Origin: Methylobacterium sp.
Lineage (GTDB): Bacteria > Pseudomonadota > Alphaproteobacteria > Rhizobiales > Beijerinckiaceae
Assembly (NCBI GenBank): GCA_002928875.1
Contig: PERO01000006.1
Location: forward strand, 1 to 64,000
DNA length: 64,000 nucleotides
Direction of reading: 5' to 3'
Positions 1-64,000 of this stretch are shown here, one piece after another. A model generated the notes under the pieces. That model was not told where the DNA came from and did no database searches. It saw nothing but the letters and a program-made list of their open reading frames with translations. Both the position numbers and the translations under genes were made by a program. The stretch's first letter is position 1, and each line of letters opens with the position of its first letter.

Positions 1-29
1 CAACACCCCCGCAAGGTCACTGGAACCGT

Positions 30-1046
30 GTGGCTGCGGGCAAAAAAGCTCCGCCAAAGCCAGCGCTCCCGCCACGGAAGTTCGGTGCATCAGACCAAAT
101 CCAGTTCGGTTCGTCCAATTGGTACAACCAGCCTGACTATCCCATCGACCAGCCCCCTCCCCCGGCTCCGGAATTCGAGGAGTCGCTGGAAGCGGTTCGG
201 CAACGCGCCGAGAAGGCGGTCGGCAAGATCACTGTCGCGCGCGACCTGAAGGCTGCTCATCCGGCGATCCGCCAAGTTCTGGCTGATGAAACCGCGCGAG
301 CCGAGAAGGTCCGGGCGTCAAGTTGGTCTTCATCCTGGGATCAACCGCGATTTGCCGCGCCGCTTGATCAGCGGCGCCTTCGGTTGTTGAATGCCGTGTG
401 CCTGGGAGCGGTGAAGGCCGGGTTGAAAGCCAGCCTTTGGCGTAAGGAATTTCCGGTCATCTCGATCGCCGGTGACGACGCGTCGGTTCCCGTCATCGTC
501 CAGAAGATGGTGATGAAGGGCAAGAATGCAGAGACGGACAACCGGCTGTCGATCATCGCCGGGATGATTCCAGACCAATCCGAGCGGATCCTCCGGCGCT
601 GGGATGATCCGCCCGAGGGCAGGCTCGAGGCGCTCATCACAGAGGTGGCCGTCGATCTCGTTGTCCTCGTCGAGGAGCAGTTTCGTGCGGAGCGGATTCG
701 TCGTCACGAATGGCGACTGAAGCATCGCGAGGATTGCATCGAGAAAGCACGCCTTGCGAGGCTTGAAGCGGAACGAAAAGAACGTGAGCGCCGCGAGGCC
801 CTGGAGCAGGCGCGGATCGACCGGCTGTTGCATGATGCCGACCAGCTGCAGAAGGCGCAGTTGATCCGCCAGTATGTTGCGGAGGTCGGGCGTCATCTGG
901 AGTCAGCCCCTCATCCGGCGGCCGAAGATTTCAGGGAGTGGTCCGGCTGGGCTTTGGCACAGGCGGATCGGATCGACCCGGTGCGGAACGGCAGTTTTCT
1001 GGAGCGGATCGAGTACGAGGATCTGGACGACGACAAAGGTGCGTGA
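30..1046 (+). CDS. Hypothetical coiled-coil protein, possibly 5'-truncated by the window edge
   Basis: I do not recognise this family. The reading frame is open to the left edge of the window, so the GTG at 30 may be internal and the true start may lie outside. The N-terminus is rich in Pro and Lys (residues 3-15). The middle (about 115-215) looks globular. Residues about 225-285 are a highly charged Arg/Glu/Lys stretch typical of a long alpha-helix or coiled coil. The C-terminus is acidic (DLDDDKGA). It converges on the serine recombinase pseudogene with about 110 bp between, which holds a perfect short hairpin. Accessory-region character is inferred from these neighbours; no function can be given. 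Confidence 0.6.
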   Translation: MAAGKKAPPKPALPPRKFGASDQIQFGSSNWYNQPDYPIDQPPPPAPEFEESLEAVRQRAEKAVGKITVARDLKAAHPAIRQVLADETARAEKVRASSWSSSWDQPRFAAPLDQRRLRLLNAVCLGAVKAGLKASLWRKEFPVISIAGDDASVPVIVQKMVMKGKNAETDNRLSIIAGMIPDQSERILRRWDDPPEGRLEALITEVAVDLVVLVEEQFRAERIRRHEWRLKHREDCIEKARLARLEAERKERERREALEQARIDRLLHDADQLQKAQLIRQYVAEVGRHLESAPHPAAEDFREWSGWALAQADRIDPVRNGSFLERIEYEDLDDDKGA

Positions 1047-1086
1047 ATCCGTCCGCCAACGCGCTTGGCATCCGCGTCGTCATATA

Positions 1087-1104
1087 TGATAATAAACATT
1101 ATCA
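1087..1104. repeat. Perfect 7-bp inverted repeat between convergent genes
   Basis: TGATAAT, a 4-base loop AAAC, then ATTATCA, in an AT-rich patch between the hypothetical gene and the end of the recombinase pseudogene. It could be a weak bidirectional terminator or a protein-binding site. There is no T-run immediately after the stem. Confidence 0.4.
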
Positions 1105-1158
1105 GTTACTTAGGCTCTCAGCAGCGGAAGAAGAAACGATCAGCTTTGCTGTCAGGCC

Positions 1159-2855
1159 TCAGCCATTGATCGCCTTTCCCTGCCCCTCCCATCCATCCGG
1201 CAGAGCCTGCGCCAGTGCGGTCGCCGTGAGAGCGGTGCCTTCGTAATTGAGCAAGCGCTCGATGATGTCCGGCGCGACGAAGGCGAGGTTGATCATCAAG
1301 GAGACGTTGCGGCGGGATTTCCCCTCGCGCTGAGCAATCTCGACGATGTCGCTGGCTTGGCCGGTTGTGAGCTCGTCGAGCCATCCCCGCGCCTTGTGGA
1401 TGGCAACGATCAGCCGGTCGCGATTGCGGCTCCGGGCATTCCGGTTGGTCGTGTCATCCTGCAACGAGGTGCCTTCAGCTTCGACGACGCGCTGGTAGGG
1501 TTGGGCAAAGCCGAGAGAGCAGGGGATGACGAGCCGTGCGTTCGATGGCCCTGCCCCCTCCGCTTCCCTCTGATCGCTCCGGAGCGTCAGTGCGATCCGA
1601 TCCTCGGAGACATCAACCCGATCGAGACACGCACTGACCACGAGATGATCGTCGGTGGGGCCATCGATTGGTGCGATCGCTGCAGCCCCCTTCCCGCTCG
1701 CGGTTTGCTGGCGGAGTGCATCGATCACCAGGGCTCGATCTCCTCGGCCCTGATGCGGGAGGGCCTTCCGGCTTCCGCCCGTCGCCCTTCGAGCAGGGCG
1801 CGAGAGATGTAGTAGCGGTAGCGCACACCGCGCTTGTTGGTGTGGCTCGGCGCCATGCGGTTGCCTTCGGAATCGAAGATCCGGCCCGTCAGCAAGGATT
1901 GCATGCGGTGGGAGGAACGGGTCTCGCTGGCACGGCCCTGCTCGAGGCAGAGCTGCACCGCCTCGAAGGTCTCGCGATCGAGAATCGCCTCGTGTTCGCC
2001 GGGGAACCATTCGCCCTTGTGGATGATCTCGCCAAGATAGACCCGGTTGCGCAGCAAGGCCTGCAGCGAACCGAAGGCAAAGGGGATCCCCCCTTTCTGC
2101 CGGCCATCCCGAAGTGCGCGGGGTCGGGTGCGGATCCCGAGGCGATCGAGCTCCCGTGCGGCGAGGATTGTCGAGCGTGTCGCGAGATAGGTCCGGAAGA
2201 TCGTGCGGATGGTCTCGGCCTCCTCCGGGATGGTCAGAAGCTTCCGGTTCTCGACGCGGTAGCCCAGAGGCACCGGACCGCCCATGAACATGCCCTTGCG
2301 CTTCGAGGCCGCGATCTTGTCGCGGATGCGCTCCGCCGTGACCTCCCGTTCGAACTGGGCAAAGGAGAGCAGCACGTTCAAAGTCAGCCGGCCCATGCTC
2401 GTCGTGGTGTTGAAGCTCTGGGTGACCGAGACGAACGACGCGCCCCGCGCATCGAAGATCTCCACGATCTTCGCGAAATCGGCGAGGGAGCGCGTCAGGC
2501 GATCGACCTTGTAGACGACAACGATATCGATCCGCCCCGCTTCAACATCGGCGAGCAGACGCTTTAGACCGGGGCGCTCCATGGAGCCGCCGGAGAAGCC
2601 GCCATCGTCGTATTCGTTCGGGATGAGGCGCCAGCCCTCCTGACGTTGCGAGGCGATATAAGCCTCGCAAGCCTCGCGCTGGGCCTGCAGCGAGTTGAAA
2701 TCCTGGTCGAGCCCCTCTTCCGAGGATTTGCGGGTATAGATCGCGCAGCGCCGCTCAGTGCTAGAGCGATCAGATCCCACGCGCGCTGACGCGGCCGATG
2801 AGGGTCGTCGCGTGCCCGCTCCCGAAGACCGGGAGCCCTTCCGTGCTTCAGGCAT
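1159..2855 (-). pseudogene. Large serine recombinase, frameshifted
   Basis: The N-terminal part is a resolvase domain: AIYTRKSSEEG at residues 38-48 carries the catalytic serine of serine recombinases, and VYKVDRLTRS is the conserved downstream motif. A recombinase domain follows (about residues 190-300). The first frame stops at 1725 just after RIRAEEIE, but ALVIDALRQQ and a family-typical tail (ARGWLDEL..., IVEIAQREGKSRR) continue in the next frame to 1159. One missing G in the coding strand near 1731-1736 explains this. The ATG at 2855 is preceded by GGAGGAAG and overlaps the stop of the DUF2924 gene. The product would lose the C-terminal segment, so the gene is probably inactive unless the shift is an assembly error. 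Confidence 0.8.
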
Positions 2856-3462
2856 GGACTTCCTCCCGGACAGCGATCGAGCGGGCGTGACGAGTGGCCC
2901 GCTCATCCGGCGTTGAAGCCGGGTTCAACACCTCCTTCGCCTTGGGACGGGTGACACCGAAGAACAGCCAGCCGTTCCAGCTTGTGCCCGTGATGGCCTT
3001 GGCGATGACCGAGAGCGAGCGATGGCTTGTGCCCTTCCAGAGGAAGCCATCGGGGAGAACCACAACTTCATGGATCTCGCCTTTCCACTCGCGGATAAGG
3101 CGTGTCCCCGCACGCAGCTTGCGGCGGGACTCTGGACGCGCTGCACCCGTGCTCACGGCGCTCTCACCCACTGCACCCCCGCCTTCCCGACGTTGGCTTG
3201 AGGACAGCGCCAACCGCCGTTCCGCCTGTCGCGCCTCTCGCGCGAGGCGCTTCCGGAGCTCGGCCTCCTGAATGCCCTGCTGAAGCGATTGCAAGCGCCA
3301 AGCGAGGGTGCGACGGAGCAGATCGCCCATGAGACCACGGGGTGGCGGCTTCCGGTGTATCCGCCGCCAGAGATCGTGGAGTTCATCCAGCGACATGGTC
3401 GCGAGAGTGGTAACATCGACACGGGCAATCGTCGGATCAAGGGAGCGAACCATCGCCGTCAC
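2848..3462 (-). CDS. DUF2924 domain protein
   Basis: A 204-residue basic protein resembling the DUF2924 family that commonly sits beside large serine recombinases in alphaproteobacteria. Visible traits are an N-terminal helical part (LATMSLDELHDLWRRIH), a basic middle, and a C-terminal segment RLIREWKGEIHEVVVLPDGF followed by NPASTPDERATRH. The start is GTG 3462 or ATG 3453; the GTG overlaps the stop of the upstream DUF3489 gene. Its 3' end overlaps the recombinase start by 8 bp, so the three genes look translationally coupled. The molecular role is unknown; a recombination accessory or DNA-binding role is inference from context only. Confidence 0.8.
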   Translation of the reverse strand: MTAMVRSLDPTIARVDVTTLATMSLDELHDLWRRIHRKPPPRGLMGDLLRRTLAWRLQSLQQGIQEAELRKRLAREARQAERRLALSSSQRREGGGAVGESAVSTGAARPESRRKLRAGTRLIREWKGEIHEVVVLPDGFLWKGTSHRSLSVIAKAITGTSWNGWLFFGVTRPKAKEVLNPASTPDERATRHARSIAVREEVHA

Positions 3463-4100
3463 TCCGCTTCAGCGGAGGAGGCCGCATCGCCGGCTTCGGC
3501 CTGAGCGATATCGACAATCCGGTAGCAGTTCACGCCAGCTGGATCCTGCACCCGCTCCACGCCAAGCCCACGCTTTCGGAAACCGCTGATCACCGCCCGG
3601 ATCGTATGGCCCTGCCAGCCCGTTGCCCCGATGATGGCTTCAACGCTGGCACCACCCTCGGCGCGCAGCATGGCGAGGACCGCGGATTGTTTGTTCGGGC
3701 GCTTGTCGGCACCGGGAAGGATCGAGGGGGCGGAAGACGTTTCGGCGCCGCAATGAGCGGTGCCAGCGGAAACTCCCTCGCCCAGCTCTCGAATGGGATC
3801 GGACCGGTCACCGGCACCGGACTCCGCAAGTGGCGCATCGTCTGCGCCAAGGCCAATAGCCGCAAGTCCGTGTGCTGTGATCATATAAGCAGGTTCACTC
3901 GACTGCTCCCCCAAGTCGGCAGGCATGGGCATCCGCTCCTCAACGATCAGATCATGCTTGAGAAGCGACTGAATGACCCGATCGGCGGCTCCGCCGCGCA
4001 GATGATCGGGCAAGGCAATCCGACCCCCCGGACATTGCGCAGCGCGCGACAGAATGACGAGTTGGGTATCGCTCAGTTTGAGAGAAACGGATATGGACAT
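3459..4100 (-). CDS. DUF3489 domain protein
   Basis: 213 residues. The N-terminal half (about 1-75) reads like a winged-helix module: LSDTQLVILSRAAQCPGG, then DRVIQSLLKHDLIVE. The C-terminal part (about 130-200) matches DUF3489: KQSAVLAMLRAEGGASVEAIIGATGW..HTIRAVISGFRKRGLGV, a helix-turn-helix-like fold. It is the first gene of the three-gene recombinase operon. Inference: a DNA-binding regulator or accessory factor of the recombinase. No experimental role is known to me. Confidence 0.8.
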   Translation of the reverse strand: MSISVSLKLSDTQLVILSRAAQCPGGRIALPDHLRGGAADRVIQSLLKHDLIVEERMPMPADLGEQSSEPAYMITAHGLAAIGLGADDAPLAESGAGDRSDPIRELGEGVSAGTAHCGAETSSAPSILPGADKRPNKQSAVLAMLRAEGGASVEAIIGATGWQGHTIRAVISGFRKRGLGVERVQDPAGVNCYRIVDIAQAEAGDAASSAEAE

Positions 4101-4693
4101 GGGCGGGAGCCTCCGGATGAGGACGGCACCAGCGCCGTCACCACCGGAAGCCCCGGATCAGGCGCCCATCCCGCGCCGCCGAGGCTGGTCAGCCGGCCCG
4201 ATCGAACCGCTGCACCAGCAACACCAATGCTTCCTTTGCGGAGGAAGGGAAGTTCTGTCTGTAATGGGGCCGTGAACGGACGTCCAGCAGTCAGGTCGGA
4301 GTAATAACAAAGCAGACATTTGTGCAGTATCAGTGGGCTAAGCAACGGAAATCCAATTCCCACCCGCTACATCACCGACCACCGTTCAGTTTTCGAGAAT
4401 GACACGCGCTACAGCGCGCTTGTCGAGATCTTATGCATCTTCTCCGATGTTTGTTGATCAGACGCGCTGAAGCTGCTTTACGAACCTCGCGACTTGCTTC
4501 GGTGAGGAAACCCTGACCCCTTGCGACTGTTGGAGGCTAAGCCAACCTGCCGGGCTGTGCAGGGATTCTAATTGTAACGAACGCTTGCCTTCTGGAAAGT
4601 CTTCTCATGCATCTGAAGGCTGGAATGCGGGGGCGTTTGCGGTCCTGCCAGCGGTTTGCAAGCGAACGCCTGTCTAGGCAGTTCGACCGTCAA
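4101..4693. other. Intergenic stretch without a recognisable gene
   Basis: About 590 bp between the DUF3489 start and the glyoxalase stop. It must hold the promoter of the recombinase operon, but I see no convincing -35/-10 pair. Reading frames here are short and have no family resemblance. Confidence 0.4.
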
Positions 4694-5134
4694 TCAACTG
4701 CGCTGTATCAACTCCAAACGGTATCCGTCTGGATCCAGCACGAAGGCAATGATCTCCTCCGCGCGCCCTATCAGCGGTCCGGGAGGACGAACCACTGCGA
4801 CGCCCTTTGCAGCAAGGGCAGCCGTCGCAGCATGGATATCACCGACCGCGATTGCGATATGCCCGAAGGCCGTGCCCTTATCATAGGCATGCTGATCCCA
4901 GTTATAGGTCAGTTCAAGAACCGCATGAGTCTCTTCCGGGCCATAACCGAGAAAGACCAGCGTGAAGCGCTGCTCGTCGAAGGTTGCGACCCGGAGCACT
5001 GTCATGCCGAGCAGGTCCACATAGAAGGCCAGCGAGCGATCGAGGTCCACAACGCGCAGCATGGTGTGCAACAGGCGTGCGCCCGGAAGGGGCGATGCAA
5101 CCGTCGTGGTTGCCTGAGCGGTCGGAAGTGACAT
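4694..5134 (-). CDS. gloA: Lactoylglutathione lyase (glyoxalase I)
   Basis: Isomerises the methylglyoxal-glutathione hemithioacetal to S-lactoylglutathione in the cytoplasm. The four metal ligands of the family are visible: His23 (RLLHTMLRV), Glu74 (HAVLELTYN), His92 (AFGHIAIAV) and Glu141 (YRLELIQRS). GYGPEETHAVLELTYNWD is typical of GloA. At 146 residues it carries a short N-terminal extension of about 17 residues. The ATG at 5134 is chosen because GGGA precedes it; ATG 5152 is in frame without one. It lies downstream of the YdhR-like gene, probably in one operon under the ATAACGATCGTTAT operators. Confidence 0.92.
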   Translation of the reverse strand: MSLPTAQATTTVASPLPGARLLHTMLRVVDLDRSLAFYVDLLGMTVLRVATFDEQRFTLVFLGYGPEETHAVLELTYNWDQHAYDKGTAFGHIAIAVGDIHAATAALAAKGVAVVRPPGPLIGRAEEIIAFVLDPDGYRLELIQRS

Positions 5135-5166
5135 GACGACGTTCCCTGCCATGAAGTGGTCGGCTG

Positions 5167-5190
5167 CCGGCGAGGCCGATGCCTCGCCGG
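5167..5190. repeat. Strong 10-bp stem hairpin inside the ydhR-gloA operon
   Basis: CCGGCGAGGC, loop CGAT, GCCTCGCCGG: a perfect GC-rich hairpin in the 72-bp gap between the two leftward genes. There is no T-run, so it is more likely an mRNA-stabilising or REP-like element than a terminator. Confidence 0.6.
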
Positions 5191-5206
5191 CGGCCGACCC
5201 CGCCTT

Positions 5207-5836
5207 TCAGCGATAGAAGTGCGAATGAACACCACGGCTCGCGGCTTCCACGGGCGCAGCATCGAAAATGCGCGTTGTGTAGGCCACTTCCAGCGCGGCT
5301 GTTTCGGTCGGGAAGTAATCCGTGACGAAGCGCGTGGCGTTCTCGATCGTGTCGAAGGCGTAGAAGCCGCCGACGGACTGGTTCTTCACGCCCGAAAGCC
5401 ATGTCTTGTGGAGGAGGCCCGGCTGCGCTTTCAGGATCGGGTTCATGGCCCGCCAGGGCGCCTGGGCGAAATCCGCCGAGATCTGCGCTTCGGTGTAGAC
5501 GAACGCACCGGGGCGCTGTGTGACCGTACCGCCGAAATGCACGGAGTTCAGGTAGCGGCTCGCCTCCTCGACCACCGAGCCGTCGAAGACGCGGGTCGTC
5601 TGCGCGACGCCGAACTTGCGCGCCTCGGCCGGGAAATAGTTGATCACGAAGGCGCGGGCATTCTCGATCGTATCGAACTCGTAGAATCCCCCAACGGAGC
5701 CGTTCTTCACGCCGGCAAGCCAGGTCTTGTTGCGAAATCCCGGCTGGACCAGGATTGCGGGATTGATATCGCGCCAGGGTGCGCTTTCGAAGGGAAGCGA
5801 AATCTGCAACTCGGTATATACGAAAGCCTTGGACAT
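5207..5836 (-). CDS. Tandem-duplicated YdhR-like (Dabb-fold) protein
   Basis: 209 residues built from two copies of one domain, about residues 4-96 and 112-203. Each copy contains KTWLxGVKNxSVGGFYxFDTIENA followed by a YFP segment, so the gene is an internal duplication of a YdhR/mono-oxygenase-type ferredoxin-like fold. Single-domain relatives usually dimerise; here the two halves may form the dimer in one chain (inference). The ATG at 5836 has GGAG about 11 bases upstream; the open frame runs on to 5929 but that part covers the operator region. It is the first gene of the leftward operon with gloA and diverges from the TetR gene. Confidence 0.8.
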   Translation of the reverse strand: MSKAFVYTELQISLPFESAPWRDINPAILVQPGFRNKTWLAGVKNGSVGGFYEFDTIENARAFVINYFPAEARKFGVAQTTRVFDGSVVEEASRYLNSVHFGGTVTQRPGAFVYTEAQISADFAQAPWRAMNPILKAQPGLLHKTWLSGVKNQSVGGFYAFDTIENATRFVTDYFPTETAALEVAYTTRIFDAAPVEAASRGVHSHFYR

Positions 5837-5888
5837 CGGCGTACTCCATGCAGTGGGATGGCACGGCTCTGTGGATGATTGCGCGGCC

Positions 5889-5916
5889 GTGACGATCGTT
5901 ATATAACGGTCGCGAT
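5889..5916. promoter_or_regulatory. Two abutting imperfect TetR operator copies
   Basis: 5889-5902 matches the palindrome ATAACGATCGTTAT at 12 of 14 positions and 5903-5916 at 11 of 14. They lie between the ydhR-like gene and the tetR gene, nearest the leftward gene. Confidence 0.6.
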
Positions 5917-5927
5917 ATTTCATTCTC

Positions 5928-5941
5928 ATAACGATCGTTAT
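5928..5941. promoter_or_regulatory. Perfect operator palindrome ATAACGATCGTTAT
   Basis: Perfect 14-bp palindrome in the ydhR/tetR divergent promoter. The same 14-mer recurs exactly at 7862-7875 and with one or two changes at other promoters of this block, so it is the likely binding site of the TetR protein at 5983-6594. Confidence 0.8.
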
Positions 5942-5955
5942 CGTGTCAACACAAA

Positions 5956-5969
5956 ATAACGATCCCTAT
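5956..5969. promoter_or_regulatory. Operator copy close to the tetR start
   Basis: ATAACGATCCCTAT, 12 of 14 matches to the palindrome. It ends 13 bp before the tetR ATG, a position suited to autorepression. Confidence 0.6.
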
Positions 5970-5982
5970 TTGGAGAAGCTCC

Positions 5983-6594
5983 ATGCCCCCAAGGGTTGGC
6001 CAGAAGGAAGAGACGCGGCAACGGATTGTCGAGGGCGCCGGTCGCGGCTTCCGTGCGCACGGTTATGGCGGGATCGGGGTCGACGGTCTGGCGCGCGAGG
6101 CAGCCGTGACATCTGGCGCGTTCTACGCGAATTTCAAATCCAAGGCCGCAGCCTTCCGCGAGGTCGTGGCGACAGGGCTGGACGAACTCCGTGATGGAAT
6201 CCTGATGATGCGGGGCCGCTTTGGCACGCATTGGCGGGAGAAATTCGTGGATTTCTACCTAGGCGAGCGCCGGACATGTGACCTTGCCGAGAGCTGTGCG
6301 CTGCAAAGCCTGACCAACGAGGTGGCACGGGCCGATCCCGATATTCGCGCGATCTATGAGGAAAAGCTCCGCGCGATCATTGATTCAACGGCAGATGGCC
6401 TTGCAGGCGACACGGTAAGAAGCCGGCGCGATGAATCCATTGCCCTTCTTGCCCTGCTGATTGGCGGTGTCTCTCTCGCACGGGGGGTGAATGACGAGGC
6501 GCTCGGCAACGAGATCGCGAAAGCCGTGCGCGAGGCTGCCCAACAACTGGAGGACAAGAACCAGGGCGCCAAGGCCAAGCCCCGAAGGGCATAG
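5983..6594 (+). CDS. TetR/AcrR family transcriptional regulator
   Basis: 203 residues with an N-terminal TetR helix-turn-helix (about 8-55: RQRIVEGAGRGFRAHGYGGIGVDGLAREAAVTSGAFYANFKSK read in segments) and a ligand-binding C-terminal domain. GGAG lies 8 bases before the ATG. It diverges from the ydhR-gloA operon, and its promoter holds four copies of a 14-bp palindrome that also precedes the next three rightward genes. Inference: it represses itself and this whole detoxification block and is released by an electrophile or other toxic small molecule; the ligand cannot be told from sequence. Confidence 0.9.
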   Translation: MPPRVGQKEETRQRIVEGAGRGFRAHGYGGIGVDGLAREAAVTSGAFYANFKSKAAAFREVVATGLDELRDGILMMRGRFGTHWREKFVDFYLGERRTCDLAESCALQSLTNEVARADPDIRAIYEEKLRAIIDSTADGLAGDTVRSRRDESIALLALLIGGVSLARGVNDEALGNEIAKAVREAAQQLEDKNQGAKAKPRRA

Positions 6595-6696
6595 CAAAGG
6601 CCCGGCGGAGCGGCACGATCCTGGCGCGCGTTGCGCGATCGATTGTGAGGCCTGAGGGGGCGGTTTCGGATTCCGTCCCGCTCATGGCGAATTTAT

Positions 6697-6710
6697 ATTT
6701 CGATCGTTAT
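6697..6710. promoter_or_regulatory. Operator copy upstream of the DMT exporter
   Basis: ATTTCGATCGTTAT, 12 of 14 matches to the perfect palindrome, about 70 bp upstream of the exporter start. Confidence 0.65.
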
Positions 6711-6779
6711 ATCATTGTGCCATGATCCTGGTCCTGTCGCTCCCGATTGAGGAGCTGCGGCCGAAAAGCCGAGGGGTCC

Positions 6780-7739
6780 ATGTCCATGACACACGAAGCA
6801 CCCTGCTGCGGTGGGACGGTGCAGAATCCGCTGGAACAACCGCCCACCGAGCCGCAAGCCAGAATGCAACGCAACGCTCCGACCGGAGGAGCGCGAGGAT
6901 TCTGGAACTGCCTCGCCGGCATCCTGATCTTCAGCGGCTCGCTGCCGGCAACCCGGGTTGCCGTACTCTCGCTCGATCCGGTCTTCCTCACCCATGCGCG
7001 CGCAGCCTTGGCGGGCCTTCTTGGTGGAATCCTGCTGTTCGCACTCCATGCTTCCCGCCCGAGGCGAAAAGACCTGCTCCCGCTTCTGGTAGTCGCCGGA
7101 GGGGTGGTGATTGGCTTTCCACTCTTCACTGGCCTGGCGTTGCGCCATGTGGGTGCGGCTGATGCGATCGGCTTTCTGGGACTTTTACCGCTCTCAACGA
7201 CTGTGTTTGGGTTCATTCGCGGTGGAGAGCGTCCGAAACCGGTGTTCTGGGGCTTTGCGATCCTGGGGGCGGCGATTGTCATGGCCGGGAGTGGATTGAG
7301 CCTGGCTGCCACTGCTTCCGAGGGCGTGATCTACATGCTTATGGCCGTCCTCGTCTGCGGTCTTGGCTACGCAGAAGGCGCGATTCTCGCTCGCCGGCTC
7401 GGCGGATGGCAAGTGATCTCTTGGGCCCTTGTCCTTTCCTTGCCCGTCTCGATGGGCCTGACCCTGCGCATTTGGCCGGATGATCTGCTTCGCGTCGACT
7501 TAGCTGGCTGGCTCGCCTTTCTCTATGTCTCGATCTTCAGCATGCTCGTGGGCTTCATTTTCTGGTATCGCGGCCTCGCCATGAGCGGGATCGCACTCAG
7601 CAGCCAATTGCAACTTCTCCAGCCTTTTGCGGCCTTCATGCTCGCTGCCCTGGTGTTGGGGGAATCCGTGAGCCTCGGCATGATCGGAACGGCCGCCGCT
7701 GTCATGTTCTGCGTCGCCGGTGCCCGTCGCTTCGGCTGA
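6780..7739 (+). CDS. EamA/DMT-family exporter
   Basis: An inner-membrane protein of 319 residues with about ten hydrophobic segments and the duplicated EamA organisation; the second half ends with an LQPFAAFMLAALVLGE-type motif of drug/metabolite transporters. The ATG at 6780 is preceded by GAGGGG; an in-frame upstream ATG at 6747 lacks a binding site. It lies in the TetR block and carries the shared operator, so it probably exports the compound or product that induces the block (inference). Substrate unknown. The N-terminal 35 residues before the first helix are unusually long and contain a CC pair. Confidence 0.85.
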   Translation: MSMTHEAPCCGGTVQNPLEQPPTEPQARMQRNAPTGGARGFWNCLAGILIFSGSLPATRVAVLSLDPVFLTHARAALAGLLGGILLFALHASRPRRKDLLPLLVVAGGVVIGFPLFTGLALRHVGAADAIGFLGLLPLSTTVFGFIRGGERPKPVFWGFAILGAAIVMAGSGLSLAATASEGVIYMLMAVLVCGLGYAEGAILARRLGGWQVISWALVLSLPVSMGLTLRIWPDDLLRVDLAGWLAFLYVSIFSMLVGFIFWYRGLAMSGIALSSQLQLLQPFAAFMLAALVLGESVSLGMIGTAAAVMFCVAGARRFG

Positions 7740-7861
7740 ACCGGCGCCGTGATGCCCTCCCAGTTGGGACTACACCTCAACACGCACCGTCGAGCCTGAT
7801 TGATCACGTCGCGGAGGTCAGCGCGGACCGATAACGGGTTTGACAAAGCACGTCTAAATTT

Positions 7862-7875
7862 ATAACGATCGTTAT
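7862..7875. promoter_or_regulatory. Perfect operator palindrome before the DUF1127 gene
   Basis: Exact ATAACGATCGTTAT. A TTGACA box lies at 7840-7845, so a repressor bound here would cover the -10 region of that promoter. Confidence 0.8.
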
Positions 7876-7900
7876 ATTACTTTCTGTCACGGAGATCGTC

Positions 7901-8275
7901 ATGCCCCTGTGGAAACTCATGGCTATACCCCCTTTTCTGGCTTCGACCGGGCTTGCGCTTGGCGCGACACTCAGGGCCGGCCTGGCCGCCGCCATTCGTT
8001 GTCTCAACCGCCCTCGGCGAAGGGCGCCACTCTCAGCCATGGATCCTCACGTCCTACGCGACATTGGATTTGAGCGTTCCATGCTGATCGTTTCAGAGAT
8101 TTCCGAGCCAGAAAGGACCGTCTTGCCCGAGAAAACAAGTGATACGGCCGGCGAAGCGCCAAGACGGCGGCCAACGTTCAGCCTTGTGGTCCGGTCGCGG
8201 TTGGTTGCTGTCTCCCCCTCTGCACGAGCCACGAAACGTCTCACCTGCGGCAGCGAAGCCGTCGTCGAGGCGTGA
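7901..8275 (+). CDS. DUF1127 (YjiS-like) protein with a long basic tail
   Basis: 124 residues. LSAMDPHVLRDIGFERSML at about residues 44-62 is the DUF1127 signature (xLxDIGLxRS). Family members are usually 45-95 residues; here about 60 extra residues follow, rich in Arg, Ser and Thr. The N-terminus (1-32) is hydrophobic. GGAG precedes the ATG. The perfect TetR operator lies 25 bp upstream. DUF1127 proteins are linked in other alphaproteobacteria to stress and RNA-related regulation; the role here is unknown. The C-terminal extension may be non-functional. Confidence 0.7.
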   Translation: MPLWKLMAIPPFLASTGLALGATLRAGLAAAIRCLNRPRRRAPLSAMDPHVLRDIGFERSMLIVSEISEPERTVLPEKTSDTAGEAPRRRPTFSLVVRSRLVAVSPSARATKRLTCGSEAVVEA

Positions 8276-8317
8276 GGGCAAACTGGGGCGGCGCGCCAGA
8301 TTGGCGCAGTTGACAAA

Positions 8318-8350
8318 ATAACGATCGATATATTAAATAGCGATCGTTAT
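8318..8350. promoter_or_regulatory. Two operator copies in the hydrolase promoter
   Basis: 8318-8331 (ATAACGATCGATAT) and 8337-8350 (ATAGCGATCGTTAT), each one base off the perfect palindrome. A TTGACA box at 8310-8315 sits directly upstream, so both copies fall within the promoter. Confidence 0.75.
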
Positions 8351-8425
8351 TCCAGGGCGCCGGACCTTTTTTGGGCCGATGCTGCGGGGAATGGCATTCC
8401 GATCATCAAACCTACGGAGAAGTTC

Positions 8426-9361
8426 ATGATGACGTTCCGCTCCCTGCTGAGGGGTCTCGCGCTTACCGGCGCCATTCTTTCATCCACGTTTGCTCTCGCT
8501 CTGGAGCGAACATATCATCGCACCCTCGATGTCGAGGGCGTGAATGTTTTCTACCGCGAGGCCGGTCGTCCCGAGGCCCCGAAAGTGGTTTTGCTGCACG
8601 GATGGGGCGCTTCGTCCTTCATGTTCCGCAACCTCATCCCCATGCTGGCGGAAAAGTATCATGTGATAGCGCCTGACCTGCCCGGCTTCGGTCTCACTTC
8701 TGCCTCTGCACGCGACTTCCGGTACGATTTCGACAACCTCGCGCAGGTCATCGAAAGGTTCCTGGCGGCGAAGAAGATCGATCGGTACGCGGTCTATGTT
8801 TTCGATTACGGCGCGCCGACGGGCTACCGTCTGGCACTGCGCAATCCCGAGAAAGTCCGGGCGATCATCTCGCAGAACGGCAACGCCTATCTCGAAGGTC
8901 TGAGCGCAGGATGGGACCCGATCCGCCGCTACTGGAACGAGCCGACAGCCGCCAATCGCGATGCACTGCGCGCGTTCATGACGCTCGAAACGCAGAAGTT
9001 CCAGTACCTCGAGGGCGTGAAGGACAAGACGCTGGTGGAGCCCGAGACCTATCTCCTGGCACAAGCCGGATTCGATGCACCCGGCAACATGGAGATCCAG
9101 CTCGATCTCTTCCGCGACTACCAGTCCAACCTCGCACTCTATCCCCAGTTCCAGGCCTATTTCCGCAAGCACCAGCCGCCGATCCTCGCGGTCTGGGGCA
9201 AGAACGATCCGTTCTTTCTCCCGGCTGGCGCCGAGGCCTACAAGCGCGACAACCCGAAGGCCGAGGTGCATTTCTATGATACCGGCCACTTCGCTCTCGA
9301 GACGCATAACGACGAGATCGGCAAGCGGATCATCGAGTTCCTCGGTCGTGTCATGAAGTGA
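8426..9361 (+). CDS. Secreted alpha/beta hydrolase, epoxide hydrolase/haloalkane dehalogenase type
   Basis: 311 residues with a Sec-type signal peptide (hydrophobic 6-25, likely cleavage after ALA near 25). The fold motifs are HGW (58-60, oxyanion), DLPGFG (84-89), the nucleophile elbow VFDYGAP with Asp127 instead of Ser, Asp261 (WGKNDPFF) and His288 (DTGHFALETH). An Asp nucleophile places it with epoxide hydrolases and dehalogenases rather than esterases. ATGATG at 8426 follows a GGAG. It is the last gene of the operator-linked block and is followed by a strong terminator. Substrate unknown. Confidence 0.85.
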   Translation: MMTFRSLLRGLALTGAILSSTFALALERTYHRTLDVEGVNVFYREAGRPEAPKVVLLHGWGASSFMFRNLIPMLAEKYHVIAPDLPGFGLTSASARDFRYDFDNLAQVIERFLAAKKIDRYAVYVFDYGAPTGYRLALRNPEKVRAIISQNGNAYLEGLSAGWDPIRRYWNEPTAANRDALRAFMTLETQKFQYLEGVKDKTLVEPETYLLAQAGFDAPGNMEIQLDLFRDYQSNLALYPQFQAYFRKHQPPILAVWGKNDPFFLPAGAEAYKRDNPKAEVHFYDTGHFALETHNDEIGKRIIEFLGRVMK

Positions 9362-9393
9362 CGGATAACTGCTGCCTGAAAGCGTCTCAAGAC

Positions 9394-9424
9394 GCGGCCG
9401 CCCGATCGAGGCGGCCGCTTTTTT
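9394..9424 (+). terminator. Rho-independent terminator of the hydrolase gene
   Basis: Perfect 9-bp stem GCGGCCGCC / GGCGGCCGC with a 7-base loop, followed by six T. Confidence 0.92.
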
Positions 9425-10062
9425 CGTGCACGCAACGCCAGGGCCTGGACAGACCCCTCTTGTAAACCCGGCACGGCACCCTCGCATTCGATTGCCGCAG
9501 CGCAGCTCATGGCTGCCGGCACAACGCCGGGTCTGTCGGCTGGATGTCCCCGCGCCGGCGTTGGCCTTCGTCCGGCTCCACATACCTGGCGGAATTTTGC
9601 CTGTATCCCAACCGTGAAGATGAGACCGCCCGCGTGTGAGGAAGACACGGTGTCAGGCACCTTCTTGCTTGGCAGGAACTTCGGGGTCAGGCGAAGAGCA
9701 GCAACAGGGCCGACGCTGCTAAGGATACGCTGCCTTTACACGCGAATGGCAGCCGATGACCGCCAACTGCCGCCAGCAGTGGACCGGACAAGGATTTCCC
9801 CTGGGAATCCTGAAAAAGCGCGATCGGGCATGTCGAAGGCGTGAGAACAGCGTGCAACGGACGGAAGTTGATCTGCAATGCCACGCTTCGAGGGTTCCGC
9901 GCCGATTCACGACGTTCATCGCCAGATGGCGACCATCAACGCTTGCCCGCGAATCCATCGGGATCAATCGGCTGACTTCCAAGAGGCAAGTCGAGCCTCG
10001 TTTTCAAGGCGGCAATGGGCGTCAGACAGCGAGCCTGCGTCGCCGGGAGTAATGCATGTCAG
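9425..10062. other. Intergenic stretch without a recognisable gene
   Basis: About 640 bp between the terminator and the dehydrogenase stop. Short overlapping frames on both strands show no family resemblance or binding site. It may be decayed sequence. Confidence 0.4.
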
Positions 10063-10950
10063 TTATCGATCGAGGCGAGCCAGCAAGCTCGATGTATCCC
10101 ATCGCCCGCCGCCCATCGCTTGCACCTCGGCGTAAAACTGGTCGATCAGTGCTGCGATCGGCAGTTTCGCTCCATTGCGACGCGCTTCCGCGAGAACGAT
10201 GCCGAGATCCTTTCGCATCCAGTCCACCGCGAAGCCGAAATCATACCGACCCTCGTTCATGGTCACGGACCGGTTTTCCATTTGCCATGAGCCGGCGGCG
10301 CCCTTGGAGATGACATCAAACACTGCGGGAATGTCGAGCCCGGCCCGCCGGGCGAAATGCACGCCCTCCGCGAGACCCTGGACCAGACCCGCGATGCAGA
10401 TCTGGTTGACCATTTTGGTGAGCTGCCCCGCCCCTGCCGGACCCAGAAGGCGACAACTCCGCGCATAGCTGCGGATGACTGGCTCGACCCGTGCAAAGGG
10501 TTCCGCCTCGCCACCACACATCACCGTCAGCATGCCACTCTCCGCCCCGGCCTGACCACCGGAAACGGGCGCGTCGATGAAGTGCAGGCCGGCGGCGCGC
10601 GCGGCGGCGTCAAGCTCGCGCGCGACATCGGCGGATGCCGTCGTGTGGTCGACGAACACAGCCCCTTCGCGCATGGTCGCAAACGCGCCAGCCGGCCCCA
10701 GCGTCACCGAGCGCAGGTCATCGTCATTGCCGACACAGGCGAAGACCACATCCCTGCCCTGCGCGGCCTCGGCGGGCGTGGTGGCGACCACACCCCCGAA
10801 CACGCGCGACCACGCCTCCGCCCTGGAACGGGTCCGGTTGTAGACCACGACCTCGTGTCCGCCGATGACCGCGAGATGCCGCGCCATGGGAAATCCCATG
10901 ACGCCGAGGCCGATGAAGGCAACACGCAATCTCTGGCTGCTCTCTGCCAT
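10063..10950 (-). CDS. NAD(P)-dependent beta-hydroxyacid dehydrogenase (HIBADH family)
   Basis: 295 residues. N-terminal Rossmann motif GLGVMG (14-19), the family substrate motif DAPVSGG (126-132), and catalytic Lys179 in GQLTKMVNQ. It fits 3-hydroxyisobutyrate dehydrogenase, tartronate-semialdehyde reductase and relatives; the true substrate is not decidable. ATG 10950 is chosen because GAAGAGG precedes it, although the frame is open to 11028. It lies 43 bp after a tautomerase gene and downstream of a beta-propeller gene, all leftward and probably one operon controlled by the divergent LysR. Confidence 0.88.
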   Translation of the reverse strand: MAESSQRLRVAFIGLGVMGFPMARHLAVIGGHEVVVYNRTRSRAEAWSRVFGGVVATTPAEAAQGRDVVFACVGNDDDLRSVTLGPAGAFATMREGAVFVDHTTASADVARELDAAARAAGLHFIDAPVSGGQAGAESGMLTVMCGGEAEPFARVEPVIRSYARSCRLLGPAGAGQLTKMVNQICIAGLVQGLAEGVHFARRAGLDIPAVFDVISKGAAGSWQMENRSVTMNEGRYDFGFAVDWMRKDLGIVLAEARRNGAKLPIAALIDQFYAEVQAMGGGRWDTSSLLARLDR

Positions 10951-10993
10951 GTCGAAACCTCTTCGGTGACGCAGTTTGTGACGGCACGCGCGT

Positions 10994-11389
10994 TCAGGAC
11001 ACGGCCGGCGCAAAAGGCGCCAGGCCATTGCCGAACGACCAGTTCTCGCGTTTCGTCTCGACGAGATTGATCACGACATCGCTCGCCTTGATGTTGCTTA
11101 CCTCGGATATCCGGCGCGCGATGGAGGCATAAAGGGCGCGCTTCTGCTCCAATGTGCGGCCTTCGGCACAGGTGATCTGCACGAAAACGACATCCTTGGT
11201 GTGCTCGATGCCGAGAAAGGAAGCGGGAGCCAGCAAGTCACGGCCCGGTTCGTGCCCGGTCAGGATCTGGAAGAAGTCGTCGGCCGGAACATTGAAGGTC
11301 TCGACCATGGCGTCATGGACGGAGCGGGAAACGGCAGCCGAGAAGCTCGCGGGCTTGCCGGTCACATGGGAAATTCGGACGAGGGGCAT
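10994..11389 (-). CDS. Tautomerase-family protein
   Basis: 131 residues beginning MPLVRI, so Pro2 can act as the catalytic base of the 4-oxalocrotonate tautomerase/MIF superfamily after Met removal. The length fits the two-domain (about 130-residue) subgroup. AGGAAAAT precedes the ATG. Middle gene of the propeller - tautomerase - dehydrogenase operon. The three together suggest catabolism of a small keto or hydroxy acid (inference). Confidence 0.85.
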   Translation of the reverse strand: MPLVRISHVTGKPASFSAAVSRSVHDAMVETFNVPADDFFQILTGHEPGRDLLAPASFLGIEHTKDVVFVQITCAEGRTLEQKRALYASIARRISEVSNIKASDVVINLVETKRENWSFGNGLAPFAPAVS

Positions 11390-11437
11390 GGATTTTCCTT
11401 TCGGTTCAGGGAGAGGCGGAGGTAGAACGCGCTGAGA

Positions 11438-12661
11438 TCAGCGGGAGCCGATGCGGAGCGACGCTGCCGGCCCGGCCAGTGGCATGGTCGTTTGCCCGCG
11501 CACGCGACCATCGGCATCCATTTCCAGGATCGACAGCGACGAAGTCGAGAAATTGCCGACATAGACAAACCGGTTGTCGCTCGAGAACGCGATCCCTTCC
11601 GGGAACCCGCCGACGGGCACGCTCTGCGCGACAGAGGCACCGGCCGCATCGAGCCGCAGCACCGTTGCGAGACCGACCTCGTTGCGAAACCAGCTTCCCC
11701 TGGGGGCATCGTAGCTGCCTTGCAGGATCGTGACCGCGGCCAGTTGCCCGTTCGGACTGATCGAGATGCCCTCGGGAGCATCACCAACGCTGACATGCTG
11801 GATAACCCGAGGCGGCGCGAGGCCGAGATCGATCACGGAGACCGTCTTGGCATTCCCGTCAGAGGCCGCATTGGCGCCGATGTTGCTGACGAATGCCCGG
11901 TTCCCATCCGGTGTGATCGTGACGGTCCACGGGAACAGGCCCACCGGCAGATCTCGGCCGGAATAGCTCACGGCGCCGTCCGCGCCAATATCCAGAACCG
12001 CCACCTTGTGCGCCGCAAACTTTGCCGCCAGCGCTCGCTTGCCATCCGGGGCAATCGCGACCGAGACCACGCTGTCGGTCATCGGGATGGTGGCCCTGAC
12101 CTCCACCCTCGTCCCGTCGATCGTGAGAACCGAAATCGACTTGCCGTCCCGGTTTGCCACAAGCCCCATGCGACCGGTCCGGTCGATCGCGATCCCCGAG
12201 GGTTGCGAACCGACCTTTACAGTCGCAACACGCTGCGGTGGCCGCTGCGTCAGATCGATCACGAAGAGTTCGTCGGCCGGCGCGAAGGTCCAGCCCTTGC
12301 CATCGGGCGCCCGGACGGATCTCAGGGCATTCGCAATAAGCGCCACCTTCTGGTCCGGCGTGATCGCGATATTCGTCGGAGGCCCGACAATGGAATTTTC
12401 GAGCGCGACCGAACCCACGAATTCAGGCTTGGCAGGGTTCTTGAGATCGTAGAACACGACCTCGTCGCGCCCCGGCTCAAGGGCCTGACGCTGCCCGTCA
12501 TCTGTGTAGGCGAACTTCCGGTCGAGGCCGATGGCGAGCATCTCGGCATGTGCGAAAGGCGCCATCGACACGCCCGCAGCCAGCAGCATCATGCGTGTTC
12601 GGCGAAATTTCGCCGCGGAGTGCGGCTGTTTCGAGCGAAATGTTCCCGTGTTCTCCATCAC
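11438..12661 (-). CDS. Exported YncE-like beta-propeller protein
   Basis: 407 residues. A signal peptide follows a basic N-terminus (hydrophobic stretch at about 24-36, cleavage near AHA-E). Repeats of the form ...IAITPDQKVALIAN, ...IAIDRTGRMGLVANRD, ...VTITPDGNRAFVSN and ...IAFSSDNRFVYVGN mark a seven-bladed YVTN/lactonase-type propeller. Possible role: periplasmic lactonase or binding protein; catalytic ligands cannot be assigned by eye. First gene of the leftward operon, divergent from the LysR gene. Confidence 0.82.
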   Translation of the reverse strand: MMENTGTFRSKQPHSAAKFRRTRMMLLAAGVSMAPFAHAEMLAIGLDRKFAYTDDGQRQALEPGRDEVVFYDLKNPAKPEFVGSVALENSIVGPPTNIAITPDQKVALIANALRSVRAPDGKGWTFAPADELFVIDLTQRPPQRVATVKVGSQPSGIAIDRTGRMGLVANRDGKSISVLTIDGTRVEVRATIPMTDSVVSVAIAPDGKRALAAKFAAHKVAVLDIGADGAVSYSGRDLPVGLFPWTVTITPDGNRAFVSNIGANAASDGNAKTVSVIDLGLAPPRVIQHVSVGDAPEGISISPNGQLAAVTILQGSYDAPRGSWFRNEVGLATVLRLDAAGASVAQSVPVGGFPEGIAFSSDNRFVYVGNFSTSSLSILEMDADGRVRGQTTMPLAGPAASLRIGSR

Positions 12662-12724
12662 CGTTGCCTCCTTCGTTGCCTTCGGTCGAAGCGAGACTGA
12701 TCCATTGCCAGAGTTTATTCAAAC

Positions 12725-12745
12725 GAGTAGTATCAATCATTACTC
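12725..12745. promoter_or_regulatory. LysR box GAGTA-N11-TACTC
   Basis: Perfect 5-bp inverted repeat with an 11-bp spacer, the classic T-N11-A form, in the 107-bp gap between the propeller operon and the LysR gene. A further palindrome CTCATGAG at 12743-12750 overlaps it. Confidence 0.65.
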
Positions 12746-12768
12746 ATGAGAAAAATTGAAGTGATGCT

Positions 12769-13641
12769 ATGTCAACGCTCGATCTGAATGTCCTGCGCAC
12801 ACTCATCGCGGCTGTCGAAACCGGCAGCTTCGCCGGGGCGGCGAAACGGGTCGGCCGATCCGAATCCGCTGTCAGCCTGCAGGTGCAGCGGCTCGAAGAG
12901 ATGGTCGGCCAGCCTCTGTTCCGGCGCAGCGGCCGCCGGATGGTATTGACCGAGCCTGGCACGACGCTTCTCGATCATGCCTACCGGATGCTGGAACTCA
13001 ACGACGAGGCGTTGCGGGCGGTCTCGGGCGCCACGCTGCATGGCGCCGTCCGGCTCGGCGTCCCGCAGGATTTTGCCGAGACATGGCTTCCCATCGTCAT
13101 CGCCCGGTTCGCGCGCAGCCACCCCGCTGCCTCGATCACCACGGTGGTCGATCGGAGCCCTGCCCTGCTGGCGCGGCTGGATCGCGGAGAACTGGATCTT
13201 GTTGTGGTGTTCTCCGGAGAAGAGCGCTCGGACGCGATATGGTCGGCACAACTGCCCATGGTCTGGATCGGGCCCGGCGGTTATCGGCGTCGGGCCAGCG
13301 AGCCGGTCCATCTTGTGGCATTCGATCCGCCTTGCGTGTTCCGTGCGGCCGCAACCTCGGCCCTTGAGCAGCGCGGCATCAGCTGTGTCGTGGCTTTCAT
13401 CAGTCCAAGCCTCGCGGGATTGTGGTCGGCCATCGATGCCGGTCTGGGCATATCCGTCCGGACCCCGGCCAGCATCCCGAGCCATCTTGCCGTGCTTCGG
13501 CCGTCGGCGGAATTGCCGGAGCTGCCGCAGGTGAAGCTTTCGCTGCATGCCAACACCCGCTCGGCGGAGACGCAAACCGTTCAGCAGTTGCAGGTCATGC
13601 TGACGGAATCGCTCTCGCGGAGCCTCGATTCGGGCATTTGA
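12769..13641 (+). CDS. LysR-family transcriptional regulator
   Basis: 290 residues with an N-terminal winged helix-turn-helix (about 3-62: LNVLRTLIAAVETGSFAGAA then SESAVSLQVQRLEE) and a periplasmic-binding-like effector domain from about residue 88. It diverges from the propeller - tautomerase - dehydrogenase operon, and a LysR box lies in the shared promoter, so that operon is its likely target along with its own gene. Confidence 0.9.
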   Translation: MSTLDLNVLRTLIAAVETGSFAGAAKRVGRSESAVSLQVQRLEEMVGQPLFRRSGRRMVLTEPGTTLLDHAYRMLELNDEALRAVSGATLHGAVRLGVPQDFAETWLPIVIARFARSHPAASITTVVDRSPALLARLDRGELDLVVVFSGEERSDAIWSAQLPMVWIGPGGYRRRASEPVHLVAFDPPCVFRAAATSALEQRGISCVVAFISPSLAGLWSAIDAGLGISVRTPASIPSHLAVLRPSAELPELPQVKLSLHANTRSAETQTVQQLQVMLTESLSRSLDSGI

Positions 13642-13705
13642 GCAGCCTTGCCGGCGCAACCATCGCCAATGGCAGGCCGCGCGGCTCCGTCGGCACCCGC
13701 TCCTG

Positions 13706-14272
13706 TCACAGCTCGCCGCGCGCGGGGTAGTTCAGCTTTTCGACGAAGTCGAAAGCCTGAATCAACTCGCTGAAGTGCGGGCGAGCAAACGGCATGGTCG
13801 AGGTCGAGGCCCAGTAGAGCGTCCGGTCCGACCGGACGACGAAGATGCCGGGCTCGCTGAAGATCTCGGGCTCCTCGATCCCTGACGAACTCTTGCCGCG
13901 ACTCGCGGAAATGTAGAGCCCCCATTCGCGCGCCTTGGGGATGTCGAGGCTATGGCCGATCGTCACATGCTCGATCCCCCACTTCTCTTGCGTAATCCTC
14001 GCCCGTTCCTCCGTGTCCGACGAGAGCGCGATGACGCCAATACCGCGCGTGTTGAACTCGCCGTGAAGTCGGTCAAGCTCGCGAATATAGGTGTGGCAGA
14101 CCGGGCAGTGATAGCCGCGGTAGAACACGATCATCGTGAACCGCGTCGGGTTCTGCTGGTTGAGATCCCAAAAGCCACCGTCGAGAGTCGGAACGGTGAG
14201 GCCTGGAACAGCGCGGCGGGGAATGAGACGGCCGCCTTCGGTCCGGTTCGATGATTGAACAAGCGCATTCAT
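13706..14272 (-). CDS. Peroxiredoxin-like (AhpC/TSA) protein
   Basis: 188 residues of thioredoxin fold. YRGYHCPVCHTY carries Cys56 and Cys59, a CxxC pair in the position of the peroxidatic cysteine of AhpC/TSA-like redoxins; C-terminal resolving cysteines are absent. Its ATG overlaps the stop of the sulfite-oxidase-like gene (ATGA), so the two are translationally coupled. Likely a thiol reductase or peroxidase; a similar redoxin is encoded at 38496-39161. Confidence 0.85.
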   Translation of the reverse strand: MNALVQSSNRTEGGRLIPRRAVPGLTVPTLDGGFWDLNQQNPTRFTMIVFYRGYHCPVCHTYIRELDRLHGEFNTRGIGVIALSSDTEERARITQEKWGIEHVTIGHSLDIPKAREWGLYISASRGKSSSGIEEPEIFSEPGIFVVRSDRTLYWASTSTMPFARPHFSELIQAFDFVEKLNYPARGEL

Positions 14273-15408
14273 GGCTTGGATCCTTCCTTGGATATGGCGG
14301 CGCCTTGCGCCAGCGTGATGTCGACCACATGGACGGCGTTACGGGCTCCGGTCATCGGCTGCCAATGGCCATCCGCCGATTGTGCGCGCGCGATGAGCCG
14401 CACCGTCGGGCCAGGACCGGCTGTCGGGACTGTCAGCGAGAAACGCTGCCACGCCGGGCCGGATGCCGGTTCGACCTGCGCTGGCATCCAGTTTTCGCCC
14501 CCGTTCAGGCTGATCTCGACTCGATTCACGCCGCGCGCAGCCCAAGCCCAACCCCAGATATCAAAGGGCTTGCCAGGTTCGAGGCCGGCATTGGGCCCGG
14601 GTGCCACGAGGATGCTGTCGACCGGGATGTCCCATACGGGTCGAACTTCTCCATTCGGGGTTCGATCCTGGTAGAATTGCGTGGTGAAAACCGCATCAAG
14701 GCGCTGTTCCGCCAATGTCATCCGGCTCAGCCATTTGACGGAATTCGTGCCGTACCATCCGGGAACGACAAGCCGCACCGGGTAGCCGTTCTCGCGCTGG
14801 AGCGGCTCGCCATTGAGGTGAGTTGCAAGGATGGCGCCAGCGGCAATCAGGCGGTCGAGAGGTGCATCCTTCGCGTAGGATTCACAGGAAAAGCCCGCAA
14901 ACTCCCCGTAATCCGCACCGCATGACCACAGATATCGCGCCTGCGGAAGTGCCCGCACGGCTTCAAGAAACGACGCCAGGGGAACACCTTTCCAGGCGAC
15001 GTTCGCGACCCGCCGGGTCGGCACCGTCGGCTCGAGCGGATTGCCGGCGCATTGGTGCACCGCCGTCACCGATCGTTGTGGCATCGCCGCTATGTCCGCC
15101 AGGGTCAGTGACAGTGGCTTGAGGACGAGGCCTTCAACCGCGAGACGCCAGTCTTCGGCCGAAAGATGCGGAACACCGAGATGGACGAGCGTGAAAAAAT
15201 CCTCTGTCCGCGTCACGCGGTCGATCATCATCTGCGGTTGGAGCGGGATACGCCGGTAGAGGCCTTTCGGCTCCAGCCGCGGGGCCGGTCGCTCCTCCGC
15301 GGCGCTCGCAAAAACCGCTTTCTGATCTGGACTCTGTTTCACCGGCCTTCCCCCCATCAGACCAAGCTTTGCCACGGTCGCTTGAAAGTCGAGGGCAAAA
15401 AGACGCAT
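14269..15408 (-). CDS. Sulfite-oxidase-family molybdopterin oxidoreductase
   Basis: 379 residues with the molybdopterin-binding domain (about 60-260) and a C-terminal Mo-co dimerisation domain (about 280-370, NRVEISLNGGENWMPA). The ligand cysteine is in HQCAGN (about 121-126), as in sulfite oxidases and SorA-like enzymes. No Tat signal is evident, so it appears cytoplasmic unless the start is wrong. The largest frame starts at ATG 15408, but GTG 15342 has a strong GGGGGGAAGG upstream and may be the real start. Substrate unknown: sulfite or another S- or N-oxide is possible. Coupled to the redoxin gene. Confidence 0.85.
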   Translation of the reverse strand: MRLFALDFQATVAKLGLMGGRPVKQSPDQKAVFASAAEERPAPRLEPKGLYRRIPLQPQMMIDRVTRTEDFFTLVHLGVPHLSAEDWRLAVEGLVLKPLSLTLADIAAMPQRSVTAVHQCAGNPLEPTVPTRRVANVAWKGVPLASFLEAVRALPQARYLWSCGADYGEFAGFSCESYAKDAPLDRLIAAGAILATHLNGEPLQRENGYPVRLVVPGWYGTNSVKWLSRMTLAEQRLDAVFTTQFYQDRTPNGEVRPVWDIPVDSILVAPGPNAGLEPGKPFDIWGWAWAARGVNRVEISLNGGENWMPAQVEPASGPAWQRFSLTVPTAGPGPTVRLIARAQSADGHWQPMTGARNAVHVVDITLAQGAAISKEGSKP

Positions 15409-15458
15409 GGCGGGTTGCGAAAAAAAGCGCCCGTCGTGGCCAGGGCCTGGGGGCCGAG

Positions 15459-16361
15459 CTACAGTCGGCCGCCCGCCATATCCGTCTTGATCTGCTGTTT
15501 CAGGAACTGAACCAGCGCGCGCAGCCTCGGCGCGAATTGCAGATCCTGATGGACGTTGACCCAGATATCCCGGTTGGTCACCGCCTCTTCGGGCAACACC
15601 TGCACCAGTGCGTCGTTGGAAAGCCCTGCAAACCGGGGAAGTGCAACAATCCCCAATCCGGATGCGGCGGCATTCATCTGAGCGATCATGCTGTTCGAAT
15701 GAAAGACGACCGGCACATCCGAGACAATATCCTCGAGCCAGCGCACGGCATCGACCTGAATCATGTCGTCGATATAGGTTGCGAAATGGTGGTTGCGGAG
15801 ATCGCTCAGTGAAGCCGGCGCGCCATGCCGGGACAGGTAGAGCGGGGACGCATAGAGGCCAACTTGAAACGAGCCGATCTTTTCCGAGACCAGCCCCTGC
15901 CCCGGCGGCTTGAAGAAACTCAGGAAGAGATCAGCCTCCCGCCGGCTGACGTGGATCACCTGCGCCGAGGTCACGAGCTCGACGGTCACATCCGGCGAGA
16001 TATCCCGGAACCGCAGCAGCCGGGGTGCCACATAGAGCGACGCGATGCCTTCCATCGTAGCCAAACGGACATGACCCGCGGCTGCGGTGTCTGCACCCAC
16101 CAGGCTCCGGATGCTGAACACCGAACTCTCCAGGTTGGCGGCATGGAGGAGGATCCGCTGTCCGAGTTCGGTCAGCTTGAGGCCAGACCGGTTACGCTCG
16201 AACATACTGACACCCAGGGCGCTTTCGAGCTGCGCTACCCGGCGACTGACCGTCGACGGCTCAACCTTCAAACGCCGCGCGGTCTGCGCGATGCTCCCCG
16301 TCCGCGCCACATCGAGGAAGATCCTCAGATCGTCCCAGTCCAGGAGCTCGATCGACCGCAT
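15459..16361 (-). CDS. LysR-family transcriptional regulator
   Basis: 300 residues from ATG 16361. Winged HTH: LLDWDDLRIFLDVARTGSIAQTARRL, then VEPSTVSRRVAQLE; effector domain from about residue 92. The frame remains open up to 16529, but that Cys-rich extension covers the promoter. It diverges from the nitrilase/ABC operon, with palindromes between, and is the likely regulator of that operon. The redoxin/sulfite-oxidase-like pair lies just downstream on the same strand and may be cotranscribed. Confidence 0.88.
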   Translation of the reverse strand: MRSIELLDWDDLRIFLDVARTGSIAQTARRLKVEPSTVSRRVAQLESALGVSMFERNRSGLKLTELGQRILLHAANLESSVFSIRSLVGADTAAAGHVRLATMEGIASLYVAPRLLRFRDISPDVTVELVTSAQVIHVSRREADLFLSFFKPPGQGLVSEKIGSFQVGLYASPLYLSRHGAPASLSDLRNHHFATYIDDMIQVDAVRWLEDIVSDVPVVFHSNSMIAQMNAAASGLGIVALPRFAGLSNDALVQVLPEEAVTNRDIWVNVHQDLQFAPRLRALVQFLKQQIKTDMAGGRL

Positions 16362-16448
16362 GCTGCTCCGCACGTCCCTGCGCGCAAGTACCCTGTAATC
16401 GGGCCAGCCTAAGGCGAAGCTTTCCAGATGAAAAGGACAGCAGGTTTC

Positions 16449-16462
16449 GCAATGCGCATTGC
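16449..16462. promoter_or_regulatory. Palindrome GCAATGCGCATTGC, likely LysR site
   Basis: Perfect 14-bp palindrome followed at once by a related half (TGAATTGCAT), located between the LysR gene and the nitrilase gene. Confidence 0.55.
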
Positions 16463-16529
16463 ATGAATTGCATCTGCCGCTTCCCGAACACGCTGCTAAC
16501 GTTCCCTCAGCTGGAAGGGAGCTCGACAC

Positions 16530-17609
16530 ATGGCAAAACTACCGAAATTCAAGGCCGCTGCCGTGCATGCCGCTCCGGTTTTTCTCGACAAGTCGGCAAC
16601 GACCGAAAAAGCGATCTCGATCATGCGAGAAGCCGCGAAAGCGGGCGCGGAGCTGATCGCCTTCCCCGAAACCTTCATCCCAGCCTTTCCTGTCTGGGCT
16701 GCGCTCTGGCCGCCGATCAACAATCACGAATTCTTCGGAATAATGGCGGACGAATCCCTATTGGCGAATGGACCGGAGATCGAGCGTCTGCGCCAGGAAG
16801 CCAGAAAGCTGAATGTCGTGCTTTCCATCGGCATCAGCGAGCGCTCTCCTGCGAGTCTGGGCGGTCTCTGGAACTCGAACCTGATCATCGGAGACGACGG
16901 TCGCGTGCTTGTTCACCATCGCAAGCTGGTCCCGACTTTCTATGAAAAGCTGGTCTGGGCGAATGGCGACGGCGAAGGGCTACGCGTGGCCGAAACACGG
17001 CTGGGCCGCATCGGCAATCTGATTTGCGGCGAGAACACCAATCCACTCGCCCGTTATGCGTTGATGGCGCAGGGCGAACAGGTGCATATCTCGAGCTGGC
17101 CGCCGATCTGGCCGACGAGACCGCCCACCGGCGGCGGCAATTTCAACAACGTCGCCGCGAACCGCATCCGCGCCAGCGCGCATTCGTTCGAAGCGAAGGC
17201 CTTCGGGCTCGTGACCGCCGGGTTCATGGACAAGTCCATGCGCGACATGCTCGTCAATCGCGACCCCGCAGTGGCAGAAGTGATCGACTATACGCCGCGT
17301 GCTGCGTCGTTTTTCGTCGACCCCACGGGCGAACAGATCGGAGACCTTCTCCAGGACGAGGAAGGGATCGCCTACGCCCATCTCGATCTCGCCCGCTGCG
17401 TCGAGCCCAAGCAGTTTCACGACGTCGTCGGCTATTACAACCGGTTCGACGTCTTCGACCTTCGCATCCGGCGCGAGCGTCAGGCCCCGGCGCATTTTCA
17501 GGATGTGATCCATGACGATCTCGTCCGCCCGACCGACGCGGAGCACGAGACGATGGCGCCACCGGCCCACACGAACGGCGCCTATCTGCAATCCATGAGA
17601 TCCGCATGA
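16530..17609 (+). CDS. Nitrilase (carbon-nitrogen hydrolase)
   Basis: 359 residues. The catalytic triad is visible: Glu47 (AFPETFIP), Lys132 (HRKLVPTF) and Cys166 (NLICGEN). Length and motifs fit true nitrilases or cyanide hydratase-type enzymes that convert nitriles to carboxylate plus ammonia. It is the first rightward gene after the divergent LysR promoter and is followed by a three-gene ABC importer, which suggests that imported nitriles (or amides) are hydrolysed as a nitrogen source. Substrate range is not decidable. Confidence 0.92.
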   Translation: MAKLPKFKAAAVHAAPVFLDKSATTEKAISIMREAAKAGAELIAFPETFIPAFPVWAALWPPINNHEFFGIMADESLLANGPEIERLRQEARKLNVVLSIGISERSPASLGGLWNSNLIIGDDGRVLVHHRKLVPTFYEKLVWANGDGEGLRVAETRLGRIGNLICGENTNPLARYALMAQGEQVHISSWPPIWPTRPPTGGGNFNNVAANRIRASAHSFEAKAFGLVTAGFMDKSMRDMLVNRDPAVAEVIDYTPRAASFFVDPTGEQIGDLLQDEEGIAYAHLDLARCVEPKQFHDVVGYYNRFDVFDLRIRRERQAPAHFQDVIHDDLVRPTDAEHETMAPPAHTNGAYLQSMRSA

Positions 17610-17652
17610 TTCCGGCAGCCAGCGGGTCATTTCCCATCGAAGGATTATTCCG

Positions 17653-18966
17653 ATGACAACACGGTATTTGGGTCGACATGTCAGCGGCACATGCCCCTGC
17701 GGCGCGGTTCATGAGACGGTTGCGACCGGCGTGGAGACAGCAGTCGACGAGGCGATTATCTCCGCGGTCTTTCCGCGCAGGGCCTTGCGCCGCGAGGTGC
17801 TGAAAGCGATCGGCTCGGCAGGCCTGCTCGCGGCCCTCGCCGACATTCTGCCGCTCTCGACCTTGAAGGCCATCGCCCAGGAGCGCGCTCCACTCGAGAA
17901 GGCGAATATCAATGTCGGCTTCTTGCCGATCACCTGCGCGACGCCGCTCATCATGGGTTTTGAACGCGGGATCTTTTCCCGCAACGGCCTGAATGTGAGC
18001 CTTCAGAAGATCCCCGGCATCGGGCTTATCCGCGACAAGATGATCAACGGCGAGCTCGATGTATCGCAGCAGGTGATGCCCGTAGCGCTCGCGACCTCAG
18101 CCGGCGTGGGTGGAACGGTGGTGCCAACCAAGGTGCTGACCATCCTGAACCAGCACGGCAATTCGCTGGTTCTCGCCATGAAGCACAGGGACAACCGTGA
18201 CCCGAAGAACTGGAAAGGCTTTCGCTTCGCCATTCCGTTCGAGCAATCGCACCAAGCCCTTCAATTGCGCCACTATCTGGCCGAAGCAGGTCTCGATCCC
18301 GACAAGGACGTGGTCTATCGCGTGGTGCCGCCGACGGAATATGTGTCGAACCTCCGCGTGGGCAGCATTGATGGCTTCTTTGGAGGCGAACCCGGCGGAC
18401 AACGCGCCGTTGTTGAAGGCGCGGGCTTCATCCACCTGATTTCGAAGGAAATCTGGGAGGGGCATCCCTGCTGCTCCGTGACCGCCACGGATGCCTGGAT
18501 CAAGCAGAATCCCAACACCTTCATGGCCGTTTTCCGCTCGGTGATCGAAGCAGGCATTCATGCCTCGAAGCCGGAAAATCGCGCAGGAATGTCGAAGGTC
18601 CTGGCGCAGACCAATTACCTCAACGCGCCGGAAGGCGTGATCGAGCAGGTGATTGGCGGTCGCTTCGCCGATGGCCTTGGGAACATCCGGACCGTCCCGG
18701 ATCGCGTGAATTTCGATCCGTTTCCGCATTACTCGATGGCCGTCTGGCTGACGACCCAGATGCGGCGCTGGAACATGATCAGCACCGATCTCGATCACAG
18801 GAAACTGGCCGAACGCGTGATGCTCGCGACCGATGCGCGGCGCCTGATGGCGGAGCAGGGCGTGACCGTCACTGATGCCGATTTCAGGCGCGAACGTATT
18901 CTTGGCCGGGAGTTCGATTCCAATGACCCAGATGGATATCTCCGCACGCTCCCGAACCGGGGATAG
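17653..18966 (+). CDS. Nitrate/sulfonate-type ABC substrate-binding protein (NrtA/CmpA-like)
   Basis: 437 residues. An N-terminal region with a Cys pair (TCPCGAVHETV) precedes an RRALRREVLKAIGSAGLLAAL segment that resembles a Tat or signal-anchor region (about 42-65). The mature part starts near INVGFLPITCATPLIMGFERGIF, characteristic of NrtA/CmpA/SsuA-type binding proteins. The 40-residue extension ahead of the signal is unusual. The gene follows the nitrilase by 43 bp and precedes permease and ATPase genes. Ligand unknown; nitrile, cyanate or an organic anion are possible by context. Confidence 0.88.
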   Translation: MTTRYLGRHVSGTCPCGAVHETVATGVETAVDEAIISAVFPRRALRREVLKAIGSAGLLAALADILPLSTLKAIAQERAPLEKANINVGFLPITCATPLIMGFERGIFSRNGLNVSLQKIPGIGLIRDKMINGELDVSQQVMPVALATSAGVGGTVVPTKVLTILNQHGNSLVLAMKHRDNRDPKNWKGFRFAIPFEQSHQALQLRHYLAEAGLDPDKDVVYRVVPPTEYVSNLRVGSIDGFFGGEPGGQRAVVEGAGFIHLISKEIWEGHPCCSVTATDAWIKQNPNTFMAVFRSVIEAGIHASKPENRAGMSKVLAQTNYLNAPEGVIEQVIGGRFADGLGNIRTVPDRVNFDPFPHYSMAVWLTTQMRRWNMISTDLDHRKLAERVMLATDARRLMAEQGVTVTDADFRRERILGREFDSNDPDGYLRTLPNRG

Positions 18967-18973
18967 CGCGCCA

Positions 18974-19846
18974 ATGAGCAGACTGGCTTCGGCATCGAAG
19001 CTCGGGACGGCCATGCTCGACCGGCCGTGGATCGTCTCGCTCGTGTTGTTCTGCGTCTTTGTCGCGGCGTGGCATCTCGCGGTCTCGACGGAAGGCGGAA
19101 GCGGGGCCGGGATCGATCCGGAATATGCCAAGCTCATGGGGCAATCGGCGGAATCGGCGTCCAATGCGGGGATCCCTTCTCCTGCTGCGGTCGCGCGGCG
19201 CGCGCTGGAGCTTGGTACGAACGCTTTCGACCGCGCGAACCCGAACAACCTCGGCATCGCCTGGCATCTCCTTCATTCGCTGGGGCGCGTGGCGCTTGGT
19301 TACCTGCTCGCGGTCCTCGTCGCGGTGCCACTGGGCTTCGCAATCGGGCTGACGCCGAAGCTCTATTCGGCCCTCAACCCCTTCATCCAGTTGCTGAAGC
19401 CAATCTCGCCCCTCGCGTGGATGCCGCTGGCGCTCTACGCGCTGAAGGACAGCGGACAGGCGGCGATCTTCATCATCTTCATCTGTTCCCTCTGGCCGCT
19501 GCTGATCAACACAGCGGCCGGCGCCGGCAGCGTGCGGCAGGATTGGCTGAACGTCGCCCGGGTACTCGGGCTCGCCACGCCGACGAAAATCCTCCGGATC
19601 GTCCTGCCGGCTTCCGTGCCGATGATCCTCACGGGTATGCGGATTTCGATCGGCGTCGCGTGGTTCGTCATCGTCGCCGCAGAGATGGTCGTCGGCCAGA
19701 ACGGCATCGGCTATTTCATCTGGAACGAATGGAACAACCTCCAGATCGCCAGCATGATTGTTGCGATCGTCCTGATCGGCTTCGTCGGATTGCTGTTGGA
19801 TCAGGCCCTCGCCTGGATCGGCCAACGCTTCAGCTTCCGGGAGTGA
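18974..19846 (+). CDS. ABC transporter permease (NrtB/SsuC/TauC-like)
   Basis: About 290 residues with an N-terminal helix and a BPD_transp_1 domain. The EAA-like loop is visible around WLNVARVLGLATPTKILRIVLPASVPMILTGMR. Start is uncertain: ATG 18974 lies 8 bp after the previous stop; in-frame ATG 18923 would overlap the binding-protein gene by 44 bp and has GGGAG upstream. Inner membrane; pairs with the next ATPase gene. Confidence 0.88.
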   Translation: MSRLASASKLGTAMLDRPWIVSLVLFCVFVAAWHLAVSTEGGSGAGIDPEYAKLMGQSAESASNAGIPSPAAVARRALELGTNAFDRANPNNLGIAWHLLHSLGRVALGYLLAVLVAVPLGFAIGLTPKLYSALNPFIQLLKPISPLAWMPLALYALKDSGQAAIFIIFICSLWPLLINTAAGAGSVRQDWLNVARVLGLATPTKILRIVLPASVPMILTGMRISIGVAWFVIVAAEMVVGQNGIGYFIWNEWNNLQIASMIVAIVLIGFVGLLLDQALAWIGQRFSFRE

Positions 19847-19851
19847 CGACG

Positions 19852-20664
19852 ATGTTGCAACGCGTGAAACCAGAATGGGCATTCGTGGAGATTGCCGGCG
19901 TCAGCAAGAGGTTTGGTGCCCGCGATGCCAGCTTTCTGGCGTTGGAAAACATCTCCCTCAGCATCGCCAGAGGTGAATTCGTCAGCCTGATCGGCCATTC
20001 CGGCTGCGGAAAAAGCACACTCCTTAACCTTGTGGCCGGCCTGAGCGAACCGAGCGAGGGGCAAATCTTTTGCGAAGGGCAGGCAATTGCCGGCCCCGGT
20101 CCGGATCGCGGCGTTGTCTTTCAAAACCATTCGCTCCTGCCCTGGATGACCTGTCGCGAGAATATCCTGCTCGGCGTCCGGAACGTCTTCAAGGGCGCGC
20201 TGGACGAGAAGGGGATGGCAGCCAAGGTCGATGCCGCGCTGAGCCTCGTGCATCTCGAGCATGCCGCCTCGAAATATCCGTGCGAGATTTCCGGCGGCAT
20301 GAAGCAAAGGGTCGGCATTGCGCGGGCGCTGTCCATCGAACCGAAGGTGCTGCTGCTCGACGAACCTTTCGGTGCCCTCGATGCGCTGACCCGCGCGAGC
20401 CTGCAGGATGAATTGATCCGAATCGTCGAGGCGACCCGCTCGACGGTCCTGATGGTGACCCACGATATCGACGAGGCGATCCTGCTTTCGGACCGTGTGG
20501 TGATGATGACGAACGGACCGGCGGCACGCATCGGCGAGGTGTTGACGGTCGATATTCCCCGGCCGCGCGACCGGCTCGCGATGACGAGGACAGCGGGCTA
20601 CGCTGAATGTCGTCGGCGATTGCTGGAGTTTCTGTATCTGAAACAGGTGAAACGCGGAACATGA
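19852..20664 (+). CDS. ABC transporter ATPase (NrtD/SsuB/TauB-like)
   Basis: 270 residues. Walker A GHSGCGKST (48-56), Q-loop QNHSLLPW (91-98), signature SGGMKQR (147-153), Walker B LLLDEP (167-172) and switch His in MVTHDIDEA. The start at 19852 lies 5 bp after the permease stop with GGGAG upstream. It completes a full importer with the two preceding genes. Confidence 0.92.
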   Translation: MLQRVKPEWAFVEIAGVSKRFGARDASFLALENISLSIARGEFVSLIGHSGCGKSTLLNLVAGLSEPSEGQIFCEGQAIAGPGPDRGVVFQNHSLLPWMTCRENILLGVRNVFKGALDEKGMAAKVDAALSLVHLEHAASKYPCEISGGMKQRVGIARALSIEPKVLLLDEPFGALDALTRASLQDELIRIVEATRSTVLMVTHDIDEAILLSDRVVMMTNGPAARIGEVLTVDIPRPRDRLAMTRTAGYAECRRRLLEFLYLKQVKRGT

Positions 20665-20727
20665 CCACTCAGGATGGGCACATTGGCTCACGCCTCTCCC
20701 GATTGCATGAGCGGCCGTTATACGAGG

Positions 20728-20853
20728 TCAGATCTCAACGCCCTCTCGGAGCATCAGGGCATCCTCGACATCAACGCCGAGATATCGAACTGACGTCTCG
20801 ATCCTGGTGTGCCCGAGCAGGATCGGGACAGCGCGCAGGTTGCCGCGTGCGGA
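20728..20853 (-). pseudogene. Remnant of a tyrosine recombinase/integrase (C-terminus only)
   Basis: Translation of this stretch gives ARGNLRAVPILLGHTRIE followed by TSVRYLGVDVEDAL, the C-terminal catalytic end of XerC/D-like integrases: LLGH carries the conserved His and VRYLGV the nucleophile Tyr. Upstream catalytic Arg/Lys segments are missing; the frame before residue 33 has no resemblance. A decayed integrase remnant at the left edge of the DUF5681/methyltransferase island. Confidence 0.75.
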
Positions 20854-21100
20854 GATGCACGGACAGATCGCAGCAGCTGGGCAAGACAAAATCATTGAGC
20901 GTCCCGCCCCTGCATTCGACATTGTAAGCAAGCTCAAGCGCGCAGGCTCCACGATCTCAAATTGAACGCGTTTGTCGGTCTGACGCGCGGATTAAATTTG
21001 AATTGGCTTGGAAGAAGGTCGGCTTTTGGTGTTCGCGTTGCGCGGAATGAATGACCGGAATGCGGGCGCGAAGATGCCGGCCTGGTTATGGTCTTGGTCA

Positions 21101-22045
21101 TTACCCAACGCGATTGAACCGCATACGGACCTCACGCGGCTTCACTCCCAACTGGCGCAGGAGCTTCTCCGGCATGGGCGGCATCGGCTTTTTCAGAGGT
21201 GGTTTGCACCCCAGCGGCGCGAAGGCCTCTTCGAGCTTTCGGATGAGCGTCGGCCTTGACGAACAGATCAGCGCGAACGTTCGGTCCTGCATTTCCTTTG
21301 AGGCCAGCTTCCAGCGCGCGGGCATGATGCGGTCAATCCACATCACGAAAAACTCCGCCATCGTCAAAGTCTTCCGCGTTTCCCGGCTGAAAAATACGCT
21401 TTCGTCATAGATCATCTTGATATGCAGCGCATCGCGCCAGCGTTTGAATAGCAGGTGTGTTTGAAGGCTTTCTTCGCCATAGGGACCGATGACGCGAAGG
21501 CCACCCTTGCGCGAGCAGGACATGTCTTCCGGCCGCGGGATCCAATCCGGGATTGGTTCTCCTGTTTTGCGGCAACTTTCGGTGATTTGCTCAAATCGCC
21601 TCCGTTGTTCGTCGATCCAATCCTTATTGGCGTGATAATCTGCCTCCACCGCGCGCTGTGTGGCTTCGTCAAATTCCAGCAAGAGCCGGTTTGCCATAAC
21701 CCCGCCTCCGAAGGCGATCTTGCTCAGGTTCCGCATAATTGCTTCTTGCAAGGGAACCTCGCGGACACCTTCGCCATCCCGGATCTTTACCGGCGTCGAA
21801 AAAAATCGCTGCCGGATTTCGGTCGACGAAGAAGCGAGGCTTGGCTCAGGCGCCTTGGCCTTGCCGCTTCCCTTAGGCCGTCCCGCGGGATTGCCGGATT
21901 GTCCCTTCTGGAAGCGGGTGGGCACCGGCGGCTTCTTGTAGCCGACAGGCTCGGCCGGCCGATCCAGCGTGGCTTTCGATGCGCCATCAGAAAGCGGCGC
22001 AAGAGCTGCATCGCGAATTGGGCGCGCCTCTTTATCGTTGCTCAT
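21101..22045 (-). CDS. DUF5681 domain protein
   Basis: 314 residues. GYKKPPVPTRFQKGQSGNPA then GRPKGS at about 34-60 is the DUF5681 signature. The rest is charged and helical without a recognised motif. Its ATG overlaps the stop of the upstream ParB-methyltransferase gene (ATGA), so the two are coupled. DUF5681 proteins often accompany such methyltransferases on genomic islands and prophage-like regions; the role is unknown. Confidence 0.85.
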   Translation of the reverse strand: MSNDKEARPIRDAALAPLSDGASKATLDRPAEPVGYKKPPVPTRFQKGQSGNPAGRPKGSGKAKAPEPSLASSSTEIRQRFFSTPVKIRDGEGVREVPLQEAIMRNLSKIAFGGGVMANRLLLEFDEATQRAVEADYHANKDWIDEQRRRFEQITESCRKTGEPIPDWIPRPEDMSCSRKGGLRVIGPYGEESLQTHLLFKRWRDALHIKMIYDESVFFSRETRKTLTMAEFFVMWIDRIMPARWKLASKEMQDRTFALICSSRPTLIRKLEEAFAPLGCKPPLKKPMPPMPEKLLRQLGVKPREVRMRFNRVG

Positions 22046-23532
22046 TGGATTTCTTCCGACATGCGCGCGGTGCGGGATGCGGAACGGCCAGTCCGGGTCT
22101 GGCTTCGTGCGGCGACAGCCTTGCGCAAGCCCGGTTCAACACCGTGGAAGCGAGTTTGACTGGCGAGTGGCCGAACCTCCAGTCGCACTTCTGCGATATC
22201 CTCAAAGGTGGGGTGATCGTGACCCGATCGTGCGGCCCCCTCCCCGCCCGTTCCGTCCTCGGCCAGCAGTCTCGCCTGCTGTCCCGTCAGCCGCTCCCAG
22301 CGCATGATGATCGTGTCGCAATAGGCGGGGTCGTATTCGATGAGGCGCGCCTTGCGCCCGCAGGTCTCGGCCGCGATCAGCGTCGTGCCGGAACCGCCGA
22401 AGGCATCGAGGACGATCTCACCACGCTTCGTGCAATCGCGGATCGCATCGGCCACGAGTGCGACCGGCTTCACCGTGGGATGCATGGCCAGTTCTTCGCT
22501 GCGCTGACTGCCAAGGCTCGAGATCCCGGCATAGTCCCAGACATTGGTGCGGTATCTGCCGGTATCCCCGAGGCCGAAGGTGTTGGTGTGTTCAGCCGTC
22601 CCGACCTTGAAAACGAAGACCAGCTCGTGCTTCGAGCGGTAGAAGGTTCCCATGCCGCCATTGGTCTTGTTCCAGACGCAGAGGTTCTTCAGTTCGCTGA
22701 AGGCCGCAGCACCGGCATCGAGCAACTCCCTCATATGCCGCCAATCCATGCAGACGAACGCGATCGCCCCATCCCGGCACCACGCGCCCATCTGCAAAAG
22801 GGTTGTCGTGAGGAACGCGGTGAACTCGTTCTGGCTCATCTCGCCGGAGGCAAAGGCAAACTCCCGGTGCCTCACCTCCCCCAGACCGCAGACATGCCCA
22901 TCGATCTTCACGTTGTAGTGCGGATCGGTGAAGACGAGGTCGACCCTCTCCGAGCCAAGCAGCGTCGTGTAATCGCTCGCCTCTCGCGCATCGCCACAGA
23001 TCAGCTTGTGTTTGCCGAGCGCCCAGAGATCACCGCGTCGGGTGACAGCGGTTTCCGGGAGGGGTGGCACGCGATCCGCCGGCTCGCCCCCTTTCGGCTC
23101 GTCTTTCTTCTCGCGCGAGGCATCAAGCACGAAGTCGACCTCGGCAAGGGAGAAGCCGGTGACCTCGACATCAAAATCAAGATCGATCAGCCCCTGCAGT
23201 TCGATCGCCAGTATATCCGCATCCCAACCTGCATTCAGGGCGAGCTTGTTATCGGCCAGGATATAGGCCCGTCGATCGCTCTCGGTGAGGTGCGACAGTG
23301 CGAGTGTTGGCACCTCTGCCATCGCCAGCAGCCTGGCCGCCTCCACGCGACCATGGCCCGCAATGATTCCGCCATCATCCGACACCAGAACCGGGTTGGT
23401 GAACCCGAAGCGACGGATGCTCTCGGCAATCTGCCGGATCTGCCGCTTCGAATGCCGCCGCGCATTGTTGGGGTGTGGGCGGAGCTGGGAAACAGCCCGC
23501 ATCTCAATTGCGGGTGCGTTCTTCAAACTCAT
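22042..23532 (-). CDS. ParB-like nuclease domain fused to a DNA methyltransferase, altered motif IV
   Basis: 496 residues. N-terminal ParB/sulfiredoxin-type domain (about 8-100) with GGIIAGHGRVEAA at 54-66. C-terminal beta-class DNA methyltransferase: motif IV region at 200-210 reads VFTDPHYNV where the family has DPPY, and motif I is LDAFGGSGTT (375-384). His205 replaces the second Pro of DPPY (codon CAC at 22920-22918), so activity is uncertain. The ATG at 23532 has GAGAGG upstream. Likely an orphan methyltransferase of an island or prophage; no restriction endonuclease gene is nearby. Confidence 0.9.
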   Translation of the reverse strand: MSLKNAPAIEMRAVSQLRPHPNNARRHSKRQIRQIAESIRRFGFTNPVLVSDDGGIIAGHGRVEAARLLAMAEVPTLALSHLTESDRRAYILADNKLALNAGWDADILAIELQGLIDLDFDVEVTGFSLAEVDFVLDASREKKDEPKGGEPADRVPPLPETAVTRRGDLWALGKHKLICGDAREASDYTTLLGSERVDLVFTDPHYNVKIDGHVCGLGEVRHREFAFASGEMSQNEFTAFLTTTLLQMGAWCRDGAIAFVCMDWRHMRELLDAGAAAFSELKNLCVWNKTNGGMGTFYRSKHELVFVFKVGTAEHTNTFGLGDTGRYRTNVWDYAGISSLGSQRSEELAMHPTVKPVALVADAIRDCTKRGEIVLDAFGGSGTTLIAAETCGRKARLIEYDPAYCDTIIMRWERLTGQQARLLAEDGTGGEGAARSGHDHPTFEDIAEVRLEVRPLASQTRFHGVEPGLRKAVAARSQTRTGRSASRTARMSEEIQ

Positions 23533-23583
23533 TTTTGCTATCCTCTCTTCGGAACGACGGCCATGAAGAAAGGATAAAAACAA

Positions 23584-24725
23584 GCTTTTGCATGTAAATA
23601 GATATTGTTTATACCTTCATTCAACGGGTTTTAAAACTCACCGACAAGCATCTTATGTATTCTAAAATATAAAACTGCAGAACAGCGACCTGTCGGAAAA
23701 TTCTTTATTGAAGCGGGCTTCAAACGGCGTTGAATGGGCGTTGAAACCCGCTTCAAAAAAATCGGGGAGTTTCAAACTTCGAAAAAGCGCACAAATACTG
23801 TGATTTATACATGCGGCAGATTTCGTCTTGAGCGGCCAGCCGACGTCCAGTGGCCCCGATTCCGGCTTTCTTGGAAGGCCTGATTCGCGCTTTTCGGATG
23901 ACAAAAGCAACTCTTTTCCGGCTGCGAGCGACCACCATCCGAATAACGTGGACGGGCTTCGGGACTGTTCCGCTTGACCAAGCCGCAAAAGGAAGCATTC
24001 GTGTCAACGCAATCGGACGGCGCCCTTACAGGCACCTTCGATTGTGCGCATCCAACAGGAGGTCCGGTCCTGTGCCGGGAGGGAGTGCCGCCCCTCAGGA
24101 TGCGCTTCTCTCTCTTTCTGACAAAGCCGTCGATGCTCCAGAGGCAGCCGACCGCGAAAACCGGGCAGAGCCGCATCTGCTCCTCACACTGGCTTTCAAA
24201 TCCCATTGATCGACCGCCATGAGTGACCTGGCACCAAAACAGGCCGCGTGGCACCCCGCCAAACCCGGATGCTGAACCGCAATCCCGGATAAGCGATGCG
24301 AAATCCCACCATGGCGACCATTGCGCCCGGACAAGCTCACGCCGCAACAGGCGAATTCAGCCCATTCACAGACCGAAAATGCTGCCGAATTCGCTGTTTT
24401 AGCCGCCGAACTTCCCTGTTCCGCAAACAAAATTCCCTGTTCCCCCATGGGATTTTTTGGGCGTCAACCATCTGATAAACAGATCTTATCTGTAGAAATC
24501 TTCAAGAAAATGGGCATCAGAATTCCGAGAAATTCCCTGTTTCTGGGTCAGAACAGGGAAACCCCGCGGAGAGCGGCCGGATCCGCACTGCGTGCTCCAC
24601 CAATCTTCCCTTCGACATGAGCGGTCTCGCTGCGGCGGGGGAAAAACGCCGGGATTTCGGGCGTTTGCCGCTGGCCTTCGGGCAGGCCGTGATCGTTCCG
24701 GCAGCCGCCTTGCCATTTTCCCGTC
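23584..24725. other. AT-richer intergenic stretch with repeats, no recognisable gene
   Basis: About 1.1 kb upstream of the methyltransferase gene. Base composition is clearly AT-richer than the flanks up to about 23850. It contains an inverted repeat TTGAAGCGGG (23708-23717) / CCCGCTTCAA (23747-23756) and, further right, the TTCCCTGTT repeats listed separately. Frames in it show no family resemblance. Confidence 0.5.
24412..24560. repeat. TTCCCTGTT repeats with a terminal hairpin
   Basis: TTCCCTGTT occurs at 24412-24420, 24433-24441 and 24533-24541, and its inverse AACAGGGAA at 24552-24560, giving a 9-bp stem with a 10-base loop at the right end. Repeats of this kind occur near integrase genes and island ends in rhizobia (from memory). 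Confidence 0.6.
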
Positions 24726-25952
24726 CTACTGGATCGGGCGCAACCGGCGCAGGCGTGCCTCGAAATGGGCCACGACCCGGATGTCACGCGTCAGCGCGAT
24801 GGCGCGCTGCAGGCAGGCGACAGCCTCGTCCTCCCGGCCCGCGCGCTCGAAGAGGTACGCCCGCGCCGCCCACCACGGCTGGTAGGCATCCACCCGTGCG
24901 GCATCGAGCGCGTCGAGCAGGCGAAGGCCATCCTCGGGGCGATCGGTGGCGCGGGCGAGCGCCAGGGCCCGGCCGATCTCGGCGCCGATGGTCGGCGCAA
25001 TCGCCAGCAGCGCTTCATAGAGCCGGGCGATGTCCGGCCAGGGCGTCTCTGCGCCATGCCGCCGGCTGCAATGGGCGGACTGGATGGCCGCCTCCAGCTG
25101 GAAAGGCCCGACGGAACCGAGCCCGGCAGCGCGCGTCAGCAGCCGGTCGGCCTCGTCGATCAGGGCTTGCGACCAGCGCCGCGTATCCTGCAGGTCGAGC
25201 GGCACCAATTCGCCATCGGGGCGGAACTGGGCGGTTTTCCGCGCCTCGCAATAGAGCATCAGGGCCAGCAGGCCCAGGGCCTCGCCATCGTCGGGCGCCA
25301 GATCCGCGACGATCCGGCCGAGGTGAAGCGCATTGTCCTGCTGTTCGGAACCCGCGCCGTCATAGACCGCATCGGCGGAATAGCAGGCATAAATCGCCTC
25401 CAGCACGGCATCGAGGCGCACACGGAGATCGGACGCATCGCCAATCTCGAAGGCGATGCCGGATTGCCTGATCTTCGCCTTGGCGCGCACCAGCCGCTTG
25501 GCCATCGCCTCGGGCGAAACCAGGAACAGCCGGGCGATCCGGTCGGCATTCAGGCCGAGAACGCACTGGAGCATCAGGGCGATATGGATGCTGGAATCGA
25601 TCGCGGGATGCGCGCAGACCAGCATGAGCCGCAAGCGCTCGTCTGGGATGGAGAATGCCATCTGCGCCTCCTCGTCGACGGCGAGCAGAATGTCGACGGC
25701 CGCATCCTGCCGCACGCGTTTCCGGCGCGCCCGATCGAGCATGGCGTTTCGGGCAACGGCCATGATCCACCCCTCGGGATTATGCGGAATGCCGGCGACG
25801 GGCCAGGTCTCGACCGCGGCGAGCAGCGCGTCCGACAAGGCCTCCTCGGCCTCCGAAATGTCGCGCCACCGCCAGGCGAGCCACGCGAGCAGCTTGCCAT
25901 AGGCATCCCGGACCGTGACGATCGCGGCCCGGAACTCGTCATCCGGATTCAT
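24726..25952 (-). CDS. ECF42-like RNA polymerase sigma factor with C-terminal TPR-like extension
   Basis: 408 residues. Sigma region 2 (about 25-85, DALLAAVETWPVAGIPHNPE then GWIMAVARNAMLDRARR), region 4 (about 115-165, MLQCVLGLNADRIARLFLVSPEAMAKRLVRAK), then about 230 residues of helical repeats (e.g. LYEALLAIAPTIGAEIGRALALARA). This architecture and the overlap with a YCII/DGPF gene define the ECF42 group. No anti-sigma gene is present, as usual for this group. The ATG at 25952 overlaps the stop of the YCII gene. Confidence 0.88.
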   Translation of the reverse strand: MNPDDEFRAAIVTVRDAYGKLLAWLAWRWRDISEAEEALSDALLAAVETWPVAGIPHNPEGWIMAVARNAMLDRARRKRVRQDAAVDILLAVDEEAQMAFSIPDERLRLMLVCAHPAIDSSIHIALMLQCVLGLNADRIARLFLVSPEAMAKRLVRAKAKIRQSGIAFEIGDASDLRVRLDAVLEAIYACYSADAVYDGAGSEQQDNALHLGRIVADLAPDDGEALGLLALMLYCEARKTAQFRPDGELVPLDLQDTRRWSQALIDEADRLLTRAAGLGSVGPFQLEAAIQSAHCSRRHGAETPWPDIARLYEALLAIAPTIGAEIGRALALARATDRPEDGLRLLDALDAARVDAYQPWWAARAYLFERAGREDEAVACLQRAIALTRDIRVVAHFEARLRRLRPIQ

Positions 25953-26305
25953 CGCGGCGGCGCGGCAAGCGGCCGGATTTCCGTGCTGCCGACCGCCGTG
26001 CTGGGGCTCATTGCGGCCCATTTCAGGGCCTCGTCGAAGGAGGCCACCTCGATCACCACATAGCCGGAGGCCATTTCGCGCGTATCGGCGAATGGGCCAT
26101 CCTGGATCTGCCGGGTGCCGCCGCGTTCGCGGATGGTGGTGGCCGTCCAGGGTGGTGCGAGGCGGTTCCCGCCCCTGAGGACGCCGGCGCTGACCATGGC
26201 ATCCATATAGGCCTTCCAGGGTGCAAGCCCCTCGGGCGGCAGGTTCGGATCCTGCAGCCGTTCGAATTCCTCGGCGGTCTGGTTGAAAAAGAGAACGTAT
26301 TCCAT
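25949..26305 (-). CDS. YCII-related DGPF-domain protein
   Basis: 118 residues of ferredoxin-like fold. QDGPFADTREMASGYVVIE contains the DGPF motif that names these proteins. The ATG at 26305 has GGAGAAA upstream. Its last bases overlap the ECF42-like sigma gene (ATGA), so both are made together. DGPF proteins are the conserved partners and targets of ECF42 sigma factors; their biochemical function is unresolved. Confidence 0.88.
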   Translation of the reverse strand: MEYVLFFNQTAEEFERLQDPNLPPEGLAPWKAYMDAMVSAGVLRGGNRLAPPWTATTIRERGGTRQIQDGPFADTREMASGYVVIEVASFDEALKWAAMSPSTAVGSTEIRPLAAPPR

Positions 26306-26507
26306 GGGTTTCTCCGCTGCGGTTTGCATTATGCGCGTCGTTCCGGATTGTTCCACCGGAGTTGTCGCCAGAAGGACGCCCTCGCCATGAGGCGCGCCTT
26401 TCATGACCTCTGACGTTCGACCGCATGCCGGATGGACATGCCGCAGCAGAAAAAAAACGATGAGCGCAGCAACACCCGGATGCGCTGCCCTGAAGAGCCT
26501 CGGGAGT

Positions 26508-29500
26508 TCACTCGGCGGCGGTGGCGGCATTCTCCCGGTTCCCGGCCGTGCCGGATTTCCGCGCACGCGAAAGGAAGCTGTAGGCCACCGGCACGACGAA
26601 GAGCGTCAGCAGGGTTCCGAAGGTCATGCCGCCGACGATCACCCAGCCGATCTGCGAGCGGCTTTCGGCGCCGGCCCCGGTGGCCAAGGCGAGCGGAACC
26701 GCGCCCAGCACCATGGCGCCCGTGGTCATCAGGATGGGCCGGAGGCGGATTTCCGTCGCGAGCGCCAGGGCTTCCATCGCCTCGTGCCCCTCCTCGCGCA
26801 GCTGGTTCGCGAACTCGACGATGAGGATGCCGTGCTTGGTGATGAGCCCGATCAGCGTCACGAGACCGATCTGGCTGTAGATGTTCAGCGTCCCGCCCGT
26901 CAGCGCCAGCGCGACGAGCGCGCCGGTGATCGAGAGCGGGACCGAGACCAGGATGATGAAGGGATCGACGAAGCTTTCGAACTGCGCGGCGAGCACGAGA
27001 TAGATGAAGCCGAGCGCCAGCAGGAAGACGATGGCGATGCTGGTGCCGGATTGCCGGAATTCCCGGCTCTCCCCGCTGTAATCGATCTGCACCGTGGGCG
27101 GCAAAACCTCGCGCGCCGCCGCTTCGAGCGCCGCAAGGGCCTCGCCGAGCGAATAACCCGCGCCCGGAGTCGCGGTGATCGTCGCCGCGCGCAGCTGGTT
27201 GAAGCGGTTGAGTTCGCGCGGCGCGACCGTCTCGACGGTCGTGACGACGCTCGACAACTGGATCATCTCGTTGCGGGAGGACCTGACATAGATCGAACCG
27301 AGCACATCCGGCGTCGCCCGCTCGACATCGGCCATCCGGACCACCACGTCGTATTGCTCGCCATTCATGGTGAAGCGCGTCACCTGCCGGCCGCCGAGCA
27401 GGGTTTCGAGCGTGCGCCCGATCACATCGATCGACAGCCCGAGATCCGCCACCCGCTGGCGATCGATGCTGACGCGGATCTGCGGCTTGTTCAGCACCAG
27501 ATCGGTCTCGAGATCGGCCAGCGCAGGGGAGCGGCCGGCCGCCTCGATCAGCCGATCCGAATAGGTTTTCAGCGTTGCATAGGGTTCGGAGGTGCGGATC
27601 ACCAGCTCGACCGGCTTGCTCGCGCGTCCGCCGCCCCCGAGCGAGGGCGGGTTGCCCGCAAAGATGCGGATGCCGGGAATCCGGGCCAGATCGCGGTTCA
27701 GCGCGCGGACGATCTCCTGCTGCGTGCGGGTGCGCTCATCCCACGGCTTGAGGCGCGCGATGACGATCGCCCGCGTGACCTCCGGAAAGCCGACAATCGT
27801 GAAATACCCCTCGACATCCGGATTGTCGCGCAGAACCGGCTCGATCCGCCGTGCATATTCGGCGGTGAAGGCGAGCGTCGCGCCCTCGGGCGCGATTCCC
27901 GCCGCCCGCACGGTGCCTTGGTCCTCGACCGGGACCAGTTCGGAGCGCAGCATCGAGAAGGAGAGCGCGCCGAGACCGGCCGTCGCGACGCCGACGACGA
28001 CAACGAGCCAGCGCCGGTCGAGCGCCACGCGCAGGGCGCGCCGGTAGCCTTGCGTCATCGCCTCGAAGCCGCGTTCGAGCGCATTGTAGAGGCGGCCATG
28101 GCTCTCCTGCCGGCGGAGCAGCTTCGCGCTCATCATCGGCGTGAGCGTCAGCGCCACGAAGCCGGAGACCAGCACGGCGCCCGCCAACGTGAGCGCGAAT
28201 TCGACGAAGAGCTTGCCGATCCGCCCCGTGGCGAAGGCCATCGGCGCATAGACCGCCAACAGCGTCAGCGTCATGGCGATCACGGCGAAGGCGATCTCGC
28301 GAATGCCGCGGATCGCCGCCGCAACAGGCGCCATGCCATCCTCGATGTGGCGATAGATGTTCTCGAGCACCACGATGGCATCATCCACCACGAGGCCAAT
28401 GGCCAGCACCAGCGCGAGCAGCGTGATCGTGTTGATGGTGAAGCCGAAGAGCAGCATCAGGCCGAAGGTGCCGATGAGCGAGATGGGAATCGTCACGAGC
28501 GGGATCAGCGTCGCCCGGAAGGAGCGCAGGAACAGCAGGATGATCAGCACGACGAGGACGATCGCCTCGATGATGGTCTCGTACACGGCCGAGATCGATT
28601 GCTCGATGAAGATCGAGCTGTCGAAGGAGATCGCGAGCCGCATGCCCGGCGGCAGGTCGTCGACGATGGCCGGCAAAGCCTGCCGCACGCCACCCGACAC
28701 GTCGAGCGGGTTGGCGGTCGCCTGCTTGATCAGCCCCAGCGTGACCGAGGGGCGCCCGTCGAACCAGGCGGCGCTGCGCTGGTCGCGCGGGCCGATCTCC
28801 ACCTTCGCGATATCGCCGATGCGGATGACGGAGCCGCCGGAATCCTTGAGCACGATCTGCCGGAACTGTTGGGGGGTCGTGAGGCTCGTCTGCGACAGCA
28901 CGGTGAATTCGCGCGCCTCGCTTTCGATGAGGCCGGCGGGAATCTCCACGTTCTGGGCTCTCAGCGCCGCCTCCACCTCCTGGATGGTAAGCTGGTAGGC
29001 CGAGAGCCGCGCCCGGTCGATCCAGATCCGCATGGCATAGGTGCGCTGGCCGAGGATGCGCACATCCGACACGCCCGTGATGGTCTGGACGCGATCGACG
29101 ATGAAGCGGCTGGCGAAATCGGTGAGTTCCAGCGCACTCAGGCCCTCGCCGCTGAGCGAAAGATAGATGACGGGCTGGGCATCGGCCTCGACCTTGGCGA
29201 TGATCGGCTCGTCGATCTCGTCCGGCAGGCGGCCGCGCACGCGCGAGACGCGATCGCGCACATCGGAAGCCGCGACATCCGGATCGGCCTCGGGGCGGAA
29301 GCGCACGGAGATGCTGCTGGTCTGCTGGCGGCTCTGCGAGGTGATGATCTCGATCCCCTCGATGCCGGCAATCGAATCCTCGAGAACCTGCGTGACCTGC
29401 GTCTCCATGATCTCGGCGCTCGCGCCCTGATAGGTCGTGCGCACGGAGACGATGGGCTCGTCGATATTGGGATATTGCCGCACCGTGAGCCGCGTGTAGC

Positions 29501-29582
29501 AGACGATCCCCATCAGCACGACGAGGATGCTCAGCACGGTCGAGAAGACCGGGCGGGGGATGAAGATCTCGAACGGATTCAC
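26508..29582 (-). CDS. RND efflux pump inner-membrane transporter
   Basis: 1024 residues, the usual AcrB/MexB-family length, with twelve membrane segments and two large periplasmic loops. GLVVDDAIVVLENIYRHIEDG carries the paired proton-relay aspartates of the fourth transmembrane helix. FIPRPVFSTVLSILVVLMG is the family N-terminus. The start is GTG 29582 and it overlaps the adaptor stop (GTGA). No outer-membrane channel gene lies nearby, so a TolC-like protein encoded elsewhere would be needed. Substrates unknown. Confidence 0.95.
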   Translation of the reverse strand: MNPFEIFIPRPVFSTVLSILVVLMGIVCYTRLTVRQYPNIDEPIVSVRTTYQGASAEIMETQVTQVLEDSIAGIEGIEIITSQSRQQTSSISVRFRPEADPDVAASDVRDRVSRVRGRLPDEIDEPIIAKVEADAQPVIYLSLSGEGLSALELTDFASRFIVDRVQTITGVSDVRILGQRTYAMRIWIDRARLSAYQLTIQEVEAALRAQNVEIPAGLIESEAREFTVLSQTSLTTPQQFRQIVLKDSGGSVIRIGDIAKVEIGPRDQRSAAWFDGRPSVTLGLIKQATANPLDVSGGVRQALPAIVDDLPPGMRLAISFDSSIFIEQSISAVYETIIEAIVLVVLIILLFLRSFRATLIPLVTIPISLIGTFGLMLLFGFTINTITLLALVLAIGLVVDDAIVVLENIYRHIEDGMAPVAAAIRGIREIAFAVIAMTLTLLAVYAPMAFATGRIGKLFVEFALTLAGAVLVSGFVALTLTPMMSAKLLRRQESHGRLYNALERGFEAMTQGYRRALRVALDRRWLVVVVGVATAGLGALSFSMLRSELVPVEDQGTVRAAGIAPEGATLAFTAEYARRIEPVLRDNPDVEGYFTIVGFPEVTRAIVIARLKPWDERTRTQQEIVRALNRDLARIPGIRIFAGNPPSLGGGGRASKPVELVIRTSEPYATLKTYSDRLIEAAGRSPALADLETDLVLNKPQIRVSIDRQRVADLGLSIDVIGRTLETLLGGRQVTRFTMNGEQYDVVVRMADVERATPDVLGSIYVRSSRNEMIQLSSVVTTVETVAPRELNRFNQLRAATITATPGAGYSLGEALAALEAAAREVLPPTVQIDYSGESREFRQSGTSIAIVFLLALGFIYLVLAAQFESFVDPFIILVSVPLSITGALVALALTGGTLNIYSQIGLVTLIGLITKHGILIVEFANQLREEGHEAMEALALATEIRLRPILMTTGAMVLGAVPLALATGAGAESRSQIGWVIVGGMTFGTLLTLFVVPVAYSFLSRARKSGTAGNRENAATAAE

Positions 29583-30739
29583 GGGGCGCGCTCCGGAGCC
29601 GGGCCGGAATCCGACACGCGCCCCGGCGTGGCCACCGTGACGCGGGCGCCGTCGCGCAGGCGGATCTGCCCGGCCACGACGACCTGATCACCCGCGACGA
29701 GGCCGCGCGTGATCTCGACCTTGCCGCCGAAACGTCGACCGGTATCGACCTGGACCAGGGCGGCCCGGTCCTCGCGGACCACATAGACCGCCGCTTCCTG
29801 CCCGGTTGCCGAGACCACGAGGGCTGCCTCGGGGACGACGATGGCATCGTCGCGGACGGCCGTGGTCAGCGCGACGCGCGCGAACAGGCCGGGGCGAAGG
29901 GTCCTGTCGGTGTTCGGGATCGTGGCGCGAAGCCGCACGACGCGGCTGGAGGCCTCGATCGTCGGATCGATGGCATAGACCGTCCCCGCGAAGGGTCGAT
30001 CCGGGACGGCGTCGACCCGCACATCGACGACCTGTCCGACCCGCACGGCCGAGAGAAACAGTTCGGGGATGGAGAAATCCACCTTGATCGGATCGAGACT
30101 CGTCAGCGTGGTGATCACCTGGCCCACCGCGACAATGCTGCCCACGCTCGAATTGCGCAGGCCCATCGTTCCAGCGAACGGGGCAAGAAGGGTCAGCTGG
30201 CCGAGCTTGATTTCCGCGCTTGCGACATTGGCGCGGGCGACCGCGAGTTGCGCGGCCGCCTGTTCGAGCGCGACCTGCGTGCCGGCACCGCGCTCGACCA
30301 GCGTCTGGCTGCGGGCATAGACATCCTCGGCGAGGGAAAGGCTGGCGCGGGCCTGCTGCAATTCGGCCCGCGCGATCTGCGGATCGAGTTCGACCAGGGT
30401 CGAGCCCGCCTCGACATCCTGCCCTTCCCGGAAATGAAATGCGACGATGCGCCCCGAAATCTCCGAGGCGATCGGGATCTGCTCGTTCGCCACGAGCGTG
30501 CCGAGCGCCTCGACCTGATCGGCGACACGCTCACGCATCGCGCGGGTGATCTCCACGGGAACCGTTGCGGCATCGCCGGATCGGCCCCCGCTGCCGGTCG
30601 CGCGGGCTGGCTGATCGCGGCCGATCCATCCTCCGAGCCAGGAGCCGGCCAGCCAGGAGGGTTGCGCCCACCACAAAACGGCAGCGAGACCAAAAACGAG
30701 GATCGCGCCGAACAGGGTCAGCGGGCGGCTCAATGTCAT
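29579..30739 (-). CDS. RND efflux periplasmic adaptor (membrane fusion protein)
   Basis: 386 residues from ATG 30739. One N-terminal membrane anchor (about 8-24), then a barrel-sandwich/lipoyl half (VANEQIPIASEISGRIVAFH), a coiled-coil hairpin (about 125-185), the second lipoyl half (LLAPFAGTMGLRNSSVGSIV) and beta-barrel/MP domains. It precedes and overlaps the transporter gene. The upstream frame to 31054 is unrelated sequence over the promoter. Confidence 0.93.
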   Translation of the reverse strand: MTLSRPLTLFGAILVFGLAAVLWWAQPSWLAGSWLGGWIGRDQPARATGSGGRSGDAATVPVEITRAMRERVADQVEALGTLVANEQIPIASEISGRIVAFHFREGQDVEAGSTLVELDPQIARAELQQARASLSLAEDVYARSQTLVERGAGTQVALEQAAAQLAVARANVASAEIKLGQLTLLAPFAGTMGLRNSSVGSIVAVGQVITTLTSLDPIKVDFSIPELFLSAVRVGQVVDVRVDAVPDRPFAGTVYAIDPTIEASSRVVRLRATIPNTDRTLRPGLFARVALTTAVRDDAIVVPEAALVVSATGQEAAVYVVREDRAALVQVDTGRRFGGKVEITRGLVAGDQVVVAGQIRLRDGARVTVATPGRVSDSGPAPERAP

Positions 30740-31079
30740 TGTGTTCCCATGGGCAACGCAACGGCCGGATCGCGTCAGGGGACGACGCAGCCCGCCGAAG
30801 GGCACGTTCGATGCAAGGCGGAAGATGGAATGGCGTGGACGCGGGCAGAACGCGCGCACCACGTTTTGGTTCCGGCAACGTTCGGCACACCGCTTCGATG
30901 GCAGCATGGCGAGGAGCCATGCCCACCCGCCCCGAGGCGACCTCGCGATGGAGAATTCGCGCCCGAAGGACTCACGCGCCACGACCGCGCCGGTCCGGCC
31001 GGCATTTTCCCGGCTTCGATGTTCGGAATCCGGGCGATTCCGCAGATTTGTCAATCAATTCTGCACGGCTTGCACGGCA
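30740..31079. other. Divergent promoter region of the RND pump and GAF-EAL genes
   Basis: 340 bp between two divergent starts. Open frames run through on both strands but carry no recognisable motif. I see no clear operator palindrome and no regulator gene for the pump nearby. Confidence 0.4.
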
Positions 31080-32375
31080 ATGATGATTCGTTTTGGAGCC
31101 AACCGGACACAACCCGCCATGGAAGTTGCAACGACAGCCCCGCTCACACCGGCCGACATGCTCGCGGCCGGCTCGTCCATCCAGAAGGCCCTCGAGGCGA
31201 TGCGGCGCCATCTCGGCATGGCCGTGGCCTATGTTTCCGAATTTGTCGGCGATCAATCCGTGTTTCGCGCCGTGGATGCCCCGGGCCTCGAAGCCGTGAT
31301 CGCCCCCGGCGATTCAAGGCCGCTCGATGATCTCTTCTGCCGGCACATCCTGGCGGGCCGCCTGCCCGAGCTGATGCCGGACGTGGCCGCCATTCCCTTC
31401 GCCATGACGCGCCCGATCATGCAGCAGGTCCCGATCGGCAGCCACATGAGCGTGCCGATCCGCCTGGAGAATGGCGACACCTACGGCATGTTCTGCTGCC
31501 TCAGCTTCGAGCGCAACCTGAGCCTCAACGACCGCGATCTGCGGATGATGCGGGTCTTCGCCGACATGGCCGCGCACCAGATCGGCGAGAACCTGAGCGC
31601 GCAGCGGCGCGCGCAGCAGCTCAGGGCCCAGATTCAGGCCATCATCGACCAGAAGGGCTTTCTGAACGTCTTCCAGCCGATTTGCGAATTGTCCACCGGC
31701 ATCCCCCTCGGGTTCGAGAGCCTCTGCCGGTTTCAATCCACCCCCTACCGGTCGCCGGACAAGTGGTTCGCCGAGGCCGAGACCGTCGGCCTGGGGCTGG
31801 AACTGGAAAAGGCGGTTCTCGCGGAAGCGCTCGCCGTGACGAGCCACCTGACGGGTGAACTCTACATCTCCCTCAATGCCTCGCCGGAATTGCTGGCCGA
31901 CCGGTGGCTGCTCGATCTCGTGCGACGCCATCGCTCCCGGCGCATTCTGATCGAGGTGACGGAACACGTCGCCGTTCACGACTATGCCTCGCTCCAGCGC
32001 GCGATCAGCGAACTGCGCGACAGCGGCGCGATGATCGCGGTGGACGATGCGGGCGCGGGCTATGCCGGCTTGCAGCACATCGTGCAGATCCAGCCCGATG
32101 TCATCAAGCTCGACAACAGTCTCGTCCGGGATATCGAGAGGGATCCGGCCCGCCGGGCGCTGCTCTCGGCCCTAATCTTCTTCTCCCGCGAGACGAACTG
32201 CTCCGTGGTGGCCGAAGGCATCGAAACGGAGGAACAGCGCATAATCCTGCAGGCGCTCGGCGTCACGAAGGGCCAGGGTTACCTGCTGGGCCGGCCGGCA
32301 GCCATCAGCGATCTTGTCCCGGAACAGGGCCAGCGCGATCTGGCCGTCGCCGGCGGCCGCAAGAAGCGCCATTGA
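31080..32375 (+). CDS. GAF-EAL cyclic-di-GMP phosphodiesterase
   Basis: 431 residues. A GAF-like sensor domain (about 20-175) is followed by an EAL domain (about 180-420). The EAL motif is FESLCR, so Ala is Ser; the other catalytic positions look intact: Asn in LNASPELL, Glu in IEVTEH, the paired Asp in AVDDAGAGYAGL, Lys in DVIKLDNSL and Glu in VVAEGIETEEQ. Hydrolysis of c-di-GMP is therefore plausible. No membrane segment, so cytoplasmic. Start is uncertain among ATG 31080, 31083 and 31119; none has a clear ribosome-binding site. Confidence 0.85.
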   Translation: MMIRFGANRTQPAMEVATTAPLTPADMLAAGSSIQKALEAMRRHLGMAVAYVSEFVGDQSVFRAVDAPGLEAVIAPGDSRPLDDLFCRHILAGRLPELMPDVAAIPFAMTRPIMQQVPIGSHMSVPIRLENGDTYGMFCCLSFERNLSLNDRDLRMMRVFADMAAHQIGENLSAQRRAQQLRAQIQAIIDQKGFLNVFQPICELSTGIPLGFESLCRFQSTPYRSPDKWFAEAETVGLGLELEKAVLAEALAVTSHLTGELYISLNASPELLADRWLLDLVRRHRSRRILIEVTEHVAVHDYASLQRAISELRDSGAMIAVDDAGAGYAGLQHIVQIQPDVIKLDNSLVRDIERDPARRALLSALIFFSRETNCSVVAEGIETEEQRIILQALGVTKGQGYLLGRPAAISDLVPEQGQRDLAVAGGRKKRH

Positions 32376-32566
32376 ACGGCAGGGCCTCCGGAAAAAAGCC
32401 AGCCCGGAGGCGCCCCGCGCGATCGAACTGGACCGAGGGGCGGGATTGCCGATAAGGCAGGTTGCCCGGTGACGCGCGGGCGACATCGCTCGCATGTGAC
32501 CTTGGCTTGCGGGTGATGTGCGAAACCCCGCAGCGTGGATCGCGCCAATCGGAATGGGATGACCGC

Positions 32567-33424
32567 ATGCCCTCTCGTGATCCTCGTCTGGGCATTATGC
32601 TGATGGCGCTGACCATGCTGATCTTCGCGACGCAGGACGCCCTGTCCCGCCATCTCGCCGCCCAATCCAACGCGATCTCGGTCAACTGGATCCGGTTCGC
32701 GTTTTTCGCCGGTGTCGTGCTGGTGGCGGCCATCCGCCGACCGGGCGGCCTGCGGCAGACCTTCTCGACCGCCGTTCCGCTGCTGCAGATCGCGCGCGGG
32801 CTGGCGCTCATCACCCAGCTTTCGATCTTCGTCTACGCCTTCACGGTGCTGGGGCTCGCGGAGGCGCATGCGGTTTTTGCGGTCTATCCGCTCATCATCG
32901 TGGTGCTGTCGGCCTTCTTTCTGCGCGAGACGGTGCCGCCGGCGCGATGGCTGGCCGTGCTGGCCGGCTTCTGCGGCGTGCTCGTGCTGCTGAGGCCCGG
33001 TCTCGGCGTCCTGCGACCGGAAGCCCTGCTGGTGCTGTGCGGTGCCACAATCTTCGCGGTCTACTCCGTGCTCACGCGGCGCGTTGCGCGGCATGACCGG
33101 CCCGAGACCAACGTCGCCTATGTCGCGCTGATCGGTTTCCTCGCGCTCAGCGCAGCCGTGCCGTTCTTCTGGAAGCCGGTACCCTTCGCGGATTGGGGCT
33201 GGATGGCCCTGCTCTGCGTGCTGGGGTCGCTCGCGCATGGCTTGCTGATCAAGGTCTATGAACTGGTCGAGGCGAATGTCGTGCAACCCCTCGCCTATCT
33301 CCAGCTCGCCTTCGCCACCGCCTATGGCGTCATCCTCTTCGGCGAGCGTCCGGATCTCCTGACCTGGGTGGGCATGGCGATCCTGATCGTCAGCGGCGCC
33401 TGGGCCGCGCGTAGCGCGCGGTGA
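32567..33424 (+). CDS. EamA/DMT-family transporter
   Basis: 285 residues with about ten transmembrane segments in two EamA repeats. The first holds GLAEAHAVFAVYPLIIVVLSAFFLRE, the second VVQPLAYLQLAFATAYGVILFGE, read in segments. ATG 32567 is preceded by GGGATG. The open frame starts further upstream at 32462 without any binding site. Exporter of an unknown metabolite; convergent with the NTF2-like gene. Confidence 0.85.
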   Translation: MPSRDPRLGIMLMALTMLIFATQDALSRHLAAQSNAISVNWIRFAFFAGVVLVAAIRRPGGLRQTFSTAVPLLQIARGLALITQLSIFVYAFTVLGLAEAHAVFAVYPLIIVVLSAFFLRETVPPARWLAVLAGFCGVLVLLRPGLGVLRPEALLVLCGATIFAVYSVLTRRVARHDRPETNVAYVALIGFLALSAAVPFFWKPVPFADWGWMALLCVLGSLAHGLLIKVYELVEANVVQPLAYLQLAFATAYGVILFGERPDLLTWVGMAILIVSGAWAARSAR

Positions 33425-33452
33425 GCCGCCAGAACTCTCACCGCCTGATGGA

Positions 33453-33480
33453 CGACCCGACCGTTTCCGCGATCGGGTCG
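33453..33480. terminator. Possible bidirectional terminator hairpin
   Basis: CGACCCGA, 12-base loop, TCGGGTCG, between two convergent genes. There is no T-run on either side, so function is uncertain. Confidence 0.4.
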
Positions 33481-33494
33481 CCTGCAACGGCCTC

Positions 33495-34163
33495 TCAGCC
33501 GCCGTTCGCCTGGCCGTTGGGATAGAAACCGTTCGAGCGCTGGATTTCGTCAAGATGGATGGTCATGTCGACGATCCGCCAGCTGCCGTCGGTCTGGCGG
33601 CGCGCCGCGAATTCATAGCGGGCGAGCATGGATTCGAGCGCCACGCCCATGGTCCCCGCATCCCTGGCGGCGCTGCGGATGTAATGCGGCACATGCGCAT
33701 AGGCACTGCCGCGGGCATTGTCCGAATCGGTGAACCGGATGTCGAAATTCGACATCAGGTGCAAGGTGCTGGAATACCCGGCCTGGTCGAAGAAACCGCC
33801 GGCGAACTCGATCCAGGCGGGAATGCCGCGCACCTGCCGGAGCGGCGTGCCCGAGCGAAGCGGATAGACGGTGATCTGCATATCCGGCGCGAAGGCCCTG
33901 GCATATTCCGCGCCTGCGCGCCGCATGCCTTCCGGCTTGTTGGCGAAATGAGCGGAGAGTTCGTCGTTGCCGCGCCCGTAATGGTACATCAGCGAGCGGA
34001 TGGCGTCGCGATCGGCGGTCTCCTGGATGCGACCAAGCCACTGGCCGAGCCAGGCATTGTACTGGGCCGTGCCGGGCGCGGCGGGCGGTGCGAGAGTCTG
34101 GGCGAGAACCGGATTGCCGAGGCCGACAAGGGCCGCGAAGACGAGGGAGATGGGACGGGACAT
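33495..34163 (-). CDS. Exported SnoaL/NTF2-like protein
   Basis: 222 residues with a signal peptide (hydrophobic 5-20, cleavage after VLAQ region). The mature part has an NTF2-like cone fold: DRDAIRSLMYHYGRGND, then HLMSNFDIRFTDSDNARGSAY and WRIVDMTIHLDEIQR. The substrate or ligand is unknown. It diverges from a TetR gene with a palindrome between and is the likely target of that regulator. Confidence 0.8.
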   Translation of the reverse strand: MSRPISLVFAALVGLGNPVLAQTLAPPAAPGTAQYNAWLGQWLGRIQETADRDAIRSLMYHYGRGNDELSAHFANKPEGMRRAGAEYARAFAPDMQITVYPLRSGTPLRQVRGIPAWIEFAGGFFDQAGYSSTLHLMSNFDIRFTDSDNARGSAYAHVPHYIRSAARDAGTMGVALESMLARYEFAARRQTDGSWRIVDMTIHLDEIQRSNGFYPNGQANGG

Positions 34164-34215
34164 GGAAGGCTCCTTTGATCCGCCGGATGCGGTGAGCGCA
34201 GCAATATAAGATTAT

Positions 34216-34233
34216 TTGATCTTAATCAAGATC
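34216..34233. promoter_or_regulatory. Palindromic operator candidate of the adjacent TetR
   Basis: GATCTT-AATC-AAGATC (34218-34233) with an overlapping TTGAT...ATCAA repeat, in the 114-bp gap between the NTF2-like gene and the TetR gene. Confidence 0.6.
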
Positions 34234-34277
34234 GATCCTATGGTCGCATTCTTGAACGCTTTGCGAGAACGAGATCC

Positions 34278-34847
34278 ATGCCCCGCCCCCGCGCCTTCGA
34301 CATGAACAATGTGCTGGAACAGGCGATGCGCGTGTTCTGGAAAAAGGGTTTTGTCGGAACGTCGATGTCCGACCTCTACGAGGCAACCGGCCTGAAGCCG
34401 GGGAACCTCTACCAGGCCTTCAAAGACAAGGATGACATCTTCCAGCACGCTTTCGAGCATTATGCGGGCCATTTTCGCGCGACCTTACCGAAGGGGCTGA
34501 GCGGGCTTCCCGCCATCCGCGCCTGGGTGGAGATCCAGGCGAAGCTCGCAACAGGCGATCCGGAACGGGCGGGATGCCTCATCATCAACACCGTCGCCGA
34601 GCGTGAGGCGCATTCCGCCGCGACGCAGGCCATGGCGCAGGGACGATTGCGCGAAATCCACGAATTCTTTGCGCGAAACCTCGTTCTCGCGAGCGAGCGG
34701 GGGGAATTGCCGCACGAAACCGATATCGAACTCGAGGCGGACGGGCTCCTCGGGGCAGTCGTCAGCATCATGACCCTGGGGCGCGCGGGCGCCGATCGCC
34801 GGGTGATCGAGCATGTCGCCGAGAAGGCATTGCACAGCCTGAAATGA
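34278..34847 (+). CDS. TetR-family transcriptional regulator
   Basis: 189 residues. HTH at about 10-55 (AMRVFWKKGFVGTSMSDLYE, then GLKPGNLYQAFKDKD). GCLIINTVAE at about 99-108 contains the single conserved Cys of redox- or electrophile-responsive relatives. It lies between an exported NTF2-like gene and an Ohr gene; a peroxide-linked role is inference from those neighbours. Confidence 0.88.
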   Translation: MPRPRAFDMNNVLEQAMRVFWKKGFVGTSMSDLYEATGLKPGNLYQAFKDKDDIFQHAFEHYAGHFRATLPKGLSGLPAIRAWVEIQAKLATGDPERAGCLIINTVAEREAHSAATQAMAQGRLREIHEFFARNLVLASERGELPHETDIELEADGLLGAVVSIMTLGRAGADRRVIEHVAEKALHSLK

Positions 34848-34938
34848 TCGATCGATACAAAATAATTCTTGATCGCTCGATTTTAAATCCGTAGAGGCTT
34901 TGTCGCGCCGGATGGACGGCGAGCGAAAGGACCTCCCC

Positions 34939-35358
34939 ATGAAAGTGCTCTACACTGCGAAAGTGCATGTCACCGGCGGCCGCGATGGCCGCGCGACCGC
35001 CGATGACGGCCGGCTGGATGTCGAACTCGCGCTGCCGGCCGCGCTCGGCGGCCAGGGCAACGGCACGAACCCCGAACAGCTTTTCGCGGCCGGTTATGCC
35101 GGCTGCTTCCTCGCTTCAATCCGCTTTGCCGCCGGCCAGATGAAACTGGAGACCGGCGACGTTCAGGCCGATGCCACGATCCTGCTCGGCCCGCATGACG
35201 ATGGCCGTTTCGGCCTGAAGGCCCGGATCGAGGTTGAGGTGCCCCGCCTTGCGGGCGAGGACCTCGACCGCGTGATCGCGGAAGCGAAGCGCATCTGCGC
35301 CTACACCAACGCAACCCGCGGCAATGTCGAGACGACCTTTGTCGTCAACGGCCGCTGA
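34939..35358 (+). CDS. OsmC/Ohr-family organic hydroperoxide resistance protein
   Basis: 139 residues, the usual Ohr length. The two redox cysteines are in GYAGCFLASI and RICAYTNATRGN. It reduces organic hydroperoxides using lipoylated partners (known for the family). ATG 34939 has AAAGGA upstream; the frame extends to 34900 without need. It follows the TetR gene, and repeated GATCG-type palindromes (34847-34856) lie in the 90-bp gap. Confidence 0.9.
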   Translation: MKVLYTAKVHVTGGRDGRATADDGRLDVELALPAALGGQGNGTNPEQLFAAGYAGCFLASIRFAAGQMKLETGDVQADATILLGPHDDGRFGLKARIEVEVPRLAGEDLDRVIAEAKRICAYTNATRGNVETTFVVNGR

Positions 35359-35380
35359 CCCCCGGCAGAGGAGAGCAAAC

Positions 35381-35833
35381 ATGACATCGCGTCGATGGGC
35401 GACCGCCCTCGTGTTCGGTTCGGTCTTTTTCACCACGATCGGGTCCATGGTCATGGCGGCCGCGGCCCAGCCCCTTGCCACCGTGCAGGCGGCCGAAACG
35501 GAATGGTATGAAGCGCTGATGGCCGCCAGCGGCCCGCGGCTCGAGCGGATGATCAGCGCGGATTTCGCCTATCAGCACCCCACCGGCAAGACCTACAACA
35601 AGGCCGATTTCATCCGCGAATTCACGTCGGCCAATGTCACGGTCTCGCGCATCGGCAGCGTCGAGCGTCAGGTGCGGGATTTCGGCGAAACCGTCGTCGT
35701 CTATGGCTCGAACCCCATCGCCGGCCTGCTCGCGGGCCAGCCCTATGCCGGAACGATCCGCTTCGTGAATATCTGGCGGAAGGCGGGCGACGAATGGCGG
35801 ATCGTGCATCGGAATTCCCAGATCCTGCCGTGA
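35381..35833 (+). CDS. Exported DUF4440/NTF2-like protein
   Basis: 150 residues with a signal peptide (about 8-30, AAAAQ cleavage region) and one NTF2-like domain: EWYEALMAASGPRLERMISA then FVNIWRKAGDEWRIVHRNSQ. GAGGAG lies before ATG 35381. It starts 22 bp after the Ohr gene and is likely cotranscribed. Function unknown. Confidence 0.8.
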   Translation: MTSRRWATALVFGSVFFTTIGSMVMAAAAQPLATVQAAETEWYEALMAASGPRLERMISADFAYQHPTGKTYNKADFIREFTSANVTVSRIGSVERQVRDFGETVVVYGSNPIAGLLAGQPYAGTIRFVNIWRKAGDEWRIVHRNSQILP

Positions 35834-36259
35834 CATCCGCGCGGGCCGTCCAGCTCGGACGGGCGGCCCGCGAACACCTTCCGCTATCCTTCCCTTGACT
35901 TTCGGGCGACTGGCGCCGTCGCTCGATCGACAGACAACGGACGACGGTTGATCGCAAAGTCCGGATTTCACTTTTTATTGAGCCGGCGTTAACACGTATC
36001 GACGACCGTGTCGTCCCGGCTTTTATTTCTCCCCTCGCTTCTGTTCAAAAAAAGACAACTGCTCCATTGCAGCAAAGCGTCTCGTTTTGACAATCTTTGT
36101 TGGCATTCCTGCAAAACGAAAATTGCCTCAAGATTAAGCAGCTGATCATATTCAATATTAGATGTATCTAGGAATAAATTCAGTCGCCGCGGCATAGTAT
36201 TCTTTCTTAATAATCTCGCTCCATATTGCTTGAGTCATCGATAAAACAGGAGCGCTGAC
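35834..36259. other. AT-rich intergenic stretch with two hairpins
   Basis: About 425 bp. A GC-rich imperfect hairpin at 35838-35875 may end the Ohr operon. A nested hairpin at 35981-36024 has outer stem AGCCGG/CCGGCT and inner stem GACGAC/GTCGTC, followed by TTTTATTT, like a terminator but far from any gene end. The rest is AT-rich and has no recognisable frame; it must contain the promoter of the Cache gene. Confidence 0.5.
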
Positions 36260-36718
36260 ATGAATTCCCGAAGGATGTTTCTCAACGGGCTCGCGGCAGG
36301 TGCCGCCATGGCCCTCCTCCCCACGGCCGGTCATGCGGCGGTTGGCGGAACGCCGGACGAGGCCAAGGCCATGCTTGATCGCGCGGTTGCCGTGATGAAG
36401 CAGAAGGGCAAGGCCGATGCGGCCAAGATCTTCAATGATGGAACGGATGGCTTCAAGGATCGCGACCTTTACGTCGTCATGATCAATGACAGCGGCGTCT
36501 TCGAAGCGCATGGCGACATCAAGGCCATGGTGGGCCGCAACATGATCGACCTGCGCGATCCCGATGGCCGCCCCATCGTCCGCGCCATCCTGTCGGTCAA
36601 GGATAGCGGCATGGTCGAGTTCAAGTGGAAGAACCCGCTGACCAACGCCGTCGAGCCGAAGCAGATGTTCTGCAGCCGCATGGGCGACGTCGTTCTCGCG
36701 GTGGGCGCCTACAAGTAA
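36260..36718 (+). CDS. Exported single-Cache-domain protein
   Basis: 152 residues. A signal peptide ([23 protein letters not shown], read as about 4-26) precedes a Cache_2-type sensor fold: [17 protein letters not shown] and [20 protein letters not shown] are typical strands. AGGAGC precedes the ATG. It lies 46 bp upstream of a chemoreceptor gene whose own periplasmic part is not Cache-like, so the two may form a binding-protein/receptor pair (inference). Confidence 0.85.
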
Positions 36719-36764
36719 GCCCGTCGACCAATTCTTGCATCACGTGTCAACCAGCGGGCGATCC

Positions 36765-38456
36765 ATGATAAAGTTTTCTGACCTTTCCACCGGGCTGAAA
36801 GTCCTGATTGCCCCGCTGGTTGCCATCTGCGCCTTTCTCGGCATCGGCCTGATGGCGTTCCAGCTTTACACCACCATCCGCGACAACAATGCGCGCGTGG
36901 CCGAAGCCGCCAACCTCAAGCTGGAGGCCACGCAGGCGGCCCGCACATTCCAGGAGGGGGTGGCCTCCTTCTATCGCGGCATCAGCTGGACCTACTCTAA
37001 GGTCGAGCAGAAGCTGGTGGATGCCGAACTCGAGCGCGGCAAGAAGGGCGTCGCGGAGATCGAGAAGAGCCTGCTTGCGACCCGGACCGGCGACGATGCG
37101 AAAAGCGCCGGGACCATTCGCGACCTGGGCCCGCGCATCAAGGCGCTGACCACCTCGCTCGACAACGTGGCCTCGCTGATCGCCGTCGACCCCTTTCTCG
37201 CCTCCATGCAGATGTCGGACGTCAATGTCCGCGTGAAGGAAATCGAGGCGGGCCTTGCAACGCTCGCGGAGATCACGGGGCAGCGCATGGCCGAATTGCG
37301 CGCCCAGACCGACCTTTCCGCGGAAGAAGCCATCCGCAATTTCCTTGTCGCGTCCGCGGTCGCGATCCTCAGCGCACTCATGCTGGCGATCTTCGTCGGG
37401 CGGATGATCGCCCGGCCGATCGTGGGCATCACCCGCGCCATGCGGCAGATCGCCGAGGGTGACCTCGAGACCCAGATCCCGGTCGAGAACCGCCGCGACG
37501 AGATCGGCGCGATGGCGACAGCCCTGGCGGTATTCAAGGACAATGCCCTGCAGATGCGCACGATCGAGGCCGAACAGGCCGAAGCGCAGCGCAAGGCCGG
37601 CGAAACGCGCCGGGCCGAGATGATGAAGATGGCCGATCAGTTCGAAACCGCTGTCGGTTCCGTCGTGGCAGTTGTCGCCTCTGCGGCTGCCGAATTGCAG
37701 CAATCCGCGCAAGTGCTGAGCGTGAATGCCGAGGAGACCGTCGGACAATCGACCGCCGTCGCCGCGGCGACCGAGCAGGCCACCACCAACGTGCAGACCG
37801 TGGCAGTCTCCGCCGAGCAGCTTTACGGCTCCATTGCCGAAATCGCCGGGCAGGTCGGAAAGTCGAGCAGCATTGCCGGCCAGGCGGTCGAGCAGGCGCG
37901 CGTCACCGAAGGCACCATCCGCAATCTCAGCGAGGCGGCCGAGAAGATCGGCACCGTGGTCGAGATCATCTCGAGCATCGCGGCGCAGACCAATCTGCTC
38001 GCGCTCAACGCCACGATCGAGGCGGCGCGGGCGGGCGAGGCAGGCCGGGGCTTTGCGGTCGTCGCCAGCGAGGTCAAGGATCTCGCGGCCCAGACGGCGA
38101 AGGCGACCAGCGAGATCGCCTCGCAGATCGGCTTCATCCAGGGGGCGACCCAGCAATCCACCGAAGCGATCGCCTCGATCGGCCGGACGATCGACGACAT
38201 GAGCGGCATCGCCCTGTCCATCGCCTCGGCCATCGAGGAGCAGCGCACGGTCACCCAGGACATTTCGCGCAATGCGCAGGAGGCGGCGGCCGGCACGCAG
38301 GAAGTCGCGCGCAACATCACGCAGGTGAATGGCGCGATGACCGAAACCGGCACGGCGGCGAACCAGCTTCTCGGCGCCTCGAGCGAACTGGCCACGCAGT
38401 CGACGGCGCTTCATTCCAAGGTGTCGGAGTTCCTGGATCGTGTCCGCGCCGGCTGA
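36765..38456 (+). CDS. Methyl-accepting chemotaxis protein
   Basis: 563 residues from ATG 36765 (an in-frame ATG lies at 36735). First membrane helix about 12-35, a helical periplasmic domain of about 150 residues, second helix about 197-217, HAMP linker, then a signalling domain with the hairpin tip [20 protein letters not shown] and [21 protein letters not shown]. No C-terminal CheR-binding pentapeptide. No che genes lie nearby. It follows the Cache protein gene and is likely cotranscribed. Confidence 0.92.
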
Positions 38457-38495
38457 TCGCCGTGTCAGGCCGTCAGCCGGCGGGGAGATCAGAGG

Positions 38496-39161
38496 TCACG
38501 CGGCGCGGGCCGGCCTGAGGGATTGGAGCGCCACGAGGGCGACCTGCGGGTCGAGCCGCTTGCGATAATCCGGTTCGATGAAGGCGGCGGTGATCGCTCC
38601 GCCCCTGTCGACCACGAAGGTGGCGGGCATCGGCAAGGCCCAGGTGCCGTCACCGTTGCGGTCCGGCAGGGCATGGCCCGCCTTCTCGTAGAAGGGCTTC
38701 ACGGCATCCGAGAGCGTGAAGCGGATGCCGAGCGCCGCCGCGAAATCGCCGCCGACATCCGACAGCACCGTGAACGCGAGGTCGTTCTTCTCGGCGGTCG
38801 AGAGCGCGTGATCGGGGAGTTCCGGCGTCACCGCGACCAGCGTGCCGCCCACCGCCTCGATCTCCTTCAGGAGCGCCTGATAGGCCCGCAGTTCGAGGTT
38901 GCAATAGGGGCACCAGCCGCCGCGATAGAAGGTGATGATCACGGGTTTGTCGGCCACCAGCGATTCGAGATCGAACGCCTTTCCGTGCTGGTTGATGAGG
39001 TTGGTCGTCACCGGCAGCCTGTCGCCGGCCTTGGCGGCACGTGCGAGAATGCCGCTGCCGCGCAGGTCTTCGATGTCGCCGGCGATGAGCTTCGCGATGG
39101 TCTCGCCAACGCGGGATTCCCAGCCTGAGCGGAAGGCGTCGAGTTCGGTCTGGAGGGTCAT
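38496..39161 (-). CDS. Peroxiredoxin-like (AhpC/TSA) protein
   Basis: 221 residues. FYRGGWCPYCNLELRAYQ carries Cys84 and Cys87 of a CxxC redoxin site; a helical N-terminal extension of about 45 residues precedes the fold. Third gene of a leftward group with enoyl-CoA hydratase-like and AhpD-like genes, divergent from LysR. Function: thiol-dependent peroxide reduction is likely, perhaps served by the neighbouring AhpD-like protein (inference). Confidence 0.87.
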   Translation of the reverse strand: MTLQTELDAFRSGWESRVGETIAKLIAGDIEDLRGSGILARAAKAGDRLPVTTNLINQHGKAFDLESLVADKPVIITFYRGGWCPYCNLELRAYQALLKEIEAVGGTLVAVTPELPDHALSTAEKNDLAFTVLSDVGGDFAAALGIRFTLSDAVKPFYEKAGHALPDRNGDGTWALPMPATFVVDRGGAITAAFIEPDYRKRLDPQVALVALQSLRPARAA

Positions 39162-39236
39162 GGGTCTGGCTTTCGGGAGAGGGGGAGAGGGAGAACGGAT
39201 GGGGCGATGTCTGGAACGGGAGGGCGCCGGGGCGGA

Positions 39237-40007
39237 TTACCCCGCGGCCCGCTTGCTCTTCACGAGGGCTGCGGCCGAAGCGCCTTCCAGCGAGAGGCCG
39301 TAGCCGACCTCGCGGACGATGCGCTCCTTGATGGGCTGGATGTAGTGGATGCGGGTGTTGCGCAGCGTCACGTCGGTCTTGTCGAGCCAGGTGCGGGCCA
39401 GCGCTTTGGCGCGGGCCACGGCCTCGCCATCCGGCACCACCTCGGCAACGAGGCCGAGCGCGTGGGCCTCGCGGGCGGAGAGCGGCTTCGGGTTCAGGAG
39501 CATGGCCTGCGCCCGCGTCGGGCCGAGATGGTAGCTCCACAGGGTGTAGACCCCGTCGCCCGGCACGATGCCGCCGGCGAAATGCGGCAGATCGTTGAAG
39601 GAGGCACTTTCGCCGGCGATGATCACGTTGGCGAGCAGGCCGTATTCGGAATGCACATGCGCGCGGCCTTCCAGCGCGAAGATCATGGGCACGCGGATAT
39701 TGGCGATGTTCTCGAGGATCTGCGTGCCCTCGTCATGGATCTGCGACCAGACATCCGGATCGGAGACATCGCCGAAGGTCGCGAAATCGACGCTGGTGAT
39801 GAAATCCTTCGCCGAGCCCGTGAGGATGACCACGCGGTTCGCGCGGTCGCGGCTCACGTCGTAGAAGGCATCGACGAAGGATTCGTGCTCGACCTGGGTG
39901 AAGTCCAGCGCGCCGCCATCCCGGTGCAGCGCCATCACCAGGATGCCGTCTGCGTCACGCTCGAAGCGGATGGTCGGATATTTCGAGAAGTAGCTCGGGT
40001 TGGTCAT
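39237..40007 (-). CDS. Enoyl-CoA hydratase/isomerase-family protein
   Basis: 256 residues of crotonase fold (about 10-230). GSAKDFITSVDFATF stands where the oxyanion-loop CAG(A/G)D motif is expected and lacks the usual CAG, and the second loop reads EGRAHVHSEY instead of a G-rich segment. The usual acidic catalytic pair is not obvious, so the reaction may differ from hydration. The start at 40007 follows a leftward AhpD-like gene by 53 bp. Confidence 0.8.
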   Translation of the reverse strand: MTNPSYFSKYPTIRFERDADGILVMALHRDGGALDFTQVEHESFVDAFYDVSRDRANRVVILTGSAKDFITSVDFATFGDVSDPDVWSQIHDEGTQILENIANIRVPMIFALEGRAHVHSEYGLLANVIIAGESASFNDLPHFAGGIVPGDGVYTLWSYHLGPTRAQAMLLNPKPLSAREAHALGLVAEVVPDGEAVARAKALARTWLDKTDVTLRNTRIHYIQPIKERIVREVGYGLSLEGASAAALVKSKRAAG

Positions 40008-40060
40008 GGCTGCCTCGGTACGGGTGCGGGATGGGGGCCGGAGGGGAAAGGCGCCGAGGG

Positions 40061-40615
40061 TTACTCGGCGGCGATCTGGGTCGAGAGGGCGGGCGCCGCC
40101 GGGAAATCGACCGGCACCTGCGTCGTGGCATGCAGGTAGTTCGTCACCGTCTTGTCGCCGATCACGACGATCGCATCGACGAGGTTGCCCTTGGTCCAGC
40201 CGGCGGCGAGGAAGGCCTCCACCAGGGCCGGCTGCGCATGGCCGCGGTTCTCGGCGATGTTCTTCACGAGGCGGGCGAGAGCGTCGAGCTTCGGATCGAA
40301 GGAGGCGCGGCCCGTGCGGATCTCGAGGATCTGGGCCGGGGTGAAGCCCACCATGCCGCCGATGACGGTGTGCGCGGCGAGGCAATAGGCGCAATCATTC
40401 ACCTGGCTCACGACCAGATTGACCACTTCGCGCGCCTTGCCGGTGATCGAGGATTTGGCGTTCTGGAAGGCGAGGTAATTGCCGAGCGCGGTTTCGGAAT
40501 GCGCAAACGTCGCATAGAGGTTCGGCACCATGCCGAGCTGGCCCTTGAGCTGGTCGAAGATCGCCTGATTGGCGGCGGAGACGGTGTCGCGGGCGGGAAC
40601 GTTGATTGTCGTCAT
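40061..40615 (-). CDS. Carboxymuconolactone decarboxylase/AhpD-like protein
   Basis: 184 residues, all-helical. VNDCAYCLAAH contains the CxxC plus His site of AhpD-type alkylhydroperoxidases. ATG 40615 begins the leftward group; the frame upstream is promoter sequence. With the redoxin two genes away it may form a peroxidase/reductase pair. Confidence 0.9.
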   Translation of the reverse strand: MTTINVPARDTVSAANQAIFDQLKGQLGMVPNLYATFAHSETALGNYLAFQNAKSSITGKAREVVNLVVSQVNDCAYCLAAHTVIGGMVGFTPAQILEIRTGRASFDPKLDALARLVKNIAENRGHAQPALVEAFLAAGWTKGNLVDAIVVIGDKTVTNYLHATTQVPVDFPAAPALSTQIAAE

Positions 40616-40720
40616 GGGTCTTCTCCTTGAGCTTCGGTGGCGGCGTCGCGCCGTCCTTCCGTGCTGATAGGAGTGCCCCATTCATCCCGATGCGAGAACC
40701 GGGCTTGACCGGATGACATT

Positions 40721-40741
40721 CATTCATAGACTGGATGAATG
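40721..40741. promoter_or_regulatory. Inverted repeat CATTCAT-N7-ATGAATG
   Basis: Perfect 7-bp inverted repeat that reaches into the LysR start codon, between the LysR gene and the AhpD-like operon. Candidate LysR site; a repressor here would block its own translation start region. Confidence 0.55.
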
Positions 40742-41656
40742 AGCGACGTCCTGCTGCTGTTCCGCACCTTTGTCCGCACCGTCGAGGCGGGGTCCTTCAC
40801 CGCCGTCGCCCGTGATCTCAACTCCTCGCAGCCCACCATCTCCCGGCAGATCGCGCTGCTCGAGGACCATCTCGGCTGCCTCCTCTTCCAGCGCACGACG
40901 CGAACGCTCACGCTCACCGATGACGGGCGCATCTTCTACGATCATGCCTCGCGCACGCTGGAGGCGGCGGCGGAAGCGGAAAGCGCCGTGGGGCGGCGCA
41001 AGGGCAAGCCCTCGGGCGAATTGCGGCTCGCCTGTTCCGGCGTGTTCGGCCGGCTGCATGTACTGCCGCGCCTCGCGCGGTTCCGTGCGCGCTATCCCGA
41101 TGTCAGCATCGCGCTGCACATGACGGACGGCTTCACCGACCTCATCGAGGAGGGCATCGACCTCGCCCTGCGCGTGGGCGAAATCCGCGACGGCTCGCTG
41201 GTCGCGCGCCGGATCGGCACCTCGCGCCGCGTCGTGGTGGCGACGGCGGATTACCTCGCCCGCCATGGCACGCCGCTCCACCCGCACGACCTCGCGGGGC
41301 ATCCTTGCGTCATCTACGACCGGCTCCTGACCGGCGCATCCTGGAGCTTCCAGACCCCGGAAGGGCCGCTGGCCATCCCCGTCTCGGGACCGATCCATGT
41401 CAACAGCACCGAGGCCGTGCGCGCCGCCGTGCTGGAGAGCCTCGGCATCGGTTACGTGCCGGTCTGGCATTTCGTGGATGACGAGATCGAGAGCGGCCGG
41501 CTGGTGGTGCTGCTGCGCGATTTCGAAGCGACGCCGCAGCCCATCTCGGCCGTGTTCCCCTCCCGCCGCTTCCTGCCGCCGAAAGTGCGCGCGGCAATCG
41601 ACTTCTTCGCCGCCGAGTTCGAGATCGACCCGCGGCTGCGCATCAGCGACCACTGA
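40739..41656 (+). CDS. LysR-family transcriptional regulator
   Basis: 305 residues. HTH at about 5-62 (LLFRTFVRTVEAGSFTAVAR, then SSQPTISRQIALLEDHLG). Effector domain from about 90, of the CrgA/DsdC-like subgroup (FTDLIEEGIDLALRVGE). It diverges from the AhpD-like/crotonase/redoxin group, which is its likely target. Confidence 0.9.
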   Translation: MSDVLLLFRTFVRTVEAGSFTAVARDLNSSQPTISRQIALLEDHLGCLLFQRTTRTLTLTDDGRIFYDHASRTLEAAAEAESAVGRRKGKPSGELRLACSGVFGRLHVLPRLARFRARYPDVSIALHMTDGFTDLIEEGIDLALRVGEIRDGSLVARRIGTSRRVVVATADYLARHGTPLHPHDLAGHPCVIYDRLLTGASWSFQTPEGPLAIPVSGPIHVNSTEAVRAAVLESLGIGYVPVWHFVDDEIESGRLVVLLRDFEATPQPISAVFPSRRFLPPKVRAAIDFFAAEFEIDPRLRISDH

Positions 41657-41766
41657 CGCGCCGGCTTCCCCATCCTGATGTCCCGGACGCGGAAGGCCAC
41701 GCGGGCGGGCCTGCGCGATCGCCCTGCAGGCCCCTGCGACAGGCTGCGCCTTGACATGGATCAAAG

Positions 41767-41803
41767 ATTCCTGTTTTTCAGAAAAGTCTGAAAATTCAGG
41801 AAT
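41767..41803. promoter_or_regulatory. 37-bp near-palindrome before the GbsR-type gene
   Basis: Inner arms TTTTCAGA-AAAG-TCTGAAAA (41775-41794) are perfect, and outer arms TTCCTG (41768-41773) and CAGGAA (41797-41802) also pair. It ends 7 bp before the regulator ATG. Strong operator candidate for autoregulation and control of the following cydAB genes. Confidence 0.75.
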
Positions 41804-41809
41804 TGGCCG

Positions 41810-42388
41810 ATGACACTCCCGCCGCTCTGCGAAGCCTTCGTCCTCCATTTCGGCGAGATGGGCAGCCGCTGGGGCATCAACCGCACGGTCGGGCAGATCT
41901 ATGCGGTGCTGTTTGTCGCCGAGCGCCCGCTTTGCGCCGATGACATCGTGGAGCGGCTCGGCATCTCGCGCTCGAATGTCTCGATGGGCATCAAGGAGCT
42001 CCAGAGCTGGAACCTTTTGCGCCAGCGCTCCATTCCCGGCGACCGACGCGAGTTCTTCCATACGCCGGAGGACATCTACGCGATCGTCCGCACGCTGGTG
42101 GAGGAGCGCAAGAAGCGCGAGATCGACCCCACGCTCTCGGTCTTGCGTGAATTACTGATGCGCTCGCCGGAAAGCGACAGCGAAAGGCATGCGCAGGCCC
42201 GCATCCGCGAAATGCACGAACTCATCGAGCTTCTCACCAGCTGGTACGCCGATGTGCAGAAGCTCGAGACGGAGCGCCTCATCCAGCTCCTAAGCCTCGG
42301 CTCGAAGATCGTGAAGGTGCTCGACATGAAGGACCGGTTCTTCGCGCTGCCCGGCGGCAAGCGCCAGCCGGCCAACACGGAAGGCTGA
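41810..42388 (+). CDS. GbsR/MarR-type transcriptional regulator
   Basis: 192 residues. Winged HTH at about 22-85: VGQIYAVLFVAERPLCADDI, then GISRSNVSMGIKELQSW. The C-terminal helical part (about 90-165) fits GbsR-like MarR relatives. It stops 4 bp before cydA and shares its promoter, so it is cotranscribed with the oxidase and likely controls it through the palindrome upstream. The signal is unknown. Confidence 0.87.
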   Translation: MTLPPLCEAFVLHFGEMGSRWGINRTVGQIYAVLFVAERPLCADDIVERLGISRSNVSMGIKELQSWNLLRQRSIPGDRREFFHTPEDIYAIVRTLVEERKKREIDPTLSVLRELLMRSPESDSERHAQARIREMHELIELLTSWYADVQKLETERLIQLLSLGSKIVKVLDMKDRFFALPGGKRQPANTEG

Positions 42389-42392
42389 CGCC

Positions 42393-43763
42393 ATGGACCC
42401 GATCCTGCTCGCCCGCATCCAGTTCGGCGCGAATATCTCGTTTCACATCCTCTTCCCCACGATCACCATCGCTTTGGGCTGGGTGCTGCTTTTCATCAAG
42501 CTGCGCTTCAACGCGACGAAGGACGAGGCGTGGATGAACGCCTATCGTTTCTTCGTGAAGGTCTTCGCGCTCTCCTTCGCGCTGGGCGTGGTGTCCGGCA
42601 TCACGATGAGCTTCCAGTTCGGCACCAACTGGCCGGGCTTCATGGAGCGCGTCGGCAACATTGCCGGGCCGCTTCTGGCCTATGAAGTGCTGACGGCGTT
42701 CTTCCTCGAGGCGACCTTCCTCGGCATCATGCTGTTCGGGTTCCGCCGCGTGCCGAACTGGGTGCACACCATGGCGACCTTCCTTGTCGCCTTCGGGACG
42801 ACGATGTCGGCTTTCTGGATCATCGTCCTGAATTCGTGGATGCACACGCCGGCCGGTTTCGAACTGCGCAACGGCGTGGCCCACGCCACGGATTGGTGGG
42901 CGATCGTTTTCAACCCCTCCATGCCCTACCGGCTCGCGCATATGCTGATCGCTTCGGGCCTGACCTGCGCCTTCCTGATCGCCGGCCTCTCGGCCTGGCG
43001 CTGGCTGCGCGGCGACCGGGAGCGCGACGTGGTCCTCGCGCTGCGCCTCGGCGTGACGCTCGGCGCGGTGCTGATCCCGGTGCAGATCCTCGTGGGCGAT
43101 CTGCATGGTCTCAACACGCTGGAGCACCAGCCCGCGAAGGTCGCGGCGATGGAGGGCAACTGGGAGACGCGCGGCAACGTGCCGCTCGTGCTGTTCGCGC
43201 TGCCCAACGAGCGCGAGCGCCGCAACGATTTCCAGATCGCCATTCCGAACGGCGCGAGCCTGATCCTGAAGCACCATGCCGAAGGGGTGGTGCCGGGGCT
43301 GAACCAGTTCGAGGGCAAGCATCCGCCTGTCGCGCCGGTCTTCTTCGCCTTCCGCGTGATGGTGGGGATGGGCATGGCCATGCTCGCGATCAGCTGGCTC
43401 GGCAGTTATTTCATCTGGCGGCGCGGGCATCTGCCGAAGTTGCTCGCCTGGGGCTTCGTCGCGATGACCTTCTCCGGCTGGATCGCCACGCTCGCCGGCT
43501 GGTACGTGACCGAGATCGGTCGCCAGCCCTGGCTCGTGACGGGCGTGCTCTCCACCGCCCAGGCCGCCTCCGCGGTGCCGGCGGGGATGATCGGCACGAC
43601 GCTCGCGATGTATCTCGCGATCTACGTGGTGTTGCTCGGAGCCTATATCTCCGTGTTGTTCCACCTCGCCGGCAAGGGCAATGCGGCGGTGCTTGGGCCT
43701 GTCCCGGCACCGGGGCCGAACATCCCGGACCCGGCGACGGTCGCCCTCGAAACGGCGCGGTGA
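42393..43763 (+). CDS. cydA: Cytochrome bd-type (cyanide-insensitive) quinol oxidase subunit I
   Basis: 456 residues, the short-Q-loop CIO type. MDPILLARIQFGANISFH gives the haem b595 ligand His18; conserved features include an Glu-rich second helix (AYEVLTAFFLEATFLGIMLFG) and GRQPW at 376-380. It oxidises quinol and reduces oxygen to water at the inner membrane, without proton pumping. It is directly followed by cydB. No cydX frame or cydDC genes are seen here. Confidence 0.95.
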   Translation: MDPILLARIQFGANISFHILFPTITIALGWVLLFIKLRFNATKDEAWMNAYRFFVKVFALSFALGVVSGITMSFQFGTNWPGFMERVGNIAGPLLAYEVLTAFFLEATFLGIMLFGFRRVPNWVHTMATFLVAFGTTMSAFWIIVLNSWMHTPAGFELRNGVAHATDWWAIVFNPSMPYRLAHMLIASGLTCAFLIAGLSAWRWLRGDRERDVVLALRLGVTLGAVLIPVQILVGDLHGLNTLEHQPAKVAAMEGNWETRGNVPLVLFALPNERERRNDFQIAIPNGASLILKHHAEGVVPGLNQFEGKHPPVAPVFFAFRVMVGMGMAMLAISWLGSYFIWRRGHLPKLLAWGFVAMTFSGWIATLAGWYVTEIGRQPWLVTGVLSTAQAASAVPAGMIGTTLAMYLAIYVVLLGAYISVLFHLAGKGNAAVLGPVPAPGPNIPDPATVALETAR

Positions 43764-43768
43764 CCGCC

Positions 43769-44770
43769 ATGGCGCTCATCACCGACAACCTGCCGCTGAT
43801 CTTCGCCGCGCTCATGGCGGTGTCGATCCTCGCCTATGTCGTCCTCGACGGCTACGATCTCGGCGTCGGCATGCTGATGGCGCGCGGCGACCGGACCGAA
43901 CGCGACCGGATGATCTCGACCATCGGCCCGTTCTGGGATGCAAACGAGACCTGGCTGGTGCTCGGCATCGGCCTTTTGCTCGTGGCCTTCCCGGCCGCGC
44001 ATGGGCTGATCCTCACCGAACTCTACCTGCCGGTGGCGCTGATGCTTCTGGGCCTGACCCTGCGTGGCGTGGCCTTCGAATTCCGCGTGAAGGCGCAATT
44101 GCGCTACCAGGGTGCGTGGGACTGGGCCTTCGTCGCCGGCTCGCTGCTGGCCTCGGTGACGCAGGGCTACATGCTCGGCCGCTATGTCATGGGCTTCCAG
44201 GCCGGTTTCTGGCCGGAACTCTTCGCGCTGGCCGCCGGCTTCGGCCTTGCCGCCTCATACACCTTCGTCGGCTCCACCTGGCTGCTCGCGAAGACCGAGG
44301 GCCCCCTGCAGGCCCGCGCCGTGGGCTGGGCGCGCGTGACCCTGCTGCTGACGCTTCTGAGCATGATCGCCGTCTCGGTCGCGACGCCGCTCGTTTCGCC
44401 CCGCATCTTCGAGCGCTGGTTCAGTTTCCCGAACATCATCGGCCTCTTGCCGATCCCGATCATGACGGGTGCGTTCTTCCTCGCGCTGTGGGTGTTCCTG
44501 AAGCGCATGCCGCGCGCCGATCACAGCCTCGACATCGCGCCCTTCCTGGGGGCGATGGCGCTGTTCACGCTCGGCTTCCTCGGCCTCGCCTATTCCTTCT
44601 ACCCCTATATCGTGCCGGAACGCCTGACGATCACCGAAGCCGCCAGCGCGCCCGAAAGCCTCTGGATCATCTTCCTCGGCGCCTTCTTCGTGCTGCCCTT
44701 CATCGTGGGCTACACGGCCTTCAGCTATTACGTGTTCCGCGGCAAGGCCCACGACCTGCGCTACGATTGA
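43769..44770 (+). CDS. cydB: Cytochrome bd-type quinol oxidase subunit II
   Basis: 333 residues with about eight or nine membrane segments. VLDGYDLGVGMLMARG and FWDANETWLVLG are the CydB family motifs. ATG 43769 lies 5 bp after the cydA stop; GTG 43760 in frame overlaps that stop and is the alternative. The gene ends 8 bp before the convergent NTF2-like gene. Confidence 0.95.
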   Translation: MALITDNLPLIFAALMAVSILAYVVLDGYDLGVGMLMARGDRTERDRMISTIGPFWDANETWLVLGIGLLLVAFPAAHGLILTELYLPVALMLLGLTLRGVAFEFRVKAQLRYQGAWDWAFVAGSLLASVTQGYMLGRYVMGFQAGFWPELFALAAGFGLAASYTFVGSTWLLAKTEGPLQARAVGWARVTLLLTLLSMIAVSVATPLVSPRIFERWFSFPNIIGLLPIPIMTGAFFLALWVFLKRMPRADHSLDIAPFLGAMALFTLGFLGLAYSFYPYIVPERLTITEAASAPESLWIIFLGAFFVLPFIVGYTAFSYYVFRGKAHDLRYD

Positions 44771-44778
44771 GCGAAGGC

Positions 44779-45228
44779 TCAGGCGATGAGTGCCGGGTTT
44801 CCATCCATGCCGATGACATCGATGGCCGTCGCGGCGATCCGCCAGCCCTCGTCCTCGCGCACAAGGCTGTCGCGATAGCGGGCGCGCAGTTCGAATGTCC
44901 GGCCGCCTTCAAACCCGTTCCCCGCATGATAGCCGTGGAGCAGCGAGACCATCTCGGCCCGGTCCCCCGTGACCCGGACCTGAAAATTCGAATAGGCCTG
45001 GAAGGTCCGTACATGATCGTGCCGGAAGGCATGGCGGAACATCCCGATCACAGCCTCTCGGGACATGGGCCCAACCGGAGCACCAAAAGCCGAGAAATCG
45101 GTCTCGATCACGGGAAGGAAGAACCGGTCCATCCGACTCCAGTCGCGCCGGTCAAGCGCATCGCCCAAGCCGATGCGCAAGGCGATGATATCGGCCTCGT
45201 CGGCAAGGCGGGAAAGGGAAGTTGTCAT
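44779..45228 (-). CDS. SnoaL/NTF2-like protein
   Basis: 149 residues, no signal peptide. NTF2-like fold: ADIIALRIGLGDALDRRDWSRMDRFF, central FQAYSNFQVRVTGDRAEMVS and WRIAATAIDVIG. Such proteins act as small-molecule isomerases, dehydratases or binding proteins; the role is unknown. It diverges from an HxlR regulator across 115 bp. Confidence 0.82.
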   Translation of the reverse strand: MTTSLSRLADEADIIALRIGLGDALDRRDWSRMDRFFLPVIETDFSAFGAPVGPMSREAVIGMFRHAFRHDHVRTFQAYSNFQVRVTGDRAEMVSLLHGYHAGNGFEGGRTFELRARYRDSLVREDEGWRIAATAIDVIGMDGNPALIA

Positions 45229-45343
45229 GGCAAACCTCGTGTCACATATCGTGGCAATGCAGGCGCCATGCTTGCCGGTTGCACCGCCATGCGCCTAGGC
45301 CCACAATTTCGTAAGGCGAAGGCGAAAGGAGACGGTCTGGCCC

Positions 45344-45712
45344 ATGCGGAAAACGACATCCATCAACCGGCGCAATGAGGTGGAGCACATCGCGACCTGC
45401 CCGCTCGCGGCCGCCATGGCGGTGATCGGCGGGCGCTGGAAGCCAATGATCCTCTGGTATGTCGGGCATGGCCTCGATCGCTGGGCGAGCCTGCGTGCGG
45501 CGATTTCGGGCGCGAGCGACAAGATGCTCTGGCAGCATCTGCGCGAACTCGAGCGCGACGGGCTGCTCCTCCGCGTCGTCGAGGGACGGCGCGTGCGCTA
45601 CGAAATGACCGCACTCGGGCGGAGCCTGCAGGGGCCACTGGCGGAAATCGAGGCCTGGAGCCGCGCCAGCCGGATCGGCGAACGCGTCGTCGGCAACATG
45701 CCCCGCCATTAA
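45344..45712 (+). CDS. HxlR-family transcriptional regulator
   Basis: 122 residues. The HxlR signature is clear: CPLAAAMAVIGGRWKPMILW, then SDKMLWQHLRELERDGLL and VRYEMTALGRSL. Cys19 is the conserved position of thiol-sensing members. Divergent from the NTF2-like gene, its likely target. Its stop overlaps the stop of the convergent TetR gene by 4 bp. Confidence 0.92.
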   Translation: MRKTTSINRRNEVEHIATCPLAAAMAVIGGRWKPMILWYVGHGLDRWASLRAAISGASDKMLWQHLRELERDGLLLRVVEGRRVRYEMTALGRSLQGPLAEIEAWSRASRIGERVVGNMPRH

Positions 45713-46317
45713 GGCTTCAATGCCTTGCCGATGGCGCAGAAGAGATGCGCCCGCGCCGCTTGCATGTGGTGCGGCTCGAACCCCAGGGAGCCGAGGATCG
45801 TCGAGGTGGAAATCGCCGCAAAGCCGTGCAGGCCGGACCAGATGAACATCGCATCGCGGTTCACCTCCTCATCGGAGAGCGCGAGCCCTTCCGCCTCGGC
45901 CTTCCGCCTCAGACCCTCGCACAGCAACGCGAAGGCATGGCGGGCCTGCCGCATCATCTCGGGATGCGCCTCCGGTTCGGGCAGGGGCGTGCCGAACATC
46001 AGCCGGTATTCCAGCGGATGCGCGCTGGCATAATCGAGATAGGCCTGCCCCATCGCTTCGAGTTCGATCGCGGGGTCGCCGCCGGCAAGGCAGCGGTCGA
46101 GATAGGCCGCGAAATCCGCAAAGGCGCGCGCGACGACGCCCGCGAGAATGTGGTCCCGGCTTGGGAAATGCTTGTAGGGCGCCTGATGCGACACGCCGAG
46201 CCGGCGCGCGACCTCGCGCAGGCTCAGCTTCTCCACGCCGTCGCTGGCAATGACGGCCAGAGCCTCCGCGAGGCAGGCTTCCCTCAGATCGCGCGACGGA
46301 CGTTTCGATTCGGTCAT
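45709..46317 (-). CDS. TetR/AcrR-family transcriptional regulator
   Basis: 202 residues from ATG 46317. HTH at about 12-55 (CLAEALAVIASDGVEKLSLR, then LGVSHQAPYKHFPSRDHILAG) and the TetR_C_33-like C-terminal half. Just downstream of the lipoprotein gene on the same strand; a GACA-T-TGTC palindrome lies in the promoter that the lipoprotein gene shares with an SDR gene. That palindrome may be its operator (inference). Confidence 0.88.
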   Translation of the reverse strand: MTESKRPSRDLREACLAEALAVIASDGVEKLSLREVARRLGVSHQAPYKHFPSRDHILAGVVARAFADFAAYLDRCLAGGDPAIELEAMGQAYLDYASAHPLEYRLMFGTPLPEPEAHPEMMRQARHAFALLCEGLRRKAEAEGLALSDEEVNRDAMFIWSGLHGFAAISTSTILGSLGFEPHHMQAARAHLFCAIGKALKP

Positions 46318-46356
46318 GGACCGTGGAGATAGCACGAGCCGGGCCGCGGGGCCCGC

Positions 46357-46851
46357 TCACTCATAGAGATTGCGGCCGTTCTCGATCGCCTCGAGCGCCC
46401 TCGCCCAGGAGAGCGACCTTTCGCCCGGCGCGAGCGGAACACGCGCGAAACGACCGGAAACAAGGGCGGGTCGCCCGATCCCGATGGCCTCGCGATGCAC
46501 GCCGGATTGCACGAAGCGCACGAGATCGGCCTCGCTTTGCCACACCGTCATGGTCCAGGCCCGATCGCCGAGAATTTCCCGGCGGATCGAATAGCCGAGG
46601 AAGCCCGGCTGCTGCATCAGCGCCTGCTCCACGCGGCGCGTGCCCTCCCAGAACCGGTTTCGCGCCGCCCGATCCGCACCGAGTTGCGCCTCCGTGATGG
46701 CCGCGATGGCGGGACCCGCCTGGGCCCGGGCCTCCGGATTGTCACGGAAGGGTGTCGCGATGGCGCAGCCCGAAAGGAGGAACGTGAGGATGAAAAGCCC
46801 GACCAACGGCTTCTTTCGCCCCGGTTCAGGTGAGGAGAGGGTCGGCGGCAT
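46357..46851 (-). CDS. Small lipoprotein with an antibiotic-monooxygenase-like (ABM) fold
   Basis: 164 residues from ATG 46851, with GGAAAGG upstream. N-terminal lipoprotein signal ends in LLSGC. The mature part contains GFLGYSIRREILGDRAWTMT then VWQSEADLVRFVQSGVHREA, the pattern of ABM/CrtA-like ferredoxin-fold proteins. Membrane-anchored, periplasmic side. The reaction, if any, is unknown. The frame upstream to 47064 is promoter sequence. Confidence 0.75.
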   Translation of the reverse strand: MPPTLSSPEPGRKKPLVGLFILTFLLSGCAIATPFRDNPEARAQAGPAIAAITEAQLGADRAARNRFWEGTRRVEQALMQQPGFLGYSIRREILGDRAWTMTVWQSEADLVRFVQSGVHREAIGIGRPALVSGRFARVPLAPGERSLSWARALEAIENGRNLYE

Positions 46852-46929
46852 GGCAAGCCTTTCCAGCGCAGGAATCAAGCCGCCGCCCGGCACGGGTTGA
46901 CGGCGTCTACTTCCATCTTTAAAGGCAAG

Positions 46930-46944
46930 GTAGACATTGTCAAC
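46930..46944. promoter_or_regulatory. Candidate operator with GACA-T-TGTC core
   Basis: A 9-bp perfect core at 46933-46941 within the divergent promoter of the lipoprotein and SDR genes. Read leftward it overlaps a TTGACA box. Confidence 0.45.
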
Positions 46945-47024
46945 TCCCTCGACGTCCGGGCATGAAACCATCACCATCGCCCATTCGTTGTTGTCCTGAG
47001 CCGCTGCTGCCGAAGAGGTCTTCC

Positions 47025-47855
47025 ATGACGCCGCAATCCGCCTCCCCGCCCCGTGCCACGCCACGGGCCGGCCTGCCCTACGGCCCCTGTGCCCTTGTCA
47101 CCGGGGCATCGGAGGGAATCGGCCTCGCCATGGCGCAGGAACTCGCGCGGCAGGGCTATGATCTGGTTCTGGTTGCGCGGCGGCGGGAGCGGCTCGAGAT
47201 GCTCGCGGCCGAGTTGCGCGCCGCGCATGGCTCGACGGTGATCGTGCTGCCGGCGGATCTCGGATCGACGAGCGATGTCGAGCAGATTCTGCGCGAGACC
47301 GAGGGGCTGGATATCGGGCTCTTCGTCGCTGCGGCGGGGTTCGGCAGCGCCGGTTCCTTCGTGGATCTGCCGCTCGGGAACGAGCTCAACATGGTCGATG
47401 TCAATTGCCGCGCGGTCGTGGCGATGACGCATCCCATCGCGCAGCGGCTGATCGCCCGGAAGCGCGGCGGCATCGTGCTGTTCAGCTCCATCGTCGCCTT
47501 CCAGGGGGTGGCGAAATTCGCGACCTATGCGGCGACGAAGGCGTTCGTGCAGAGCTTCGCCGAAGGGCTGCGCCTCGAATTGAAGCCGCTCGGGGTGGAT
47601 GTGCTGGCGGTCGCGCCGGGACCGGTCGCGACCGGTTTTGCGAGCCGGTCCGGCATGTTCATGCCGCGCGCCGAAAAGCCGGAAGTGGTGGCGCGCGAGG
47701 CCCTGGCGCAATTGGGCAAGGCCAGCACGGCTCGGCCCGGTTTCCTCGCGAAGACGATGGAATTCGGGCTGTCCATGCTGCCGCGTCGCGGGCGGGTGCG
47801 GATGATTTCCATGGCCATGGACGGCATGGCGAACCGGAAGGACGCGAAGGGCTGA
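47025..47855 (+). CDS. Short-chain dehydrogenase/reductase
   Basis: 276 residues. Cofactor motif TGASEGIG (about 29-36), NNAG position read as VAAAGFG, Ser in LFSSIVAF, and YAATKAF with catalytic Tyr and Lys. It fits the DltE-like group of SDRs with unknown substrate. GAAGAGG before ATG 47025. The N-terminal 20 residues are a Pro/Ala-rich extension. Confidence 0.87.
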   Translation: MTPQSASPPRATPRAGLPYGPCALVTGASEGIGLAMAQELARQGYDLVLVARRRERLEMLAAELRAAHGSTVIVLPADLGSTSDVEQILRETEGLDIGLFVAAAGFGSAGSFVDLPLGNELNMVDVNCRAVVAMTHPIAQRLIARKRGGIVLFSSIVAFQGVAKFATYAATKAFVQSFAEGLRLELKPLGVDVLAVAPGPVATGFASRSGMFMPRAEKPEVVAREALAQLGKASTARPGFLAKTMEFGLSMLPRRGRVRMISMAMDGMANRKDAKG

Positions 47856-47859
47856 GCGC

Positions 47860-49692
47860 TCAGGCCGACGCATGCGCCCAGAACACGCCGGCGCCCTCGT
47901 CGGCCCGGCCGACCCCCGCCCGGAACCCGGCGAAGAGTTCGCGCCCCAGCCCTTCTTCGGCCGATGGCTGATTGGGAACAGCGGGCATGCGCCGCGCCAG
48001 TTCGGCCGGATCGACCGCGACATCGAGCCGCCCGCTGGCGGAATCGATGGTGATGACATCGCCATCGCGCAGGCGGGCGATGGCACCGCCTTCCTTCGCC
48101 TCGGGCGTGACATGCAGCGCGCTCAGCACCTTGCCGGAGGCACCGGACAGGCGGCCATCCGTCAGCAGGGCCACGCGCAAGCCGCGATTTTGCAGCACGC
48201 CCAGGGCCGGCATCAGCGCGTGCAGTTCCGGCATGCCATTCGCTTTCGGGCCCTGGTTACGCACGACGATGACGGCATCTGCGGTGATCGCATTCGCTTT
48301 GAAATCGGCCAGGAAAGCTTCGGGATGTTCGTAAACCCGCGCGGGTGCCGTCAGCGATTGCTTGTCAGCAGCCACCGCCGAGGTCTTCACGATCGCCCGG
48401 CCGAGCGGGCCCGTGACGAGCGCGAGCCCACCCGTGGGCTGGAACGGATCGGCCATGCCGCGCAGGATCGTCGGCGCGGGGGACAAAGCCGGCGGCTCGC
48501 GCCAGACGATGCGGCCCGCTTCGAGCGCCGGCTCCTTGGCATAGGCCGACAGCCCCGCCCCCGCGAGGGTCGGCACTTCCTCGAACAACAGGCCCGCCGC
48601 GATGAGTTCCCGCGTGACGAAGGCGAGGCCACCCGCCGCCTGGAACTGGTTCACATCGGCCGAGCCATTGGGGTAGATGCGCGCCAGCAACGGCACGACG
48701 GTCGCGAGATCGGCGAAATCCTCCCATGTCACGCGATAGCCCGCCGCGCGCGCCATCGCCACGAGATGGATCAGGTGATTGGTCGAGCCGCCCGTCGCGT
48801 GCAGCCCCGCCATCGCGTTGATGAAGGCGCGGGCATCGAGCATTTCGCCCATGCCGAGGCCCTCGGCGGCACGCACCAGCACGAGGCGCACGGCCTCGCG
48901 GGTCATCGCTTCGCGCAAGGGGGTGCCGGGCGGGATGAAGGCCGTGCCGGGCACGTGCAGGCCCATCAGCTCCATCATCATCTGGTTGGAATTCGCCGTG
49001 CCGTAGAAGGTGCAGGTGCCGGGCGCGTGGTAGCTCTTCATCTCCGCCTCGAGCAGGGCGTCGCGGCCGAGTTCGCCGCTGGCATAGGCCTGCCGCACGC
49101 GCGTCTTCTCGTCGTTGGGGAGGCCCGAGGGCATCGGCCCCGCCGGCACGAAAGCCACCGGCAGATGCCCGAAGCTCAGCGCGCCAATCACGAGGCCGGG
49201 CACGATCTTGTCGCAGACGCCGAGCATCAGCGCGCCATCGAAGACGTTGTGGGAGAGCGACACCGCCGTCGCCATGGCGATCACGTCGCGCGAGAACAGC
49301 GAGAGATCCATGCCGGGCTGGCCTTGCGTCACGCCATCGCACATCGCCGGAACGCCGCTGGCGACCTGCGCAGTCGCCCCGAGATCACGCGCGGCGGCTT
49401 TCAGGATGGCCGGATAGGTTTCGAAGGGCTGATGCGCCGAAAGCATGTCGTTATAGGCCGTCACGATGCCGAGATTGGGCGCGGAGCCCATCGCGATGGC
49501 CTGTTTCTCGCCGGCCGAACAGGCCGCCGCGGCATGGGCGAGGTTGCCGCAGGAAAGCTTGCGACGCGGCGGCATGTCCCGTCGCATGGTCGCAAGCCGC
49601 GCGAGATAGGCCGCGCGGGTTGCGGCGGAACGGGCCTCGATGCGGGCACGAACGGCTTCGAGCACGGGAGACAAGGCGGGCGCATGCGACAT
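47860..49692 (-). CDS. edd: Phosphogluconate dehydratase (Entner-Doudoroff)
   Basis: 610 residues, the usual Edd length. Converts 6-phosphogluconate to 2-keto-3-deoxy-6-phosphogluconate. Motifs of the IlvD/Edd family with Fe-S cysteines: [52 protein letters not shown] and a late [15 protein letters not shown] 49692 has GGAG upstream. The aldolase gene (eda) is not in the window. A KDG kinase gene lies 1.3 kb away on the other strand. Confidence 0.95.
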
Positions 49693-50010
49693 CGGCGTGA
49701 TCTCCGGCGGTTTTCTCGGCCATCGGGGCCGATGACGGGACGGATGTCGCCAGGGCCAGCAAGCGGGCCCGCGCGACGGATGGCGATGAGTCATGTATGA
49801 AAATTACAGCATTTGTAGAAAAAACACAAAACGGCCCATGCCAGCCTGTTCCCTTGCGCGAACCGATGCAATGGCGAAGCCTCGTTGATCATCCACACGT
49901 TGCGTCCATGCAATATTGATTGGCCGAATGGTGTGTTGCAAGGCGTGAGTGCAAGGCGCATCTCTGCCGCATACGGGTCTTGGCCCGCCCCCGAGGAAAG
50001 GAAGCGTTCC
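49693..50010. other. Divergent promoter region of edd and the VOC gene
   Basis: About 320 bp, AT-rich near 49795-49835. A small palindrome CAATATTG at 49911-49918 is the only structure noticed. No clear -35/-10 pair. Confidence 0.35.
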
Positions 50011-50883
50011 ATGGACGCGACGAGCCCCAGCCTTCTGCATGACACGCTGCTCGAATCCGAGCGTGCGCCGATCCACCCGCTCGCGGCGACACTGATCGCG
50101 CGGAACGCCGAGAATCTCGCGCGCTTCTACGAGGAGAAGCTCGGCTTCGCGCGCCTCGGCCAGAGCGGAGACCGGATCCGGCTGGGCGCCGGGCCTCTCG
50201 GCTTTCTCGATATCCTGCACCGTCCGGCGGCGAAGCCCCATTCCGGCCGTGGCTCGGGGCTCTTCCACATCGCCTTCCTGTTGCCGGACCGTGCGGCGCT
50301 CGGGCGCTGGTTCATCGCTGCACGCGCGGCTGGCGCACCCTTCGATGGCGCCTCCGATCATGCGGTCAGCGAGGCCTTCTATCTCAGCGATCCCGAGGGC
50401 AATGGCATCGAGGTCTATGTCGACCGCCCGCGCTCCGATTGGCCGCGCGAGGGGAACGGCGTCGCCATGACCACGGGCCCGATGGCGGTTCGCGATCTGG
50501 TCCAGCAGGCGGCGGCAGGTGACGAGACGCCGCGCCTGCCGGAGGGCACGCGCATCGGGCATTTCCACCTGCAGGTCGGCGATGTCGACCGGGCCGCCGC
50601 CTGGTGGCAAGAGACGCTGGGCACGGAGGAAACGCATCGCCGGCCAAGCGCGCGGTTCCATTCCTGGGGTGGCTACCACCATCATCTCGGCCTCAATTCC
50701 TGGAACAGCGCCGGGGCCGGCCCGCGCGACCCCGAAGCAACCGGCCTGCATCGCATAACCTTCGCCATCCGCGATCCGGCAGATTTCAGGGCGCTGGCGG
50801 CGAAGCTCGGCGCGAACCCGGAAGCCGACGAGTTGCTGCTGACCGACCCCTTCGGCATCAATGCGGCCTTCCGCCGGGCCTGA
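50011..50883 (+). CDS. VOC-family protein, two-domain extradiol-dioxygenase-like
   Basis: 290 residues with two vicinal-oxygen-chelate modules (about 25-135 and 185-285). Possible metal ligands: His near 84 (GLFHIAFLL), Glu in NGIEVYVDR and His in IGHFHLQVGD; the pattern fits CatE-like catechol 2,3-dioxygenases or glyoxalase relatives. The ATG at 50011 has GAGGAAAGGAAG upstream. The substrate is unknown; it is not obviously part of sugar metabolism despite the neighbours. Confidence 0.82.
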   Translation: MDATSPSLLHDTLLESERAPIHPLAATLIARNAENLARFYEEKLGFARLGQSGDRIRLGAGPLGFLDILHRPAAKPHSGRGSGLFHIAFLLPDRAALGRWFIAARAAGAPFDGASDHAVSEAFYLSDPEGNGIEVYVDRPRSDWPREGNGVAMTTGPMAVRDLVQQAAAGDETPRLPEGTRIGHFHLQVGDVDRAAAWWQETLGTEETHRRPSARFHSWGGYHHHLGLNSWNSAGAGPRDPEATGLHRITFAIRDPADFRALAAKLGANPEADELLLTDPFGINAAFRRA

Positions 50884-50966
50884 GGCCCCGCGGCGAATCC
50901 GCCTTGCGCGCCGGAGAGGAATGCGCGAAGACAGGCTCGAAATCATCGTATGAAACGAGCCTGTCG

Positions 50967-51941
50967 ATGTCTGCCGCGCCGGTTTCCGCCCCCGCTTTGC
51001 TTGTTCCGGCCGCACGGCGCTTCGATCTTCTCGCCATCGGCGAACCCATGATGGAATTCGCCGAGGTGAGCCGCGCCGGCGAGCGGCTCTACCTCCCCGG
51101 CCATGGCGGGGATACCTCGAACACCATCATCGCGGCCGCGCGGCAGGGCGCGCGATGCGCCTATTTCACTGCGCTCGGGGCCGATGCCTTCGGCGCGGAT
51201 TTCCTGCGGCTCTGGGCAGAGGAGGGGGTGGACGCGTCGCGCGTGATCACCCGGCAGGATGCCTCCACCGGCATCTATTTCATCACCTACGGCGCGGATG
51301 GCCACCAGTTCAGCTACTGGCGCAAGGGCTCCGCCGCGAGCCGCGTCACGCCGGCCGAAATCCCGGCCGATCTCGTCGCGGAGGCGCGCGTTCTGCATGT
51401 CTCGGGCATCAGCCAGGCGATTTCGGAGACTTGCGCCGATGCGATCTTCGCGGCCATCGCACGGGCGAAACAGGCCTGGACTGTCGTGAGCTACGACACG
51501 AACCTGCGGCTGAAACTCTGGCCGATCGAGCGCGCCCGCGCCATCACCCATGCGGCGATGGCCGAAGCCGATATCGCGCTGCCCGGCCTCGAAGATGCGC
51601 AAATGCTCACCGGGCTGCAAACGCCCGAGGAAATCTGCGACTTCTATCTCGGCCTTGGCGCGAAAATCGTCGCGCTGACCCTCGGCAAGAATGGCACGAT
51701 GGTCGCGACGCCCGCGTCGCGCGCGCTGGTTCCGGCTTACCCCGTGGAAGCGCTCGATGCCTCCGGCGCGGGCGATACCTTCGACGGCGCCTTCCTCGCG
51801 GAATGGCTGAGGACGGGCGATCCCTTCGCGGCGGCCTCCTATGCCAATGCGGCCGCCGCTTTGGCCACGCTCGGCCATGGCGCGGTGGCGCCGATGCCCC
51901 GCCGCGCGGCGGTGGAAGGCTTCCGCACGAGCCGCGGCTAA
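50967..51941 (+). CDS. kdgK: 2-keto-3-deoxygluconate kinase-like sugar kinase (PfkB family)
   Basis: 324 residues. PfkB signature 2 DASGAGDTFDGAF at 264-276 with catalytic Asp270, and GEPMMEF and GGDTSNT in the N-terminal half typical of KDG kinases. It phosphorylates 2-keto-3-deoxygluconate to KDPG, feeding the Entner-Doudoroff aldolase; edd lies close by. KdgK is the best fit, but fructokinase-like substrates cannot be excluded. No strong Shine-Dalgarno before ATG 50967. Confidence 0.85.
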   Translation: MSAAPVSAPALLVPAARRFDLLAIGEPMMEFAEVSRAGERLYLPGHGGDTSNTIIAAARQGARCAYFTALGADAFGADFLRLWAEEGVDASRVITRQDASTGIYFITYGADGHQFSYWRKGSAASRVTPAEIPADLVAEARVLHVSGISQAISETCADAIFAAIARAKQAWTVVSYDTNLRLKLWPIERARAITHAAMAEADIALPGLEDAQMLTGLQTPEEICDFYLGLGAKIVALTLGKNGTMVATPASRALVPAYPVEALDASGAGDTFDGAFLAEWLRTGDPFAAASYANAAAALATLGHGAVAPMPRRAAVEGFRTSRG

Positions 51942-52007
51942 CGCGCTTCCCATCCCTGACCGGCGTTGGTATACCAGCGCCACAAGAACCGGACCGGGGG
52001 GAACCGC

Positions 52008-52859
52008 ATGGGCGAGCATGTCCGCATTTTCGAGATGAGCCCGCGCGATGGCCTGCAGAACGAGGCGCGTCTCATTCCCACCGCGGAGAAGATCGACCTC
52101 GTCAACCGCCTTTCGGAATGCGGGTTCGAGCGCATCGAGGTCACGAGCTTCGTCTCGCCGAAATGGGTGCCGCAGATGGCCGACGCGGCCGAGGTGATGG
52201 CGGGCATCACGCGCAAACCCGGCATCGGCTATGCGGTGCTCACCCCCAATTTGAAGGGCTATGAGGGCGCGCGCGCGGCAAAGGCGGATGAAGTGGCGAT
52301 CTTCGCCTCCGCCTCCGAAGGCTTCAGCCAGAAAAACATCAACTGCTCCATCGCCGAGAGCTTGCAGCGCTTCGAGCCGGTGGTCGCGGCGGCGAAAGCC
52401 GATAGCAGCCCCGTGCGCGGCTACATCTCCTGCGTCGTTGAATGCCCCTATGACGGCCCCACCCCGCCCGAAAAGGTTGCGGAAGTGGCGAGCGCGCTCT
52501 TCGCCATGGGCTGCTACGAGGTGAGCCTCGGCGACACCATCGGCAAGGCGACGCCCGAGGGCATCGCGCGGATGCTCGACGCCGTGGCGATGGTCGTGCC
52601 GCCGGCGAAGCTCGCGGGGCATTATCATGATACCGGCGGGCGCGCGCTTGAGAACATCGCGGTGAGCCTTGAGCGTGGCCTGCGCGTCTTCGATGCGTCG
52701 GTCGGCAATCTCGGCGGTTGCCCCTATGCGCCCGGCGCGAAGGGCAACGTGGATACGGTGGCCGTGGCGCGCATGCTGCACGCCAGGGGCTATGAAACCG
52801 GGCTGGACCTCGACAAACTTGAAACCGTCGCGGCCTTCGCGCGCAGCCTCAGGGGGTGA
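52008..52859 (+). CDS. hmgL: Hydroxymethylglutaryl-CoA lyase
   Basis: 283 residues. Cleaves HMG-CoA to acetoacetate and acetyl-CoA, the last step of leucine breakdown. Active-site features: FEMSPRDGLQNE (6-18, catalytic Asp/Arg), GHYHDTGG (metal His pair) and GNLGGCPYAPGAKGN with the catalytic Cys. GGGGGG precedes the ATG. It stops 3 bp before the methylglutaconyl-CoA hydratase gene, so they form an operon. The methylcrotonyl-CoA carboxylase genes are not in the window. Confidence 0.93.
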   Translation: MGEHVRIFEMSPRDGLQNEARLIPTAEKIDLVNRLSECGFERIEVTSFVSPKWVPQMADAAEVMAGITRKPGIGYAVLTPNLKGYEGARAAKADEVAIFASASEGFSQKNINCSIAESLQRFEPVVAAAKADSSPVRGYISCVVECPYDGPTPPEKVAEVASALFAMGCYEVSLGDTIGKATPEGIARMLDAVAMVVPPAKLAGHYHDTGGRALENIAVSLERGLRVFDASVGNLGGCPYAPGAKGNVDTVAVARMLHARGYETGLDLDKLETVAAFARSLRG

Positions 52860-52862
52860 ACC

Positions 52863-53651
52863 ATGAGCCTCGAAACCCTCCGCCTCACCTGGGATGACGA
52901 TGGCATCGCGACGCTGACGCTGAACGCGCCGGAGAAGCACAACGCGCTCTCCCCGGCGATGATCGCCGAACTCACGGGCGTCGCCGCGCGCATCAACGCC
53001 GATCCGGCGATCCGCGTGGTGATCCTCGCCGGGGAAGGCGCGAGCTTCTGCGCGGGCGGCGATCTCGGCTGGATGCGCCAGCAGATGACGGCAACGCGCG
53101 AGCAGCGCATGGCGGAAGCGCGCAAGCTCGCCGAGATGCTCTATGCGCTGAACACGCTGGAAAAGCCGCTGATCGGCCGCGTCCATGGCAATGCCTTTGG
53201 CGGCGGCGTGGGCATGATCTCGGTCTGCGATGTCGCGATTGCAGCGGAGGGCGTGAAGCTCGGCCTCACGGAAACGAAGCTCGGGCTGATCCCGGCGACG
53301 ATCTCGCCTTACGTGCTCGCGCGCATGGGCGAGGGCCGCGCGCGGCGGGTCTTCATGTCGGCGCGACTTTTCGAGGCGCGCGAGGCCGTGGAACTGGGGC
53401 TCCTCGCGAAGGTGGTCGCGGCAGGCGAACTCGATGCCGCGGTGATGGCGGAAGCGAAGCCCTATCTGCTGACCGCGCCGGGCGCGGTCGCCGCCTCGAA
53501 GGCGCTGGCGCGCGCGATGGGTCCGCGCATCGATGCCGCGGTGATCGACGACACGATCCGCCGCCTCGCGCAGACCTGGGAAAATCCGGAAGCGATGGAG
53601 GGCGTCTCGGCCTTCTTCGAGAAGCGCAAGCCGAACTGGGTGAAAGGCTAG
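52863..53651 (+). CDS. liuC: Methylglutaconyl-CoA hydratase-like enoyl-CoA hydratase
   Basis: 262 residues of crotonase fold. SFCAGGDLGWMRQQM (61-75) with the oxyanion loop and the GGDLxWM sequence typical of methylglutaconyl-CoA hydratases; second loop GNAFGGGVGMISVCD. It converts 3-methylglutaconyl-CoA to HMG-CoA, the substrate of the upstream lyase, and overlaps the Hyphomicrobiales repeat at its stop codon. AUH/LiuC assignment rests on motif and context. Confidence 0.87.
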   Translation: MSLETLRLTWDDDGIATLTLNAPEKHNALSPAMIAELTGVAARINADPAIRVVILAGEGASFCAGGDLGWMRQQMTATREQRMAEARKLAEMLYALNTLEKPLIGRVHGNAFGGGVGMISVCDVAIAAEGVKLGLTETKLGLIPATISPYVLARMGEGRARRVFMSARLFEAREAVELGLLAKVVAAGELDAAVMAEAKPYLLTAPGAVAASKALARAMGPRIDAAVIDDTIRRLAQTWENPEAMEGVSAFFEKRKPNWVKG

Positions 53652-53755
53652 AGCAATTTCCGGCCAAGCGGATACCGGTTGGCCATCAGAAACATGCGCC
53701 AAAACAGAGAGATAGAGCGGTCGATCTGATAAAGTCGGATCGGAAACCGCTCTAG
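53650..53755. repeat. Rhizobiales-type intergenic palindromic repeat
   Basis: A 106-bp element from AGAGCAATTTCC to CGCTCTAG. It includes GGATACCGGTT and an inner hairpin with arms TAGAGCGGT (53713-53721) and ACCGCTCTA (53746-53754). Its layout resembles the repeats scattered through Rhizobiales genomes (from memory). It overlaps the last bases of both flanking genes, at the stops. Confidence 0.7.
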
Positions 53756-54945
53756 TCGTTGACCGGCCGCGCGGCGGGCGTGCCCCGCAGACGCTTCCAG
53801 CGGTCGCGCCAGGCGCGCAGGCGTGGCGAGGCGGCCATCCGGGCATAGAGGCGGCGACCCAGCACGCCGGGCATCGCGCGGAAGGTCAGCGGCAGTTCCA
53901 CGGAGAGGAGCGGCAGGTTTTCCGCGCCGAAGCGGCGCTTGTAGTCGTAATCGCCCATGGCAAAGTCGAAAGTGCGAACGCCATCCTGGTGCAGGTGGCG
54001 CATCAGATGTTCGGTCGCCAGCAGGCCGGGCGCCATGGGCGCCCACGGGCCGAACTGGTTGGCCACCCGGAGATAGGTAGCCGTCGTACCGTCGCGGACC
54101 GTGAAGTTCACCGCGACGAGTTCATCGCCGGCCAGGGCGGCGGCCATCACCACCTCCCCGCCCGCGAGGCCATTGCGGGCCAGCGCGCGGTAGAACCCGG
54201 CATAGGGCTCCCGATCGAGGATATAGGGGCGCCCCTTGTCCTCGATGCGCTCGCGCTGCAGCGTATCGAAGCGCTTGAGCCATTCCAGCGCCTCGGCGAT
54301 ATCCGTGGTGATCCGGAATTGCGTGCCGGGCTGGCGCAGGAATCGCCGGCGGCAGCGGCCCAGCTTCTCGCGCATGCTGGGCGAGAGCCGCGCGTGGTAA
54401 TCCTCCCAGCGCTCGGGAAGGTTGACCACCCATCCGGACAGGCGCTGGGGCGTGGCGAGCGGATGCTGCACCAGGGGGTTGGCGATCCCCGCGAGATGCG
54501 GCGGCATCCGCTCGAGGCACAGGAGATCGGCCGCCGGCAGCGCCTCGCGGATGGCGCTCCACAAGGCGGCTGGGGAATGCGCGGCCAGCCGCTCGGGAGA
54601 ACCGAGCAGCGGCGGATTGTAATCGCTGACGCCGAGATCCGGCGTCGAGAGGATGCGCAGGCCGTTCTCCCGGCGCAGCACCAGCGGCAGCGCCAGCACG
54701 GGCTTCCCGTCATCTTCCTCGAGCGCGAGCCAGAAACAGCTCTCGACCGCCGGGTCCGCCATGGTTTCGAACCAGGTGGAAAGCCAGAGCGCGCTCTGGA
54801 ACACGCTGCGTGTATAGGGGGCGACGAGCGTGCCGAAATCGCTTGTGGCGGTGATCCGCTGCAGGTTTGCGGCCAGCACGGGCACGGTCGACCCGCTGCT
54901 GCGGACGAGCCAGGATTTCGTCTCGCCGATCGCCTGCGCCTGCAT
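53752..54945 (-). CDS. GNAT/FemAB-like acetyltransferase (CelD/BioF2-like)
   Basis: 397 residues of the Acetyltransf_6 type. Central segments VRKLGRCRRRF-like (SPSMREKLGRCRRRFLRQPG) and FDFAMGDYDYKRRFG near residue 335-350 are characteristic of the BioF2/CelD group often found in exopolysaccharide loci. It presumably acylates a sugar or lipid-linked precursor. It lies leftward, at the edge of the rightward Wzz operon. Confidence 0.85.
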   Translation of the reverse strand: MQAQAIGETKSWLVRSSGSTVPVLAANLQRITATSDFGTLVAPYTRSVFQSALWLSTWFETMADPAVESCFWLALEEDDGKPVLALPLVLRRENGLRILSTPDLGVSDYNPPLLGSPERLAAHSPAALWSAIREALPAADLLCLERMPPHLAGIANPLVQHPLATPQRLSGWVVNLPERWEDYHARLSPSMREKLGRCRRRFLRQPGTQFRITTDIAEALEWLKRFDTLQRERIEDKGRPYILDREPYAGFYRALARNGLAGGEVVMAAALAGDELVAVNFTVRDGTTATYLRVANQFGPWAPMAPGLLATEHLMRHLHQDGVRTFDFAMGDYDYKRRFGAENLPLLSVELPLTFRAMPGVLGRRLYARMAASPRLRAWRDRWKRLRGTPAARPVND

Positions 54946-55174
54946 CCTGCCTCATCCCTTCTCAACGCGTCGGGTTCAACAATGCGAAAGTCTGTCAACT
55001 TTCCGAAAAAACAGGCGGGGCACGCCAGCGGAACCCGCAAGGGAAGCATCACCTCCTCGGGTTATGGTGAACGCTTCGTAAAGAATCCTCTGTCACGGTG
55101 ATCGGGCGAATCGCCTGCGCCTCGCACCGCGCGCGCGATCCCCGCGCGTTGCGATGGTCAGGAGTTTCGGGTTG

Positions 55175-57322
55175 ATGGTTCGGCAGGCAGGAGGCCCTCG
55201 CAAGCTGAGGCGGCTGTCCGCGCGGCATGGCGCTGCGCCGGCCTCCGACGGCTGGCCGGGACCGACCGCCGAGGCCGCGCCGGCCGGCAGCGGCATCGAC
55301 ACCCCCGTCGGCATCGCCGAATTCGGCGCCATCCTGCGCCGCCGCTGGCGCAGCATCGCGGCCGTGACGATCGGGTTCACGTTGCTCGGCGGGGCCTTCG
55401 CCTTCCTGAGCAAATCGGAATTCACCGCCTCGACGATGATCTTCGTCGATCCGCGCAACCGCGCGAGCTTCCAGATCGAGGGAGCCGGCAATGGCGGGTT
55501 CTTCGATCCCAACCTCGTCGACAGCCAGATCGTGGTGATCGAGAGCGATGCCGTGCTCCAGCGCGTCATCACCGCCGAGAAACTCACCGAGGATTCCGAA
55601 TTCGCCCGCGGCCCCGGCGATGCGCAGGCCAATGCCCTGCGCAACCTGAAGGAAGCGGTGAAGGTGAAGCGCCCGGACCGCACCTATGTGGTCGAGGTGC
55701 AGGTCAGGACGGAATCCGGCGCGAAATCCGCCCGCATCGCCAATGCCATCGCGGCGGCCTATCTCACCGATGGCCGGGACACGAAGAACGAAACCGCCCA
55801 GCGCGAGGGAAGCTGGCTCGACACCCACCTGAAGAACCTGCAGGACCGGCTGAAGGACGCGGAAGCGCGCGTGGAAGCCTACAAGGTGCAGAACAGGATT
55901 CTCGGCGTCGAGGGCCGCCTCGTCGGCGAACAGCAACTGAGCGAACTCAATCGCGGCATCGTGGAAGCCCAGCGCCGCGCCTCGGAGGCCAAGGCGACCT
56001 ATGACCAGGTGGAACAGCTCCGCCGGTCGGGACGGCCGACCGATACCTCGGTCGAGGCGCTGAAATCCGGCGTGATCGAGCGGCTGCGCACGCAATTGAC
56101 GGAAGTTCTGCGCCTCGAGGCCAATGCCCGCACCACGCTGGGGCCCCAGCACCCGGCCTATCGCGAGATCCGCGAGCAGATCGTCGAGACGCGCCGCCAG
56201 ATCAACGAGGAACTGGCGCGGATCGCGGAAGGCGCGCGCTCGGCCTGGCAGGTCGCGCAGGCGAATGTCGCGAGCCTCGAGAAGCAGCTCGATCAACTGA
56301 AGCGCGACGCCACGGGCATGAACCAGACCCTGCTGCGCCTGCGCGAACTCGAGCGCGCCGTGGAAGCACAGAAGGCGGTCTACGAGAAATTCCTGCGCGA
56401 CAAGGAGCAGATCGCGCGGCTGACCGTCGATACCCCGGCCGGGCGCGTCATCGCGCCGGCGATCCCGCCGGAGCGGCGTTCGTTCCCCAACCGCCCGCTC
56501 ATCCTGATGCTGGCCTTCACGGTCGGGCTGTTCTTCGGCGTGGCCTGGGCCCTGGTGCTGGAGACGCTGGCCCATGCGCGCATCGGCGGCCTCACCGCTG
56601 CCCGCACGCCTTCCGCGGTCGGCGGGTGGCCGGTCCTGCCTGCCGAGCCGGCGCGCCCGGCCGAAAGCCTGCATGCCCGCCTGCCCTCCCGGTCCCGGCG
56701 TTCGTTCTTCGGTCGCAAGCATCAGGCCGGTCCGGTGGCCGCGAATGCGGTGCTGACCGCACCCGATTCCGATTACGCGCGGGAAATCCGCCGCTTCGCG
56801 GCCGATCTCGTCGCCGGATTGCCGTCCGGCTCGACCGTGACCTTCCTCATCACGGGCGCGAAGGCGGGCGAGAGCCAGCCGGTCCTCACGGTCAATCTCG
56901 CGCTCGCCCTCGCGGAGAAGGGCACCAACGTGCTGCTGATCGACGGCACGGGTCGCCCCGGCGGGCTCAAGGCGCATCTGCCCGCCGAGCGCCAGCCGGT
57001 GCAGGTGGAACTCAACGGCCAGCCGAACCTCGTGGAGGCCTTGCCGCCCATGGGGCCGGGCGCGCTGTTCTTCCTGCCCTTCGGCGGGCTTGCGGTGCGG
57101 CGCGCCAGCGCGCGCCTGCCGAAGCGCGGGGCCTGCGCCATCGTGCTGATCGACGGCCCGGCCTTGGGCACGCCCGATCTCGACCGCATCGATGTCGAGC
57201 AGGTCGCCGACGGCGTCATCGCCGTGCTGCCGGCCGGTTCGGACCCCGCCGGCGCGCTGGCCCGGGCGCTGAGCCAGCGCTTCGGCACGGCGCTGGTGGG
57301 CCTCATCGAACAGGCCGCCTGA
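55175..57322 (+). CDS. Wzz/GumC-type polysaccharide co-polymerase with degenerate kinase domain
   Basis: 715 residues from ATG 55175 (AGGAG upstream; ATG 55154 also in frame). First membrane helix about 60-78, a Wzz domain with coiled coils (about 205-395), PxxP-like region and second helix about 430-450, then a BY-kinase-like C-terminal domain. Its P-loop reads GAKAGESQ (561-568) without the Lys/Ser-Thr of GxxGxGK(S/T); Walker A' is LLIDGTGR and Walker B LIDG. No C-terminal Tyr cluster. Kinase activity is unlikely; chain-length control is the probable role. Start of the exopolysaccharide cluster. Confidence 0.9.
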   Translation: MVRQAGGPRKLRRLSARHGAAPASDGWPGPTAEAAPAGSGIDTPVGIAEFGAILRRRWRSIAAVTIGFTLLGGAFAFLSKSEFTASTMIFVDPRNRASFQIEGAGNGGFFDPNLVDSQIVVIESDAVLQRVITAEKLTEDSEFARGPGDAQANALRNLKEAVKVKRPDRTYVVEVQVRTESGAKSARIANAIAAAYLTDGRDTKNETAQREGSWLDTHLKNLQDRLKDAEARVEAYKVQNRILGVEGRLVGEQQLSELNRGIVEAQRRASEAKATYDQVEQLRRSGRPTDTSVEALKSGVIERLRTQLTEVLRLEANARTTLGPQHPAYREIREQIVETRRQINEELARIAEGARSAWQVAQANVASLEKQLDQLKRDATGMNQTLLRLRELERAVEAQKAVYEKFLRDKEQIARLTVDTPAGRVIAPAIPPERRSFPNRPLILMLAFTVGLFFGVAWALVLETLAHARIGGLTAARTPSAVGGWPVLPAEPARPAESLHARLPSRSRRSFFGRKHQAGPVAANAVLTAPDSDYAREIRRFAADLVAGLPSGSTVTFLITGAKAGESQPVLTVNLALALAEKGTNVLLIDGTGRPGGLKAHLPAERQPVQVELNGQPNLVEALPPMGPGALFFLPFGGLAVRRASARLPKRGACAIVLIDGPALGTPDLDRIDVEQVADGVIAVLPAGSDPAGALARALSQRFGTALVGLIEQAA

Positions 57323-57338
57323 AGGGAGCGCACCCGCC

Positions 57339-58652
57339 ATGCCGGGAACCTTGCGGGATCACGGCCTGGACGGGCTGATCGGCCGTCTGATGCTGGCGGC
57401 GATGGTCGTGCATTTCATGGTTTCGCCCATGGCGCTGGCGGCTCTGGGCTGGAACTACGACGCGCCCGGTGGCGCTGGCCCGACGCGCTTCCACCCTTCC
57501 TCCTACCTGCTGCTGATGCTGTTCGGCCTGCTGCTGCTGCGCGACGGCAACCCGCTGGTGAGCCTCGGGAACACGTTCGCGCGCGATGCACGCTTCGCGC
57601 TGTTCCTCTTCGCCTGGGGAGTGCTGCTGTTCCACGCCGTGCGCCACCAGCAGCTTCCGGCCGCGGCACCCGTCGATACCTTCCTGATGCCGCTCATCGC
57701 GGTCCTCATCTTCCTGCGGCTGGGGGATACGATGCGCCATCGCATGGAAGGCGCGCTGCACGCGATCTTCCTGGTGAACACGCTGCTGGGCCTCGCGGAA
57801 TTCCTCACGGGCTTCCGCCTTACGCCCTATGTCGCGGGCGGCGTGCTCATCATGGATGACTGGCGTTCGACCGCCTTTCTCGGCCATCCGCTGACCAATG
57901 CGCTGATGACCGGCTGCTATACGATGATGCTGCTGCTCGGCGGCGGCCCGCGCCTGAAGGGACGCTGGCGCTGGGGCATGATCGCCCTGCAATTCGCCGG
58001 CATGATCGCCTTCGGCGGGCGCGCTTCGCTGGTGCTGCTGGTGCTCGTCGCCGGCATCGCGGCGATGCGCTTGCTGTTCCTGTTCCTCGCGGGCGGACGC
58101 CTGCGCCTGCGGGACATGGCGTTGGCCGGCGTGCTCCTGCCGATCGGCCTCGCGATCCTCGGGACCTTGCTCGCGCTCGGCTTCTTCGACCGCTTCCTGC
58201 TGCGCTTCGTGGAGGACAAGGGCAGCGCGCAGGCCCGCATCGTGATGTTCGAATTGTTCAACGGTTTCACCTGGCCCGAATTGCTATTCGGCCCGCCGCA
58301 GGTGAATCTCAGCTACTTCGTGCATGTCTACAAGCTGGAATTCGGCATCGAGAGCCTGTGGGTCGCCTTCATCCTGTTCTACGGCATCCTCCCCAGCCTG
58401 ATGTTCCTGCTCGGTTTCCTGTTTTTCCTGTTCGGGCTGATGGCGCGCTGCCAGGCGCGGGGCTGGGTGATCCTCGGCTATTTCTTCCTCGTGAACACGA
58501 CCTTCCTCGGCATCGCCGGCAAATCGACGAGCGTGACGAGCCTCGCGCTGATGCTGCTGCTGATGCTGCCGCGCGAGGTGCCACGCCTCGCGCCAATGCA
58601 GCCCGCCTTGCGCATCTGGAAACCCGATCCCGCCTGGCGGATGCGCGGCTAG
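57339..58652 (+). CDS. VpsF/Wzy-like polysaccharide polymerase
   Basis: 437 residues with about ten membrane segments and a large loop (about 280-320, QARIVMFELFNGFTWPELLF). It resembles the VpsF family of exopolysaccharide polymerases. Starts 16 bp after the Wzz-like gene, in the same operon. Polymerises repeat units at the periplasmic face (inferred). Ends overlapping the convergent epimerase gene by 4 bp. Confidence 0.8.
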   Translation: MPGTLRDHGLDGLIGRLMLAAMVVHFMVSPMALAALGWNYDAPGGAGPTRFHPSSYLLLMLFGLLLLRDGNPLVSLGNTFARDARFALFLFAWGVLLFHAVRHQQLPAAAPVDTFLMPLIAVLIFLRLGDTMRHRMEGALHAIFLVNTLLGLAEFLTGFRLTPYVAGGVLIMDDWRSTAFLGHPLTNALMTGCYTMMLLLGGGPRLKGRWRWGMIALQFAGMIAFGGRASLVLLVLVAGIAAMRLLFLFLAGGRLRLRDMALAGVLLPIGLAILGTLLALGFFDRFLLRFVEDKGSAQARIVMFELFNGFTWPELLFGPPQVNLSYFVHVYKLEFGIESLWVAFILFYGILPSLMFLLGFLFFLFGLMARCQARGWVILGYFFLVNTTFLGIAGKSTSVTSLALMLLLMLPREVPRLAPMQPALRIWKPDPAWRMRG

Positions 58653-59611
58653 CGCCTGCTCGCGAACCAGGTGGTCGCCTGCTTCAAGCCCTCGGGATAG
58701 GGCGTGCGCGAAAAGCCCAGCCTTTCATCCACATGGGCCGGGTCATAGCGCACGGCCTGCGCGAAGAGCCGCGCGAAGCTCGGCGTGATGGCATCCGGCA
58801 CCGGAAGGCCCGAAAGTTTGGCCTTGTCGCGCAGGATCGCCAGCGCCTTCAACGGAATGGCGGCGAGCTTTTCGGCCTTCCATTGCCAGCCGGGCAGGCG
58901 ATGCACCGGCACGGCGTCGATCAGCCGCGCGAAATCCATCAGGAAACGGTTCCATGTCACCGGATCGGGATCGGCGAGGTTGAAGGCCTGGCCCACCGCC
59001 TCGTCGCGGTCGAGCGCCGCGAGGATCGCCGCTACCACATCCTCCACGAGGATCAGATTGCACAGCCCGTCCCCGCGTTCCGCGAGGTCGCCGAGCCGGC
59101 GCTGGCGCAGCAGCCGGCCGATGCGCGCGGTCCAGGGATCGGAGCCCGCGCCATGGATCAGCGCCGGCCGCAGGATGACCCAGTCGAGGCCGGAGGCGCG
59201 CACCAGCTCCTCGCACGCGATCTTCGCCGCGCCATAGGCATCGACATCCGTGCCATATCCGGAATTGTCGCGGAGCACGCCCTCCTGCCCGCCGAAAACG
59301 GCGGTCGAGGAGAGATGCACGACACGCTCAACGCCGGCTTCTTTCGCAGCCGCGAGCAGGTTCCTAGTGGTCTCCACCATGGAGGCCGGGCTGCCCATCA
59401 TCGCGTTGACGACATGGGTCACGCCCGACAGCGCCTGCGGCAGCGTTGCCGGCACGGCGGCATCCATCAGGCTCTTGCGGATGCCGAGCCGCGTGAAATC
59501 CGCCCTTTCGCGCCGAAGGCCGGCGCGCACCGAGCCCGGCGCACGGGCCTGCAGGGCCGTGACCACGCGCGAGCCCACGAAGCCGGATCCTCCGGCCACC
59601 AGCACGATCAT
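58649..59611 (-). CDS. NAD-dependent epimerase/dehydratase (extended SDR)
   Basis: 320 residues. Cofactor motif GGSGFVG (7-13), Ser in VHLSSTAVF and YGAAK (catalytic Tyr/Lys) as in nucleotide-sugar epimerases and related SDRs. ATG 59611 overlaps the stop of the GMC oxidoreductase gene (ATGA), so the two are coupled. The substrate could be a nucleotide sugar or, given the GMC partner, another glycosyl or hydroxy compound. Confidence 0.87.
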   Translation of the reverse strand: MIVLVAGGSGFVGSRVVTALQARAPGSVRAGLRRERADFTRLGIRKSLMDAAVPATLPQALSGVTHVVNAMMGSPASMVETTRNLLAAAKEAGVERVVHLSSTAVFGGQEGVLRDNSGYGTDVDAYGAAKIACEELVRASGLDWVILRPALIHGAGSDPWTARIGRLLRQRRLGDLAERGDGLCNLILVEDVVAAILAALDRDEAVGQAFNLADPDPVTWNRFLMDFARLIDAVPVHRLPGWQWKAEKLAAIPLKALAILRDKAKLSGLPVPDAITPSFARLFAQAVRYDPAHVDERLGFSRTPYPEGLKQATTWFASRR

Positions 59612-61299
59612 GCGGCTTGCTCCGTCTCGATGGCGGGGTTCTCGCGCCGTCGCTGCAGATGCTCGGCTAGGCGCAGCGCGCTCGCGACGATGGTGAGCGT
59701 CGGGTTCGCCTGCGACGAGGTGGGGAAGGTCGCGGAACCCGCGAGATAGAGATTGTCCGTGCCGAAGACCTTCCCATCGGCATCGACCACGCCCTCCTCG
59801 GGCGAGCGGCCCATGCGCGCCGTGCCAATGTGATGGCCGCCATAGGCCCCTTCGCGCAGCATGGCGTCGGGGATCTCGGCCTCGTCGAAGGCGAGTGCGC
59901 CGCCGCCCCACTGGGCCAGTTCGTCCTTCAGCACATGGAGCGCCACCCGCACCGTCTCGAGATCGAGCGGGCGATACCGCCAATCCACCCGCGCCTGTGG
60001 CTGGCCGAAGGCATCGAGGCTGGCAGCGAGCGTGATCCGGCTTTCCGGGTTCGGCACCTGCTCGGCATGGATGTCGAGGCTGTAGCTGTTGTTGCGCGGC
60101 GCGACGATGAGCGACGGGAATTTCCGCGCGGCAAGCGTGCGCCGACGTGCCCAATCCATCAGGAAGCCCGCCGTGCCGAAGGGCTCTCGAACCACATTCC
60201 AGGCATGGCGCAGAGCGAGGCTGGCGCTCATCGCGTCGCCGCCATGCAGGCGTTTCGAATATTCGTAGGAAATGAAGGGCTTGGCGAGGAAGATCGCCGA
60301 GAGGATGCCGCGCCCATGCGCCGGGTCCGGCAGGCGCGGATGATGCAGGCGCAGCACGATATTCGCGATGCCCTTCTCGCGCTGCACCTCGGGGCGGAGC
60401 GCCATGCGGCGGCGGCAATAGGTGCCGTCCCAGGCGCGTTCATAGCCGTGGAAGATCTCGTTGGCCGGTCGCGTGAAGCTGAGCCGGCCCATCGTGCCGG
60501 CGATGTGGCAGAGATAGTTCCGCCCCACGAGATCTCGCGCGTTGCCGATGCCGTTCGGATCATCCCGCCGCGAGGCGAGCAGCAGACGTGCGGTCTCGAT
60601 GCCGCCGGTCGCGATCACGAAGCGTTCGGCCAAAACCGCGAATTCCGCGCCTTCAAGCGTGCGCAGACGCAGCGATCCGATGCGCGGCGAGGCCCGGTCG
60701 CGCCGGATTTCGACGACATGCGCGTTCAGCAGCACGCGGATATTCGGCGCACGCCGCAGCCGCTCGCCATAGCGGCGACCGAAGTTCGTCGGGGCCGAGA
60801 AGCGCTCCAGCCGATCCAGATCGAAGGCCTGCGGCACGAAGCCCTTCGCCATCGCGCGCATGCCGCCGGGAACCGCTTCGCGCGCATCGAAGACGGGATC
60901 GCCGATCTCGGCCAGCGCGCTCGCCGCCGGGTAGAACCGCGCGATATCCTCGTGGCGGATCGGCCAGCGCGCGCCGTCGATCCAGGGGCGCTCCTCGAAA
61001 TCGATCGGGTCGAAGGGCATGCAGCGCCCGCCCCAGGTGGCAGACGAGCCGCCGAACTGCCGGTGGCGATACTCGGTCAGCGGCGAATGCATGGCCTGAT
61101 CCGCGACCTCGCCGGCATAGAGCGCCTGCGCGCGATCGTCGTGGTCGAGCCCGCCCCCCGCGACGAGCACCACATCCGTATCGGTTCCGATGAACTGCAG
61201 CGCGAGGGAAATGCCGGCCGGCCCTGCCCCCACGATGCAGAGCGTGGTGCGCAGCGTGCTGCCGCCGAGGCCCGTCGCCGTCGCGCAATCCTCAAACAT
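59608..61299 (-). CDS. GMC-family FAD oxidoreductase
   Basis: 563 residues from ATG 61299. N-terminal FAD motif CIVGAGPAGIS (21-31), GGIETARLLLAS, and a C-terminal GGHHIGTARMG with the catalytic His region, then GTDNLYLAGSATFPTSSQAN. It oxidises an alcohol or sugar using FAD. It lies between a glycosyltransferase gene (8-bp overlap) and an epimerase gene, all leftward, suggesting modification of the exopolysaccharide or a precursor. Confidence 0.9.
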   Translation of the reverse strand: MFEDCATATGLGGSTLRTTLCIVGAGPAGISLALQFIGTDTDVVLVAGGGLDHDDRAQALYAGEVADQAMHSPLTEYRHRQFGGSSATWGGRCMPFDPIDFEERPWIDGARWPIRHEDIARFYPAASALAEIGDPVFDAREAVPGGMRAMAKGFVPQAFDLDRLERFSAPTNFGRRYGERLRRAPNIRVLLNAHVVEIRRDRASPRIGSLRLRTLEGAEFAVLAERFVIATGGIETARLLLASRRDDPNGIGNARDLVGRNYLCHIAGTMGRLSFTRPANEIFHGYERAWDGTYCRRRMALRPEVQREKGIANIVLRLHHPRLPDPAHGRGILSAIFLAKPFISYEYSKRLHGGDAMSASLALRHAWNVVREPFGTAGFLMDWARRRTLAARKFPSLIVAPRNNSYSLDIHAEQVPNPESRITLAASLDAFGQPQARVDWRYRPLDLETVRVALHVLKDELAQWGGGALAFDEAEIPDAMLREGAYGGHHIGTARMGRSPEEGVVDADGKVFGTDNLYLAGSATFPTSSQANPTLTIVASALRLAEHLQRRRENPAIETEQAA

Positions 61300-62422
61300 G
61301 GCGCGCTTCCGGGAGCCCGAGACGCCGCGCCGGCTCGATCGCGAGGCCGAAGCGGCGGCGATAGATCGCAAACAGGTTCGCAATGAAGACATCCAGCGAG
61401 AATTGCCGGCGGAAGCGGTCGATGCCCGCATCGGACAGGCGCTGGAGCAAGGCGGTCTCGGTCATCAGCCGGGTGATGGCGCGTGCGAGCGCCGGATGGT
61501 CGCCCGGCGGCACGAAGAGCACGTCGCGTCCCTCCTCCAGCACCTCGGGGATCGCGCCGACCGGCGTGCAGATCACGGGTGTGCCCGCGCCGAGCGCCTC
61601 GAGGATCACCAGCGGAATGCCCTCGTTGTAGGACGGCAGCGCCATCATGTCGGCGCGGGCGAGCCATTCCCGCACGCCGTTCTGGTCCACCCAGCCGGTG
61701 AAGGTCACGCGGCTTGCGATGCCCAGTTCGGCGGCGAGGCCGCGATAGAAGGGAATGTCGCCGTTCCCGGCGAACACCGCGCGCCAGTCGCCGGCTTCCT
61801 CCGGCAGAAGCGCGAGGGCGTGAAGCAGGTCATGCGTGCCCTTCCGCTCCATCAACTGGCCGAGAAAGAGCAAGGTGCGCGGCCTGCCCGCCTCGAAAAC
61901 GCGCGGCATCGGCTCCACGGGCACGCCATTGTAGAGAATGTCGATCTTGGCCGGATCGATGCGGAGTTCCGTCGCGAGCCAGTCCTTCCAGAGCTTGCCC
62001 AGCACGATGACGACATTCGCCGCCCGGAACGGCAGGCGGATCGCCGCCTTGCGCAAGGCCGAACCCTCGGCATGGAAACCGATCAGTTCGGCGGCATGGA
62101 GATGCAGCACCACCGGCACCAGGGCGAGGCGCGCGGCGAGCACGATCAGCCCCTTGCGGGCCGCACTGCCCTTGTCGCCGAAATGCACATGCACGAAGGC
62201 GAGGCGGCCACGCAGGGCCATCAGCCAGATCGCCAGAACGGCGCGCGCGAGCAGCAGCACGGAAAAGGCCGCCCCACGGTCATCCCGCGTGACCAGCGGC
62301 CGGAACGCGAAGCGGCCCGCGGAATCGCCGCCGCTTGCGAGCATGTAATCCTTCACGCGGCCCATGCCGCCGCCCGCCGCGCCGGTGGGCGCCACCACAT
62401 AAATGATCTTCGCTTCGCTCAT
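61292..62422 (-). CDS. GT4-family glycosyltransferase
   Basis: 376 residues of GT-B fold. N-terminal half with AGGGMGRVKDYML, C-terminal donor-binding half with the EX7E motif in EGIPLVILEALGAGTPVI and the preceding GWVDQNGVREW. ATG 62422 or 62437 (neither with a clear ribosome-binding site). It transfers a sugar from a nucleotide donor; acceptor unknown. It is the first gene of the leftward glycosyltransferase - GMC - epimerase operon. Confidence 0.9.
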   Translation of the reverse strand: MSEAKIIYVVAPTGAAGGGMGRVKDYMLASGGDSAGRFAFRPLVTRDDRGAAFSVLLLARAVLAIWLMALRGRLAFVHVHFGDKGSAARKGLIVLAARLALVPVVLHLHAAELIGFHAEGSALRKAAIRLPFRAANVVIVLGKLWKDWLATELRIDPAKIDILYNGVPVEPMPRVFEAGRPRTLLFLGQLMERKGTHDLLHALALLPEEAGDWRAVFAGNGDIPFYRGLAAELGIASRVTFTGWVDQNGVREWLARADMMALPSYNEGIPLVILEALGAGTPVICTPVGAIPEVLEEGRDVLFVPPGDHPALARAITRLMTETALLQRLSDAGIDRFRRQFSLDVFIANLFAIYRRRFGLAIEPARRLGLPEARHV

Positions 62423-62602
62423 GGTCGATCGCGTCATCCGGTATCGTTCCGGCAGGGGCTTGAGCCTTCCGGAACCATGCCCCGTTCTGCGCGAGATGAT
62501 GAAAGATTTGGTGGCGGAACCGCGCCATTCGCTCAAATTGCCGCGAATATCCTTGGCGAAATACTACCGGAATGGCCCGGTTTTTCGGCTGTTTCGCTGG
62601 TG

Positions 62603-63691
62603 TTAACGCCGGCCCGCCGCCAGCAGGGCGCGACGCATCGCCGTTGCCAGCGGTTTCTCGCGCATCGCCTCGTCGAAGGGCAAGGGCCGCGCCGGAAAGT
62701 TCCGCACCCGCCGCGCCGCCACGCCCGGCTCGCGATACCAGGTGTAGCGATCCGACAGATGCCAGGTGATCAGCGCCTTGACGGCCTTGTTCTTCAGCAC
62801 GGGCGCGAGGAAAGCCTCGCCGAACCGCGCGACATCCGCGTCACGCACCGGAATTTCACGCGCGAAATGCTGGTCATCCACGTCGAATTCCGTGAGATAG
62901 ATCTCGAGCTTGCGCCTGCCGATCTCCTCGATGAAGCGCAGGAAGGCATCGATGTCGAAGGCGAGACCGGGCTTGAGATGCGCCTGCAGGCCGATCGCAT
63001 CGAGCTTCAGGCCCTTGTCGAGCATGCGATCGACCAAAGGCAGGAAATGCCGGCGCACGGAGCGGCCGAGATGGTCGTCCTGCTCGGTGAAGGCCTCGTT
63101 CAGCACGAGTTTGGCGGTGGTGTCGATCTTCGCGATGCGTTCGAAGGCGCGGAAGATGTAGTTCTCGCCCATCGCGTCGTACCAGGGCCCGCGACGGAAG
63201 CCGCCGGGCATGCCGGAATCGGGCCAGAGCGGCTCGTTCACGACGTCCCAGGATTGCATCGCGCCGGCATAGCGCGTGGCGACGACTTCCAGATGCGTGT
63301 CGAAGATGCGCTCGATCTCGCGCGCATTCTTGCCGAGCAGCCAGCGCGGCGGATAATCGTTCCAGAACAGCGTGTGGCCGCGAAACGGCATGCCGTTCTC
63401 GCGCGCGAAGGCCAGCAGCGCATCGGCCTGCTCGAAGGCAAAGACCTCCTCGCTTGGCCGAAGGTAGTCGAATTTCATAGCGAGATCGGTCACGAGCAGC
63501 CGTGAATGCCGGCGGTGAAGCTCAGCATAATCCGCATCGCGCAGGATTTCCCACGCGGCCGATGCCCCGAAGGCGATGCCGTTCTGCTGCGCGGCCGCCC
63601 AGAGCGGCAGATCCCCCGGTGCCTGCGCGCCGACCGGGCCGACAGCAAGGCCGGCGGCCATCGCCAGAACCGAGCGGCGGGAGTGAGGCAT
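62603..63691 (-). CDS. GH10 endo-beta-1,4-xylanase-like glycoside hydrolase
   Basis: 362 residues. A Tat-type signal (SRRSVLAMAAGLAVG at 4-18) precedes a TIM-barrel. The GH10 catalytic pair is Glu153 in WDVVNEPLW (acid/base) and Glu268 in IYLTEFDV (nucleophile); GHTLFW and GLQAHL are further GH10 marks. AAGGAAT precedes the ATG. In this locus it may edit or depolymerise the exopolysaccharide rather than digest plant xylan (inference). It diverges from the next rightward gene. Confidence 0.9.
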   Translation of the reverse strand: MPHSRRSVLAMAAGLAVGPVGAQAPGDLPLWAAAQQNGIAFGASAAWEILRDADYAELHRRHSRLLVTDLAMKFDYLRPSEEVFAFEQADALLAFARENGMPFRGHTLFWNDYPPRWLLGKNAREIERIFDTHLEVVATRYAGAMQSWDVVNEPLWPDSGMPGGFRRGPWYDAMGENYIFRAFERIAKIDTTAKLVLNEAFTEQDDHLGRSVRRHFLPLVDRMLDKGLKLDAIGLQAHLKPGLAFDIDAFLRFIEEIGRRKLEIYLTEFDVDDQHFAREIPVRDADVARFGEAFLAPVLKNKAVKALITWHLSDRYTWYREPGVAARRVRNFPARPLPFDEAMREKPLATAMRRALLAAGRR

Positions 63692-63798
63692 CGGGCATTC
63701 CTTCCGATGGTTGGGGTTCCGGCGCATCCTGCCGGCAATCCCCCACGAGGCGGTGATCCATCTCAGGAAGCTTTTACCAAAATTGTCTGCATTTCCTT

Positions 63799-63812
63799 GA
63801 AAACCGGTTTTC
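63799..63812. promoter_or_regulatory. Palindrome GAAAACCGGTTTTC upstream of GH10 and the last gene
   Basis: Perfect 14-bp palindrome in the 225-bp divergent promoter, followed at 63824-63835 by GAAAGCGCTTCG, another near-palindrome. Candidate operator or transcription-factor site; its regulator is not identified here. Confidence 0.5.
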
Positions 63813-63916
63813 TCCGCAATGTTAGAAAGCGCTTCGCAAGGATTGCACGCGCTGGATCGACGCAACCCGAGCTGGCGCCCCGATGTGTTGGCTCCGTTTC
63901 ATCCAGAGGTCATTCG

Positions 63917-64000
63917 ATGAATTGCATCACGCATCCGCCCCTCGCCTATGTCGACGGGCAGGCGATCAACCTGCCGACGCTTGCGGGCGCGGTGGATGCG
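63917..64000 (+). CDS. Start of an unidentified gene, cut by the window edge
   Basis: ATG at 63917 with an AGAGG-containing stretch about 10 bases upstream. Only 28 codons are visible: MNCITHPPLAYVDGQAINLP then TLAGAVDA. The YVDGQAINLP...AVDA pattern resembles the N-terminus of WecG/TagA/CpsF-type glycosyltransferases, which would fit the exopolysaccharide cluster, but the evidence is too short to name it. Confidence 0.45.
   Translation, partial: MNCITHPPLAYVDGQAINLPTLAGAVDA

Follow-up and report, generated by a model that had tools for sequence, protein, structure and literature searches.

The window, by which we mean the whole 64,000-nucleotide stretch of Methylobacterium sp. DNA analyzed here, contains a compact block of genes built around a gene for a TetR-family regulator. 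A ydhR-gloA unit diverges from tetR, and genes for a drug/metabolite-type (DMT, EamA) transporter, a DUF1127-domain protein and an alpha/beta hydrolase lie on its other side (Table 1). The gloA product matches the lactoylglutathione lyase model with 138.9 bits (cut-off 120) and is 54.6% identical to the gloA near tetR of Methylocystis and Tistrella; the link to methylglyoxal drawn in the earlier note extends as far as this family assignment. The YdhR protein is 57-60% identical to orthologs that diverge from tetR at three other loci (L005, L006 and L052). The DUF1127 assignment is barely over its cut-off (23.9 against 23.3 bits). When the hydrolase is aligned with haloalkane dehalogenase an aspartate is kept at the nucleophile position, with D-Y-G for D-W-G and HGWG for HGNP, and it is to this alignment that the description of the enzyme as epoxide-hydrolase-like can be traced.

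Table 1. Features of the tetR block. Mismatches are to the palindrome ATAACGATCGTTAT; matrix scores are in bits.
Feature	Position	Strand	Evidence or remark
gloA, lactoylglutathione lyase (glyoxalase I), second gene of divergent unit	4694..5152	-	TIGR00068, Pfam Glyoxalase
ydhR-like, 209 aa with two YdhR domains, first gene of divergent unit	5207..5836	-	PF08803 x2
Predicted operator O1a	5889..5902		2 mismatches; matrix 15.4
Predicted operator O1b	5903..5916		3 mismatches; matrix 18.6; offset 14 bp from O1a
Predicted ydhR promoter TTGACA-N16-GAGAAT, enclosing O2	5922..5949	-	10/12 consensus bases
Predicted operator O2, inside predicted ydhR promoter spacer	5928..5941		perfect palindrome, 0 mismatches
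Predicted operator O3	5956..5969		2 mismatches; 28 bp from O2
tetR, TetR-family repressor (probable), 203 aa	5983..6594	+	PF00440
tetR recognition helix, residues 44-51, SGAFYANF	6112..6135	+	model helix H44-51
Predicted operator preceding DMT transporter	6697..6710		2 mismatches; matrix 17.5
DMT (EamA) family transporter	6780..7739	+	PF00892, 2 stretches
Predicted operator preceding DUF1127 gene, 16 nt after TTGACA (7840-7845)	7862..7875		perfect palindrome, 0 mismatches
DUF1127-domain protein, 124 aa	7901..8275	+	PF06568, marginal
Predicted operator preceding hydrolase, 2 nt after TTGACA (8310-8315), layout as O2	8318..8331		1 mismatch
Second predicted operator of hydrolase	8337..8350		1 mismatch; matrix 26.4
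Alpha/beta hydrolase, N-terminal signal-like segment (by eye)	8426..9361	+	PF00561

The regulator has a TetR_N helix-turn-helix (33.6 bits against a cut-off of 24). Its predicted model is all-helical, with eight helices and a pLDDT of 85.4, and its best fold match in the PDB is 2fd5, with a probability of 1.00, which agrees with the helical fold and variable C-terminal ligand domain of the family. Judged from the sequence, a palindromic operator lies both at its own promoter and at the adjacent one, in keeping with membership of the family.

Eight sites match ATAACGATCGTTAT with at most three mismatches, starting exactly where the earlier note had placed them. Its claim that such repetition is not due to chance is upheld, since 0.58 matches are expected on average in the 64 kb; among 100 dinucleotide shuffles of the window the largest number was three, and none reached eight. 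A Markov control for the surrounding 3 kb gave a mean of 0.04 matches and a maximum of one (300 runs). All eight sites are intergenic, though intergenic DNA makes up 14.9% of the region 4694-9361. The genome itself (3.24 Mb, 83.93% complete) has eight sites with up to two mismatches, a count that excludes the three-mismatch site at 5903, and seven of them lie in the block, so the scatter of unrelated copies that would speak against a local regulon is not seen. The single site elsewhere (C1:70302) falls within a 469-aa reading frame that by eye resembles a CCA-adding or poly(A) polymerase, and is taken as a chance match. Seven genomes of the same genus or family that lack a close ortholog of the regulator have between one and eight such sites each (G011, 1; G013, 2; G001, G003 and G004, 6 each; G007, 7; G033, 8), and thus one lone site outside the block is background. 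A weight matrix made from 49 ortholog sites, none of them from the window, gives the eight sites the highest scores in the window (15.4-29.0 bits), followed by 14.4 bits at position 1089 and then 7.2, although this test is partly circular because the training sites were picked by their likeness to the window consensus. The sequence at 1089-1102, ATAATAAACATTAT, has no GATC core and scores just under the weakest site of the block; we take it as a probable chance match.

Enumeration of palindromes upstream of orthologs is free of this circularity. Orthologs of TetR were sought in 61 relatives and in overlapping samples of genomes from the class (385), the phylum (398) and the class of G747 (369), together with genome contigs and plasmids (6 of 406 matching plasmid records), and 75 of all the homologs found, the window included, were analyzed further. 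By profile score they fall into two sets, one at 205 bits or more and the other at 151 bits or less. In a tree calculated without the recognition helix the 29 high scorers form one group with support of 100/96, which we call the core. Core orthologs are found in alpha-, beta- and gammaproteobacteria and one Holophagae MAG, with a patchy distribution (2 of 16 genomes of the same genus). The tetR upstream sequence of G321 is the same as that in Tistrella mobilis; G321 is listed in the class of the window genome, which points to Alphaproteobacteria for both. A search of the assembly for a 16S gene gave none, and plasmid records yielded no close match. Residue 44, the first of the recognition helix, is serine in 24 of the 29 core members and asparagine in the other five.

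We enumerated all 16,384 palindromes of 14 bp in the 170 bases upstream of tetR, allowing two mismatches and leaving out the window. The best palindrome upstream of the Ser44 orthologs is ATAACGATCGTTAT, found in 23 out of 23 with 52 sites. In a control with one Markov-1 sequence per upstream region it scored zero, and the best consensus of any kind reached 3/23. Across 11 longer ortholog loci there are 23 matches in 2,277 upstream positions and one in the 169,403 other positions. For the Asn44 members the best palindrome is AGAGCGATCGCTCT (5/5), and at these loci (L056, L060, L063, L065 and L068) the operators upstream of tetR are of this type and not of the ATAACGATCGTTAT type. By these computational tests the 14-bp palindrome ATAACGATCGTTAT is the predicted operator of the window TetR, because it emerges de novo upstream of every Ser44 ortholog, lies inside the predicted ydhR promoter spacer and is nearly confined to the block in its own genome. 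The pairing of regulator and palindrome proposed earlier thus gains independent support from sequences that exclude the window. By the same comparison, AGAGCGATCGCTCT in the Asn44 orthologs is a predicted natural change of operator specificity.

Operators mostly occur in arrays of two to four in the core. The window tetR/ydhR intergenic region, of 146 bp, has four, at offsets of 14, 25 and 28, and O3 ends 13 bases upstream of the start codon of tetR. The 146-bp distance fits the published rule that TetR repressors act on divergent genes within 200 bp (PMC3511530). Five of 28 orthologs (L005, L055, L064, L091 and L158) have an abutting pair such as O1a and O1b (offset 14). In most of the rest either two or three sites follow at spacings of 21-30, or two sites at 53-56; a single operator is seen in three Asn44 members. 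In 16 of the 29 core members a TTGACA-like box of the divergent gene lies within 0-3 nt of an operator, and the same test finds no -35-like box in the other 13. A promoter scan of 5750-8450 gave two matches, the better at ydhR and the other within the DMT gene and on the minus strand, with none at tetR, DMT, DUF1127 or the hydrolase; as shuffled sequences give 0.8 matches (sd 1.0), the scan alone proves nothing. The order TTGACA-N2-operator is confined in the window to two places, ydhR and the hydrolase, with zero expected.

The gene divergent from tetR could be read at all 28 orthologous loci, most being assigned by eye. It encodes YdhR in 13, as in the window. By eye, signal sequences, Tat-like or of another kind, can be read in several of the ortholog copies of YdhR; Tat-like ones are on double-domain proteins at L006, L052, L066, L069, L091, L092 and L159, so that some copies are probably exported, and the window copy has no such signal. 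At a further 12 loci the gene is tautomerase-like. Eleven of these encode a protein of 138-140 aa, with a few of the reading frames longer at the N-terminus; annotation calls it tautomerase in L057, L058 and L060 and hypothetical in L059, the others were assigned by eye, and two that were searched against Pfam had no match. The twelfth (L051) was assigned to Tautomerase_2 from its likeness to a Tautomerase_2 protein of the window. The remaining three loci (L053, L054 and L068) have something else or nothing. In a genome of the same genus (G008) a tautomerase-like gene follows the operators, and further on there is a gene 64% identical to the window Tautomerase_2. This window gene (10994-11389) has relatives close to tetR in L050 and L051, at 61-64% identity. 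We rejected it as a member of the regulon; it has no operator at three mismatches and belongs to a gene run with beta-propeller and dehydrogenase genes, which faces a gene that is LysR-like by eye. Two matches in L050 (7330 and 10786) were also set aside, being weak and with no convincing gene downstream.

The outgroup homologs allow the relation between residue 44 and the operator to be followed further. Those with His44, Arg44 or Asn44 make up 44 of 46, or 40 once near-copies are taken out; one Val44 and one Gly44 sequence were excluded. Among the non-redundant set the best palindrome is ATGATGATCATCAT for His44 (18/30), ATGTTGATCAACAT for Arg44 (5/8) and ATTATGATCATAAT for Asn44 (2/2), and the consensus of the group itself is absent upstream, at two mismatches, in 12 of 30 His44 and 3 of 8 Arg44 members. 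In sister groups of TetR proteins with TH.G.FY helices (such as L080, L084, L100 and L113), ATGATGATCATCAT is frequent upstream and keeps to the same 14-bp frame. Within the core the Ser/Asn difference arose about twice on the tree, and other residues of helices 2 and 3 co-vary with it. Moreover, Asn44 is paired with AGAGCGATCGCTCT in the core and with ATTATGATCATAAT in the outgroup, and thus residue 44 alone is not the whole code; we rejected it as the sole determinant. We take position 44 to be the counterpart of TetR Gln38, a residue known for its role in specificity. It is quite possible, though we stop just short of favoring it, that the clade and its sister groups hold an operator code in which, within a given helix background, residue 44 goes with the half-site of a 14-bp palindrome that mostly has a central GATC: ATAACGA for core Ser, AGAGCGA for core Asn, ATGATGA for outgroup His and ATGTTGA for outgroup Arg. 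In the same tentative reading the regulon of the window genome would be expanding, three additional promoters having acquired the ancestral operator. For LacI, a recognition code is already described (PMC2978694).

We consider it very probable that TetR is a dimeric repressor that acts through ATAACGATCGTTAT on ydhR-gloA, tetR, the DMT transporter, the DUF1127 gene and the hydrolase. Occupation of O2 would fill the spacer between the -35 and -10 elements and occlude the promoter, and occupation of O1a and O1b, around and downstream of the start, would add to shutting off ydhR-gloA. Binding to O3 would give autoregulation of tetR, and the operators at the DMT gene (one), the DUF1127 gene (one) and the hydrolase (two) would draw these neighbors into the same regulon. 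The sequences support the pairing of regulator with operator and also the way in which the ydhR and hydrolase promoters are laid out; that the action is repression rather than activation, that the repressor is a dimer and that the DMT and DUF1127 promoters are regulated is what we infer. A small electrophilic or aromatic compound, a class suggested by the partner genes, probably releases the repressor. YdhR would then supply oxidative conversion, GloA glutathione-dependent removal, the DMT transporter export and the hydrolase hydrolysis, all switched on together.

In a refinement of repression by TetR, the protein would be a sensor of the NemR type that detects reactive electrophiles or oxidants by a cysteine, Cys105. 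This cysteine is conserved in all 75 homologs, NemR (4yze) is among both the sequence and the fold matches, and gloA is present in the window unit. Deletion of nemR in Escherichia coli is reported to raise the gloA transcript 5-fold (PMC3739934), and the key sensing residue of NemR is reported to be Cys106 (PMC8748444). We nevertheless regard the refinement as rather unlikely. The outgroup keeps the cysteine as well, even in regulators that have other operators, and so Cys105 may be structural; its equivalence to Cys106 is putative, and a competing proposal names Cys21 and Cys116 (PMC3739934).

Comparison so far gives no support to the proposed reach of TetR to the downstream promoters. With the strict degenerate palindrome ATARYGRYCRYTAT, 37 sites were found in 16 ortholog-bearing genomes. 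Three are in the window genome, all in the block and two of them beyond the tetR intergenic region; the other 15 genomes have 34, of which seven lie outside that region. The reversed pattern gave 28 sites in the 16 genomes, so those seven are not above background, and only the window genome clearly shows reach to further promoters, as judged by this strict pattern, imperfect sites elsewhere having been searched less deeply. We rejected hydrolase orthologs as comparative support, as none of 19 loci (14 in relatives and five on plasmids, of which four are annotated and one, L152, is not) has a site at two mismatches, and three isolated three-mismatch matches occur elsewhere in these loci. Thus of the regulon claimed earlier the pairing of TetR with its operator stands, and the three downstream targets are left without comparative support. 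These observations, together with the imperfect DMT operator (ATTTCGATCGTTAT, with both mismatches in one half), could mean that TetR controls only ydhR-gloA and itself and that the DMT, DUF1127 and hydrolase sites are relics of duplication or weak and non-functional. This we think improbable; the DUF1127 and hydrolase sites are intergenic and perfect or one mismatch away, and the hydrolase copies the TTGACA-N2-operator layout exactly. Lastly, several DNA-binding families use palindromes of about this size and the pairing was deduced from sequence, yet coincidental pairing with tetR of a site bound by some other factor is hardly credible given that the site precedes the regulator in all the Ser44 orthologs, across several classes, and is replaced by a different palindrome wherever the core recognition helix has Asn44.

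Control of divergent neighbor genes by TetR repressors is textbook knowledge, and the system is ordinary in kind; the support for it is unusually good. Judged by title, and mostly outside subscription journals, we found no publication on the operator or on the tetR-ydhR/tautomerase-gloA unit, none on a bacterial regulator for AACGATCGTT and nothing related for ATGATGATCATCAT. An uncharacterized group of TetR proteins now has a specified operator, array, set of targets and natural change of specificity, all open to a cheap and concrete test, and the poorly understood YdhR and tautomerase-like proteins are linked to one conserved regulator. If verified, the residue-44 rule would allow operators to be predicted for other unstudied TetR repressors and might provide a source of orthogonal repressor-operator pairs.

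Among solved proteins, the one nearest to the window TetR in sequence (84.6 bits) as well as fold is 2fd5 of Pseudomonas aeruginosa, which we take to be PA3133. It shares the LT.G.FYAHF helix frame. However, it is 26% identical and has valine where the window TetR has Ser44, which perhaps indicates another operator; going by its title, the paper found for that structure treats a different subject. NemR has an operator that differs from that of the window TetR. NemR of E. coli (nemRA-gloA) is likewise a TetR-family regulator that affects gloA (PMC3739934). It resembles the window protein in fold (query-normalized TM 0.69-0.73), in a profile match of 52.7 bits and in having a cysteine in the ligand domain. 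The two differ in that identity in the fold alignment is 16-17%, below that of a close relative, and no nemA-type reductase is among the genes read in the window block. NemR is not among 13 NCBIfam matches, a collection that may hold no NemR model. The comparison with the classical divergent repressors TetR, QacR and ActR draws in part on general knowledge. As with these, the predicted operator overlaps the promoter and the divergent target lies within 200 bp (PMC3511530). Unlike them, the window TetR has up to four operators per intergenic region and sites at several neighboring promoters, and its predicted targets are enzymes rather than one pump.
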